Of a DNA stretch of 64,000 nucleotides, positions 1-64,000 are shown piece after piece (positions within the stretch are counted from its first letter, which is position 1; each line of letters starts with the position of its first letter). The notes under the pieces were generated by a model. That model did not search any database. It was not told where the DNA came from and saw only the letters and a list, made by a program, of their open reading frames with translations. The position numbers and the translations under genes were made by a program. The stretch is from positions 992,001 through 1,056,000 of the forward strand of contig JAIXMN010000008.1 in the NCBI GenBank assembly GCA_025716815.1. Reading direction: 5' to 3'. The DNA comes from Dichotomocladium elegans. Its lineage: Eukaryota; Mucoromycota; Mucoromycetes; Mucorales; Lichtheimiaceae.

Positions 1-790
1 GTTATCTATAGCTAACACGAATTGTACCTCGAATTTTGGTTCACGACGTTCGAAAGGTGGAGGTGCAGCCGCAGGTGTCTGAGCATTCTCGATGAGATCT
101 TCAATTATGGCAACAGCTTTATCAAGAGACTCCTGGGATGATGCGGACACATGCAGGTACAACGGTGGCTCGCTCTCCGTCGCAAGCGACGTGTCCGGAT
201 AAAATTTGCCTCGCGTTGTTACATCTGTGAACAGGATATTATACGTGAGGCTCGGAAAAGAACGCATGTCATCTTCGTCCAGCTGTACGGTTCATTTACC
301 TGCACCTGTATCGCGCTGGATCTGAGCTTGCGTTGCTCCGCGCGTGACCATGTATCGATTTCTCAAGTCGTTGATAGGAATGTTTTTTACGAAGGCACCG
401 TCACCCTTGCCGCCTGTGTGAGCAGTGGAGGAGTGATCAGAAGAGGTCGTGGAAGGTGCATTAATATTATTATTGTTGCCACGTGCCCCAGGCGCTGTGT
501 CCTTGAGTCCTTTCTGCGCAAGGATAGCCTGAATCTTAGCTGCGGCGGCATCTATTGAAAAAGAAGCTAGAATAAGCAACAATCGTAATCGAATGACGTA
601 AAAGCACCTCACGAGAAGAGAACAGCATACCTAATGCACTCTTTCCAGCATCGTCTTTAGCACTTTCCGTCTTGCTAGAAAATTCATCGGTGGTTTTGGT
701 GATTTTACTGGCGCTATCAAGGTGGGTCTTCCCTTGATCGTCCAAATCCCATTTGCGTTTTCTAAAATTGCGGGAGTCATGAGTCCACAT
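1..790 (-). CDS. KH-domain protein, KHDC4/BLOM7-like (3' part outside window)
   Basis: Three exons can be joined in phase: 790-631, 551-300 and 224 to the window edge. Introns have GT-AG ends (donors at 630 and 299, acceptors at 552 and 225). The start is the ATG at 790-788, followed by a polar, basic N-terminus. Exon 2 encodes INDLRNRYMVTRG and the splice to exon 3 restores TGADVTTRGKFYPD, the first KH-like domain typical of KHDC4 (KIAA0907), a pre-mRNA splicing cofactor that binds RNA. The protein then continues with a helix resembling the end of that KH fold. A GAG followed by GTACAA near base 32 may be the next donor, so the last bases could already be intron. Length and the second KH domain cannot be judged because the gene leaves the window. 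Family assignment is from motif memory; a Prp5/DDX46-type KH tail is a less likely alternative. Confidence 0.75.
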
Positions 791-1457
791 GATCGATTAT
801 GGATTGCTTTTTAGTGAATTACTTGTTTGTCGAAGCGTCAGTGGCCATGGCAAGGTTTTTATTTTTTAATGGAATAAAAAAGTGTAAAAAAAAAAGCGCT
901 GGCGCTCTTCATTCTTCCTTAAAAGAACCTTAGCAATTTGTAACTCAGTCATATAGAGCAGGGCTCACACAACAGTGACCGAAGTTGGACATGTAACAGT
1001 GATGAGGTGTACCAAGTAAAGAACCATGCCAGCATTTTTGCTGTTTCATAATGTTGATCGGAGAAGCAACCTGTACAATGCGACTTATAACATCCATTAG
1101 GAACTATGACTGATTCTCTACAATTAGGAATATAAAGGTCAAAAACAAGGGACCGGTTGAAAATAAAGTGTAAAGCAGTCAAATTATCCAACGGCAAGCT
1201 ACATGCAATGTAGATGAGTTGGACACCATGACTCAAAATATGATCGGACACTATGATCCTCATTCATCAGTTTCTGAGTGACGAGGTATACTACACAAAC
1301 ATGGACCATATACTCTTTACACTAAACAGTTTCGGTGAAGTACATTTTATGTATATTATGACAAAGAAAAAGCGAACACTCTTTTTCCTTACAACCCTCA
1401 AACTCTATGATATGATTCTAAAATCGGGCAGTTTTTACGATGTTATGGTGAAAAGAC
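791..1457. other. Intergenic: upstream of the KH gene, downstream of the ADP/ATP carrier
   Basis: No exon-like reading frame is recognisable. The stretch is AT-rich with an A-run near 888-895. It must hold the promoter of the KH-domain gene and the 3' UTR of the ADP/ATP carrier. Confidence 0.5.
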
Positions 1458-2493
1458 TTAGAACTTCTTGCCAAAGAGCCACATCTGGAGGTAATCGTAG
1501 CCAGACAAGACACCAGCACCAGCGATGGCACGGAGAATGTTGGCACCAGCACCCTTGAAGAGAGACTTGGTACCCTCCTTGGCAACGATCTCACGGAAAG
1601 CGTGGAGCGAGGAGTCGTACTTGACGGCAGCACCGGAGGTCATCATCATGCGACGACGGACGGTATCAATGGGGTACGAAGCCAAACCAGCACCAGTGGT
1701 AACAGCCCAGCCAAGCAAGAAGGTGGCCAAGAAGTTCTTCTGGAGGCTCTCGGGAAGAGCGGGCTTGAGGGAGTCGTACATACCGAAGTAGAGACCGCGG
1801 TAGACGACGATACCAACGCAGGAGATGGTGAAACCACGGTAGAGACCGGCAATACCGTCGGAGGCCAAGGTCTTGCGGTAGACATCGATAAGACCGTTGA
1901 ACTGGCGCTCTCCGCCACCCTTGGAGGCCTTGGCATCGTTGGCAAGACGAGTACGGGCGTAGTCAAGGGAGTAGACGAAGAAGAGCGACGAGGCACCAGC
2001 AGCACCACCTGCAGACATACACATTTAGAACCGTAAACAAAAAATTTTTCTCTATTTTTTCCCTTACCGGAAGCCAAGTTGCCAGCGAACCAGGCCCAGT
2101 AGCCATCACGCTTCTTGTCCTTGTTGAACATGCGCTTGAACTTATCCTTGAAGGCGAAGTTCAAAGCCTGGGTGGGGAAGTAACGGATGATGTTGGCAGT
2201 GTTACCGCGCCAGAAGGAGATGAGACCCTCGTCCTTCATGGTACGGGCAAAGCAGTCGCTGATGCCCTTGTAGGGGTGCGAGAGACGACCCTGCTTGATC
2301 ATCTCATCCTGGTTCTGGATCAAGAGCTTGATACGCTCGATGGGGGCAGCAGCAGTCTTAGAGACGGCAGCAGAGACACCACCCATAAGGAAGTCCTAGA
2401 AACAATCGATGTTGGTTGAGACTCGTCGACTGTAGTCATATAAACTTCGAAGCTTACCATCACGAACTGGTTCTGGTTCTTTTCACCGGCCAT
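1458..2493 (-). CDS. Mitochondrial ADP/ATP carrier
   Basis: Exchanges cytosolic ADP for matrix ATP across the mitochondrial inner membrane. Three exons join in phase: 2493-2458 (12 codons), 2395-2068 and 2008-1458, giving 304 residues, normal for the family. The protein has three carrier repeats with [16 protein letters not shown] and PIDTVRRRM as the Px[DE]xx[KR] signatures. The RRRMMM hexapeptide diagnostic of ADP/ATP carriers is encoded around 1638-1655. The start at 2493 is supported by the short [10 protein letters not shown] leader leading directly into the [10 protein letters not shown] first helix. Introns are 62 and 59 nt with GT-AG ends. Codon choice is strongly biased to C-ending codons compared with neighbours, as expected for a highly expressed gene. 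Confidence 0.96.
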
Positions 2494-2558
2494 TGTTTAT
2501 TTTCAGGAGAGGGGTTGGAAAAAGGGAAGAGCGTCAACAAACAGGGACTCGCCCCTTC

Positions 2559-2626
2559 TTTATATCGGTCGGAAAGACCGGGCCCGCAAAATTTTTTTCT
2601 TGGTCAGACAAGTCGTTCATCATTGG
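2559..2626 (-). promoter_or_regulatory. Core promoter of the ADP/ATP carrier gene
   Basis: On the minus strand a TATAAA box lies at 2564-2559, about 66 nt before the ATG, and a CCAAT pentamer lies at 2626-2622, about 60 nt further upstream. Position and pairing fit a strong fungal promoter with TATA and a CCAAT-binding (Hap-type) site. This is inferred from sequence only. Confidence 0.5.
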
Positions 2627-4151
2627 CTCGTCGCTGCTTCAGGGGAGAAACGAGCAACAACACCCACCCCTGGCCCACGCACAGAATATGTTGAAACTTG
2701 TCACTTTCGACGTCATTTCCACAGTCCGATTACCCTTCTTCGACTCCGATCGGAAACATCCTTCAGTATCTTGACTGAGCAGCCAAGGTCGTTCGGTCCT
2801 CATCCATTTGCTCTCGTCTCAGGAAAATGATGACAAGGCGAAGTCTCGCTCCTTGTTTAGAAGATGCGCACCAAAGAAAATGGGAGGGAAGTCACTAACA
2901 TTACCGCGCTCTTCTCATATCACTTCGATCATGCAGCTCCTATGACGTCCAATATCGAGCAGAACATGTATCGGATAAAACATCTCCACTAATACGTGAG
3001 GTTCGGCATGTGATTTCTACTTTCTCTCTCTCTCTCCATCTCTTGTACATCTAGGCATCCATTGATGCGAGCGAAATAGACGGCAGTGTGCGGTAAGCGC
3101 ACATGTCATAAGAGTTGTTATGCATCGACCATGGTCCATACGAGAAGACGGACTTAGACATCCATGCATGCTCCATGGGCGAATTAGGGAGACAGCTGGG
3201 ATCATTGGATTACAGAATGCACAAATCTTTGGTCATTGATACTTAAGAATGCCTTCTTAAGCCGGATGAGGAAATTGCAACCGTTTGGGAATACAATATA
3301 CCAACGTTAGCAAATCGGGCCTTACTCTTGGCTCATAAGCTTTATTGATGCGCGTTGTGCTGACGAAATGGGAAGAGGCAGAATATACCATGGTCTCTTC
3401 CCATTTTTTGGCCGCTTTGTTAATAAAGATGCGAATAGCGTTCTGGGATAACATAAGGTCTTACAAACCTATCCCATCGTAAGCACCGCATACGACATTA
3501 ATGGTATCTGCTTGCATAAATGTTTTATTGGTTCCCTGTAAGTATATTGGGTGTGTTGCGTTATGGTTACACCAATCGCGGCCCTATGCAGGAATGCACG
3601 TTCCCCCGACAGTGATAATAAAGAGGACGACCGAGAAGATCGTGCGAAATCTTAGCTACCATAGTCCCACCGTCTGCATCTTTCTAGCATTCTTAAATTA
3701 GGTAAACAACATCATGCGTTGTGTACGTGCTAACGAGCATACATTATGTCAGACATGAAACAATGCTGCCGTTTCGTGCTCGCATAAAGGAAGCAGCAGG
3801 CTGCATCCAAATCACGCACCAAAAAGCAATATCAAACCAAGCGTATTCATGAATATCGGATCTGAGCAATGCAATGAATCGTTTAGAAGAGCATCTCTCG
3901 CGAAGCTTGATAATTATATTTGATAGAAAAGCAGCCTATGGCTGGACTTCTGCCCCTCATTTCTAAAGGTTTGTGGGGGGTGGGCCAAATAATGGATTCC
4001 CCTTGACGACCAGTCCCTCCCCCAACGACGAGGCAATTCGATATGCGCCAACATGAATAAAAATAGCCTTATTTCTTTTGTCTTCTTTCCTTTTCTCTCT
4101 GTCACCCACTCTCCCTCTTTCCTTCTCTCCGTTTCTATTTTTCTATCCAGT
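2627..4151. other. Long divergent intergenic region with no recognised gene
   Basis: Between the divergently transcribed carrier and E2 genes. A CT-rich run at 3021-3038 and pyrimidine tracts at 4080-4145 just before the E2 start are visible. The short frames here show no family motif and no consistent exon set, so none is called. Confidence 0.5.
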
Positions 4152-5555
4152 ATGGCGTCTGCTGCCAGCATTCTTCAACGTCAGTTCAAAGGTTAATGTC
4201 CCTCTTGATTCTGATTCACATTTGGGCTTTCTCTCATTCAACCATTCCCTCGCCTTTTTATGTGTTGGCTCCAGAACTCACTCGAAATCCTGTTCCCAGA
4301 TTCGTTGTCGATCTCAAGGACAATAGCATCTTTGAATGGTATCTTCTGGAGACGCATATCAATCCAGCATTAATTTCTGCTTAAGGCTCACGCCGGACGG
4401 GGAGTGGATAGGGCAGTCGCCATTATAGGGTCACCTAAAACTATCTATGAAGGGGGATACTTCAAGGTACCACCATTTTTTTAACCCTCCAAGACCTCAT
4501 GGAATGCGGTCTCTCTCCATCAACCCGCTCACTCCATCCATATTTAAGGCCACGATGTCATTTCCAGAAGACTACCCCTTCAACCCACCTACTTTTCAAT
4601 TCGATCGCGAATTCTATCATCCAAATGGTAAATTATGGAAAGGGAATCTGGGGTACTAGACAGGTGCTGATATGCTATCCATATAGTGTATCCTGATGGT
4701 CGGCTTTGCATCTCTATTCTCCACCCACCAGGCGATGATCCTGTAAGCGGCGAAAAGGCAGAGGTATGTGTGTCCATTGTACATATCTCTAGCGCTAGGG
4801 GAGATGTTCACTTGTAAGAAACACGCTGGGTTTGACGGATCTGTATTCTATATCCAGGAACGATGGAATCCGACGCAGGCAAGCTTTTGATCTGAGAGCT
4901 AGATAGGAGGAGATAATACGACTCACATGTTTTTCGTTTCTCTTTTTTGTCCATAGTCGGTTGAAAGTAAAAGTTCTTTTTTCTCTCTCTCTTTCTTGGG
5001 TCGAATGTGTGAATGTGCGGATGTGCGTGTATGCATACTAAGCAGAAAAATACCACACACTCTCGCACCCGCTTTGATACAGGTGTTCTTATTTCCATAA
5101 TCTCATTGCTGGCCGATCCCAACTGCTCAAGCCCGGCCAATGTTGACGCAGGTGTACGTTGCTAGGGATTAACATATGTCACCCAAAAGATTCTAAGGGC
5201 ATGGTTCATTTTATCAGGTGGCCTATCGGAAAAATCGTGATATGTTTGATTCGATTGTACGGAGTAAGTGGTTTTTGGCGATTTTTTTTTCTCATTCAAC
5301 AGAAAAAAAGGTCAAGTAGAAGCATCCAAAAAGGACATTCCTTCAGGATTTCAAATGCCCAAGACAGAAAAAGACTTTATGCTTGCCGCCCCTGCCGAAA
5401 TAGAAGAGGATGAGAACTTGTGAGTTTTAGGGAGGTGATTACTATTAACCAATCTCTTACTGGCGTATATTTCTCTCTGTAGTTGGTATGAATCCGCAGA
5501 AGATAGCGATTTTGACAACGACAGCAATGACGATAATGACGATGACAACTCATAA
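4152..5555 (+). CDS. Ubiquitin-conjugating enzyme E2, Cdc34/UBE2R type
   Basis: Transfers ubiquitin, normally with SCF-type ligases. Eleven exons join in phase: 4152-4191, 4275-4338, 4412-4466, 4549-4627, 4687-4763, 4858-4878, 4957-4966, 5083-5153, 5218-5263, 5311-5419 and 5483-5555, for 214 residues. The product shows the E2 HPN (YHPN), the catalytic Cys in GRLCISILHPP, and the insert DDPVSGEKAEERWNPTQ that marks the Cdc34/UBE2R and UBE2G group. SPANVDAG and VAYRKNRD follow, and the tail after residue 190 is strongly acidic (D/E/N rich), as in Cdc34. Exon 7 is only 10 nt; it is needed to restore the block after NPTQ. Intron 6 uses a GC donor (GCAAGC at 4879). A UBE2G assignment is possible, but the acidic tail favours Cdc34. 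Confidence 0.92.
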
Positions 5556-5684
5556 AGTATATAAAAGCATACGCACGGATCACCATCAGACGAATATATT
5601 CACAGACACATTCGATCCTCCTCATATTTCAATAAACTCAATCCTCGTAAAGTCATTCCAGAGCGGATGGACATGAACCTGAGA

Positions 5685-7400
5685 TGTATACGCATTACTT
5701 TATTTTCGAAAATAAAGAAATTTATGACGCATATAAAGAAGGACATAGATATACCCGTAGTCAACAGAGAATATCATCCCCTTTCTTACTCTTTAATTTA
5801 CCACGATGGTAGCTAGGTGCACTATTGCGATAACAATGGCGGAACAAGAAGGAAAGGAAGGATCCAGAGCTGCTGAGTATCGACGGCGGATGCGACGGCG
5901 GAAGGGTTGGAAGAAGGAACAAGGAGGGACGACGACGGACCAGCAACAACACCAGCGGCAGAAGCATCAGGGGAAGCAACGGAGGAAGCAAACGAAGACA
6001 AAAGCACCTCGACGAAGCCATGGTGGGAGACCTGCGCGGGGGGCAGCCAAATCACGGTCCCTATCTTCTCCTCTCGAGGCACTTGAGTGAGGCTGATATC
6101 TTTATCTAGAGAGAATCTGGAATATTAGAAGATTGCAGAATGGAACAAGGGTAACCTATTGCCCTTTTACTTTGCTCTTGGTAACTGACCAAAACTGCTC
6201 AATCGGATTGAGTTCAGGTGAGTACTGTGGAAGATAAGCACATACGATATCCTCAGCCTTATGGATAGGTGCATTATCAGGTACTCCAACTCGTCCACCG
6301 TAGCCTTAAGGAAGCTGAGATAATGTCCAGTTACAGCTCCTCTGCTCGCAACTTCAGATTGATATGTCCTCGTTCTTTTCTTGGTTGATGGCTGCGGGGG
6401 TCTCAAGCTACATTTAATGATCCCTGATGCTGAGATTGCTCCCAAGATTGTGGTTGTCTTTGCTCTTGTCTTTGATATTGTGACCACTGCAGGGGTCCCT
6501 TTCTTGGACCATGCCATGCTGCGCTTCATATTAATACGGAATCCAGACTTACCAAGAAAACGCAGTTTTTTTTTAAAAAAAGTCGATGTCGGTCATGTCC
6601 CATCTGCGCACCCAGTCAAGGCGTTCTTGGATCTTTGCATCGCTATTCCTGTCTACAGGCTGAACCCGAGCCATTTTCAGTGACAAGTTGCATTCGTTTT
6701 TCATAAATCGATGGAGCTAGATACTTTGAGAACCTTAAATCTTTGAAGCCGTTGCTCCATCAGCTGCTCTAGAACAATGGACGGATTCTCAACATCCCAT
6801 TCTAAAATAACACTCTTATCCTCTTCGTTGAGAATACATGAACAACCTCTGCCTCTACGTTTCTTAAAAATGCTGTCAGGGTCCTTTCCGTACTGTGATG
6901 CCCGTCGCTGAGCTGAACGAACATGGATTGCTAGCAGCTGATGCACTCAATACCTTCTCAAACATCCGTTGAAAAATCTGACCTTGTCTTGGTCAGTGTA
7001 CGCCATGTAACTGAGTTTGATCCCCGCTTCTTTCATCCGAATGTCTGTATCCTTTCGCTTGTGGTAGTAAGATCAGAGTTATCTCTGCAAGATATGCTAC
7101 GCAGATATTCAGGGCAAGCACGGACGGACTGCAGAGAGTACATTTCTTCATCAACAACATGATCTTGGCCATCTTCGTAAAGGAGTAGATTGCTATTTCA
7201 GAATGTGAAGTGTATAAAAGAGATGGAAGCGACTTCTTCTGGTGGATGCATGTGACATTTGATTTTCCAGCATGCGTATTCTGGGCAAAACGCGATTTTA
7301 TTTTTGTGATCCTGCGACTTCAGAACTGGCAGGGCTGCGACTTTGATTTTGGAAAAGAGTGCATGACCCGTGTCCTGCCATAGAGCACAAGCCAAGAAAC
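5685..7400 (-). mobile_element. Decayed Tc1/mariner-type (DDE_3) transposon
   Basis: A minus-strand transposase relic (6167-6946) lies between two end-like blocks. The right block (about 7395-7260) reads, outside to inside, TTTTCCAAAATCAAAGTCGC followed by a second GAAGTCGCAGGATC repeat. Closely similar blocks recur at 12310-12480, 26640-26720 and 48320-48440. The left block near 5690-5735 (TTTATTTTCGAAAATAAAG) resembles the block at 44655-44680. End points are approximate because no clean target duplication was seen. The element lies between the E2 and WD40 genes. Confidence 0.55.
6167..6946 (-). pseudogene. Tc1/mariner (IS630-like) transposase relic
   Basis: Read on the minus strand in several frames, the order matches a DDE_3 transposase. 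First comes KDPDSIFKKRRGRG and a helix-turn-helix-like part (LNEEDKSVILEW). Then QERLDWVRRW, RINMKRSMAWSKKGTP and AISASGIIKCSL follow, and finally a shifted-frame NAPIHKAEDIVCAYLPQYS and ELNPIEQFWS. The last blocks carry the DN and the final acidic residue of the DDE motif. Frame changes near 6260-6290, around 6540-6700 and a T-run near 6565 show that no intact protein can be made. Confidence 0.7.
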
Positions 7401-7402
7401 GC

Positions 7403-7426
7403 GAGAGAGAGAGAGAGAGAGAGAGG
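7403..7426. repeat. (GA)n simple repeat
   Basis: About twelve GA dinucleotides in a row, just beyond the right end of the mariner relic. Confidence 0.9.
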
Positions 7427-8279
7427 GTGTTCCACTGGGAGTTACATCGAAAAAGCTATAATTGGACATTATCTCGGTTTCGCCAGCTGACTCAGAGATG
7501 AGGAACCACGCGATCTAGATTAATTAGCGTGGCCAAACTTCAAGTGCTCGAAATCCGTCTTAGTATACCATTCGTCGATGCGGGAGAGGAAGGTCGAATA
7601 TGCCTGAATGAAAAATACGGTAGGGAATAATGAAAGATATTATTCATACGCTTAGAAAGGTTTGAACATTGTTTCGGACAGCCGCCCCATCCCATTCACA
7701 CTTTGGCATACGAACCACGGCTCATACCAGGCGCATCCTGGTTAGGCTCTGCCCATAACCACGGCGGGAACGGAAAGGATGTTGCGCCAGTAGCAACAGC
7801 GACACGATGGCATACACAAAGCACGAGCAAAATGCCAGAAGCAAGGGCGGGGCACGGTGAGGGCACAACCGTGCTCCGAATAGACGAAAGGCGGGCAGCT
7901 GCAGTTACGCCGGATGAGAGCGCTGGGACAAGGCAGACGACAGCAAAATAAGCGGCGAAGCGACCGTAGGGACAAGAACGGGTAACGCCAGAAGGAGCAG
8001 CTCCTCGATAAAAGGACAGAAGGTGATACATAGGCTCGAATAAAAGACAACTCACTTTTGCAAAACGGTGCATTTATTTTTCTTGGAAATATTGTACAGC
8101 AGGACGGTAAATAAAATAGCAACAATATGAAAAGAACGCTAAAATCCATAAACGCTGAGAAAAAGCTTAAGCTAGAGAGAGATTGACAAGAGGTTGTTAA
8201 ACTACAGGAGCAAGATTGCTGTTGTTATTGTCGTTGCACAAAATATACAATGGAATCGAGAAAGGCGGGGGGAAGAATA
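7427..8279. other. Intergenic region downstream of the WD40-like gene
   Basis: Overlapping frames of 80-135 codons are open on both strands at 7700-8150, mainly because this patch is GC-rich. None carries a recognisable motif. Part of it is presumably the 3' UTR of the WD40-like gene. Confidence 0.4.
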
Positions 8280-10826
8280 TCACCAATGGTTTGCAAGGTT
8301 TGTCTCGTGCAAAACCTTGTCACGGAGATGGCAGGGTATCATAGACCATTTCTCAAACCAGTCCGATGTCCGGATCCGGTCCTTATTTCCGGCAACGCGA
8401 CCTCGACAATCGTTCTCACGTTTCCGCTTCCTGGGGAACGGACATGAAGCCGCCGTCTGCTGCGACGCGGAATCTATGGCTGTGGCACCAATGCGTTCAA
8501 ATATCTCGCGCGCATGGTTGCTGGTAATTTCAAGCAAAGAGCTGATATGGTGTGACATCCTGAGAAACTCGTATGCTAACACGCGCTTTTTTGTGGCCAC
8601 ATAGAGGAATTTGCCATCTCTTGACCACTGTATACCGTTAATTTTGGCAAGAATACGAAGGCGTCTGTCGCGTTCACCGCGAAAGGAAATCATAGTGATC
8701 TCTTGGTGAGGGGTAAGGTGTGTAGTACAATTGGCTGGATGATCTGATAAGGATGATGCTGATGATGATTCAGAGAGAAGATTCTCCACTTTTTGGGTAT
8801 TTGAGGACAAATCGTATGCCTCCTCAAGGTTGACTGTGTGAAAATAGCCGTAACGATTGGTGAACGCTAATACCCCCTCCAGCCGAGGATGGAAAGCAAT
8901 CCCATACGTGTACCCTGCGGCATCAATGGCATACTGCACCCGCTGGGTTGCTGCGTTCCATACTAGGACTTTGTTATGTGTATCGGATGTATGAGCAAAG
9001 AAGCGTGATGATTGACTCCAGGCCACGTACTGCGACGAGTAGGATATTTCGCTGGCTTGGGTCCCAGACAGGGTCTCTTGCAAAAGATGAACTGGCACAG
9101 CTAGCTTGCATTGATTTCGAAAGGAGATGGCGCCACTCCTGTCGCGAACAATATCAAAGAGGAATAGGTAGCAGTCGTCACCAACACATACCATCTGCTT
9201 GAGGTCGTGGCTGATCTTCGCATCATTAATTGGCATACCTCCAAAGTTGCGTAGGTGCGTGTATAGCTGGACGATTTGTGGTGTCTGGGATATTGATGAA
9301 CGGCGGTATACGTTGATGCACTCTCGGTGGGACGGGAGTTTGTACACCAGTATGCCTGCGTCATTCATACAGATAGCGAGCATATGCTCATACTCCTTCG
9401 GATCTTCTAGGCTCTGCCATCGCACGATCTGGACGGAATTTGTCATGATTTGGACATTTTTTTTGCTTTTAAACTTAGTACCCCAGACTTTTTGTGGAGG
9501 GTGACCACGGTCCATGCAGCAATAGAGCTCAAACTCGCCTTCAAGGCCGCCAATAGCCATATAGCCGTATTTTTGAGCCAGGCACAGTGGCTCAAAATCT
9601 AGCGCAAGATACGAATCTTGGCGGGAGACAGGCAAGAAGTCGCTGCGCCGGATGAATTTTGTATAAGGGATGAATTTGGAGATGATACCTGAATCAGGTG
9701 CATAAGAGGCTGTGGCCGCCGACAATAAAGTCTTCGTACCAGGATATACTGGTACTGAGGTGCTATCTGGGCTTAATGACGGTCGACGTAATGACACCGA
9801 CAAATGGGTTTCACAAAACTTGCTTCCTGTCGTACTGGTGCTGCTACCAGTAGAGCTATCTTCAGTCCCACCTGTGCAGCCATACGAACCAGCCGTCGCA
9901 GCATACATGAAGCTACTTCCAGCCCGACTATTCTTGCTATGATCGATGCCGCCTGTGCCGTCCGAGTTAGGCTGAGTTGTTGTTGTTAATATAGCAAGGC
10001 CACTTCGCGATCGCGAAAATGGACGCTGATCACTGTCGATCCATGTCAATGGATCATTGTGGCGTACGCGGTTCGATGATGTTGTTGCAGAAAGATGTGG
10101 GATTGACGGTGATATTTGGGATAGTGTAGAAAGCGGGTCGCCCATTGAATCTAATTCGCATGATTGTCCACATTCGAGGATGCGGTTCCGATAGATAGCA
10201 AACAGCTGTTCTCCCAAACCATAGTCACCAAGGACGAGGCAGAGAGCATTAGCAGACTGATCGTGGTTGGTGGTGGAGCATGAGGTGGGAAGTTGCCTGG
10301 GCCACCCCCTTTCCTTGCGCCAAAATACATCGTGGCGCCAAGGCGCTACCGCATTGAGACGGTTAAGCTGATTCCGTCTGGCCTTGATAAACCATGTGAG
10401 ACGCATATCGTTGGATTCCCAAGTGTAGTCATTCGTACTGTATGGGTCCTCATCCCACATGTCAAAGCCAGCGGTTGATTCTCGGTGATTGTCGAGCGGA
10501 TCGACGTCTGACAACTCGGAAGCGTCGCTGTCTGCAACATCACTAGGACGGTAGTTCGGATTCCGTGGACCCAAATACTCATAATCAAGAGAATACTCGG
10601 AATCATCACTAAATGCCGCAGGATCGTCGTCGTAAACATTGTTAGCAAAGGGCGCAGACAGGTGTTCTGGCGGTGAGGTTGTCTCGAGCGTGCAATCATT
10701 TGGGGCATTGCGATCAAGATTGATGTCGAGGAGAGAATTGGTGGAGTCATTTAGTGCGAAAGCTGGGTCATGACACAGAAATTCATCATCGGATAGATCT
10801 TCACAATCAGCCTCATAGTTTGCCAT
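8280..10826 (-). CDS. WD40-repeat-like protein, uncharacterised fungal family
   Basis: One uninterrupted frame of 848 codons from the ATG at 10826. Residues 1-130 are acidic and Ser/Asp rich; about 130-370 is polar with Ser/Thr/Gly runs. From about 380 to 760 there are beta-propeller-like blocks such as VCVGDDCYLFLFDI, NKVLVWNAATQRVQY and YGIAFHPRLEGVLAF, the last resembling the DUF2415-type WD40 proteins of fungi. Near the C-terminus FPRKRKREN is a likely nuclear localisation signal. Function is unknown; a nuclear scaffold role is only inference. The lack of introns is odd beside neighbours with up to fifteen exons. TATA and start context were not decisive, but no upstream in-frame ATG fits better. 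Confidence 0.8.
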   Translation of the reverse strand: MANYEADCEDLSDDEFLCHDPAFALNDSTNSLLDINLDRNAPNDCTLETTSPPEHLSAPFANNVYDDDPAAFSDDSEYSLDYEYLGPRNPNYRPSDVADSDASELSDVDPLDNHRESTAGFDMWDEDPYSTNDYTWESNDMRLTWFIKARRNQLNRLNAVAPWRHDVFWRKERGWPRQLPTSCSTTNHDQSANALCLVLGDYGLGEQLFAIYRNRILECGQSCELDSMGDPLSTLSQISPSIPHLSATTSSNRVRHNDPLTWIDSDQRPFSRSRSGLAILTTTTQPNSDGTGGIDHSKNSRAGSSFMYAATAGSYGCTGGTEDSSTGSSTSTTGSKFCETHLSVSLRRPSLSPDSTSVPVYPGTKTLLSAATASYAPDSGIISKFIPYTKFIRRSDFLPVSRQDSYLALDFEPLCLAQKYGYMAIGGLEGEFELYCCMDRGHPPQKVWGTKFKSKKNVQIMTNSVQIVRWQSLEDPKEYEHMLAICMNDAGILVYKLPSHRECINVYRRSSISQTPQIVQLYTHLRNFGGMPINDAKISHDLKQMVCVGDDCYLFLFDIVRDRSGAISFRNQCKLAVPVHLLQETLSGTQASEISYSSQYVAWSQSSRFFAHTSDTHNKVLVWNAATQRVQYAIDAAGYTYGIAFHPRLEGVLAFTNRYGYFHTVNLEEAYDLSSNTQKVENLLSESSSASSLSDHPANCTTHLTPHQEITMISFRGERDRRLRILAKINGIQWSRDGKFLYVATKKRVLAYEFLRMSHHISSLLEITSNHAREIFERIGATAIDSASQQTAASCPFPRKRKRENDCRGRVAGNKDRIRTSDWFEKWSMIPCHLRDKVLHETNLANHW

Positions 10827-11640
10827 GCTACGAGATAAGCAGGGAGAGAAGGAGAGTAAATAAAAAAGTGGAAAAAGTGAAGAGATGTAAAAATTCTTAG
10901 AATATGCTGCTGAAGGTAATTATGCCGCTGTAGCATGCCAGCGCTTAAGAGGCAGAGAGAAGGAGAAAGAAGATCCTCCCATGGACTTATCACAAACATG
11001 GATTTATTTCTCTTTGAGAGCTTCTCCTACTGCTGTACGTCTTGTTTGTGCTCCGTGTGTCGATCGTTGATGGGAAATCTTTAAGCTGCCGGAGCGGTGC
11101 GTGAGCGCAGCATTCCCCTTTCCGAATACAGACGGGGAAATCGCAGATTCTATGCTCTGTGCTTTAGACAATAGGGATTCAGGATTTCGAGAACATCTTG
11201 TTATGCGCAATGTGCAACAAGCACATTAGTCTGGGACCTTTTTAAGCATCCATTTGATTATTCTATATTCTCATTTCCACACACACACCCCCAATACAAA
11301 TCTCTGACGCATACGCGTACACTAGCGCCTCTCCGTCTCAATTCTGTACCTCGCAGAAAGAAGGATTATTATTTCTCCCTCATTACTTGCGCCCCTAATA
11401 TTCTCTACACACCACATAAGGGTAAGATTTTGCCTTAATATTTGCACAAAAAAAGTTGTATGGATATCATACCTCCTACTGTGCAGATACATACATCCTT
11501 CATTTTCCATCACCTTCCAATTCACACCTCAACATGAAACACACGTGATGGAATGGGAAGGCTTCGCCGGTTCGGGATGGGCTATCACCCAGCCTTGTGA
11601 TTTGCTATAATCCAAATTATATTACAAGACATCCGTTGCC
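10827..11640. other. Intergenic region upstream of the WD40-like gene
   Basis: Nothing recognisable as coding. A CA-rich run (acacacaccc) lies at 11280-11290. It should contain the promoter of the minus-strand WD40-like gene. Confidence 0.4.
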
Positions 11641-11649
11641 TAGTCGGGC

Positions 11650-12140
11650 GCTAGGTGATACAGTATCTCTTAAATATCTTGTACCTATGTGGCGTGACCG
11701 ATATTCCAAAGCGATCCAGCAAGATCCGATCATAGCCATCTTGAGATGCGGTAGTTGTTGACATAATTTCATCGCTGCATCTTCACATTCCTTCGGGTTT
11801 GTGTATGCCCAACTGTTTTGCAGTAATCATTAGCATGGAAAGGAAATGGATATAACGCTTCTTATCCGTGTCCGTTGAATTCCAAAGGCTGCTTTCTACG
11901 GAAACCAAGATTCGTCGGAACTTAAAAGCTTACAGAGAGTCCAATGCAGAGTTTGGTGGGTGCTTCTCATTTGCCCTCGTGGATTGAGAATCCCGGAAAC
12001 CTGCTCAGCCAAGGCCACAACAGTCCCCCCGTTCTCCTCCTTTCAGGAAGATGTCATTGTCATTATATTACGAGAGACCCAGAGCGCATTAGAAACCTAC
12101 CCGGTTATCATTGTCGTCCATGAGTAGATCTGTGGCTGCA
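11650..12140 (-). other. Possible unidentified multi-exon gene
   Basis: Minus-strand segments look exon-like. ATGGACGAC at 12121 leads to a donor GTAGGT. An acceptor before GAGGAGAACGG opens a frame with VVALAEQVSGIL. A GTAAGC donor and CCGTAG acceptor bracket about 40 nt. The final part has DGYDRILLDRFGISVT ending in a stop near 11650. I could not join the pieces in one consistent phase and do not recognise the protein, so this is a weak call. Confidence 0.2.
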
Positions 12141-12304
12141 GTTACACTTTGTGTTGTATGGACGCATGAGAGTCATCGGATTTCAAGTAAATATTAGCTC
12201 CTGCTCCAGCAAAAGGGGATCAGTAACATGCCTGTCTGACTTGGTGTTCCATCTTCCTTGCCCCAAAACACATCACCTCTCTCTCTCTTTGCCACGACAG
12301 ATGT

Positions 12305-12815
12305 CTTTGTTCACTATACACGGTTTTCCAAAATTGAAGTCGTGTCCTGGCAATTCTGAAGTCGTGGGATCACAAAATAAGAAGTCGGGTTTTGACCAGA
12401 AACCTTTACGCATGATGACAAAGCAAATGTCGCATGCACGGCAAAAGATGTCGCACAAAAAAAGCTTGGCTAAAAATATTAGCTTGCTTTTTCATACCCA
12501 TTTTACAGTCTGAATTGAGCAATGATTGGCAAGGCCATGTTGTTGATGAGTGTGGCTGCCGTGAATCTATGGACTATACCGTTGAAGAGGAATGTACTCT
12601 CTTCAACCCAGTTGTTTTCACACAGAGTATCTACATTGTCCATCTTGCAAGGGTGACCCTGACCTTATTGCTACACATATCCCCAAGCAAAAGGTATCAG
12701 ATGAAAGTAGCAAACTTTAAGCGCGGCTACACAATGCATCGACAAAGAGAAGGTTTATGTTCGCGCAATACAGCAATGGGCATTACAGTATGGAAAGGAC
12801 CTTGATAAACCTTCA
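12305..12815 (+). mobile_element. Mariner-like end block and transposase N-terminal fragment
   Basis: From 12310 the plus strand carries the subterminal repeats GAAGTCGTGTCC, GAAGTCGTGGGATCAC and AAATGTCGCATG. These match the inverted right-end blocks at 7395 and 48440. At 12750-12805 a short frame reads RAIQQWALQYGKDLDK, matching the N-terminal part of the transposase relic at 6880-6920 (KDPDSIF region). The match stops about 40 nt before the Fanzor pseudogene stop at 12852, so the Fanzor gene seems to interrupt this element. Confidence 0.55.
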
Positions 12816-12851
12816 GTGAGGAGCATATGTTTATTATATTTATATATGATA

Positions 12852-14972
12852 TCACTGCTGCCGTCGCGTACTCGGTGATATAGGTGCTGCCTGTCGACGC
12901 GTTCTGGGGACAACGGCCCTCCGAAATCTTTCTGGCACTTGACCGGCAACACGCAGACCGTGAATGATATGGATAAAGTTTAGGCAAGCGGCAAGATCCC
13001 GGTTCCACATCCGACGTACTGGACCGTTGTCTTCGGTGCGCAGTATGCAATTTTCGCTGTGACATCTACAGTACAGAGGTCAATGAATTCCTTAGGCTTT
13101 CGAATACATAAAAAAACGCAAGAATGAGTCCCATACCTCAAAAGACCGTGGCAAAGGACGTGGGGCCGCGGTTGCTGTTGCTGTTGGCGCGGCTGGTGTC
13201 GCCGAGGATTTAATACCATCCTGAATTTTGCAAGGTTCTCATTGCCGCAGGATGGACAGCACTTGCTTGTTTTAAACTCGCCTATCAGGTACACCTCGAA
13301 TCCATGCTTCTGCAGGAGTTCCCTGAAGCCCTTGCCACGTATGCGCTCATGGAATTGGGCCATAGGAGCTGATCAACTCCCGAAAATGAAGACTGCAGTG
13401 CTGCCAAACTTTTCTTTAAGTCTTGGACAAGCTTAACATCAGCGAGTTGTTTGTTGAAATAAGCTGACAGACGGAGTTTTCGGAAGAAAAAGGCTTGGGG
13501 CAATGTGATCGGTCATGGTATGACTATAAAACCCCTGGAGAACGTCGGACACCTCGGACCTTACACGAAGAAAGCGGCGGAAGTCATCCAGAACCAGTGT
13601 GCGGCTTCGCTCCTCAGACAGGCGGTTGCACCTTGTGCAGCTGCTTCAACCGACGGAACTTTTTGCTCTTGCGTGCCTTGTCCTGCTGGGATTTTGTATA
13701 CCGGAACAGTCGAGGCGCGATATTTGTTGATTCCTCGTGCACGCAGTATATAAGGTCTCGTCGGCCTGGATCGACGGCTACACATCGACCTGATATTTCT
13801 TCATTATCCGCTCGGCTCAGGCTTGTGATGCAAGGCATAAGCTCCTTGTTTGCTTTTAGAGTTATCGCGGTTGCGATCGGCGATGGTCTCAGCTTTTTAA
13901 ATACAGTAACCCCAACGCCATCTGTACTGATCATGCCACGGAACGTGAGATTGCCTTCTTTCTGGGGCCTGAAAGCTTTTGAATTGAGGTCAACTACCTC
14001 ATACCAATAATCCAAGTTGACGAGTTCGTCATCATTGTTCCAAGATCGTTGCAGAATGTTTGGCAAAATATTTTTCTGTCGATAAACATATAACACGGGG
14101 ACCATCTGCGACGAAGTGGGAAACAATTAAAAGCAGGTAATTCGAGCCGTTGAAACAAGCAAGCGAGCTGGTAAAAGGCTTTCATGTGGTTGGCGGGGCG
14201 GGTCTTGCAGTCGTAGTAGATATTATCTTTTTGGAATCTGTAGCCTTCAGGATAACAGTTGAGAACAGGCAATAGGACCTGGAAAGCCTCCCAAAAAACA
14301 TCTGATTGCTGCCTGATGAGATCTGTGTTAATCTGTCGGCTACTAATTGCCAACTTGAAGCGCCTGGCAGGCTCGATCACGGTTTCCAGAATACGGGCGC
14401 TTATTTCTTCGGTGCTCAAACCCTGATCGAGCAGGTCTCTTTCCATTATAGCCTTTTGACGTCGAATGCCCAGCAAAGTATTGACGGCACGTCTGAGGTG
14501 CTGACCAAATCGCATGTTGATATTGTTGCTGTACGCTGCATTTACCTTGCGGCCTTCATATATCGAGCATTGCTGTGCATGCGGAAAAGATGGCCTCGTG
14601 TAATTTGCATGGTGGAGATATCCAGGCAAGTACTCGTTGATCAGAGCTCGATTCCTGACTGTGATGGACGATCTAAGTGCACGTCTCTCGTATTCGACTA
14701 AAGAGAGCCATACTTCAGAAAAAAAAACGGCTGTTCAAGAAGATCGCAATGTCGAAGTCTTGGTTGGTTTGAAGTTCATTTAGGAAGATATACTTTGAGA
14801 AGGAGAACGCATGCACTGTTGTGGCGTGAGCAATATCGACCACCTCTAGTAACCGCTCACGGTGCTCTTCTCGCCAGCAGATGCTTTGAATAATACACTT
14901 TACCGAAAGGATCCGGTCACCGACACCGCGAATGTTGCAGACACTCGTAGTTGATGTAGCGGGTGAAGACAT
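12852..14972 (-). pseudogene. Fanzor (TnpB-like RNA-guided nuclease) pseudogene, copy A
   Basis: Read on the minus strand in shifting frames this is a homologue, along its whole length, of the Fanzor gene at 44922-47084. Conserved blocks include NMRFGQHLRR, FNCFPLRRRWSPCYM, the RuvC-I block AVDPGRRDLIYCVHE, FFFRKLRLSAYFNKQ, GEFKTSKCCPSC and, after splicing, CHSENC and WNRDLAACLN (RuvC-III). A 72-nt intron (13137-13066) splits the zinc finger between HGLLR and CHSENC, phase 2. Damage includes a frameshift at a nine-T run near 14720, a frame change near 14040, stops and shifts at 13500-13620, and TGA in place of Trp near 13375. A glutamine run from CAA repeats sits in the zinc-finger loop. It cannot make a full protein. 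The likely start is 14972-14970. Confidence 0.8.
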
Positions 14973-16045
14973 GTCTGTACCGGGATGGCTAAATATTTCG
15001 GTTTCTGATGTCTAACCATTGATAAAAGAAGCTTACTTTTGAATGTGAGTTGTAAGTAGCTGTAGATATTGAAGACTAAAAAGTATCGGTATCTAAGGAC
15101 CATTTGCGATGATTGTGTTAGCAAAACCTGAAACTTTAGAAATGTGAATGCTATTATCCAATTCCTTTTCTGCATTGTATTTTTACGCGGCGGAAATGGG
15201 AAGACCGTAACAAGGCGTTTTCAAGCTCTGTATTAGTTAAAGCATCAGTAAGTGATGAAAGTCGTGCATCAAAAGTAGTACAGTATGATCCTTGATTTCC
15301 TATAAATAATGAACAGTTGGTCAATCTGCTTTTTTCATAACTACATCCTCCCCTCTCTTCCATGGTCTTATCCGGTATGATCATTATAATACTAAATTCT
15401 TTTATTGCAATCTAACATCCACACTTCTTTGTAGATTAACCAATCGTACCAGCACTTGATGAGCCATGGAAGAGAGGAGATCCTGAACACTTCTTCTCTC
15501 CTTCCGCTCCGTTTCGCTGCCGCGTCTGGTCCCACTCCATCCCTTTTATTCCTTTTCGCCGCCGCCACTGGTATCGTCCCCTGTTGCTGCTGGCCTCCTC
15601 CACATCTTCGGTCCTGGTTATCGCCAGGACACCCATACTACTCTTCGGAGGTAAGTTAACGGGTATGGAGAAGAGGTAGTGTTTACTGTTGTCTAACATG
15701 TTCCAATCCGCGGATCCGAAATCGTTTAACCTATTGATATGACACTTTATACGATTCTATGCGTCGTTATTTTGTATATCCTTCAAGCCACTGAACTCTT
15801 GATGTCCCTCAATCAGCTTTTGCAACGCTATCGTCGTGTTCTTACTTGCTCTGACTTTTTTGTCACCGCGCAGCTAATTCAAATGACAATGACTACGCTA
15901 AGCTGTCCGAGCGGGCCTGTCAGTCGGACCATGACGCCGACCCTACGAAAACCACTTAGCATGTCCTATCAAACAAATAATATTTCCACTGAGTAATTCT
16001 TTGCTTGTCCAAGCACACCTTCTGGGATTTGACACTTGTGTAATA
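14973..16045. other. Region between Fanzor copy A and the ISCA2-like gene
   Basis: A GC-rich plus-strand frame at 15462-15652 ends at a good donor (GTAAGT). A possible last exon lies at 15873-15960, after the CGCGCAG acceptor, ending DADPTKTT. They may belong to a small unrecognised plus-strand gene, but the intervening exons could not be joined. I see nothing else, and no clear left end of the mariner-like element. Confidence 0.25.
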
Positions 16046-16767
16046 ATGGACAGATCGGTAGCACACTTGCTTCGTGTTGCAGCACGTCGTAATGTCCGTC
16101 AATTCCTATGTAGAATTCTCAATCCAAGGGCTCCGGTACTTTGGTCACTTCGATCATGGGCTTCGTTAAATTACAGTGAGACGCTCAGGTATGCTTCAGA
16201 CATGGCAGAAGGAACAATCGCTCTGCCTACCGCATTTGAGAACGGACTTGTTATCTCTGACAAGGCTTTCAAAGTCTGAGCTCGCGAAAGAATGTGTATT
16301 TCCTTTTTTAGAGATACGCCCATGTTGTAGTGCCATAGCAACGGAAGTACATCGCCGAACGTGACAAGGATCCAGATATGATGCTCCGGATACTGGTGGA
16401 CTCGGGCCGACGCCATGGATATCAAATTAAACTCGAGATTACTTATTCTATCGAAAAGGACGATATGTGAGTGCCAGTAAACCCGTCCTATAGATGTGGG
16501 TTGCTTACTGGCAGATGAATGACCTTCAGCATTTTCGTTCAGGACGATGTTAAGGTTGTCGATGATTCAACTTCTCTCCAATTTATCCGTGACTCGACCG
16601 TTGACTTTGCTGAGGAGTACATTGGCTTCACTTTCCAGATAGTCAATAATCCAAATGCGAAAAACAGCGGCGGATTCAACATTTCCTACGACATCGATCA
16701 CAGCCAGCAAGCTCACGCGAAACTAATCCTATCTTTAATGACCTTATATATGCACTTTCGATACTAG
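16046..16767 (+). CDS. Mitochondrial ISCA2/Isa2-like iron-sulfur assembly protein lacking the cysteines
   Basis: Three exons join in phase: 16046-16273, 16339-16466 and 16530-16767, 197 residues. Residues 1-30 are rich in Arg, hydrophobic and free of acids after the second codon, a typical mitochondrial presequence. The A-type domain follows: GLVISDKAFK, LRILVDSGRRHGYQIKLE, KDDIIFVQDDVKVVDDSTS, STVDFAEEYIG and FQIVNNPNA. This is the fold and order of ISCA2/Isa2, which with ISCA1 makes 4Fe-4S clusters. All three family cysteines are absent: GGC(S/H)GF reads GRRHGY, and the CxC tail reads NSGGFNIS. The first donor (GTCTGA) is weak. The C-terminus runs about 25 residues past the usual end. Either a divergent non-binding paralogue or a gene beginning to decay. 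Confidence 0.75.
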
Positions 16768-16960
16768 CAATAGCCATATCCATCCTTTGATTCGACAAGT
16801 CCTCCCTTGATTCTGGTCCGTTCGTGTAAATAAGTGCTTCTATATGACAGAAGATGAGAAATTAAATCGTGGAAACTGCAAATATTGTTGTCATGCGCAT
16901 AGGATTTGTTGGCGTTGGTTCTTTTTCTCTTGTTGTACTTATTCTTCTTCGTTTGCATAC

Positions 16961-17555
16961 ATGGCGCCTCCAACAATGTCTTCGAAGAATGAGCATTATA
17001 ACAAATCTGCTCAGGATGACAGCAACTACAATGATGCTGTGGAGTCTCGCGCAAAGAATGAGGCAAGAAAGGACATGCAAAATGTAACCAACTTTGTCAA
17101 CGAAGAACTAGCCAATCGCGAAGTGAATGCTGCCAGTCTTACCAGAGTACGTGTTCTCTGAAAACTCTCAACCTTTATCTCCCTCCTCACAACTCCAGCA
17201 CAATGCGGGACGCTATCATCTTGTTCTATAGTCGTTACGGTTTTTACAGGAAGCAGCAAGAACCCACTGCCAAACATCAATGTAAGGATCATGGTAGTCC
17301 AAAGGTTTCCTCTCTAGCTATATCCCTCTCGTATGTGGTTAGAGCAAATACTGCATCGAGTGCTCCATTGAACAAGCAAGACGTCGAATTTCTTGTAATA
17401 TCGCAGAAAGGGGAAAGGGGGAAGAGCCATGGATTGACCTGTTTACTATTACGCAGATGAGCCAGATGCAAATCACCAAAGGGGAGGCCGAACGAAGCTT
17501 GAGAGAAAATGGAAACGATGTGATAGCTGCACTTAATCATCTAGTGGAAAAGTAA
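16961..17555 (+). CDS. HYPK-like protein (NatA-associated, UBA domain)
   Basis: Four exons join in phase: 16961-17146, 17250-17281, 17343-17394 and 17457-17555, 122 residues, close to the animal HYPK length. The N-terminal half is charged with a predicted helix (DMQNVTNFVNEELANREVN). The C-terminus has the HYPK-type UBA helix set LNKQDVEFLMSQMQITK, GEAERSLREN and GNDVIAALNHLVE. In other eukaryotes HYPK binds the NatA N-terminal acetyltransferase at the ribosome and modulates it. The second exon is only 32 nt. The gene follows the ISCA2-like gene on the same strand with a 193-nt gap. The alternative, a NAC-alpha UBA protein, is excluded by the lack of a NAC domain. Confidence 0.85.
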
Positions 17556-18072
17556 CAGGCATGGATAAGGCAACCGTACATACAACATCATTAAAAGGGA
17601 GCTCATCCATTGATGAAGACCGTAATGCGCGTATTGGCGTTTTCTTTTTTCGTTTGCGTTTCATCATCTAGTCAGGCCTGCGCAAGGCGGAAGAATTGCA
17701 GAGATCGATTTTTTGGGGCGTTTTAAGTTGAAATGCTTTCTCGATAACCTCAACTGAAGAAGAACGAGACCGCTCAGAGAAGCACACAGCAGCATGAAGG
17801 ACGTTTGGCGAGCAAGGCCATATTCATGCTCTCTAACCAATAACAACAGGTACCTTTTGCGGCGATCTAACTTGCGCGGGGAACGATTGGAGGCGGGGGG
17901 AGAAGGCTGCTACCGGGAGGGAGCGATACGCCCTTTTTGATCCTGAACCTTTTTTTATTCACTGTTCTTTCTTTCGTGTCATTTGACCGTATACCTGTCC
18001 GGCAAACTCTTCTTTTTTCTTCTTCGAAATCCATCTCGATTGCCTCTCCATCTCCCTTATTGATAAACTAAC
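17556..18072. other. Intergenic, promoter of V-ATPase subunit A
   Basis: No coding signal. Pyrimidine-rich tracts (17945-18060) precede the V-ATPase start. Confidence 0.5.
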
Positions 18073-21001
<2,929 letters not shown>

Positions 21002-21215
21002 AGATGTAAAATTATTCCTCTCGTTGCTTCTCATTTATGTTCACTGGTTACATGTATCGAATAAAAAAGGCACGCCACAACTCCCCCACCTCCTTCGTAG
21101 GCGTTGTGTGATGAACATCATTGTTTATATACTGGTCGGAAGCTGTAACAACGCATTAGCATGCGAAAACAAAACTTTTTATTTGAAGATCTGCGCGCAG
21201 AAGGATGCGGGATTC

Positions 21216-22293
21216 CTAGATCTTTGCGGCAATGAGTGGTCGGTCGTGGAATACGGCATGCCAGGTCTTGAGCTGCTCTAGTACAACAAAGGTGATGATG
21301 GTCTGAGGGCCGAGGCGGACGAATGCAGGGGTCCAGCCTTTGAAGAAAGAGCGTAAGCCCTCGGTTTTGTACATTTGGGACATGATGGTGACGGAGGTGA
21401 GTTTGTGTTCTATGGAATTGGCGGCCATGATACGGGTTTTGACAACGTCTACGGGCGAGCAAGCGGTTGTAGCCACCAACCCCTGAAAAAGAAAATTGGA
21501 TGCAACTTGAGTTCGTCCTTTATTTTTTCTTAACTGCCCCCCCTCCAAAAAAAAAAAAGAAACAGAACTTACGGCAAGAACACTGGCGGTGAAGTGAAGG
21601 GATAATCCATCGTTAAGGATCGATCGGCGAAGAAGGGCGTCCTTGAAGATATCATAAGACACGCATTGGGACGAGGTCATCAGGATGGCCCTGTTGACGT
21701 TGGGCCCTACGCCGCGAAAGAGCGCCTTGATGCCTTCTTCACGGGCCATCCGCGCAAGACCATCAACGGCGCTGGTGTAGTTCCTGCGCTGGTGAGGCGG
21801 CAGTTGACCGTCATTCTGCATCCTTACGTTGATCACGTCGCCAGGATTTCCGCAGGCGCCGCCAAGCGCGCCGGCGACGCTTGAGTACAGGAAGAGTTGC
21901 CACACCGTAGCTGCTTAGAGTCGATGGCATAAGGATGGGAGGGTGGAGGAGGGTTGTTTTAGATGACTTGGGAGAGACGGAAGGGGGGGGAGTGGATGAA
22001 AGAGACCACGAACTTTTGCTTGATGAATTCTGCTTGAGGTGCTCATAGACACCAAATCGTACGGTTGAGTAGGTTGCCTGGCGGAGAAGGCTTGCCGAAA
22101 GACCTGCGTAGAGTCGCCATGGACCCTCGATCCGAGCGATCGTGGCCATGGTTCGGAGCATGCCCATGTTGCTGTTACCCTTCGTATTTTGCAGCCGTAC
22201 CTTCGTGAGATCGAGCGGATGGACTGCCATAGCAGCAATGCAGGATGACATCCCGCCAAAGTAGAATGGCGCTTGTCGTTTTGAGCAAGACAT
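21216..22293 (-). CDS. Mitochondrial dicarboxylate carrier
   Basis: Inner-membrane carrier of the SLC25 family; DIC-type members swap malate or succinate for phosphate. Three exons join in phase: 22293-22014, 21910-21573 and 21482-21216, 294 residues. The three repeats carry PLDLTKVRLQ, PGDVINVRMQ and PVDVVKTRIM. The opening FYFGGMSSCIAAMAVHPLD and the middle GNPGDVINVRMQNDG are characteristic of the dicarboxylate (DIC1/SLC25A10) subgroup rather than oxoglutarate carriers. A long T-run and CGCAG just before the ATG suggests an intron in the 5' UTR. It converges with the V-ATPase A gene (214 nt apart). Confidence 0.92.
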
Positions 22294-23005
22294 GGGTCTG
22301 CGAAAAAAAAAAAAGAGAGAGAGAGAGAAGAACTAAGAAGAAGAGTGCTGCTAGGAACAAACGATGAATCAGGGTCGATCTAGAGCACAAGTCAATAGAT
22401 CCTTCATAATAAGGTCCCAAGAATCCGTAAAACTGCGAAAAAATAAAGAAGCATCTTAAATATCTGTTATCTCTATGCATCCTCAGCTTCTCAGGTATCT
22501 TCCAACCAACCAGCAATCCCCCTTCGTCTAAATGCAAGTACACTTTGCATGGAAGGCTGGATCGAAAATATACAAAAGGGGGGAGAACGAAGAGGGATTT
22601 TTGCTTGGAAAATGCGGAAACCGTCTGAAATTGCAGCTAAATCAAGATTTACCTCATGGGCGTATAAGAAAACTATCCTTTACTTTCTTTATCGATAAAA
22701 GTGAAGGGGGGCAGCTGCAGCAATAACAACAACGACCCTCCTTGCGCCCAAAGCCTGGAGATCAAATCCAAGGGATTGGTACGATCCAGCCCTCCCCTTC
22801 CCTACGTATGTATCCCAGCAGAGCTCTACTTCACCTCATACAAAGGTTGTAAATTAACATCGGCGTCTTCGTGGTCGTGTTTATATTAAGAGTTCCGGGC
22901 GGTCTGAGTTGATATGTAAGCGCATCACCCTGCATGAAAGACGAAATGAACAGGACAACCCCGGACAGCGGAAGACCGTTGGGTAAATGTTTATGCATCA
23001 CCGTT
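22294..23005. other. Intergenic between the dicarboxylate carrier and SSU72
   Basis: Holds the promoter of the carrier gene, with a GA-repeat at 22315-22329 on the plus strand, and the 3' UTR of SSU72. Nothing else recognised. Confidence 0.5.
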
Positions 23006-23891
23006 TTAAAAATAAGTGACTGTATGAAGGATAGGGAATTTCGGGTTCCTTGCTGCAAATGTATCAATAATGCCATCCATCTCAGCATCGAGATCCGTTG
23101 CTGCTTCAATCTGACAGATTACACGCAGAGTGCCGTTGAATCAATTATACCTTGGACACGAGGGAAGGGAAACGGACACTTACCATTCCAGCAAGCTGTA
23201 GAATCACCTTTCCGCCCTGGAGCGCATCTTCATGATTATCTTTGATTTCTACGTTTATGACATGCGTGCTTGAATTGAAGTTTTGTCCTCGATTTGATAA
23301 ATCTGCGCATGAATTAATATAGTATATGTGTCATACTGCTCTATCTTTATTGTATTACCTTCAACAACCGCGTCGAAGCAGCGTTCTTCGCAAGTGATGA
23401 TCACATCAAACATTTCATGGGACTCCTGCCACCTTTGCGGGGCCTCTTTTACCTTGCGGTTCCGGTCCAACATGGCCAAGAGTCCATTCTGTGTATATCT
23501 TTTGTTTTCGTACATACACACACGTACAAAAAAAAAAAGGAAATGCGAGAGATCAAAACCATGAGTACGAATGTCTTCGAAGCGGTTTTTCGTTCGGGGA
23601 AAGGGAAAGAAAAGATCGCACCTACAATTGAGGATCCTTATGCTTCAATTCTTGATAGACTCGATCATAGGGTGTGCCAAAGTGGTAAATGTTGGGCTTA
23701 TCAATGGACGGGCCGGGCAAGCGCACCATGCTGCCTGTACCATACGACGATACGTTGTAGCCGTGCTTGCTGACAAGAACTATAAGAATTACACGAGCGA
23801 AGGGTACATGACAAACAAAATACCTCAACACATTGTGTGCCTCCATGGATCTGTTCTGATTACTGGCGCAAATGACCGCATATTTGACCAT
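23006..23891 (-). CDS. SSU72: RNA polymerase II CTD phosphatase Ssu72
   Basis: Removes Ser5 phosphate from the polymerase II C-terminal domain, as part of the mRNA 3' end machinery. Five exons join in phase: 23891-23824, 23769-23626, 23498-23359, 23302-23184 and 23110-23006, 191 residues. The N-terminus has the catalytic loop CASNQNRS (Cys-x5-Arg-Ser). [39 protein letters not shown] and FDVVITCEERC-like [11 protein letters not shown] follow, all Ssu72 signatures. The end is LHTVTYF; the usual C-terminal aromatic is kept. The start at 23891 places the Cys about ten residues in, as in orthologues. Confidence 0.95.
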
Positions 23892-25640
23892 TGCAGTAAG
23901 GTAAAAAAGGAAAGGGAAAAAAGAAGGGGCGGGGACCCAAATCCGGAAAGGGCGACGCATTCAAGAATGTCGGAGTCTTGTGGACAAGTCTGGAAGTCGC
24001 AGGATAAGCAGGCCTTGGTAAAAAAACAGCCCGAGTCGCATCATTACGGGTCAAAGGGCAGCTTTGAGCTTGTTAACATGCATATTCTCACGCGAATGGT
24101 CTCAAAGATTGGATGAAAGGACCCTCTCGGCATTATGTAGGAAAGATAGGAGCAAGGATGGAGTGACATTCATCGCAAAAATTGCAGGCTTGATATTTTT
24201 TATTACATCTCAATAAAGTACATTTCCCAAATCGGGACCGATATAATAATGCTTCCGCATGCTTGGGAAGAGGTACTGGAAGTAAGGAGGTGTTTTTTAG
24301 TCAACTGATGATATAAAAGTTCGATGCGCACTAAAGAAAAAGCATATTTCTTACAGATTCAGTAAGATATCGGTAATTGAAAAAACACCGGGGATAGCCT
24401 AAAGATAAAGAGGATGTCGAAGATGGTAAGACCAACCAAGGGCGACGAAAGTTAGACTCTTGGGACTACGGATTGACTTCAATAACAAGGTCACTTGTTA
24501 TCATACCATATCAGGCAGACGTAGATTAGGTGATGTGACTATCCAAGGTAGCCTTACTCTAAAAACAAATGGGACAACTATGGATCCACGAGAGGAATAT
24601 GAGTAAAAATGGCATAGATACATAGAAGATGCCAAGCATCATTCAATATCATTATTTTACAATGATGACTGTATGTCAAGCCGATCAATGCCATGGGAGT
24701 CTTGAAGCATATTGCGATCAACGCGGTCATGTCCGCGCTGTTTCGCTGGAGATGAGCTAATTCGACTACACAATTGGTATCCCATCGATCACAACACTAA
24801 AGACGGCCAGATGGATCCCCAAAGTTATGTCTTCCGAAGGAGTATCTACATGTCGAACCCGATGCCGCTTCATAAATCTATTCAACATAAAATTCACGGA
24901 TTTCTGCTGTGATATATGAACAGTGAGTGTCAGGTCAAAGGGCGAGAAACGCATAATATGTACGTTTACACGATCGATCTCATATAATCCCCTCATGGAC
25001 CTATGAAATTCAGGCTACTACCATATATAGAACTCTAGGGGTGTTCGACATATGGTACTCCTGTAACCTAAAGATAATGACGGGGCAGAAATCGAGATTA
25101 TGCTGAAAGCTGCGAAAGGCTTGAAAGATGATAATTGACTTTACCGCCGAAACGATGAGCGAAAAAGGAGTTCTCATCGATGGATCGAAATTAGTAATTC
25201 TCTATGCGCTTTAATCCCCTCCGAAGAGCAATTATGGAGGACAGAAAGGTATAGGAGGCTGAATTCAATAAGAATAAAAAAAAGACGCCTTCGGAGGAAG
25301 AAGAAAGCACCAGGTTAAGGCATGAAATAGCGGGCTCGCTTGCATATGGATATGATCGGTCCATCTATATAGAGCAATGGATGCTAAATTTCAGTAATAA
25401 AAAACGATATAAGGCCATAGACTTTGAGTTCAAGGCCAACGAAGAGAGGGTGATAATGGAGTGGACGAAGAACGCTACTCGTTCAGTACTCCATAATTTG
25501 CTGAAAATAATATCTTCTTATCAATAACTATTACACGTCCTACAATAAAGAAAACCTGATAAAATTCAGGACTGCATCGATTATTCGGCGCATTCCCTTG
25601 GTGTGCTTACCATGAGCTTTTGAGATACTGAATTTTGTTT
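23892..25640. other. Gene-poor AT-rich region, probable decayed repeats
   Basis: No intact gene. Short open stretches at 24700-24910 and 25200-25500 lack recognisable motifs and are broken by stops. The promoter of SSU72 should be just above 23892. Origin from old mobile elements is inferred from context only. Confidence 0.35.
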
Positions 25641-25659
25641 CTTGAAAAAGAATGAGTCC

Positions 25660-26725
25660 ATTATTCTCTGTAAATGGCTCAGTGGAAGCTACATACTGCG
25701 TATGAAGACAGAAGACAGGGACCTTGTATGCATATCTATGCAGCCGAGCTCTTGCAGCATGCCTATCGTTATATACATCACGTACAGTCTGGGCGTTTCG
25801 GATCTGGTACCTGAAAGGTTTTGTGAGATAAACCATTGTTCGCAGAAGGTTTTGACTGGCACGAAGAGCGGCAATATTATTGATGTATATGTTCTTCGAT
25901 AAATAGTGCGAATCGATGCATATGCGACCTTTAAACATATATGAAAACGAGGAAGAAATCCTTCGGCAGTGCTCATCTTTACACTATTGGATGCTTGCTC
26001 GGTTACTCCTGTCAACAATCCAATGGAATCTCGTTTAGATATTTTGATACTCTCAAATTTCTGTAGCAGCTGCTGTTCAATCGGCTGCATTCTCATTACT
26101 GATGACCTCTTGTCGACTTCTTCTGAAAGAGCTTTCTTAGGCCTTTCATTAAGAATACGCGAATACTCCCTGGTCCTATGTTTCTTAAAGACACTATCAG
26201 GTTCCTTTTCATACTGAATACCCATTGTCACGCTGAACAAGTGTGTATTTCTCACTGCTTGGTACAGCTGATTCACTCAGACCTTCTCAGGCTCCCCTTT
26301 AAAACCACAACTTTGCCTTGATCAGTTTACGCAGTACAATTATGCTTACAGCGTCCCTTATTGCATTATAATCCTGAATCTTTCTGCTTGGACATATATA
26401 TATATATATGTATATATTAGCACTCTCAGAGTTGCTCTTGGAAAATGGATTAGACAGATATTTCTGTTCGTAATTAAATAGATTGAAGAAGTCATTTTCC
26501 TCATGAACAGCATAGCCCATACGCTCATTTGGCCACGCATATCAACAACATATCCCTGTCTCTCTTCGTAAAGCATTTGATTGCTCATTTCAGAAGGTTG
26601 AAAGTGTATAACTGACATATTTCTGTAAGGTGAAATTGGGCAAGCTTTTTGTGCGATCTTTTTTTCTGATTTAGTGGTATATGACTTTGATATTAGGAAA
26701 TGGTGTATATGTTGTATACACGGGC
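25660..26725 (-). mobile_element. Mariner-like transposon relic
   Basis: Minus-strand frame 26240-26040 reads YEKEPDSVFKKHRTREYSRILNE, matching KDPDSIFKKRRGRG and CILNEEDKS of the relic at 6720-6910. A degraded helix-turn-helix region follows. At 26725-26630 the end-like block AATATCAAAGTCATATACC precedes AAGATCGCAC, a weak match to the right-end block at 7395. An (AT)n tract lies at 26395-26418. Strongly mutated. Confidence 0.5.
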
Positions 26726-28208
26726 ACATGAACGATGCAAATCTCAAGCCAAGCAACAGGAATGCATCGTTCTTGTGTATTACGGAAAATCATTGTTGTG
26801 TGTATGCTGCTGAAATAGCATACTATGGAGGGAGGAAGACTCGACAGTTTAAATTAGACGGTCCATCCAAAAGATTGCGTATGATATACCGGCCAGGGTT
26901 TAAATGAAAGATTATATATCAGAGGGTGTGTTTACTATTATTTGGCAATAGATATGATGGCATCAGTTGTACATTATACGTATGCATCGATATTTGAACG
27001 GAGGCGTTGTCGCACACGTCGGATCTCATAACTATTGCGCAATATCCAGACTATCCTATTGGTATCATTCGATAACAAGACGTGAAAATCTATCAAAAGT
27101 GGGCAGCGCACAGGCAAGATGTAATCCATTAGAAAATATTATCAAAATATTTGGTAATGTTTTGTCACATGATGAATAATATGATAAGATCATTATACCA
27201 CCTGCATGTAGTTCTTTTTTTTTTCTGGTGTACGTGTGTGTATGTGTGTGTTTATTTTCATGTGTTATCACGGGTAAGGGAAGGACCTAGGACACTTCAA
27301 TTGCACCAATATAAACAGCAAAAGTTGCTGCGAAAGATCTCGATGATACGAGGAATAAAAAAAAATTGAACAAGCGCACAGAAAAAAATCTATCCTGTGG
27401 AAAGACGTCCAGAAAAGGAAATCCAACAAAAGTTGGCTACATGGGAACAGGCCGAACTATTCTTCGACAGCAACTCTTTTGTCGGCCCCAAGGGCATGCG
27501 AGCAATTTGGATGGATGGTCATGTGTGTGGATAGATGGATTCTTGAGTGCATATTCCGAGCTTATCTTTGTTTACTTGTCAAGCTATGACGTTTTTGAGA
27601 ATACAAAGCAAAACCGAGCGACATGAATCATTGTCCAAACAATCGATTAGGAGCCTCATTTCCCCGAGATGAGTATTTCAGAGGTTAGTATCGAGTAAAG
27701 TGATCCCCATTTTTATCTCTCCCATGTGCATATGCATAGATCCATGTTCGAAAGAGCGGCTTGAGGATCACAATTTTTGGACATGCTTGAAAAGATCATG
27801 ATGCGCATGCAGTGCCATACATTCCAGGGTGATATCGTTCACATCCTGTTTGCTGGAGCCACAAAGCAGCCTGGTGTCTTCTTCAGTCAGTGTTAGCATC
27901 GAGCGTCAAGACAAGAAGACTTGGATGGATCCACGGGGTCGTTCGGGCACGGCGTTCTGCGAATAGATGGATGTGCATGCTGATATGGAATCTTGCGTGA
28001 TGTCGCTAGATCAAACAGATCTTGCTGGCCTTTGTGTTGGGTCAAATATTTAAAAGGTGTCATCACAAGAACCGATTGCGCAATTCGTACCCGATTCCCC
28101 GACCTTTCCGGTTTTGGCCATTGTTGCACTTGCTTATAAAATCGCAGAGATCTATCTGTTCGCTCCCCCCTCTTTTTCTCGGTCCTGCCTCCTGCTCGGC
28201 TTCTCACC
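26726..28208. other. Intergenic region upstream of the sulfate permease
   Basis: No gene recognised. A GT-rich tract lies at 27228-27258. The last 200 bases should hold the permease promoter. Confidence 0.4.
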
Positions 28209-30799
28209 ATGACAGCGCCTAGCGAGACCATCATTATAGACTACGAGGAAGTTAACTACAAACGCGAAGCAAAAGAAGCTCTCCGTGCTGTTCCTGGATT
28301 CCTCAAAGATTATTTTGTGGGCCTTCTGCCGATTTTACAATGGATCCACCGATATAATCTTCAGGTAAACCATTCGATCCATAAGAGACTAGACCGTATT
28401 TTTATTGTTCTAAAACCACACTATTTTTTCCAAAGTGGTTGATGCGAGACCTTATTGCAGGCATTACTGTTGGCATCGTTGTAGTCCCACAAAGCATGGG
28501 CTATGCCAAAATCGCTAACTTGCCACCTCAGTACGGCCTTTAGTATGTTGATTCATCCGTCACCTGCGACGATATCCTCATGACAACTCACACATACAAT
28601 TACGATTAGCACTGCATTTGTTGGTCTCTGTGTATATTGTCTCTTTGCCACCTCTAAGGATATTTCCATTGGGCCTACTGGTAAGCCATGACGCTGAAGA
28701 ACTGAGGAAATTCCTTGTCACGTCTGACAATGTATCATAGCGGTCATGTCTTTGCTCGTCGGTCAGACCGTGACTCATGTGGCAGCTCAGTATGATGCAA
28801 TGTATACAGCCCCGCAGGTCGCCGTCGCCTTCTCAATTATGACGGGCGCGATTGCCACTTTCATTGGCCTCGCCCGTCTCGGCATTCTTGTGGACTTGAT
28901 TCCCGGCCCCGCCATCGCAGGCTTCATGACCGGTTCTGCGCTTTCGATCAGTATCGGACAATGGCCTAAATTGTTTGGTATGACACGAATACAGAGAAAA
29001 AACAAGCTTAAATTTGTACGAGATCGTCTGACCTATTTCTTTTGGCGGCTTCTTCCACCTATAGGTATCAAAACTGTCAACACGCAAGACTCTACTTATC
29101 TCGTATTTGGACACTTTTTCCAGCATCTGCCAGACACAAAGGTTGATGTTGCATTCGGGTTGATTGGTCTCCTATGGCTGTATGGCATCCGCTTTGGATG
29201 TGATTACCTTTCAAAACGATATCCGCGCTACTCGACTGTTTTTTTCTACCTAAGCATTATGCGCAACGGTGTCCTCGTGATTCTTAGCACGCTTATTTCC
29301 TTTTTAATCAATATTGGCAAGACGACCAGTCCCTTCAGTATTCTGAAAACCGTGCCTGCGGGCTTCCAGGCAATGGGTGTTCCCCAGCTTGACACGGGCA
29401 TCATTGGCGCAATTGCCAGCCAGCTTCCTTCAGGTGTTATTGTATTGATCATGGAGCATGTTGCTATTGCGAAATCGTTCGGTCGCATCAATGATTACAA
29501 CATCAATCCTAATCAGGAGATTATTGCCATCGGTTTCACCAATATTTGGTCTGCATTCTTCGGGTATGCGGTCGCTGATATCATGTAGCAGTGCTTGCGC
29601 TAATATCCCTCATTTTTAGTGCCTATCCGTCAACAGGGTCCTTCTCTCGCACTGCTATTAAAGCACGCTCTGGGGTCAAGACACCCATTGCTGGTGTTTT
29701 CTCTGCTTTGGTTGTCGTCCTTGCTCTGTACGCCCTGACGCCTGCTTTCTACTACATTCCAGATGCCTGTCTTTCCGCTGTTGTCATTCACGCTGTGTCA
29801 GATCTGGTGTCTGGGCCGACATATATCAAGCGTTTAGCAGCGGTGAGCTTGTGGGAACTGCTCGTCTTTGCCACTGCTGTTATTGTCACATTCTTCACCA
29901 CTGTCGACTATGGAATTTATGCCTCTGTCGGTCTCTCTGCAGTTATCCTGCTCTTCCGTATTGCCCGCCCTCATTTCTCAATCCTTGTCCGCGTGCCTCT
30001 TGAGGACAAGGACCGTGCGATTGCCGAGTTTCTCTATGTGCCTGAAAACCACCCTTCCCTCACCCGCTTTGCAGAACACCTTCCAAGGGGCATCATCATG
30101 TTCCGTATCGAAGAGTCCATGACGTACCCCAATTCGAGCTATTTTACAGAGTCGTTGATCTGCTACTGCAAAAAGCATACGCGCCGCTCGGGCAAACCAC
30201 TTTCGAAGGGCGACCGTGCATGGAACGATGACGCTAATCCAAAGAAAGATGCTGAGCGGGCTCAGCTACCACGCCTCCATGCTATCATTTTTGACTTTCA
30301 GGGAGTCAACAGACTCGACTCGAGCGGCCTTCAGGCGATCATCGATGTTCAGAACACTCTCAGCCGCTATGCCGATCAGCATGTTGAGTTTCATTTCGTT
30401 AACATCACCAGCCCCTCTGTGCGGAGGACACTTATTGTGGCTGGTTTTGGCACCCAACCGCGTACGCTGCCTCATCCCGACGACGGCTCGTCTTCGGATA
30501 TCCTCACTGGTCCTACAGAGATTTTGCCCGTTGTGCCAAATTCCAAGGATGGGCCGCATCATCAGCACGAAGAGTCTATCCGCACCAGACAGAAGCAATC
30601 CGACATCGAAGCCGATGGATCGTCCTTCGGCGACCAAAAGCATCGGCCCATTCCGCTGCCTCGCGACAAATATCCGTTTTTCCATTGGAGCTCAGACGAC
30701 GCGATGAATGCTGCGCTCGAGTCTCTTGCGCATCGGCCCCCGGAAAACATACACGATATAGTTCTTTCCAAGGAGGACGTACACGAGGCGCAAAAGTAG
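28209..30799 (+). CDS. Sulfate permease, SulP/SLC26 family with STAS domain
   Basis: Proton-coupled sulfate (or related anion) uptake at the plasma membrane. Six exons join in phase: 28209-28364, 28436-28542, 28610-28680, 28741-28977, 29065-29563 and 29620-30799, 749 residues. Visible blocks are VVPQSMGYAKIANLPPQYGLYTAF (SulP signature region), ISIGPTAVMSLLVG, IPGPAIAGFMTGSA, YPSTGSFSRTAIKARSGV-type and the STAS domain with IIFDFQGVNRLDSSGLQAI near residues 570-590. The C-terminal tail is polar with His/Asp/Ser. The 87-nt intron 28978-29064 is a multiple of three and free of stops, so retention would add 29 residues; family comparison (LFGIKTVNTQDSTYL) argues it is removed. Confidence 0.94.
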
Positions 30800-31395
30800 C
30801 GCGCGTGACCGATTATCCAAATACCTCCATCGATATATATACATATATACCCTTTCCTGTCCTCTCAAAACCATGTAATATAGCCAAAACACAAAACACA
30901 CGCATTACCTGCTTTATTTATTCTGGATTTTTCTTTAACCGTCTGCGCTCTACCTTATATTAAAATGGTTGAAAGTCGTTGCGGAGCTTCTCGGGAATTC
31001 TGTGAACCGGTGTAACACATGACGAATCAAAAATAGGTCCTTCCTCCCGAAGAAGTAATATACCGGAGGCACGCATTTCTTTTTTAAGCATTCCCTGCCA
31101 TGTCATATCGACTCGAGCTATAATATAATTCATCGATGAACGTAAAATACACTCCTACATACCAAGCCTGAGGAGGCTGCGGGTGTAGATATGGTAACCG
31201 CGGTAGGCACGAGAGGGGGCTACAGTCTATGGAATCTGAATTTTACCTTGTGGGGTATCACCTCTCAATGTTTCAGCCTCCCATTGTCCAATGAATTTTC
31301 GGGACGGGAAGAAAAGAAAAAGGAGCAAGGGGGGGGAGAAATGGTAATAAATTTATTCTGTTGCTTTCTTCCCCCACAGAAGTAAAAGAAGAGCA
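30800..31395. other. Intergenic between the permease and the bZIP gene
   Basis: Contains the permease 3' UTR and the bZIP promoter. No other signal. Confidence 0.5.
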
Positions 31396-33040
31396 ATGGA
31401 AAACAACGACGATAACAATACCAATTATTTGCAATGGGTGCTGATGGCCGATCCTTCTGTTGACCTAACAGCCCTGTCACCTCCTAATGTGCAATCTGGC
31501 ACTGATTCCTTGCCGAACATGGATCTTCTCAACTATATTCTTGGCAATGAAGCCGTACAACCTTCTTCGGCTCCCTCGTTACCATCCCTAACCGCCAACG
31601 ATGGTTCCCAGCCCATCGCCATTACCATTCCTAGCACACCTATTCCCATCACAAGTGCTGGTATCATGGAAGACTCCACTGCGTTGTCATCTCTAGGTTT
31701 CGCAGCAGATTCTTCTACGACGACGACAACGACGAGAATCAGTAGCGACAATAGCACTGATGGTATTACGCACGTTATAGAGAATAAGCACCATTCGGAT
31801 GAGGACGACGACGAGATTCCAGAGTCTCGGCTCAAGATGATGACATCCAAGGAGCGGCGACAGCTTCGTAACAAGATTTCAGCACGTAAATTCAGAAATC
31901 GTCGAAAAGGTACAGCAAATAAAAGGGGGAGGAAATTGAAAAAGATTTCTGTATTGAGCGAAAGGAAACACTGCAGAATACATTACAATGCTCGAAACCG
32001 AAGTTCAAAAGCAAAAAACAGAGAATAGTCGCCTTCGTCTTGAGGTGACCTGGATCAGAGGCACAATTGACAAGCTGCAGAAAGAGAACGATCAGCTCCG
32101 CCTCGAACTGGTGTTATGCAAGGAAGGGATCAAGCCTCGTCGTACGCAGGACAGCATTAAGGAGACGAGTACGATGCCTGCCTCTTCGCTGTCCAATTGC
32201 GCTGTTGCAACTACTGCTATTACTGCTGCTGCTACTATTGATGTCCAGACTTCCTCCCTGTCACCTCCTTCATTAGATGGCGGCTGCATGGCATTTGGAC
32301 ACTCAGACCAGTCATCCACCTCGTCTCATAGCCCCAACAGCAGCAATCCCTCACCGCCTCCATTGATCACCGATGATTTTGTCGAACCATGGGACTTTGT
32401 ATTGCCGGATCAAAATTATCAACTAACACGTCCGCAAAACACATATTTATCTTACGCGGTGATGCCCGAATGGGATCTGCCCAATATTCTGGACAAAGGA
32501 TCCGAAACCACGGCCTTGATGCCTGCCAATCAGCTCATCCAACGATACCCTCTACTTGTTCCTGCCCTTATGTCGATCATTCTGGGGCACACAATGACCA
32601 TGACAGCCGAAGAACTCGTTTCGCACACGAAGCTGCTCACATCACCCTCGCCATTACTCGTGCCCTTGGACGAGAGCTGCGAAGATGGCCATCTTGCATC
32701 ACATCACTCAGTAAACGCTTTCTGGTTCGGACCAAAGCCCATAAAGAGCAACAAGGCAACAAAGATCCCAACGGGTGAGGAGCTACACTCGATCTGGGAG
32801 GCGCAGCAGCTGCGACGCGAAATGAGCTTGGAAACGTGGTATAACGAGAAGGCTGACGAGCAGCACCAAGTAGCGCAGACAGCACCGGACTATTGTCCGC
32901 TGACTTGGCTCCAGAAGCAATTCTGCCGATTTGTCTACGCGCAAATCATTTCACGATATCCACAGCTTGAACAGCCCTGCAAGGTCTATCTGCCGATCTG
33001 CGACAAGATCATTCAACGCACCACACCTTTGTCTGGATAA
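31396..33040 (+). CDS. bZIP transcription factor
   Basis: Two exons, 31396-31909 and 31977-33040, join in phase for 525 residues. The basic region RRQLRNKISARKFRNRRKEY (N-x7-R core NKISARKFR) is split by the intron right before the leucine zipper (LETEVQKQKTENSRLRLEV and onward with heptad Leu). The first 150 residues are acidic and Ser/Thr/Pro rich, a likely activation domain. After the zipper come Ser/Pro-rich and then conserved-looking helices to the C-terminus (LIQRYPLLVPALMSIILGH, FCRFVYAQIISRYPQ) of unknown role, seen in other fungal bZIP proteins. DNA target unknown; the basic region suggests an ACGT-core or CRE-like site by inference. Confidence 0.9.
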
Positions 33041-33279
33041 TTTATCCCCCAAATAATAGCACTTTTGCTTCCCCTTAATCCTTCGTCCGTCCATCCGTCC
33101 GTCCGCGCATCCACCATGCAACATTTCTCTTGATATTACATTTCCATTATTTTTTTCCTCCCAAGTGTATATGATGTCCATTAATGAATTACAAAACCTG
33201 TTTTTTGATACCGTATATCAACCTTGGTTGTTAATTTTGTTTGTGAACTTATAAGTTGATGGAAGGGTACGAGATGAGC

Positions 33280-35744
33280 TCATAACCCATATCTATCTTC
33301 TTCCTCCCCTTCTCTGGTGACTCCGTGGTAGTTATAGTACTTTGAGTCACCGAGGGTCCCTTGATTGTGTTGGCGCTGATGCTGATGCGATGGTGGCGGT
33401 GGCGGGGTAAGATAATGCAACGAAACGCTGGAGTGTGAGTTGCTTCTTTCATGGTCGGTGTCGAAGAGATCGTCAGTCAGATCGAGTGGGTGCGATTTGC
33501 GCCGCTCTTGTTCCGAATACACCTTGATATGGAGCTCGGCCTTCTCCATATCGACCCACTGGGTGACAACAAATGCCAGAAACTGGGAGACGGTGCAAAA
33601 GATGAAGCCGGTGCGTGCGTTACCCGTTGCCTGGGAGATGCCGCCAATCACTGCAGGCCCAAAGAACTGGGCGATTTTGGATATCATCCCAAACAGCGCA
33701 AAAAACATGTTTTCGTAGCCCATCGGAATGAGTTCTGACCTAATAAACATGCGCGTATATGGCGAAACGGTTTCCTTTTTCTCAGCCTGTTCTTCTCTTG
33801 ATGTCCCGGTAGGTTTAAATTCCCCCTCCTTACATGAGTGTTTGCGAATAAGCATAGAAGGGCGCCGTGAAGACCCCAAACCTAAAAAACACGATCACTT
33901 GCATGAGTGCTTTTTATTTTAGTATCGTTTTTAGGGACGGCCGATTCCCGTTACCATCCTTGGTAAATCCATAGTTCACTAAGAGTATGATATCCGATTG
34001 TGTCGCTTGCAATGCCAATACAGCCCCAAAGAGGTATGGCGAGTGTGAAGGCTGTCGATATCTGTAGCATGGTTTTTGTGGATAGACTAAAGTATTTTTG
34101 GAAGTAGAGGAATGCGAAGCAACCAATGATCGAACATCCCGAATTGACAAGGTTCATGTACGTCTGGAGCAAACCATTATAGTCGGTCAGCTGGTAGGTC
34201 AAGACCTGCAGTACCTGATTATGGCTGCTCACAGCATCCATGAGAAAAAAGTAGCCGAGCAAAAACACAAATGTTTGCGGTAGTCGATCGTATTCTTTCA
34301 GAGCCCGTCCAGCTGAAAAGAAAGCAAAAAAGAAAAGTATGAGAATGCATGCGATAATTTTGGGTCGATATGAAAGAAGTGAGAGGATAACCTTCCTCGT
34401 TTCCATCCATGCGTGAGATAATTGGCCTGAGGTGGGAGCGGCGGGCCCGGTCGACGCTTCTGAACAAAAAACCAGGGTAGCGCGCAAATGAGCCAGTAAC
34501 CACCGCACACCGCGCTGAAAATGGAGTTTGTGTACTGCGGAAGATCATACCATGGCAGCTGGTAGTGGCTAGCCAATCCATTGCCGACACCAATGTTGAT
34601 CAACGAAATTGCTAAAAAACCTATGTTTGACCATGCTGTCGAAATTGTCGACAGGTGGTTGCGGACCCGACTCTCTAGTACCATGTATGTCTCTTGACCC
34701 ATCTTGTTCCGACGTGCCGAGCGTACTTTGGGATCGTTCACTGCCAAAGACGGAAAGATGGCCCAGTAGAATACCAGCGAGGCGCCGTATGTCACTTGGA
34801 AGATCAACCCAACCGTCAGTGGTAGACCCCAATAGTCACCTTTTTCATTTTATGACATTTGCGTTACACAGTGTCAGTTGTTGATAGGGCATAAATTCCC
34901 AGGCGAGAGTATGTTTATACATATAAATAGTGACTTACGTGATTGATCATCGAAGGCGATAAACGCAACTTGCGCTGCACAGGAGATAAGCGTGATGACT
35001 ATGAGGAGATACGACCCGTTATTGCCATAGTCCGCCAGCGAGCCTTCAATAATGGCGAGTTATGAGAAGGAGCCTACTTTTGCATGCAAGGGGGCCAGTT
35101 ACCTATGGTGGTCAGCAAGAGAGCTTGTATCAACGCATTCAGACCGCCGGCTACAAGCATGATACTTTGTACACTGATGGCGGATCCGCCCAGAAACGTC
35201 TCGCATGGTGAATCACCTGAGCAGCGCACCCTGCCAACAGGCTCCTTGTTTGGGTCCCAGCCATTCAAGCTGATCAGGTACTGGACCATGTTGGGTACAT
35301 AGGCATAGTTGTTGACCTGCAAAAAAAAATTGGAGTCGTTGGCGAATAAGCAAAAAAAAAAAAAGTACATTCGAATGTTGACAACTCACGCCGTTATTCT
35401 ATCGGAACAAAAGAAGGATGAACAAGACGAGAAAGAAAGGGAGAGATCCGTTACTATCGCTTCTTTTACTTGCTGCTCGTAGTCACGGGCGGTTTACGTA
35501 CCCCATTACTATGATAATTGATGAACAAAGTTCGAGGACCCTTGATTAGTCATTTATTGACCCTGCCTCACATGCTGATATCTTAATCTACTTGCTAGTA
35601 AAAATAATATGTCCAGCGTTCCCAAGCGGTTGTTTGCGGTACCTTGTCCCATTCGGGGATAGGCTCGCCAGAATTTCGTATTTCCTTGTCTGTTGGATAC
35701 TCTCTATTCAATGTCAATATCTTATTACAGTCAAAGCGCGGCAT
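33280..35744 (-). CDS. Atg22-like vacuolar MFS transporter
   Basis: Atg22-type proteins export amino acids from the vacuole after autophagy. Nine exons: 35744-35596, 35508-35502 (7 nt), 35398-35390 (9 nt), 35316-35103, 35043-34939, 34839 to about 34385, 34312-33955, 33881-33834 and 33739-33280. The two microexons turn WTYYFY into WTYYFYYNGNNGVNNYAYVP, the conserved first helix of the family. Later blocks are IQALLLTTIGSLADYG, LPQTFVFLLGYFF, GVFTAPFYAYSQTLMSELIP and ISQATGNARTGF, with about ten to twelve membrane segments. The C-terminus has a Pro run and a His/Gln-rich tail. Intron 1 has a GC donor (GCAAGT). The junction after exon 6 could not be fixed in phase (near 34313-34390). The start at 35744 is provisional. 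Confidence 0.82.
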
Positions 35745-36211
35745 GACTGCAAGAAAAGGAAAGGATGAAGAAAGGGAGGGCGCTATTAGAGAAGAAAGAA
35801 AGAAAATAAAAGGCGGAAGGCGCGGAAGGGGAACTTGGAAAAACCCAGAATTGTAAAACGATCTAAAACAACCTACCCTCACAGCCTCGAAAACCCAAAC
35901 AGATATGCAGTGAATCAGCCACCTCGAACCACGCGCACAAGCATGCTGCATACGCATTTAATCACTCACTCATGCGCTCGGTTTTTGTAACTTTATTAAT
36001 GACTTTATACGTATATAAATGCATACATACATACATATATATATAGATATTATCGTAGTCAATCTTCTATTCAGACACATGCAAAAAAATTGTCTGTGCG
36101 TGCACCCTATGCGTATCTGCGAACAGCAGAGAAAAAGGAGAATGGGAAGCAAAAAAAAAAAGAACAGATTCGAAAAATGTAAGGGGAAACCAGGACAATC
36201 AGACGAGCAAG

Positions 36212-37799
36212 TTATTCACCCTTCTCGAGCTTTTTACGGCGTTTGTTTGTTGGAAGGCCCCCACCTTCCTTATTCCACGACAAGTAAGACTCATCACCCA
36301 ATTTTCTGTTGCACAAAGTTAAACATGAATAAGTCTCGTCTTTCTCTCTCGATATTCTACTTTTCTTTTACCTTGGTTTAATCCAGAGAGCAAGTGAAAA
36401 GCACAAGCCCGCAAGAATACAGAGTCCTCCAACTGCAATATAAGCAATGCCAATGTACGGATTGCGACCGCCAAGTGGCGATGTAGCCGATAAGACAAGC
36501 CATTTAGTACCTTTATACTGCAGCGTATCAAAATCTAAAAACAGGACGTGTTAAACAGCCTTTCTCCGGTCGATCCGTTTTTGCTATTCACACATACTCA
36601 TATCAATATAAACACGCCATCTTCCGGCAGGCAAATCATCATTATCGTTACGAGCCCAAATTTTGCGGAAATCCGGTAATGCTGCCATGTGCATCCATAC
36701 CATTAACCGTTCCATGGTTCGCAGGTCGGGAGGCGGATAGTCAGCTGTATACTGTCCTCCGGGGTAACGCAACGCCCAGTTGGGAGGGGGTGCGAGCTGT
36801 TCCAGAGGATATTCAGTCGGTCGATACTTTTGAATGTCTTCTGGCCAAGCAATATTAGTCGTGCTGAAAGTGTAGTTGCCTCCTGTAGTGATGGATGTCA
36901 AGTTGGATGCCGTGTCTATATTTAGTTAATCTCGTAAGCGTCGACATGGAACTGCTGATATCAATTATCCGGTGTTACCGTTAAACATCGAGTTGGCGAC
37001 CAGACCACAGGGATAAATAACCTTGCCTTCGTCGTTGTAGGCAAGAGGGTCACAGCTGGTCTTTAGTAATCCTCGGGAAACAATGTGGCCAAGGAGTTGA
37101 TTAGGGTCGTAGTTTTTAATATACAAGCGGTGGTTTTGATAAAAGTTGGTGAGACGATAATACATATAGACCGGTCCTTTCATCATTCGTGGCACGCTGA
37201 AATCCACCACACAACGCTTGAACGTCATGTTATTCGGGTTTTTGAAGTTTGGATCCTGAAATATCGTTGTGTTCTCAAAGTGATACGCCGGCGCTTCCAT
37301 AGTTTCGAGGTCGATCCCTTTGGGGTAAAGATAGCTGTACAGATTGGGTGCAAGATATACCGGGACGTCATAATCACCACAGTGTGAATAGTCAATCATT
37401 ATTTCATCAACCTAAAGAAGATCATAAGCCAGATCTGAACGTCTTCGTTGCCCACGCATCTCCGCATATATAATTATGAAAACAATTCACATATAGAGTA
37501 CTCACTCGACCGCTGGACCAATAAAGTAGACCACCAATGGGCACGAACAAAATACCCACGATGAAGAATGCTGGCAATACACTGCGTGGTGTCAATACCG
37601 GTTGCCAGGCTGGGAGCCGCTGTTGTCTAAATGCGCCGTCTAATTACAAAAAAAAACATGGATAGATTTGCGTTTGTGTGTACGTGAGCTTTTGGGTACA
37701 TGCAAACGAGCTAACGGCCGAGCTCAATTGAACCCGTGCTTTACCAATGGGCTTTCGAGTTTTCTTTTCTTCTTCTATTTCCACTTCCTCGGAGGACAT
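36212..37799 (-). CDS. CDC50/LEM3-family P4-ATPase (lipid flippase) subunit
   Basis: Non-catalytic partner needed for folding and trafficking of phospholipid flippases. Exons 37799-37745, 37639-37506, 37411-36979, 36882-36598, 36534-36372 and 36305-36212 join in phase for 387 residues. LPAWQPVLTPRSVLPAFF leads into the first membrane helix (FIVGILFVPIGGLLYW). The luminal loop has CVVDFSVP, VYMYYRLTNFYQNHRLY, CDPLAY, PCGLVANSMFN and RYPGGQYTADYPPP. The second helix is IAYIAVGGLCILAGLCF, and the end RKLGDESYLSWN is a CDC50 hallmark. The fourth exon start is chosen at CACTACAG because the upstream ATATAG acceptor breaks frame. The short acidic cytosolic N-terminus starts MSSEEVEIEEEKK. Confidence 0.93.
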
Positions 37800-38400
37800 T
37801 CTTTCAAAAACGAGGGACTACAGAATGTGAAACGCAGACTGCTTAGTCTGTAATTCGAGACGACCAGTTCAAGAAAACAGAAAACTCCGTTGCTCGGTGG
37901 CCATTTATCCGAACTACTTGGAGAGAAAAGGGTGACTTGAGAAGCATTGTCCGCAACTAGCCGAAAAAGCATGTGGAAGGCCTAGGTTTCTTTGTCAGTC
38001 CTACCTCTTGGAAAGGGGAGAGAAGGAAAGAAAATACGAGTTCGTTTATAGTTTCTGTGTATATCCGAAGCAAGCTCCCAATGCTGTTAATTTAGTATGC
38101 CGTTTTTAGTTGGGCTGTATTTGAATGCTTTCAAGGAGAGTTTTTTTATGTATGCTGCAAGTGCTGAAGAAGCGTACACCTCAGCGTTATTTGTTCTTGC
38201 ACATTTGACCCCGCAATCATATGGAACATGCGTAGTTGTAGACGACCATTCTTTTTGTTCCTGTATAGAGGTCTGTCATTATTATAGTTGCGAACAAAGG
38301 CGATAAAGACCTGCTGTCTTTTTAGAATCGTGTCTTTATGTCCAATAGCACGAGATAGATCACTCTCGCTCTTGCTGCGCCCTGATCATGGAAATTGTGC
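37800..38400. other. Intergenic upstream of the CDC50 gene
   Basis: Contains the CDC50 promoter; no coding signal recognised. Confidence 0.4.
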
Positions 38401-39057
38401 TTTGAATACTAAAACAAAAGAGTACTGTATACTGGCGACGTTGTGCCTCACAAATCCTTTATATTGGATGGATTCCTCAGAAACGTATTTATTATTTTTC
38501 TACTACCATCCTTCTATGCTAAGAGTATCGTTGACAAAATATCAAAAGAAGCAATTATGCATTTATGCGGAAAGCGTGCTTAATACAAGCGAAAGCAAGT
38601 CAAAGATCCTGGCTAATTGGACAAAGCAGCAATTTAAACTTGAGAAGGTTCCATTGACTATTGTAGATAGTAGACGCTGTACTTGCTGGGAAGCGTAACA
38701 GGCGCCCAAAGCTCCCAGAATGTGAAGGACTCTTTGTGAAATCCACCAAAGATATGGCTGCAGCTGGCGCCCCCTGTGAGTCGTCTTTTGAAGATACTAG
38801 AAAATGGGTCAGAAGTATTAAGTCGGAGGAGCGGGCTTGCGCAAAACAATCCACGCTCGTCCGCCTCGTCACTAGACAATAAAAGCTGTACTATTTTTAT
38901 TGGCTCACAGTATACCGGTTCTTCTAAAAAGTCTGGCCGGCTGCTGATATATGAAATGATCGGCCACAGCCTGCGAACGACGAACACTTTCCCAGAAATC
39001 TAACGGAATATCGAAAAACCGGTATAAGTACGACCGGTATATCGCGCGACTACTGTA
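38400..39057 (+). mobile_element. Pogo/Tigger-like transposon relic with right terminal repeat
   Basis: A frame at 38515-38680 reads RVSLTKYQKKQLCIYAES then KILANWTKQQFKLEKVPLT, like the CENP-B/pogo helix-turn-helix N-terminus. The rest is shifted and broken. The right end at 39032-39055 reads CCGGTATATCGCGCGACTACTG followed by TA. Its exact reverse complement, preceded by TA, occurs at 44534-44558, and CAGT ends flanked by TA are usual for pogo elements. A left end for this copy was not found. Confidence 0.5.
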
Positions 39058-39414
39058 TAGGAATCAAGTGGTTATTATGCTGAATTATTCTCTTTAGTCT
39101 CTCGGTGTCATGCCAAGGTCTGTAGCTACTGCTGCCTCAGGTGAGGTGTACGCACCTAGGCATTCATTTTTTCAGTAGACAGCTCTCTCACATATTGACA
39201 GCCGACGTCGAACAATTGCATATGCGTACTCCACTGGCTGGATTTGGCGTTCATATAGTCCAGACATAGCAAAGATATTGACCTCTCCTTGGCTTTACAA
39301 AGGCTTGGATCGATACCCAAAAACATATGATCATCAGCCCTGTATTACGATAGCCACCGTTAACAGCATATAGTTATCGGTACCTGGATAGGGACGGCTG
39401 GGGGGGGGACAAAC

Positions 39415-40002
39415 ATGAGCAAACGTGAGATGGAGCGTTCCATCATAAAGGAGATGGTGGAAGAGCTCTTCTTTCTTTCAAGTATGACGTACGACGAGCT
39501 CTGCCTCAGTTGCTCTCTCCCTAAGTGGGTCTCTGAGGATCGAGAAAGCATGCGGCGCCCAAATGTTACAAATCAATGCACAAGCACTCACACTCCGAAC
39601 AAAGACCTCTTGGTTTCTACAGGCCTCTTAAATGGTTCAACTCATTCCGTTGATTCCTCTTCTTCTCTTCCCTTTTTGTTTCATTCTAGTGAACCCGATA
39701 CGGAAAATACTCATTGGCTCTTGACAGCCGAGAGAAACGGTGAACGCATCCCTATCGGCACGTTTCGTATGTATCCCTACATTGGAAAGGCACTTAAGCT
39801 TAGCCGTAAGCTCGGGAGCTTGACTCTAGACAGTTACTCGTCAGGGGCTTATGTGATCAGACGCATGCTCGACGCCTGGAAGGCATTGTGGCCGATTCGC
39901 AGGTTGAAAAACGTGTCTTTTTTGTCGTTGAGGGTGATGGGGAACCTTTCCGATATGGGCGGCGCTCCGCATATCAAAATGTGGAAGCGATCACTCCCTT
40001 AG
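39415..40002 (+). pseudogene. GNAT-family N-acetyltransferase, probable pseudogene
   Basis: The frame includes HWLLTAERNGERIPIGTFRMYP and ALKLSRKLGSLTLDSYSSG, matching strands 2-4 and the acetyl-CoA-binding turn of GNAT enzymes. It ends with DMGGAPHIKMWKRS, like the PHxxM ending of one GNAT subgroup. Between them the best matching protein is in another frame (VADSQVEKRVFFVVEGDGEPF at 39889-39953). This implies two compensating one-base shifts near 39888 and 39950, and the pyrophosphate-binding loop and FYxxxGF block are missing. Substrate unknown. A short intron could explain one shift but no splice pair fits both. Confidence 0.5.
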
Positions 40003-40074
40003 AAAAGATAATATTTTTCCTTGTAATTGAAAAGCAGCTTTATCTACAGGTGCCCGGAATGATAAAAAACCGAA

Positions 40075-40873
40075 GATATCATAGAATGTCATCAGCCCAA
40101 GACAACTAAGCCATTCGAGAGATCGACTTCTTCATGGTATTCTGGAGATAGATAGTCGTATATTCCGTCTGCTTCTCCATTCAAAGTGACACTGAAGATT
40201 CCGATCATTCCGTACCGATAACATAGATATAGGAAAAGTCCTAGGACTAGTACCAGTCAAGTCGATAACTGAGATATCCGTTGCTCCTTGGGCGTCTTCT
40301 CGCGATACATGAATAGGTAGTTCGATACATCAAAGTCCAAATCCTTCGTTTCCGATATCCACTAAAAAAGCTTTTTCAGCCCATTGCTTAGCAGAATAGT
40401 GATATGCTTTCCTTACCATTGCTTTCCGCATCATCATCGGACAGAGTAACAGCCTCTATAGTCGAACGGGTCAACGTCGCGAGAGTATCCCTTCTCATCG
40501 ACATTTTCTGAAAAGATATGACAGTCAAAGATTTGTCAAAAATGACCGAATGAATACCGGCATACCTCAGGTGCGACAGGTTCATGATATCCTGCATAAA
40601 ATAAATAGTCAGACACAAATATGCATACCTCCCTCAATACAATGCTCAGATGCTTACTTGCTGTTCATTTGAGGCAGTGAGCAAAGGTGACGAAAACGGC
40701 TGGGCTGAAAACGGCTGTACATTCGAGAGCACAGTTGTCCTTTGAACATCCAATCTAATAAAAATGTCAGGAATGTCAACAGAGATGAGCTGTTCCCGTT
40801 GTTTTTGAATTGCTCTTCATCCTTACGTTCATAATATTATCGCCATGAACGAGAAGAAAGGATCTTTGGCCAT
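40075..40873 (-). pseudogene. Inverted partial copy (exons 2-7) of the gene at 41817-44018
   Basis: On the minus strand, in order, segments match successive exons of the downstream gene. They are the exon 2 end near 40870-40820 (GGCGATAATATTATGAAC), exon 3 near 40740-40660 (TCACCTTTGCTCACTGCCTC), and exon 5 near 40510-40410 (ATLTRSTIEAVTLSDDDAES). Exon 6 follows near 40370-40260 (DLDFDVSNYLFMY) and exon 7 near 40220-40080 (GEADGIYD, EVDLSNG). Splice sites are partly kept. Deletions and a stop after exon 7 mean it is not functional. It points away from the intact copy. Confidence 0.7.
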
Positions 40874-40948
40874 TGAAGCACCGTACAGTCAGTGTCAGCC
40901 GATGTAGTAGAAAGTTTCGCTCTGAATAACAAAGAAAAGGTGAGATGA

Positions 40949-41160
40949 TCAAATGTTTACGTTTGTCTTGTTATACGTACGCCAGAGATCCGGGACATGA
41001 GGGTGTTTACCGTATGGCAGAGCTTGATCAGTTCCTTTTGCCCAATTCCGTATCCGATCGTACGTTAACGAAGCATGCGATGGGGTGCCTACTAAAAAAA
41101 AGAAGCAATACACTGGCAGAATGTGATGTATACTGCACTCACCGTAAAATGCAAAAGTAG
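40949..41160 (+). pseudogene. Fragment matching exon 10 of the gene at 41817-44018
   Basis: The frame reads SCYTYARDPGHEGVYRMAELDQ then FLLPNSVSDRTLTKHAMGCLL, about 65% like exon 10 at 43728-43870. It lies on the plus strand, head-to-head with the inverted exon 2-7 copy, so the ancestral duplicate has been broken and partly inverted. Confidence 0.7.
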
Positions 41161-41202
41161 AGCATGCAGAACACACTTGAATGCGTATGAACGAGCAAAT
41201 GT

Positions 41203-41615
41203 GATTCCTTGCGGCGCCACCATTTGGCTGGTTTTGTGAAGAAGATAACCAAAGGTGGGATTTCGTCGCGGAATGGGCTTCCCGCCGAGCCACTCAAGGA
41301 ATCCCTCTGACCAACTTCATGTGTCTCGAAGGGCCCACAACACAATCTGTCTTTACTTGCACTATCTTCATACCAGCAGCGAGGTCAGGTCTCGTTCAAT
41401 TCAAGCGTGCTTCATCTTGACAATGCAGATTCCTTGCGGCGCCACCATTTGGCTGGTTTTGTGAAGAAGATAACCAAAGGTGGGATTTCGTCGCGGAATG
41501 GGCTTCCCGCCGAGCCACTCAAGGAATCCCTCTGACCGACTTCATGTGTCTCGAAGCGCCCACAACACAATCTGTCTTTACTTGCACTATCTTCATACCA
41601 GCAGCGAGGTCAGGT
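41203..41615. repeat. Two 188-bp direct repeats
   Basis: Copies at 41203-41390 and 41428-41615 are nearly identical; I counted two mismatches (ccaact/ccgact and agggccc/agcgccc). Period is 225 bp with a 37-bp spacer. They lie directly upstream of the promoter of the gene at 41817. Confidence 0.95.
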
Positions 41616-41681
41616 TCAAGATGAATGAAGGAAACAAACGGGCATTGCTATTTGCAACCCTTATTTATACCACCCTGTAAT

Positions 41682-41704
41682 GATTGGCTGTCAGGGATAT
41701 AAAA
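41682..41704 (+). promoter_or_regulatory. TATA box and inverted CCAAT box
   Basis: TATAAAA at 41698-41704 lies 113 nt before the ATG at 41817. ATTGG at 41682-41686 is an inverted CCAAT box just before it. Suggests the downstream gene is or was expressed. Confidence 0.5.
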
Positions 41705-41816
41705 GGCAGACACCGGTTACAAACTCAGATGGGCGCAACGCCCCGCACATCCCAATAATTTAAGCAAGCTCAGTCTTATCAGTCCGTTTTCATCACTCCT
41801 TTGATCAGTTGTACAT

Positions 41817-44018
41817 ATGGACGAATACCAGTATCAAGGAAAAAACAAAAACAAGGAATACTTCCGCAAAGAGACTTGGAAATCTTGGTGCTTTGACGGT
41901 TTTCGGCAATACCTCGCTGATAATTCAGACAAGGTGCTAAAAACAAGAACTACGTGGAACTTGTTTTTCAAGCACTTGCATGATATCAAGCAGGAGAACA
42001 TCCCAAAGCAAGTCAGGCAGCATATTGATATGCTTCTGGAAAATGTAAGCAAAGGGAGAGATGGATCTATTGATGTGACATCTCACCTTCTCTTTGCTAT
42101 TTAAAAGGGAACTTCTACCACAGTGGCTGACTCTGAGCGTCCTGCGATTCATTTGAATTTCAATGGACAAGGATCCTCGCTTCTTCTTCATGGCGACAAT
42201 ATTATGAACGTAATGAAGAACAATGGAACAGTTCATCTCTGCTAGCATCCCTGACTTTTTTATTAGGTTGGAAGTTCAAACGACAGTCATGCCCGCGAAC
42301 GTACTCCCGTTCCAGAACATCCCTATTCGTCACCTTTGCCCGCTGTCTCAAATGAAGAGCAAGTAAGCATATGAGCATTGTATTGAGGGATATTTGTGTC
42401 TGATTATTTATTTTTGTACAGGACATCATGGCACCTGTCGCACCTGAGGTATGCGCGTATTTGGTCATTCATTTTGGACGAACTTTAAATTGTCATATCT
42501 TTTTAGGAAAATGTCGATGATACTCCCACGAGGTTGACGCGTTTGGCAGTAGAAACTACCACTGTGTCCGACGACGAGGCCGAAAGCGGCGCTAAGGTAA
42601 ACATATCACTATCCTGCTCGGCAATGAGCTGAAAAACATTTTAGTGGATATTGAGAGTGAAGAACCCGGACTTTGATGTGTCGAGTTACCTATTCATGTA
42701 CCGAAGCCAGTCCATCATTATGAATCGCGAGAAGACGCACAAGGAGCAAAGTCTATCTCGACTATTGTACGTTCTGAGATCAGAAATGCAAAAGAAAAAA
42801 TTGACTTCTTTAGATCCATTTCCCATGTATACTTTTTTGGGGCGGAACAATCGCAATCTTGCGTGTCACGTTTGAACGAAGAAGCAGACGAAATTTACGA
42901 AGACCTATATCAAGAATATCAGGAAGAAGCCCATCTCTCAAATGACTTGTTGTCTTGGGCTGCTGAGATTTCTAAGGTATGACAAACAGGGTTTTCTTCT
43001 CTCATTGAACTTATGCGGTTTTTCTTTTTTCTATAAAAAAAAAGAAATCCAACCGTGACGAAATTAAGCAGAGTTTATTCCAAGGTGAAATTCTACAAAA
43101 GGCTGCTTCGACTAAGGATATTCTGCTTGTGAATGGCGTGCGCATTTTATTTGATTTACACACGAACATGCAGTATATGAAATGGCCAGCGAGAAACGCC
43201 GAAGACACGTTTGTTCATGAATTCATATCTCCATTCTTGCGGTACATCTTCAAAGACAAAGATCTTGGAACCTTTTGGTGAGCTTTTTCTTTTCCTTCTT
43301 TTATTTTGCCAGAAAATGGCTTATTTTCGTATCACGTGTCATAGGGCGAATACCAGCTTGCAATCGGTCACGCCGCTGCCTTTATTACAAGCGATACCTG
43401 AGACTTTTGGTGCGTGCGCTTCCGAGGCATCTAGTTCAATATCTCCACCTGCACCGAAGCGAAAACGGTCCGACAAAATGCTCCCCGACTTCAATTGTTA
43501 TGGATACATTCTCGGTCGACGCTTTGATCTTTTTATTGCAGAAATCAAGCCGCCTCATTCCTCCAATGCGGTTTCCGATCTGCCCAAGCTGGCCAAGGCT
43601 ATGAAACGAATGATAGATATTCTGGTCGCGTATGGGATCGACCAACCGCGAGTTTGTGGACTTTGGGTGCAAGGTACATTGATATTGCTTTGTTATGATC
43701 ACACTCACTCTTTTGGCAAATGTTCAGGTTTTTCGTGCCATACATACGCCATGGATCTGGAATACGAGGGTATATACCGTATGGTAGAGCTTGATCAGTT
43801 CCATTTGCCCAGAACTGTAGCCGATCTTGTGTTAACTAAGCATGCGATGGAGTGCCTGCTGAAGGTCAAAGTAAGAAATACTGCGTTTTTCTGCATGCTT
43901 GATTAGCATATTTATATACTATTAGGGGATTATAATCAGGACACTGGGGAACATCAACAAGCTCAATCTGGGCAATTGCAAGCAAATCCGAAGTACGAAA
44001 CCCACCGGCGTTTTGTGA
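41817..44018 (+). CDS. Uncharacterised Mucoromycota-type protein with an ExK (nuclease-like) motif
   Basis: Eleven exons join in phase: 41817-42044, 42108-42209, 42267-42362, 42422-42448, 42507-42596, 42645-42766, 42814-42976, 43045-43277, 43345-43673, 43728-43870 and 43926-44018, 541 residues. The first 75 residues are charged and helical. The middle (120-190) is acidic and Pro/Ser rich. PAPKRKRSD near residue 360 could be a nuclear signal. GYILGRRFDLFIAEIKPP at about 375-392 has the D-x(n)-ExK spacing of PD-(D/E)xK nucleases. YEGIYRMVELDQFHLPR follows in a C-terminal domain. Related proteins occur in many copies in Mucoromycota genomes by my memory, without known function. It is intact while two broken copies lie upstream. 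Confidence 0.75.
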
Positions 44019-44533
44019 ACTGCGAACAAACAAAAGTGCGAAAAACAAAGAACTAGTCCTGGAACACTACCATGATTCCCACTTGTTACTTCCTCCTGAA
44101 TTCAAATAAATAAACAACGATTTGCTTACATGCACATCCTCACGTCTCCACACACATCAAGGTTTAAGCAAGACGGAAGAATGTCTTTTTTTTTTGAGTC
44201 GAGCAAGGCTCTTCTCTTCTCGAAGACAAAGCCATCTTCTCCGTGGAAGCAAGACTTTCTTCTGCTTTAAAGCAATACTACACTCAAAAGGACAGTCCTT
44301 CCCTTTATTGAGTGCAACATGAAAGGTTCTCTGGACACAGTCGGTGTGTAGCTGTATACCTGTTGGGCGACAAACTTCAAGCCACGTGCTAGACGCTCAT
44401 CGTGGCAGCAGATCCCTGCAGAGAAAAGCCCTTGCTATCAATAAACCAGGCACACTGGTTGTCTGTTTCAACATGACGTTTGTTTGGATTATATATCGTA
44501 TTTGGGATGCTTTCCTTGTGCATGTGGTTGTGT
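44019..44533. other. Intergenic between the ExK gene and the pogo-like end
   Basis: No gene or repeat recognised. Confidence 0.4.
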
Positions 44534-44610
44534 ACAGTAGTCGCGCGATATACCGGCCGGCCCTATTTTCCCAGAAATCAAGCGGTATATCGAGAAACCG
44601 GTATATCCAT
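44534..44610. mobile_element. Pogo-like terminal repeat (left end)
   Basis: TA followed by CAGTAGTCGCGCGATATACCGG, the reverse complement of the end at 39032-39055. An internal CCCAGAAATCAAGCGGTATATCGAGAAACC-type block (44571 on) is also shared with 38992-39020, in direct orientation. No transposase follows; the mariner-like block and Fanzor gene lie next to it. Confidence 0.5.
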
Positions 44611-44769
44611 TTGAAGACCGCCGGGTTGTCTGGGAACGGAGATTGGCATGCACAGTATGATGTACTTTATTTTCAAAAATAAATGTCGTGCAAAATACAA
44701 GAAAAATGTCGCATAGAATTATATAAATTTGTCGTATCAATAGGTAAAAAGATTTCGCATCCATGGATG

Positions 44770-44924
44770 AAACCCTGTTAGTCAGCAGAAGACATTATGC
44801 CTTCTCCAATCCCGTTGACTTACAACACACCGTCCTTCCAAAGGAAGGGGGCTTGCCCCGAAGCGCTGTGGTTATCCTGGGTGCGTCAGCGATAACTGAC
44901 GCGGAAAATTCTTGGTTGGGGTTA
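44770..44924 (-). ncRNA. Candidate Fanzor guide-RNA scaffold (fRNA/omega RNA)
   Basis: Directly after the Fanzor B stop (44924-44922) three perfect hairpins occur within 69 bases. They are a 7-bp stem at 44883-44889/44896-44902 (GCGTCAG/CTGACGC), a 4-bp GC stem at 44848-44851/44856-44859, and a 6-bp stem at 44834-44839/44843-44848. In TnpB and Fanzor systems the guide RNA scaffold lies at or just past the nuclease 3' end and continues to the element end. Position and structure fit; transcription and exact ends are unknown. Confidence 0.4.
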
Positions 44925-46666
44925 CGGTCGTCTCGACCCGCCAGAGCGTGCACCTCGTGGCCTTCCTGGCCTTGCCCGTCGTGGTCTCACGCTGCGCTGC
45001 TCTGGTTCAGGTGAGTGTGGTCTTCCACCAGCTGTAGACGCTTGTGCAGCATTTCTTCTCTGGAACCTTGCTGGGATGATACCATCTTCCCGAAGACCCC
45101 GGAGGATATGATGCATGTTGAGAGCCGCCGCCAGATCCCGGTTACAGAACCTTGGTTGATAAACACCCTCTGCCATGCCTGCTGTACAGTTTTGATTTGT
45201 GCATCTATTAAAACGTCAAAATATTAAAATCTTTTTGGAAATATAACACAACATGCCCGTCCATCATACCGTAGCAGGCCATGGCAGATCGTGAGCGGAT
45301 TGTCGGGTCGTCGATATGGGCGTGGATTAGGAACCATTTTAAAGGTAGCAAGGCTTTCATTGACACATATAGGGCAGCACTTGCTTGTCTTGTACTCGTC
45401 GATCAAATAATTATTGCAATTGTTCTTCTTCAACAGCCGCCGGAAGGCGACACCACGGATAGGCTCGTGATATCTTGTATGCGGCGCAGACCAATTTCCC
45501 ATCACGAAAACGGACCTACTGCCAAACTTCGCATTCAAAGATTCGAGAAGCTTTTCATCTGCTTGCTGCTTCTTGTAAAACGCTGACAGGCGAAGTTTTC
45601 GAAAAAGAAATTGTGGGTTCGGGTGGTTCGTAGTGGTTGTCGCGTAGAAAGATTTGAGAACTACAGAGACCCTGTTCTTGGCGGCGAGGTATCCGTCGTA
45701 GTTGGGTACGGAAAGCGTATGACTTTGAAATTGGGATAGATTCTGCTCAGCCAACGCGGCCTCGGGTCGCTCTAACTTGAGTCGTTCTCGGAGTCTGCGG
45801 TACCGTTTGGTCTTTCGTGTATGATCTTGAAGCCGCTTTGTATATCGGAAGGTCTGGTGGTTGTCGGGTAAAGAGTTCTCATGAACGCAATACAACAGGT
45901 CCCTTCTGCCAGGATCAATGGTGACCCATTGTCCTCTATAGTCTTCGTTCCGGACTATCTGTGGGGTGACGTACTCGATATCTTCGCTCTGGATGCCAAA
46001 TCTCTGTCCGAAGCCCGATTGAAGGCCATTTGTCTTCTTGAACACAGTAACACCGACGCCATCAGTGTGAATAGTCCCACGGAATTGGAGCAGCTCGGAT
46101 TCTTGGGGGTTGAAAGCTCTTGATTTCAGGTTTACAACCCGTCTCCAGTACTCCATATTGCTTGTGTGGGATTCCATTTTGCAGCCCAGGATATGGTAGC
46201 AAAGCATTTTCGTATCAATCTCCATGTAGCATGGTGACCACGAGCGACGAAGTGGAAAACAGTTGAATCCGCGTTTTCCGTTCTGTTGACAAACACATGC
46301 AAGCTGGAAGAAGGCGTTGAAATGCTTAACAGGATTGGCCTTGGCGTCGTAATAGATACTCTGGCGTTGGAATTGGTGGTTTCGGGGGTGAGCGTTTAAG
46401 ACAGGCTGTAGGATATCGTATGCTTCCCGAAGAAATCCAGGTTCGGCATTAATGTCTTCCCTCAAAAAACCTCGACGGGCAATTGCTAGCTTGAATCCTG
46501 TGACATGCCGGGTGATGGTTTCATAAAGGTCCTGGCGTACTTGATCGGGGCTTAGGCCCTGTGCGATTAACTCTCGCTTGCGGTCGGCTTTTCGCTGGCG
46601 AAGATTCAGGATGACATTGATGACACGCCGAAGGTGTTGTCCGAACCGCATGTGGACATTATTCAC
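44922..46666 (-). CDS. Fanzor (TnpB-like RNA-guided nuclease), copy B, catalytic part intact
   Basis: Two exons, 46666-45270 and 45204-44922, join in phase 2 for 559 residues. RuvC-I is TIDPGRRDLLYCVHE (Asp251). The zinc finger is CCPIC then CHGLLR and, after the 65-nt intron, CTNQNC. RuvC-III is CNRDLAAALN (Asp489). The canonical RuvC-II glutamate is missing (FVMGNWSAP); a Glu in DEYKTSKCC (424), conserved in copy A, probably replaces it, as described for Fanzors. The C-terminal 40 residues are Arg/Gly/Pro rich. Fanzors are eukaryotic TnpB homologues that cut DNA using an RNA guide, often carried by transposons. ATG at 46666 is only the first Met of the open frame; homology continues upstream in damaged frames, so the true N-terminus is lost or the gene is newly dead. 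Confidence 0.85.
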
Positions 46667-47084
46667 GTAAGCAGTATAAATCTTGTGCCTTCATAAGAAG
46701 AACATTGCTGGGAATAAGGGAACGCAGGCCTGTCGTATCCGGATATCCGAAGGTACTCATCCTTGTGGCGATTAATTAGTTCTCGGATGCGGGCAGTTTC
46801 GCCTTGGGTGCGGCGTTCGGCTTTGTTAACCATGGAGAGCCAAACTTCTGAAAAGAACTTCTACGTGATGTTTTCCTGGATGTTAAAATTTGGATCGCGC
46901 GCTACCTCGTTGATGAAAATATATTTGGCGAACACGTACGCCTGTGTCATGGTGTTGTGGACAAGGTCGACCAACTGATACAGACGTTCACGATACTGCT
47001 GTCGCCAGCCGATGCCCCGTATGGACCAATTATACGGTCAGTGCGCTTGCCTTCGGGAATGACGGGGCGGTGGGGTTGGGCCAT
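46667..47084 (-). pseudogene. Damaged N-terminal part of Fanzor copy B
   Basis: From a likely original ATG at 47084 (MAQPHRPVIPEGKRTDR) homology to copy A continues as WRQQYRERLYQLVDLVHN, YVFAKYIFINEVARD, KFFSEVWLSMVNKAERRT and RPAFPYSQQCSSYEG. It is interrupted by a frame change near 47035, an in-frame TAG near 46868 and a one-base shift near 46688. No splice pair removes all three. Stop-codon readthrough is not suggested by context. Confidence 0.7.
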
Positions 47085-47313
47085 TTAGTGGGTGAAGACC
47101 TAGGGTATATTATTTCTTAGTATCGCAGAGACGAGTATGAAAGCGACCGTATTACCTTCAACCGTAAATGTGGTGCTGTGTTATTTTCTGTAGGCTGTAT
47201 GGGCTCTAGTTTTGTATGTGGAAGAACAGAATTGCCAGGTAGGGCATTTTCCAATTCGTTATAGTGATAATTCATTATAGTGATGCGATTTCCTGGAATC
47301 GAGGATATCACTA

Positions 47314-47332
47314 TAACGGGCGGCCACTGTAC
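47314..47332. mobile_element. Second pogo-like terminal end
   Basis: CTATAACGGGCGGCCACTG followed by TA; ends in CACTG next to TA like pogo/Tigger termini, but different from the 39055/44534 family. TTATAGTGATA motifs at 47261-47283 form internal repeats. Confidence 0.35.
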
Positions 47333-47799
47333 CGACGTGAGGACTATCTGAAATCAACAATGAAATCCCAAACAATTCCAATAAGTAATTCCGAGAGACC
47401 ATCTCAAGAATAATCCGATACATATCCGGTACTTGTGTATTGTAGGAATATTGTACTTCTTTTCGTACTCCCTCAGTCTCTTACAACACAACAAAACACG
47501 ACACTGCTGTCATCCTTATCCATACGTTCAGGAAGTGTAGGTACATAATGAACAATTTCTCTGAATATTACAATGAGAACACAGGAGTCTCCTGAAAGCC
47601 ATTACTTCATTATTCCATTTGATAACCAGTTTCGGAGTTACAATCTCCTAGCTGAATGGCTCATTGACAAAAAGACAAGCACATTCTGATAGTTCTTTGT
47701 TCTTTCCAAGAATAAACTTACTCTTCTCGATATAGGATTCTTTTGCGTACGGCTGTTTTTAGCGACAATTGGATTCTAGAACAATAAATGTATTGTAAC

Positions 47800-48442
47800 T
47801 TTCTAATGCTCTTCATTGAGAATACACGATCGGCCCTCTGCGTCTACGTTTCTTAAAATGCTGTCAGAGTCCTTTTCTTACTGTAATGCCCATCGCTGTG
47901 CTGAACGAACATGGAGTCCTAGCTGTTTTGCTGCAGCTGATGCACTCATTAACTCCTCAACACCAGTTTGAAAAATTTGACTTTATCTTGGTCAGTGTAC
48001 GCTGTGTACTGCGCTTGATCCCCGCTTCTTTTATCCGAATATCTGGATCCTTTCGCTTGGGAATGTTCGTGGCAGTAAGCTCAGGGTTATCTTTGCACGA
48101 TATGCTACGCAGATATTCAGTGTAAGAGCAAATGGATTGAAGTGAGTACATTCCCTCATCAGAGACATAGTCCATAGATTCAGGTCAGCCACGCTCATCA
48201 ACGACATGATCTTGGCCATCGTTATAAAAAAATAGATTGCTCATCTCAGAATGTAAAAGTTTATAAAGAGAAAGAGTCATAAGGATTAGATGGATTTGCG
48301 ACATCTTTCCCTGTATGTATCTGACATTTGCTTTGTCTTCACGCGTAAAGCTTTCTGGCAAAAATGCGATTTGTATTTTTGCGATCCTGCGACTTCAGAA
48401 CTGGCAGGGTGCGACTTTGATTTTGAAAAATAGTGTATAACT
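47800..48442 (-). mobile_element. Mariner transposase N-terminal relic and right end
   Basis: Minus strand: the end block at 48442-48300, then leader sequence very similar to 7395-6950, then RSAQRWALQ with EKDSDSI and SCILNEEH (47910-47815). It is about 75-80% identical to 6830-7395 over several hundred bases by eye. Stops and shifts show decay. Confidence 0.65.
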
Positions 48443-49496
48443 AACCTCTGTTATCCCCAGAAGTTAACTTAAATGGAAGCTCGGTAATGCGGACCCAGCC
48501 AATTCGGACGATAGAATGGTCTATGTGGTACGAAAGGAAAAATGCGGACTTGAGGACATCCGTCTTTGTGTACTTTTCAAGGATAGAGTGCGGTGGCCAG
48601 CCATGATTTTCCATGTGAGATGCAGAATACAGACTCATAAATACACTCTATATTACATTACAACTTACTACTATACAAAAGAAGCGAATAAAGCCTCTTG
48701 CTCTCCTCAAAGAATGGGCCTCACATGAACGCAAAAATTCCATCCCCACTGTGTTCTCAATACAACTCAGACGATACCTGGAGAGGCAGCACACTGTCAT
48801 CGCTTATACAAGGCTCAGCATATCGACCTATTCGAATAATATGTATGCCTTCACTCGTTCCTTTATCTCACCCGAAAATCTATGGTTGGGGATGTACGGG
48901 TTATGCTTTATTCACGAAAAGAAATCTACGTGGATGAGTTGTTTGTACAACTCAACACTGTCCATAACTCAGAAAACCGACCTTGGCCCTGCATGTTGGA
49001 CAAGCCCGCAACACACAAAAAAAGGGGTCAGACTTCCCTCTTCTTTTTTCCTCTTTTCTCTTCTCTTGTTTATTGTCTTCATAGACTGTACTTTACCTTA
49101 GCGAATCGACCAGTAGAACTAAAAGAACAGCCTAAGCATTGTTATCGACTTTGATTCGCACGCCCCCCGCAATCCACGTCCTTCTCATCTAGGCGGCATC
49201 TTTAATATATACTACACCAGCCCAGTATATTCTATTCAACATAAGGAAAAAGGAAAGGCTGTCCGCTGTTCAACTCTCAATTGGAGCTGCCTTGATTGCG
49301 ACTTCTTTCCTTTCAGCGTTGTTACACCCCTGCCCCTTTAGAGAACAAACGGTAAAGCAACCTCTAGACGGTGGAGGCCGCTTTTCTTCTTACTTCCGTT
49401 CATACTGATGTGCCCGCGAATGATCTTCTTGATGATCTGCCTCTGGATTTTTTTGCTAGACTCGATCCACAACTCTGATTGAGTGAAATCAGTTTC
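48443..49496. other. Region upstream of kinesin-3
   Basis: No gene recognised. Repeated AATGCGGAC/ATTCGGAC motifs at 48487-48550 hint at another repeat end. The last 300 bases, CT-rich, should be the kinesin promoter and 5' UTR. Confidence 0.35.
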
Positions 49497-52400
49497 ATGA
49501 GTGGAGGAGGAAACATTAAGGTTGTGGTGCGATGTCGTCCACTAAACGCACGAGGTATTGTAACCAAGCTCTATCTGGCCGAAAAGCTGCAAACAGCAGC
49601 AGCAGCATGAATCATCATAAAAATCTGATAGATGTCGGCCACCTACATTCATACCTTTTTTCTTTATTATGCCGATGATTTTTAACAGAGATTGCCCGAG
49701 GCGCTGTGGGTCTTATTCGCATGGAAGGCAACCAGACCATCATTTCGAGGCCTGACGAACTAAAAACAGGCAAAGATTCGGAGGATGTTAAGGCATTCAC
49801 TTTTGACAAATCTTATTGGTCTGCCGATAAAAATGCACCCAACTATGCCGATCAGCAAACTGTTTATAACGATCTCGGCGAGGAGCTGCTGGATCATGCA
49901 TTTGATGGTTACAATTGCTGTATTTTTGCTTGTGAGTTGCTCTATGCAGAAAGGAACAAAAGAGCGGGGTCCTCATCGCTAATCTTGCTTTGTTTAGATG
50001 GTCAAACTGGCTCTGGAAAGTCGTACTCGATGGTAATGCCCGTCATGCATACACACACACATATATATGATCAGAAGCCCTGATTCCCAGTGCACTTTAG
50101 ATGGGATACGGCGAGGATCACGGTATCACCCCAAGAACATGCTGTGAGCTCTTTGAACGCATTAAACGAAACAACGACGACAAGCTTCAGTATCGGGTGG
50201 AAGTGTCGTACATCGAGATCTATAATGAAAAAGTGCGTGATCTTTTAAACCCTAAGAATAAGGGCAACCTCAAAGTCAGAGAGCACCCGAGCTTAGGCCC
50301 ATACGTCGAGGATTTATCACGACTCGTAGTGAACTCATTTGACGATATCAACCATCTCATGGACGAGGGCAACAAGGCAAGTTTTTAGGCTACAGATCCA
50401 GTTGTCATAATGATACTTGAGATGCTGATAATAAGTAGGCAAGAACAGTAGCCGCTACAAATATGAACGAAACATCGTCCCGATCACACGCTGTGTTTAC
50501 TTTATTCCTGACCCAAAAACGATCCGATGAATTGACAAAACTGGATACTGAGAAAGTGGCCCGCATCAGGCAGGTTTTGCGACATAGCCAGTTCTCTATA
50601 AGTCATACGTCCTGCTGATTCAAGCATTATAATATAGTCTTGTTGATTTGGCCGGCAGTGAACGTGCTAATAGCACAGGCGCAACCGGTGCTCGTCTAAA
50701 AGAAGGTGCCAACATCAATCGATCCCTCACGACTCTGGGAAAAGTCATTGCAGGGCTTGCTGAGCAGTCCTTGAACGAGGGAAAGAAGGGAAGGAAAGGG
50801 AAGGAGGTTTTTATCCCCTATCGCGACTCGGTAAGGTCATCCCTCTTTGATCAGTTCCTTGCAGATTCATGGTTTTATTTGAGTAGGTTCTGACGTGGCT
50901 CCTGAAAGACTCGTTGGGTGGCAATTCCAAAACGGCGATGATTGCTGCTATTTCGCCCGCGGACTACGATGAAACATTGAGTACTCTGCGATATGCAGAT
51001 CAAGCAAAGAAAATCAAGAATAAGGCTGTTATCAACGAAGATCCAAATGCCAAGCTTATTCGAGAGCTCAAGGACGAGCTGGAACTGCTGCGGGATCGTC
51101 TCCGGACCTACGCACCTGAGGAAGTTGAACAGCTTACTGCGAGTAGCGCATACAAGAGCGTCTCAAGCGACGGTAAAAAACCAGATGGCAAAAAACGTCA
51201 GAATTCAACACCAATGCCGTCCAAGTCAGCTCTGAACAAAAATCTGGAGATCGAGATCATTGACACCAGTACCGGCACTAAGAAGAAGATGTCACGACAA
51301 CAGATTGTGGATCAGCTTCAGACCTCGGAGAAACTATTGGCAAATCTCAACGAGACATGGGAAGAAAAACTCAAGAGGACAGAAGAAATACATATTGAGC
51401 GCGAGAAGGCACTCGAAGAACTCGGTATCGCTGTGCACAAAAATAATGTCGGTGTCTATGCTCCAAAGAAGATGCCTCATTTGGTGAATTTGAACGAGGA
51501 CCCGCTTATGTCCGAGTGCTTGATGTATCAGATAAAGCTTGGCATAACAAAAGTCGGCCGAGAAGATAGCGATGGACAGCCGGATATCCGTCTTTCCGGG
51601 ACCAACATCCAAGACGACCACTGCTATTTCGAGAATGTGAACGGCGTTGTCACTATCCATCCAAGCACTGGCTCGGTCACGATGGTCAATGGTATGCGCA
51701 TCTCAGAACCACGTCGGCTCCGAAGCGGCTACCGCATTATTCTCGGTGATTACCATATATTTCGGTTTAATCACCCGGAAGAGGTCAGACGAGAGCGCGG
51801 ACTTCAAAAGGCAGTGGTCGAGAAAGCAATGGGTACCTCATCACCTACTATCGAATACGATGAACGCCCTGAGTCGCCAACGGAGACCGCCAGCATGATC
51901 GGGTCGGAAGTGATTGATTGGAATTATGCACGTCGTGAGGCAGTATTAAAGCATTATGCCAACGAAAGTAACTTTGGTGACATGAAGGATGAAGATCTCG
52001 AGAAGCTGTACGACGATATCACACGAATCCGCAATTCACGCCGTATTCGCTCAGAGAGTAGGAACGGTCCGGACAACGACGATGACGATTCTTCGGGCGA
52101 TTCCTATCGCAATTCAGTTGCAGCCACCATACTAGGCGATGGATTAGAAAGCGTATGTACCGAATCGACTGCTCAAAGTGAGCTCGAAGAGAAGTTCAGG
52201 GCGGAAAAAGAGAAACTTCAAAAGGAACTCAATGAGCAGAAACGTAACTTCGAAGCGGAGATCACTCGTATGTCTCGTCAGTTCTCTCAGAAGTTTAATA
52301 ACACAACTAGGCCTTCTGGCTACTCGGAAGCCCAACTGGCGCTGCTGCGCAAGGTGATCGACCATTGGAGGAAATTGCGCTATGTCAAGATGGCTGAAGT

Positions 52401-55070
52401 TGTCTTGACTAGCGCAGCGATGCTCAAGGAAGCAAACATCATCTCCCGAGAGCTTAAAAAGGACGTGCTCTACCAATTTGCTATCATCGAAGATGGCCAG
52501 TTTTCTAATCCCATGTCGTTTTGGGAGACAACTTCAGCGTTGCACCAGTTTGAAAATGACGAGGATACGACCTTGATATCCACGCCCAAGCCATGCATTG
52601 GTGTGCGTGTAATCGACCGAAAGAACCAAGCAATATACGTGTGGTCGCTTGAGCGCTTCAAATTGCGACTTCATAAAATTCGAAGTCTCTACAACTATGT
52701 TGATAGGCCCATGTATCGCAGCCATTTCAACTGGGAAGATCCCTTTTTTGAAAACCCTTGCCCAAAGTACTCCTTCATCGGCAGCGCTGCTATATCGCTC
52801 CGCAATCTGGCCCTGGAACAATCATACGAAAGCTATGTGGAGATTATCTGTCGGACGACGGGCCAGGCGAAGGGCAAATTGCGAGTACTCGTGTCTCCAA
52901 TTGCTCGCTCCAAAGCTATCAAGGGCATAGAAGTGCGCGATGCTCTATCTGAGACAGAACCTGAGATAGTTAGCAGCAATGACTTTATGCTCAAGGCCGG
53001 TGAACAACTCCTGTTTGAGATTCGATTGATAGAATTGACTGGGCTAAGCCAGGAGGAATATCAAGACGTCAGTGTCCAATTCAATCTCTCATCATTTGGG
53101 GGCATCTCGCCCCATTCCACGTCTGAAAAGGTGTTTGCAACCGATCCTGTCAGTAATTATGGCACCGGCCCCATTCATCTTGATCATATTCAGACGCTGT
53201 CCATTATGGTGACACCCAATGTCCTGAATGTGCTACTTCACGGAATGATTTCTTTTGAGGTGTTTGGTCGCGCCCAACGTCGTGCCTTATCCCAATGTGA
53301 ACGTTGGGACGATCAACGTGAAAAGCCCCGACCTGCGGATATGATCCCTGCTCCCTCAATCCGCTGTAGCGGTAGCAACCAAAGCAGTAACCGTCGCCAC
53401 AACCATGCAACGCGCATCATGTCAGAAGAAAACCTGAACAGTACGAATGGATCGCTGGAGCGTCGGTCTGAAGAAGAAATGATTGCGGCTGAGCGTCACG
53501 ACGTGCTAGCGTGGATTCAGATTTCCGAGCTTGCTCCAGATGGCGAATACGTCCCTGTAGGTGTAACAGCGATGAATGCGCTTGACCGTGGGGTTTTCAC
53601 GCTGCGACAAGGCCTTCAGCGCCGCATTTGTCTGACATTGTCCCATACATCAGGACATCAATTCGAATGGAGCCGTTTCTCCAAGGCTACGATTGGGCGA
53701 GTCCGTCTGCTGGACAGCAAAGGCCGGATTATCGAAGCTCCCGCACATGATGATATCCCAATTAAGCTTCTTTCGCACCAAAATGTCGTCTACAACAATG
53801 ATGGGACGAGTCAGTTGTCTGCTCAAGGTGCGTGGGACAGTTCACAGCACGAATGTCTATTTCTGAATCGGATTACGGCTTCAAACACTCGAATACTTCT
53901 CAATCTACGGTGGGAGGTTGAGGCTGATAAGTGCTCCAAACCCGTGCAGTTTAGCATGGACATTGCTGTACAGATTCATGGGCGTGATAGCACGGGCGGC
54001 GGTCGTCTAAGACTCCGCAAGCTGCTTGGATCGGATAAGCAGCTTGGCAAATGTAGTGCGGTCTTCCTTGTTCACCTCCGGCCGCCGATGACCCGACGAT
54101 TGAGCCAACTTTGGCGGCTTAACACGGTGAGCAAATATATCCGAGGTGAAGAGTATCTAGGCTCTTGGCGTCCTCGCGGCGTGTCGCTTGTCAACGACTA
54201 CCGGAATATTCAGGAACGCATTCGCCGTAAGCAAGAGGTCGAATTCACAAATCAGGTGCTGACCCTTCGGGCAGCACGGTCTCAGACAAGTAACGGTGCT
54301 ATCGAATGTGGTGCAGGCAACTCGTCACTGCTGTCTGTGCTGTCCGGCTGCAGCGGTTGGGACGAGAACCAAGTCACACTGATCAAGCGAATTATCGATC
54401 TATGGAAACAAAAATACGGTATCGATAAAGAGGTAAGGTATCACACACAACAAATGACGGAAAGACAATTAGCTGATTGCAACAACTATAAAAGATTGTC
54501 ATTAGCCAAGACCCCCTATACCAGGTATGTCCTGCCTTGATCCGCGCCATGAATCCCGTGGCGAATCGAAGCTGCTTGCCGAAGTTAAGCTTGTGATTCA
54601 AACGTAAGAAGGAAGACAGAGGAAGGTACCGAGCTAAGAATCTGTACATGTATATTAATGAGCGAAACGTTTGAGTAGCGACAACGTCTCCAAACGTGGA
54701 TATCTTACATATCAAGAAAGCGCTATCCACGACAAGTGGGTACGGCGCTGGTTTGTTATTCGCCGACCCTACATTTATATTTATATGGATCAATCTGAAA
54801 AGGATGAGCAAGGCATGATCAACGTTTCGTCTGTGCGCATAGATTATAACCGGGCCCTGGAACAAATGATAGAGGTAAAAGAGGGACGTCTTGGTAGATT
54901 AGATATAAACTAACACGTCCTTCCTTCTCTAGCGCACCAATGTTTTTGCTTTATATACCAGTAATAATGCATATACGCTTCAAGCCGCGTCGCGAACAGA
55001 TATGATAGACTGGATCTCGAAAATCGACCAGATCTTTCCAGTCGATAAACTGAGGAATAATGCACTGTGA
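49497..55070 (+). CDS. Kinesin-3 motor (Unc104/KIF1 type)
   Basis: Plus-end microtubule motor for endosomes and vesicles. Ten exons join in phase: 49497-49554, 49689-49931, 49998-50032, 50101-50376, 50439-50569, 50638-50830, 50887-54432, 54506-54603, 54679-54874 and 54933-55070, 1637 residues. The motor has [12 protein letters not shown] (P-loop), [13 protein letters not shown] (switch I), [11 protein letters not shown] (switch II) and a Lys-rich loop 12 stretch ([10 protein letters not shown]). An FHA domain follows ([17 protein letters not shown]), then coiled coil, KIF1B-like and DUF3694 regions. A C-terminal PH domain runs from [10 protein letters not shown] to [13 protein letters not shown]. 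Introns after exons 4 and 5 have GC donors (GCAAGT, GCAGGT). The motor is cut by six introns but the tail is one 3.5-kb exon. Confidence 0.95.
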
Positions 55071-55640
55071 ATCAGGCAATTATCTCCCCAGCGCTGTACC
55101 TCGCTCCTCCCCTTCTACCCAAGAGAACCTCTCCAGTCCATACCCAATTCCTTTCTTCCTCTCTCCTCCATACCTAAATGCAAAAAAAAGGAAAATGCTC
55201 AAACCCTTACATATGCCTCTCATGTATGCTATCTTCCAACATTTTTTTGCATGTAAATTTTTTAACCAGGATAATGCATGATTCACTATTTCCTTTTTTA
55301 TCATTTTCGTGATGAACGAACTCGATCAAGTAGATGCGAACTAGCATTGAGAGAAATCACGCGTACCAACTGTCTTTTTTTAGGAATCACGCCACAAGAA
55401 GCAGAAAAGGGTCCATTACATAGATTCAGGAATACGTCTACTAGCATCGCGTGCTGCGCAAGACGATGAAAATATTGGGTGTGGTAAGGCCGATCGCGTA
55501 CACGAGCATGTTTGAGAGAGGAAGGATCTATACATGCTAACAAATCCTTTCCCAAGTCACTCTGCGCGATCTCATTTGGCATGTAGGTTTTTTCTCCATA
55601 CTAAACAAGGGATGGGGAAGTGCGGAACAGTGAATAACAA
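55071..55640. other. Intergenic, kinesin 3' UTR and TDP1 upstream region
   Basis: No clear exon. The 5' end of the TDP1 gene may lie here in short exons I could not identify. Confidence 0.35.
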
Positions 55641-55645
55641 GAAGG

Positions 55646-57628
55646 GAGGATATTTCTGACCGATCCAAAAACATCAAGGACCACCTGGAGAGGATGTATC
55701 AATTCAATTTCATGGTGGATCTTGACTATCTCATGTCTGCACTTCATCCACGCGTTGCAGAGCATATTCCTGTGACGATAATCCACGGACATCGTGATGA
55801 TGCGCCCATCCGGGTAAAAAGGGCAATGGATGAAAATAGGGATGTATTGCCTCCAGTTCTTACTAATAACGCGTAAAAGGCGCAGGCACGGGAGTGGCCA
55901 AATGTTCGCCTTGTAACTCCCCGCCTGCTAAGCAAATGGGGTAAATACTTTATGTATATATATATATATATTTATACCAGACTGCCTACTCATGCTTTTC
56001 GGTATATTACATTGATAGGGACGCATCATACCAAGGTTATATATATATATATACATATATATAATGTGAGAGAAACAGAACATGCTGCTAACGAAACTAA
56101 GGGGGAATAGGCAATGGTCCTGTTTTTCAACAGGAACGGTGTCAAGACGGCACGTGTGGTGGTCTCAACGGCCAACCTATGCAGGGGAGATTGGGAGTAA
56201 AACTTGAAACAAAACAAGAAAAAGATAGTGAAAAGGACTGACATGGATACAATCAGAGAAATGACGCAAGGTGTATATTTGTCACCCATGTGCCCACTCA
56301 AGCAAGATAAGAAACAAGGCGAGAGCAATATTGGCACCATTATTGGCGCCGAATATGGCTCGGCTTTTGAGAAGGATTTGCTGAGCTATTTTGAAGTGTA
56401 TGGAGGTGACCTACAGGCTTTAAGGGACCAGGTAGCATTGTATGACTGGTCTGCGTGCAAAGTAAGCTTATGGATCGCTCCTATCCCCTTTGCTTGGGAA
56501 GTGAAAAAGATACTACCCTAAATCAAACAGGCTGCCGTATTAATCGACCGTTTGGGGGCTGATCTGCATAGGCCATCTTAATTGGATCTGTGCCTGGTTA
56601 TCATCGTGGAGACTCCAAAGATCTCTGGGGCCAAGCGCGGCTTGCCAATGTGCTAAGGAACCATGTTTCTCTGTCCGAAGCATGTTGTAAAGAGGGGTCG
56701 ACGCTTGCGTTACAGGTACGTTGTTGCTCATAGCTCCAATAAAGACGAAAGAAGAAAGCTTACCACTTGCATCAAGTGCTCGAGCGTGGCCCTTTTCAGT
56801 CAGAAATGGTTCACTGAGCTCGGGGCATGCATGGGGGAAGCAACCAACGCGAGCCAGGCGAAAAAGCCGTCTCTTCGTTTCATTTACCCAACCGCATCCG
56901 AAGTATCGCAGAGGTGGGCGTTTGCAACAATAGAGATCTAGGGTACAGACCATTTACTTTGATTTAGCTGTACTGGTATCATTTCCAGTGCCGGATTCTT
57001 ACGACTTGAACAAGGTGAGCCAAAGCCGGAGCACGGGTGATGCTTGATAGCAGACTGTACATACTCAGCGGATCTCCATCCACCCAATACGAAGATGTCT
57101 ATGATAAAGGTCGCCAATGGCTCGATGCACACCTATGCCGATGGCGGAGCGATCGAGCAGGTCGTAAAAAAGTGATGCCACACATCAAATCTTACGCACG
57201 AATATGCGGAAGCGAGCTTGAATGGTTTCTTTTGACATCGGCAAATCTGAGCAGGGCAGCTTGGGGCGAATTTCAAAAGAACAAGACACAAATCCATGTA
57301 AAGAGCTACGAACTGGGCGTCCTGCTTTGCAAGAGCCTTTTCAACGTAGGTGAAGTGACGTTCTGTCGAGGATTGAAACAAAGGCATGACATATATATAA
57401 TGCTCGTAGGATGGGTTTGACGAGGATATCCATTTATTGCCAGCGACTGTAGAAGACAGGCAGCCTGTGCCATCCAATACAGCAGTAAGCGGCAATTCTG
57501 CCACTGTTGTGCCGATTCGACTGCCTTACGATATTCCCCTCATACCTTACACTTCATCTGACCATTGCTACACACGGCATTACTCACACGAGGCGCTCGA
57601 AAATTTCGGATTGGTCTCAGAAGACTAG
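55646..57628 (+). CDS. TDP1: Tyrosyl-DNA phosphodiesterase 1 (5' end uncertain)
   Basis: Cleaves 3'-phosphotyrosyl links left by topoisomerase I. The frame is followed from a segment ending MYQFNFMVDLDYLM (55694 on). Later exons are about 55880-55940, 56019-56035 (17 nt), 56111-56196, 56257-56461, 56572-56715, 56777-56913, 56968 to about 57014, about 57060-57345 and 57410-57628. The two phospholipase-D-type motifs are visible: THHTK on the 17-nt exon with TANLCRGDW, and PHIKSYAR with TSANLSRAAWG. Other family blocks are TQGVYLSPMCP, ILIGSVPGYHRG, LRFIYPTASEV and SYELGVLL. The junction near 57015-57060 and the N-terminus are unresolved. Introns carry (TA)n tracts. Confidence 0.85.
55955..56063. 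repeat. (TA)n tracts in TDP1 introns
   Basis: TA repeats at 55955-55970 and 56041-56063 lie in two introns on either side of the 17-nt exon. Confidence 0.85.
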
Positions 57629-57669
57629 ACTTTCGAATAAATTATACAGTATGACAGCAAGTGCAGGAA

Positions 57670-58844
57670 TCACGCCTTGAGCGCTTTGACATGGTGGTTC
57701 ACGTGATCAGCAATAAAGGTTGAGATGAAAAAGTAGCTATGGTCATAACCATCGTGGAAACGAATGTTCCATTCACTATCACGTCCGAGCGCATGCACAG
57801 TTTCTTGGAGCAATTTAACCTTAAGCTGGCTCTCCAGGAACCCATCTGCAGTGCCCTGGAGACGGATCAAGAGGAAGAATTAATATTATCGCTCTACGGG
57901 TGATGATGACAAGTTACTGAAGCGGGAGCGCTTCCACTTACTACATCAACCAAAACATTCATCTTCTCGTTCATGTGACTTTTGAGAAGTTCGATGGTGT
58001 CATACTGACTCCACGTCGCCTCGTTAGGACCAAGGTAATTTTTAAAGGCTTTTTGGCCCCAGGGACAATTGATTGGGTTGGAGATAGGCGAGAATGCTGA
58101 GGCAGTCTATGCGGGAGAGGTTTGTCAGGTCATGACTACGGCTGTGGTCGAAGTTGCAGTCGGTGGGGAAGTGTCAAAGGGGCTTGTAGCTTACTTTAAA
58201 CTTTGTTGGGTTTTTAATGTAAATCCCGAGCGCACCATGACCGCCCATCGAATGGCCCATGATCGAGATACGCGAGCCATCCTATGATAATTCCCGATAT
58301 ATCTTATCTGAACGAGCTGCATTGACGGTAGACGAAGCGGGAGATCCATTCCGATCCAAGAACTTACGATAGGGAGTTGGTTGTGGACCAACGATGGCAG
58401 CTCATTGACAATGTACGAGTACATGCGATAATGTTTGGCCCATTTTGGCTCTGTCGCATCCACATAAAAGCCGGCACCTTAATAAGACGTAAGTGTATCA
58501 ATAAAAAAGTTCCACTTGAGAATATAAACTAATTTACCTTGGCCGAAGTCCCATGAATCGCTGTCACCTTCGATGGACACCCCGCGAGGTGATGTGTCTG
58601 GAGCAACCAATGCAACGCCATGTTTGGACGCCTCAGCAATAGCACCACTCTTTTGAATGAAGTTGTCCTCGGTGCATGTCAAACCCGACAAGAAGTAAAT
58701 GGCCGGAACAGGCTCGCCTTCAGATGCCTCCTTTGGTAAAAAGACATTGAACTTCATGTCACACTGAAGCTCCTCTGAATGATGCTGATACTTGACAAGG
58801 TAGCCACCAAAGGACTTGTTGCGAGAGATTTCAGTCAATGACAT
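57670..58844 (-). CDS. S-formylglutathione hydrolase
   Basis: Hydrolyses S-formylglutathione to formate and glutathione in formaldehyde detoxification (esterase D family). Five exons join in phase: 58844-58538, 58477-58368, 58281-58195, 58106-57942 and 57855-57670, 284 residues. Visible are YFLSGLTCTEDNF (oxyanion region), the nucleophile elbow GHSMGGHGAL, FSPISNPINCPWGQKAF, the acid-containing GTADGFLE and the histidine in GYDHSYFFI: a complete Ser-Asp-His triad. It is convergent with TDP1, with 41 nt between the stops. Confidence 0.96.
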
Positions 58845-59075
58845 GTTGCTTGGCGGGTGAAGAAACGCGCTTTCCCCGAGATTTTATAGTGCCGAAGAAT
58901 CCCTGCAGCGGTGTTTCCTTAATATCACCGCATGAGAAGATTGACAGTCATGGCAAATGCGTTGGAAGCTCTCGGGCCTTGTGCTGTGGATTCCAGTTTT
59001 TTAGCACTGGGACAGCTAGTGCAAACATCGAAAGTTAGTTAAATAGTTAGAGATCAAGGACGATGTGACTCAGAA

Positions 59076-59618
59076 CTAACCTTTGCATGGGGCTGGAATC
59101 GCAACCGGCCCAACCCAGAGCCAGTAAATAAGCAGATGCGCACATACACCCACATATAATCGCCTTATCGCTGGTTTTAAGCGTTCTGTGGTGGCTTTGG
59201 ACACTTCAAGAGTATCCTTTCGCAGGCTGTAAATCTTTCTTTGACACATCTGTGCTCCTGAAAAATTTTCCAGGATGAATGTGTCAATGACAGTGTAACT
59301 CACGCTGGCAACGATCGTTAGTATCCGTACATGGAGAACAGATAGGATAGGACGAGCCAGCAGTGAATCAAAGCGCGAGGAAGAAGCAAGCGAGTGAGGT
59401 AAGGTAAGCCATTTCGTGGAAGGAAACATTGCACTGCTTTGTGCCGTTGTTACTGCGGCGTTTAACTTGCTATTGTGATATCTTCTCCACTGTCTCCACC
59501 ATAGAAACGAAGCTGTCTTGCGATAGCAAATTTTCTCACTACACTGTATTCTAACGTCATTATTGTCATCATTCCTCTTGACATACTCGCGGTTACTTCG
59601 AGTTGTATACCAGGGCAT
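59076..59618 (-). CDS. Hypothetical basic protein with a C-terminal hydrophobic stretch
   Basis: An open frame of 180 codons from the ATG at 59618. It is rich in Arg/Ser, with LARPILSVLHVRILTIVASVS and LLIYWLWVGPVAIP as possible membrane segments. No family recognised. It could be partly intronic or chance; listed only because it is the longest frame in this gap. Confidence 0.2.
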   Translation of the reverse strand: MPWYTTRSNREYVKRNDDNNDVRIQCSEKICYRKTASFLWWRQWRRYHNSKLNAAVTTAQSSAMFPSTKWLTLPHSLASSSRFDSLLARPILSVLHVRILTIVASVSYTVIDTFILENFSGAQMCQRKIYSLRKDTLEVSKATTERLKPAIRRLYVGVCAHLLIYWLWVGPVAIPAPCKG

Positions 59619-60400
59619 TATCTATAAACACTCGTACAGCCGCAGAAAATACCCGTTATAACTGTCTTCCCCGCGTAATCCGGTTAGTTATTAGTCTCTC
59701 TTCTATACTATCTCTTTTCTTAGAATATTTACTATCTATGTTTTAGGTCCTATAATCAGATGATGATGGTCCTCCACTCGATTTGATTGCTGGAGCTCAT
59801 ATTTTTTGGAGGGTATCTTTTTATTTCGTAAAGTTATAAGATAAATCATATTGTTAATGAGTAAGGATATGAGCAAGCAATATGGAGTAATCGTGTAATT
59901 CATGCATGCCAAATTATTCGTGACAGCAAGCCGAAGAAGAAGAAAAAAAAGGCGCAAAGGCTGAACTGAATCAGCCGCTATGTATTGTGAGTATCTTATA
60001 GAAGTTCGCCCAAAGCTCGACAGAATGGCTCGTCTTGATTTTAGTAACATGACGACTTTTCGGGAAGAGACCGCTGCATAAACCTGCTGAAAATATTAGA
60101 AACACAACACCCAACATATTGGTGGCCATTCTAAAAGAAAAATAGTATGATTCACTCCAATGTCAATCGATATAAATTTAAGTTCCCCGCAATGCATCGG
60201 TTTCTTTAGAGATAGGCTTTGCTACATATATACAGACGGCTGAATTCGAGAAACTCTTTATTTTATATCCTGTTAATCACATATATGTTACCAATGTTAA
60301 GATGATAAAGCTATAGACAGACATATTATCGTTATACATCGCAGAAAAGTAAAAATCTCATAGGCGAAAAAGCTGGTCACGTGACCACATTTCCCGGATG

Positions 60401-60406
60401 AAAAAA
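60401..60406 (-). terminator. RNA polymerase III terminator of the tRNA
   Basis: Six T on the minus strand begin three bases past the tRNA 3' end. Confidence 0.85.
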
Positions 60407-60409
60407 TTG

Positions 60410-60491
60410 CGTCACCTGCAGGATTCGAACCTGCGCGTCCAGAGGACAATGCCTTAGCAGGGCACCGCGTTAACCACTCCGCCAAAGTGAC
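60410..60491 (-). tRNA. tRNA-Ser (GCT anticodon)
   Basis: Minus-strand 82-nt cloverleaf. The acceptor stem GTCACTT pairs with AGGTGAC, with discriminator G. The B box GGTTCGAATCC is exact. The anticodon loop CTGCTAA gives GCT, reading AGC/AGT serine codons. The long variable arm is as expected for serine. No intron. Confidence 0.95.
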
Positions 60492-61300
60492 TTCTCTTGG
60501 CAAGTTGTTATAAAAAATGTTATTAGGGTCTCTGTTATAAGTCACGCGACACCGCACATAAAATGTGGTTCCCGCACGGAAAACCGATGTGCTCATGCTC
60601 TTTTATTTTTCTTTTTATTTCGCAGGTGCAACATTTCCAAAACATGATACTGGTAAAGGCTTCTATAAGGACCTGACCATTTATTTTTTTCCTGCAGCTG
60701 GAAGGTATTCTTAGTGTCATCCTTATTCTAAAATAAGTCTTAGTACTATAGTGCAAGGCAGCTAGCGAGCTCATCGTTCTTTTAAAATTTTTCTTGTATA
60801 CTTGCTCGTACCTGTTCATCTTACACACATATCACTACTTGAACAACACAAAAAAGTAAACATTATAATTGTACAATGCTTTCCTGAGTTGACTAAAAGT
60901 GAAATACCGTTCTAGATGACTCAGAACGATTACAACCGCTGTTCCTGCACGAACGGTGTAGCAAACAGGATTTTTAATAATAAAATGTTTGCCCCAAGGT
61001 TTAGCTGTTGGTGCAAGTGTTTAGGCTATTCGTCGCTCTCGTTCACGTTTTGAATAAAATATAGACGCATGGTCGCACAAAGGTATGGTAGCATAGAGAG
61101 AAGGTAAAAACGATGCTCTTATGGTCTTGAGGAAGGCGTTTTAGTAGCAATGACTTTGAACTTTTGAAGAAACAAGAGAGACGAAATGCTGGAATTTGAA
61201 TTTGAAACTATAACGACGGTCAACCTAAACGACCTACACCAACAATTAAACCTTGGGGATGGGGGCAAACTTGTTTAAAAATTCTGTATAGCTATAGAAC
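60492..61300. other. Region with no recognised gene
   Basis: AT-rich. A 97-codon minus frame at 60535-60828 has no recognisable motif. Confidence 0.4.
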
Positions 61301-61308
61301 GTACCGTC

Positions 61309-63064
61309 GTGCGGTGTTTAACGAAACTCTATTTAGATAGCGATGTCCACATATTGTATTGTACCCCAAAAACCGGCTGTAGAGCTGTTATGCAGTTCGT
61401 GGTTGCTCTTCTGGAATATTTTCAGTCCCCTCTGAGGCTCTCCAGCAAACCTACAACTCTGCGCGAGCAAGTCGAATTCGGCAGTAGCTTTCAAGGAATG
61501 AAAAAGTCCGTGGTATGTCTGAAATGCCGCAAATTATTCAGCAGCGAAGAGCTGCTCGGTGAGGCGCACGTCAATCCAATCGCTACCGTTCGATGCAAGT
61601 GTGAGGCCAATTTCTCGCCAATCCACAGAAACATCTCCAATGTGATTTCACTGGATTCACGGATGCCGACACGTGAGAACCACAGACGAACGAGAGCAAC
61701 CGAATGTACATCGAGCAGTGGCAACAGGCACAGAGAGTGAATGCTTGTATGAAACTTGAGCGACAGAATCGCACTTGGTAACCTGAATTTCATCGCCTCC
61801 AGTACTTGACGTCATCGGGTGTATAATCATCGACCCAACGGAAGCTTCTTCTCGGGCACAGCTAAGCGCTGTGTGAACATTTGGAAGACACTGTACGATC
61901 TCACACTGGAGAGATTCTTCTGAACACCTACGCGTCCAAGGATGTGACTGGAATTAAGGGCAGTGGCATATGGCTTCGGAATCTTGACGTGACGAATAGT
62001 ACGGTCAAATGAGGATGTGTTGATCTACTTCAGACGAATGGCGCACAGGAGTGCTTGCATTCACCAATTCTACTCTCTGGGTCCAGTTCATCGATGCGAA
62101 CTGACACCTTTCAAAACCGTTTATCACTGCCGCTGAGGTCGATACCGTTCATGTGGAGCTGAGGTCCTTTTGCAGGATATACCAAGATCCCTATGGAGCT
62201 AGTGAGGTTACCCCCCCCAATATGCATTTGAGTAAATTTTTGCTAGGATTTGGTCCTGTGTACGCGTTTTGGCTTTTGGTTTCGAACGTGTCAATGGGCT
62301 TCTCAAACGAACGGAGACATAAAGCAAGAACGGTCCCGAGGTTACTTTCATGCTTGAGTTCCTCTAAAAGTACTTTGCAAGCGACTGTCTGCAGACGGCT
62401 ACGAGCTCTCTCGCGATATGAGCCTTTCTTGACCGTGCTAAAGGCCTCAACCCCATCGTTTTCTAATGCTATAACTCTGTGGATTATCAATAATATCATT
62501 GATTTTAGCATCATCCAGTTTATCCATTTTCCGGAAGATTAACGGATCATGAAAAGTGTATTGAATTCGAGCAGCTGCCATCGATCTATCGTCTGTTTGA
62601 AGGCGGCGAATATATCAAATTAACAAAGGTAGTTATGATCTTTTGTTCCAATATCATGACTTTTTCTATAGCGATATAGGACGGGTTTTTAGTCCTGAAG
62701 ACACAAGCAAAGAAGTAGTGACTGATCAGATTTGCAAGGCAATGGTCTTAGTATCTCCAAGAAAATGGTAATGAATGGAACTCGAAGGTCAAATCTACCG
62801 ATTTGTTTGGAGAGGCCCTCAGAAGCGCCGAGGCCGGTAGAAATCAAAGAGATGCGCGGATTCGGGCATACTTGCCGGATGCTGCTTCATAAGGGACATA
62901 CCCACGACCTGATGTGGTGCAGTATTATTTTATGCATGAAGTTATTGTTGAAAACTTGTTTGTTAATTTGTCCAGCGTTTTCAAGGGATTCAAGCGTGTT
63001 TTCGCTTTGTGCGCTGGTTTGCGCCACAATACTCAGTGCACCTCGTATGACGACCACGAACTGA
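61309..63064 (+). mobile_element. Degenerate cut-and-paste transposase (DUF4218-like, CACTA/Plavaka type)
   Basis: Successive broken plus-strand frames resemble a large fungal transposase. A Cys-pair zinc-binding-like part (VVCLKCRKLF with VRCKCEANF) lies at 61310-61740. Near 62165-62400, RIYQDPYGASEVTPPNMHL, LGFGPVYAFWL and, in another frame, FERVNGLLKRTE match the GP-x-yxfWxfpFER-x-G block of DUF4218 proteins. Many stops and shifts; ends not found. Confidence 0.45.
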
Positions 63065-63359
63065 AGTTATGAAAGTGTGCTATGTTACCGCAAGATGTCA
63101 CGCTTATCCTATCTGCCCACATAATTCTTTTTACCAGGGGGCGTCTCAAAATGGGTTGATAACATCCTTGTCGTAATCCCGCTGCCCAGAAAAATCACGG
63201 GAAAAATAAATGTTTAATTGTGCTGATGAGAGTTCACCCTTCAGCACCAACCATGTTATTCCTATCTACACGTTAAGACCAAACCCCTTTAATACCGTTT
63301 CCAATCTTTCAAATTTCTGAGCAGTTATTCTACAAGCTGTCTTAATACAATGGAGAATT

Positions 63360-63600
63360 CCCATCAATACATTCCAAGTAATGCTGTTATGCTCCTCAAT
63401 GAAAATACGCTAACAATACTGCTTTAAGATGGCGTCAGGGCCCTTTCATATCAGAATGTCCATTACTATACAAAAAAGAGAGTAGAATATTCCTACATAC
63501 CTTTCAACGGTTGATGTACACGAACCTTAGCTTGAAAAAGCTGACCTTGGATTGGTGAGCGCACATTGTGTAGCTATCCTAGAACCCTCGTTTAATACGA
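63360..63600. mobile_element. Mariner-like relic
   Basis: Plus-strand text around 63400-63560 (aatgaaaatacg, gcgtcagggccctttcatatcagaatg, aaaaagctgaccttggattgg) follows the same order as 6830-6990 and 47815-47980. It is a strongly decayed copy of the same family. Confidence 0.45.
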
Positions 63601-64000
63601 TAGAGTACCCGTATCTCTCTCTCTAGGGGATATCCTTAGCGACAAGCACAGAGGGAACTTATTTCCTTCGAGCTGCAGTCGCCCTCCTGGTCGGCTTTGC
63701 AACAGTAATCCTTCAATAGTCCGTAGGCTAAGGGAAGCCATGTCCATAAACAACTTTACCCTATACTTATCCGTCGATTGTTCATTTTCAGAATGTTGCA
63801 TATGAACAGAAAGAAAGAAAAGTTTCGACAGATGCAAAACAATTGGACGTAGTCTATAGACACGGATTTTTCAAGCTCTTATGTGGCACGATTTGTCATC
63901 TTAAGCGAGAGTCTCGCTTTGTACAGCCTTCCCAACTTCCTGTCTGTACGATTTTCACACCACAGCGCTCGCTCAATCCCATCATCAATTTGGTTCCCAG
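63601..64000. other. Right edge, nothing recognised
   Basis: No gene signal; possibly the continuation of the mariner relic. Confidence 0.4.

What the first reader, a model, noticed from the sequence alone, without database searches (positions are those of the whole stretch)
44922..46666. Fanzor RNA-guided nuclease with an intact catalytic half
The 559-residue spliced frame keeps RuvC-I Asp (DPGRRDLLYC), both zinc-finger Cys pairs, RuvC-III Asp (NRDLAAALN) and a basic tail. These are TnpB/Fanzor hallmarks in a fungal nuclear genome, with an intron proving eukaryotic expression history. Known: Fanzors are programmable eukaryotic TnpB relatives. Inference: this copy was active recently, because lesions are confined to the N-terminal 140 codons.
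Basis: partly seen in the sequence, partly recalled or inferred. Interest (0 to 1): 0.85.

Follow-up and report, generated by a model that had tools for sequence, protein, structure and literature searches.

The report
Dead copy of spreading Fanzor transposon
The window holds a broken copy of an RNA-guided DNA-cutting enzyme gene carried by a jumping gene in a mould genome, and the same genome holds many younger, unbroken copies that look recently active, which makes it a good place to ask what such enzymes do for their transposons.

Summary
On the minus strand, 46666-45270 plus 45204-44922, joined across a 65-nt GT-AG intron, encode the catalytic half of a Fanzor1 nuclease. The closest solved relative is Parasitella parasitica Fanzor1; three RuvC residues and four zinc-finger cysteines are present. 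"Recently active" is wrong for this copy. Its N-terminus carries a deletion, a stop and a frameshift, and it differs by 4.3% from 11 open-frame copies that differ among themselves by 0.6%. The family is young: of 100 listed matches in the 39.4-Mb genome, 27 cover the queried stretch at >=90% identity, and nine intact exon-1 frames show dN/dS about 0.09, biased low by row choice. The unit is a 3.8-kb Fanzor-only element (44665-48437) with TA-flanked ends. It keeps a remnant of a Tc1/IS630-type transposase, and its family's right end is identical over 30 nt to that of an element holding an intact transposase. After the stop codon lies an RNA hairpin with strong covariation and no Rfam match, the likely guide-RNA scaffold. 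Fanzor1 in mariner elements is already published, so this is a new member, useful as a test system.

The parts
44663..44664 (-). TA at the right (Fanzor 3') boundary, inferred target-site duplication
   Evidence: Sequence; right ends of 31 of 32 copies located, all 31 followed by TA
44665..48437 (-). Fanzor-only Tc1/mariner-type element, 3.8 kb
   Evidence: Boundaries where homology with 11 other genomic copies stops
44665..44690 (-). Right terminal sequence, shared with a transposase-bearing element (C57)
   Evidence: 30 of 30 nt (the TA included) identical between L013 and C57; 27-nt window match at 96%; the 18-mer ATTTTTGAAAATAAAGTA occurs 178 times in the genome, its reversed control 0 times
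44770..44907 (-). Candidate guide-RNA (reRNA/omegaRNA) scaffold region
   Evidence: Conserved across three families; 11-pair structure 97.5% paired, 6 pairs with double changes; no Rfam match
44881..44907 (-). Hairpin with a TTATCG-type loop, 14 nt after the Fanzor stop codon
   Evidence: 17 distinct of 18 sequences: 7 of 7 pairs with changes on both sides, 95% of cells paired, covariation 0.751 vs shuffled 0.291 +/- 0.044, 0 of 500 shuffles as high
44922..45204 (-). Fanzor exon 2: second Cys pair (CTNQNC), RuvC-III Asp (NRD), basic tail
45205..45269 (-). Intron, 65 nt, GT-AG
   Evidence: conserved position in 14 of 15 copies inspected
45270..46666 (-). Fanzor exon 1, open part: RuvC-I Asp (DPGRRD), RuvC-II Glu (DEYKTS), first Cys pair
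46667..47084 (-). Broken N-terminal part of exon 1 (small deletion, in-frame stop, single-base deletion)
   Evidence: Comparison with intact-frame copy L015
47788..47979 (-). Remnant of the Tc1/IS630-type transposase N-terminal helix-turn-helix
   Evidence: C101:1039788-1039979 match; the family's stretch is 88% identical over 366 nt to an element with an intact transposase frame, which has Pfam DDE_3 1.8e-30 and NCBIfam IS630 3.3e-48
48403..48437 (-). Left terminal sequence
   Evidence: Found, with up to 4 edits allowed, in 30 of 31 left ends examined
48438..48439 (-). TA at the left boundary, inferred target-site duplication

Best explanation
This is a dead copy of a Fanzor1 gene carried by a non-autonomous Tc1/mariner-type transposon. 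Shown: the element's ends, the TA flanks, the transposase remnant, the Fanzor gene with one intron, the covarying hairpin after the stop codon, and many young relatives, nine of them checked to have an intact exon-1 frame with few amino-acid changes. Inferred: a transposase encoded elsewhere in the genome, such as the intact IS630/Tc1-type gene in an element with the same right end and a related left end, cuts and pastes the element. The Fanzor protein binds an RNA read from its own 3' end through the right terminus into the flanking DNA, and uses that flank as guide to cut the matching empty site on the sister or homologous chromosome. Repair from the occupied copy then restores or adds a copy. 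This would explain why a gene not needed for transposition keeps its protein sequence while the element spreads.
For: Fanzor1 sequence and fold. Catalytic and zinc residues. Unit boundaries and TA flanks. Intact transposase frame in an element with the same right end and a related left end. 27 of 100 listed matches cover at least 464 of the 465 query residues at >=90% identity, 23 of them without a stop there, the window's own included. Mean divergence 0.6% among 11 copies. 26 synonymous and 8 non-synonymous differences from the majority codons over 9 of 11 copies, omega about 0.09. Covarying hairpin. Right flanks (putative guides): 26 of 27 had no second match in the genome (simple repeats are skipped by that search). 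Published: Fanzor1-only mariner elements with TA TSDs (PMC3627910, section 7 read); RNA-guided cleavage by Fanzor1 and ghost loci (PMC10432273, passages and sections 7 and 11 read); Fanzor1 reRNAs running about 15 nt past the TSD (PMC10711439, section 27 read).
Against: No RNA or protein expression data and no cleavage data. No clean empty site among 27 joined flank pairs; the only paralogous place with both flanks has 51 nt between them. The dN/dS set was drawn from the best protein matches, which biases it downward. The hairpin starts about 240 nt from the right end, whereas PpFz1's whole RNA is reported as 75 nt (passage), so it could lie outside the mature guide RNA. The more distant Fanzors L085, L028 (47-48%) and the inner Fanzor of C57 (51%) showed no such hairpin downstream by my motif scan. 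Single-sequence folds are little or no better than shuffles (z -2.75, -1.84, -0.22, -0.16). The C57 transposase element is itself rearranged and carries a Fanzor in the opposite direction, and the second transposase copy (C44) loses homology before the right end.
Confidence: 0.7

Rival explanations
1. The Fanzor is passive cargo: it rides on an element moved by a transposase in trans and does nothing for it. The low dN/dS is an artefact of picking the best-preserved copies from one recent burst.
For: The copies compared are young and were ranked by protein score, so few amino-acid changes are expected from the choice of rows; in Tc1/mariner elements only the ends need to be present for movement in trans (recalled).
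Against: Given 26 synonymous differences about 89 non-synonymous ones are expected at neutrality; 8 were seen. A family with 57% identical protein keeps the catalytic motifs and intron, and the hairpin keeps pairing.
Confidence: 0.2
2. The window copy is still functional, expressed as an N-terminally shortened nuclease from 46666 or an internal start.
For: The catalytic half is open and spliceable.
Against: The missing part belongs to the region aligned to PpFz1 from query residue 22 on; in solved Fanzors REC and WED domains read the target-adjacent DNA (PMC11423790, passages) and lie in that half (my inference). The copy's dN/dS is higher than among intact ones.
Confidence: 0.05
3. The conserved hairpin is a 3'-UTR or transposon-end element (for instance a transposase or processing site), not part of the Fanzor guide RNA.
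For: It is also kept in elements with no scored Fanzor match (14 of 16 sampled ends, and window 5749-5845), lies far from the guide position, and was not seen downstream of three more distant Fanzors.
Against: It sits between the Fanzor stop and the right end in the families that have it; ghost loci with the RNA but no Fanzor are known in S. punctatus (PMC10432273, section 7).
Confidence: 0.25

Closest known systems
Parasitella parasitica Fanzor1 (PpFz1; PDB 9cf0-9cf3)
   Same: Best solved relative by sequence (E 3.1e-118 for an intact copy) and by fold; same DPG and DE motifs and first Cys pair in the alignment; also a Mucorales host
   Different: 93 residues of the PpFz1 chain (1002-1094) between two matched blocks, apparently the roughly 100-aa FRI insertion described in PMC11423790 (passages), have no counterpart here
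Spizellomyces punctatus SpuFz1 and its ghost elements
   Same: Fanzor1 in a multicopy IR-flanked element; many Fanzor-less elements keep ends and an RNA region (PMC10432273 section 7)
   Different: No transposase was found between the IRs of the S. punctatus elements (section 11); here a related element carries an intact IS630/Tc1-type transposase frame
Fanzor1 elements of the Tc/mariner type (PUl-4, PUl-1, PGv-1)
   Same: Fanzor-only or Fanzor plus transposase, TIRs, TA TSDs (PMC3627910 section 7)
   Different: Other hosts; here a young multicopy family with an internal transposase remnant and a covarying RNA hairpin

Membership tests
Fanzor1 | RuvC D...E...D triad with DPG signature | tested here: met
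   Codons at 45914-45916, 45395-45397, 45135-45137; first two aligned to PpFz1 and SpuFz1; DPG as Fanzor signature from PMC10711439 (passage)
Fanzor1 | C4 zinc finger followed by RD motif | tested here: met
   C431, C434, C467, C472 and NRD in the spliced frame; motif as in PMC3627910 abstract
Fanzor1 | Sequence or fold match to characterised Fanzor1 | tested here: met
Fanzor1 | Significant curated family model | tested here: not met
   Pfam PF07282 and NCBIfam NF040570 hits are below cut-off; the Parasitella relative P0021 also falls below in Pfam, so the models look insensitive here; the protein collection lists PF26935 for most of 118 relatives, a model that the Pfam copy here did not report
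Fanzor1 | Complete, uninterrupted gene | tested here: not met
   The window copy has three N-terminal lesions: a pseudogene member; copies with intact exon-1 frame exist
Fanzor1 | RNA-guided DNA cleavage | not testable with these tools
   Needs biochemistry
Fanzor1 | Guide RNA overlapping the element's right end | tested here: inconclusive
   Covarying hairpin found; expression and extent unknown
PpFz1-type with FRI domain | About 100-aa insertion in RuvC | tested here: not met
   No counterpart in phmmer alignments
Tc1/mariner (IS630) transposon | TA target-site duplication | tested here: inconclusive
   TA at the boundary in 30 of 31 left and 31 of 32 right ends, but no clean empty site among 27 pairs
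Tc1/mariner (IS630) transposon | DDE transposase of the superfamily | tested here: met
   Only a remnant in the window unit; intact relatives score IS630 3.3e-48 and DDE_3 1.8e-30

The most novel reading that the evidence does not exclude
Fanzor activity leaves a footprint on where its element survives. Among 178 exact right ends, the base after the TA is T in 47 and C in 8 of 55 elements with a scored Fanzor match, and never A or G; in the 123 others it is T 51, A 41, C 26, G 5. In the window family it is T in 28 of 31 on the right, against an equivalent 11 of 30 on the left. This fits a target-adjacent or scaffold requirement reaching one base past the TSD (PpFz1's reported TAM is ATN, passages), so that only insertions the Fanzor can guard are kept. 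The signal is confounded: 15 Fanzor-less elements with a transposase match show T 8, C 6, A 1 (Fanzor vs these, one-sided p 0.013), so family or transposase preference may explain most of it.
Probability: 0.2. Interest if true: 0.75.

Novelty: new member of a known kind. Interest (0 to 1): 0.5.

Why it matters
The role of Fanzors in eukaryotes was stated as unknown in 2023 (PMC10432273 section 11). Here one genome holds a young Fanzor-only family, an intact transposase frame in an element with the same right end and a related left end, elements without a Fanzor match that keep the RNA region, and broken old copies such as the window's. That is a natural set of controls for testing whether the nuclease helps its transposon persist.

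Tried and rejected
The inverted repeat 44532-44552 / 47312-47332 first looked like the element's ends; comparison of copies showed the true ends at 44665 and 48437, so it was dropped.

The idea that the right-flank T is a clean sign of a Fanzor TAM looked strong (first count on 100 of 178 ends; all 178, one-sided Fisher 1.9e-8) but weakened after stratifying by transposase match. One search used all 100 rows; one search used 97 of the 150 rows, rows beside Fanzor copies having been left out by hand (counts). A sample of 16 ends without a Fanzor match (8 with A, 8 with T) showed that 7 of the 8 A-type ends, and 3 of the 8 T-type, belong to one ghost family. Kept only as the novel case.

Empty sites: 27 joined flank pairs gave no clean empty site. 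One paralogous place (C35:678119-678294) matches both flanks of copy L021 but has 51 nt between them; the left flank of L074 has one further match. Not used as proof.

Hairpin alignment: the 18 rows were chosen from those found; rows with the same 27 nt were left out (for example L084, L087, L098, L100, L103, L104), and one chance motif in L108 was dropped. L101 and L107 were not given to because no motif was seen; B-family loci L086 and L092 were not caught by the script. Of five measures, 'further pair types' did not exceed shuffles (178 of 500) and 'pairs with a change on both sides' was reached by 5 of 500.

Rfam gave no match to 44600-45000. C57's Fanzor (L027) was first taken as part of an autonomous transposase-plus-Fanzor element; it points the other way and the element's own Fanzor tail is decayed, so no intact two-gene element is claimed. 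One search printed nothing (pattern too strict) and was redone.

Full report
What is there. The finding's frame is on the minus strand: exon 1 from 46666 to 45270, a 65-nt GT-AG intron 45269-45205, and exon 2 from 45204 to 44922, giving 559 codons. Splicing restores CHGLLRCTNQNC and then NRDLAAALN, so the intron must be removed to give the second Cys pair and the last catalytic Asp. The same intron position with GT-AG ends is seen in 14 of 15 copies inspected, including 3 of 3 of a family whose protein is 57-58% identical; one open-frame copy, L021, has lost the GT.

Is it a Fanzor. Yes. Against all PDB chain sequences the exon-1 stretch finds two sequences at E<=1, both Fanzor1: P. parasitica (4.1e-81) and S. 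punctatus (7e-37). An intact copy's exon-1 product of 616 aa gives 3.1e-118 and 3.3e-43. Its AlphaFold2 model (28 sequences, pLDDT 81.8, pTM 0.80) matches Fanzor1 chains at ranks 1-7, TM-score to PpFz1 0.73-0.77 by query length. In the protein collection 118 relatives were found at E<=1e-10, the best 48% identical (Mucor mucedo); the named ones are listed mainly as hypothetical or uncharacterized, some as transposase. Curated models are not sensitive here: the Pfam TNB domain and NCBIfam TnpB hits stay below cut-off, as does Pfam for the Parasitella relative P0021. The PpFz1 insertion (FRI) is missing in this family. A WD40-type gene in the window has Lichtheimia hyalospora (55%) as its best named match, then other Mucorales, so the host is probably a Mucorales fungus; its name is not known to me.

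The element. Homology among 12 copies stops at fixed points. In the window these are 44665 and 48437. The ends are TACAC... on the left and ...ATTTTTGAAAATAAAG on the right, each bordered by TA. I located 31 of 32 right ends and 30 of 31 left ends examined, allowing a few edits; those examined are part of the 40 family right-end places seen. The exact 18-mer of the right end plus TA occurs 178 times in the genome and its reversed control 0 times. Upstream of the Fanzor the element keeps a remnant of a transposase helix-turn-helix. An intact 475-codon open frame (stop to stop) of that transposase type occurs in two places 98.2% identical over 2.75 kb (L041/L043 and C57), with Pfam DDE_3 at 1.8e-30 and NCBIfam IS630 at 3.3e-48. 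The C57 element's right end is identical to that of L013 over 30 of 30 nt, the TA included, and its left end shares the CAAAGTCGCA...GAAGTCGCAGGAT part; the C44 copy loses homology before the right end. So the window's element is most simply a transposase-deleted, Fanzor-keeping derivative moved in trans. That step is inferred.

Age and selection. Eleven copies with open frames of 606-639 aa differ by 0.6% on average (range 0.3-1.0%); the window copy differs from them by 4.3%. Of the 100 matches listed (a lower bound, 91 of 741 candidates scored), 27 cover at least 464 of 465 residues at 90% identity or more, 23 of them without a stop in that stretch, the window's own included. Nine of the 11 fetched copies have the same start and exon-1 length. 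They show 26 synonymous and 8 non-synonymous differences from the majority codons, omega about 0.09; about 89 non-synonymous would be expected at neutrality. Against five of the 11, the window copy gives 0.22-0.27 over 465 codons. These 11 copies were the best protein matches, so omega is biased downward. The window copy has a small deletion near codon 20, a stop at codon 85 and a single-base deletion near codon 144 of the intact frame.

The RNA. Fourteen nucleotides after the stop codon a hairpin begins. In the window family, a second family, a third (C57 and window 5749-5845) and relatives without a Fanzor match, its stem changes while pairing is kept: 17 distinct sequences of 18, 7 of 7 pairs with changes on both sides, 95% of cells paired, covariation 0.751 against 0.291 +/- 0.044 in shuffles and at most 0.143 in slid controls; the count of further pair types did not exceed shuffles. 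An 11-sequence alignment of the wider region gave the same picture. Shuffles do not remove relatedness, but changes on both sides in separate families are hard to explain otherwise. Three more distant Fanzors (L085, L028, inner Fanzor of C57) showed no such hairpin downstream by motif scan. Folding single sequences is not convincing (z -2.75, -1.84, -0.22, -0.16), and Rfam has no match. By analogy with published Fanzor1 RNAs that run past the TSD (PMC10711439 section 27) I read it as part of the guide-RNA scaffold. Its distance of about 240 nt from the right end is long, and this is the weakest part of that reading.

Flank bias. The base after the right TA differs between elements with a Fanzor match within 2.6 kb (T 47, C 8, A 0, G 0; n 55) and without (T 51, A 41, C 26, G 5; n 123), one-sided Fisher 1.9e-8. 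In the window family the right side is T in 28 of 31, while the left side, read on the other strand, is T in 11 of 30. PpFz1's TAM is reported as ATN (PMC11423790, passages). Against this, 15 elements without a Fanzor match but with a transposase match within 4.5 kb (97 of 150 rows used) show T 8, C 6, A 1, leaving one-sided p 0.013 between them and the Fanzor group; the remaining 108 show T 43, A 40, C 20, G 5. In a sample of 16 ends without a Fanzor match, 7 of 8 A-type and 3 of 8 T-type belong to one ghost family. The bias is therefore a lead, not a result.

What is known. Fanzor1-only mariner elements with TA TSDs, ghost elements, RNA-guided cleavage and reRNAs past the TSD are all published in other organisms (PMC3627910 section 7; PMC10432273 passages and sections 7 and 11; PMC10711439 sections 25 and 27). 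In the open-licence library I found no paper with both 'Fanzor' and 'Mucoromycota' and one with 'Fanzor' and 'Mucorales', the PpFz1 structure paper, of which I saw passages. Subscription papers were not searchable. Verdict: observation confirmed, copy dead, family young and apparently maintained, new member of a known kind.

Noticed in passing
window 5749-7300 (minus strand): A second relative in the same window with no Fanzor frame seen: hairpin region at 5749-5845 next to broken transposase pieces at 6167-6592 and 6701-6946.
   Followed up: partly
L095-L100, L102-L104, L109 (contigs C1, C2, C13, C24, C36, C39, C41, C46): A ghost family keeping the right end and the hairpin, with no scored Fanzor match nearby; 7 of 8 sampled ends with A after the TA belong to it.
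   Followed up: partly
L027 and L042 (C57:1654500-1665100): An element with an intact transposase frame, a decayed Fanzor tail plus hairpin at its right end, and another, open-frame Fanzor in the opposite direction inside it.
   Followed up: partly
window 47253-47335 and L013 about 5650-5850: Repeat-like stretch (CACTATAACGGG-type) within the family's left region, shorter in the window copy; a similar repeat flanks copy L016.
   Followed up: no
L021 about 4399-4648: By eye from the letters printed, this family member lies just downstream of another Fanzor's exon-2-like motif, i.e. perhaps in the 3' region of a second Fanzor element.
   Followed up: no
C68:71236-72184 and C37:329073-330370: Roughly 1-kb places keeping the family's 3' end and a transposase fragment with no Fanzor match listed between them, perhaps internally deleted derivatives.
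   Followed up: no
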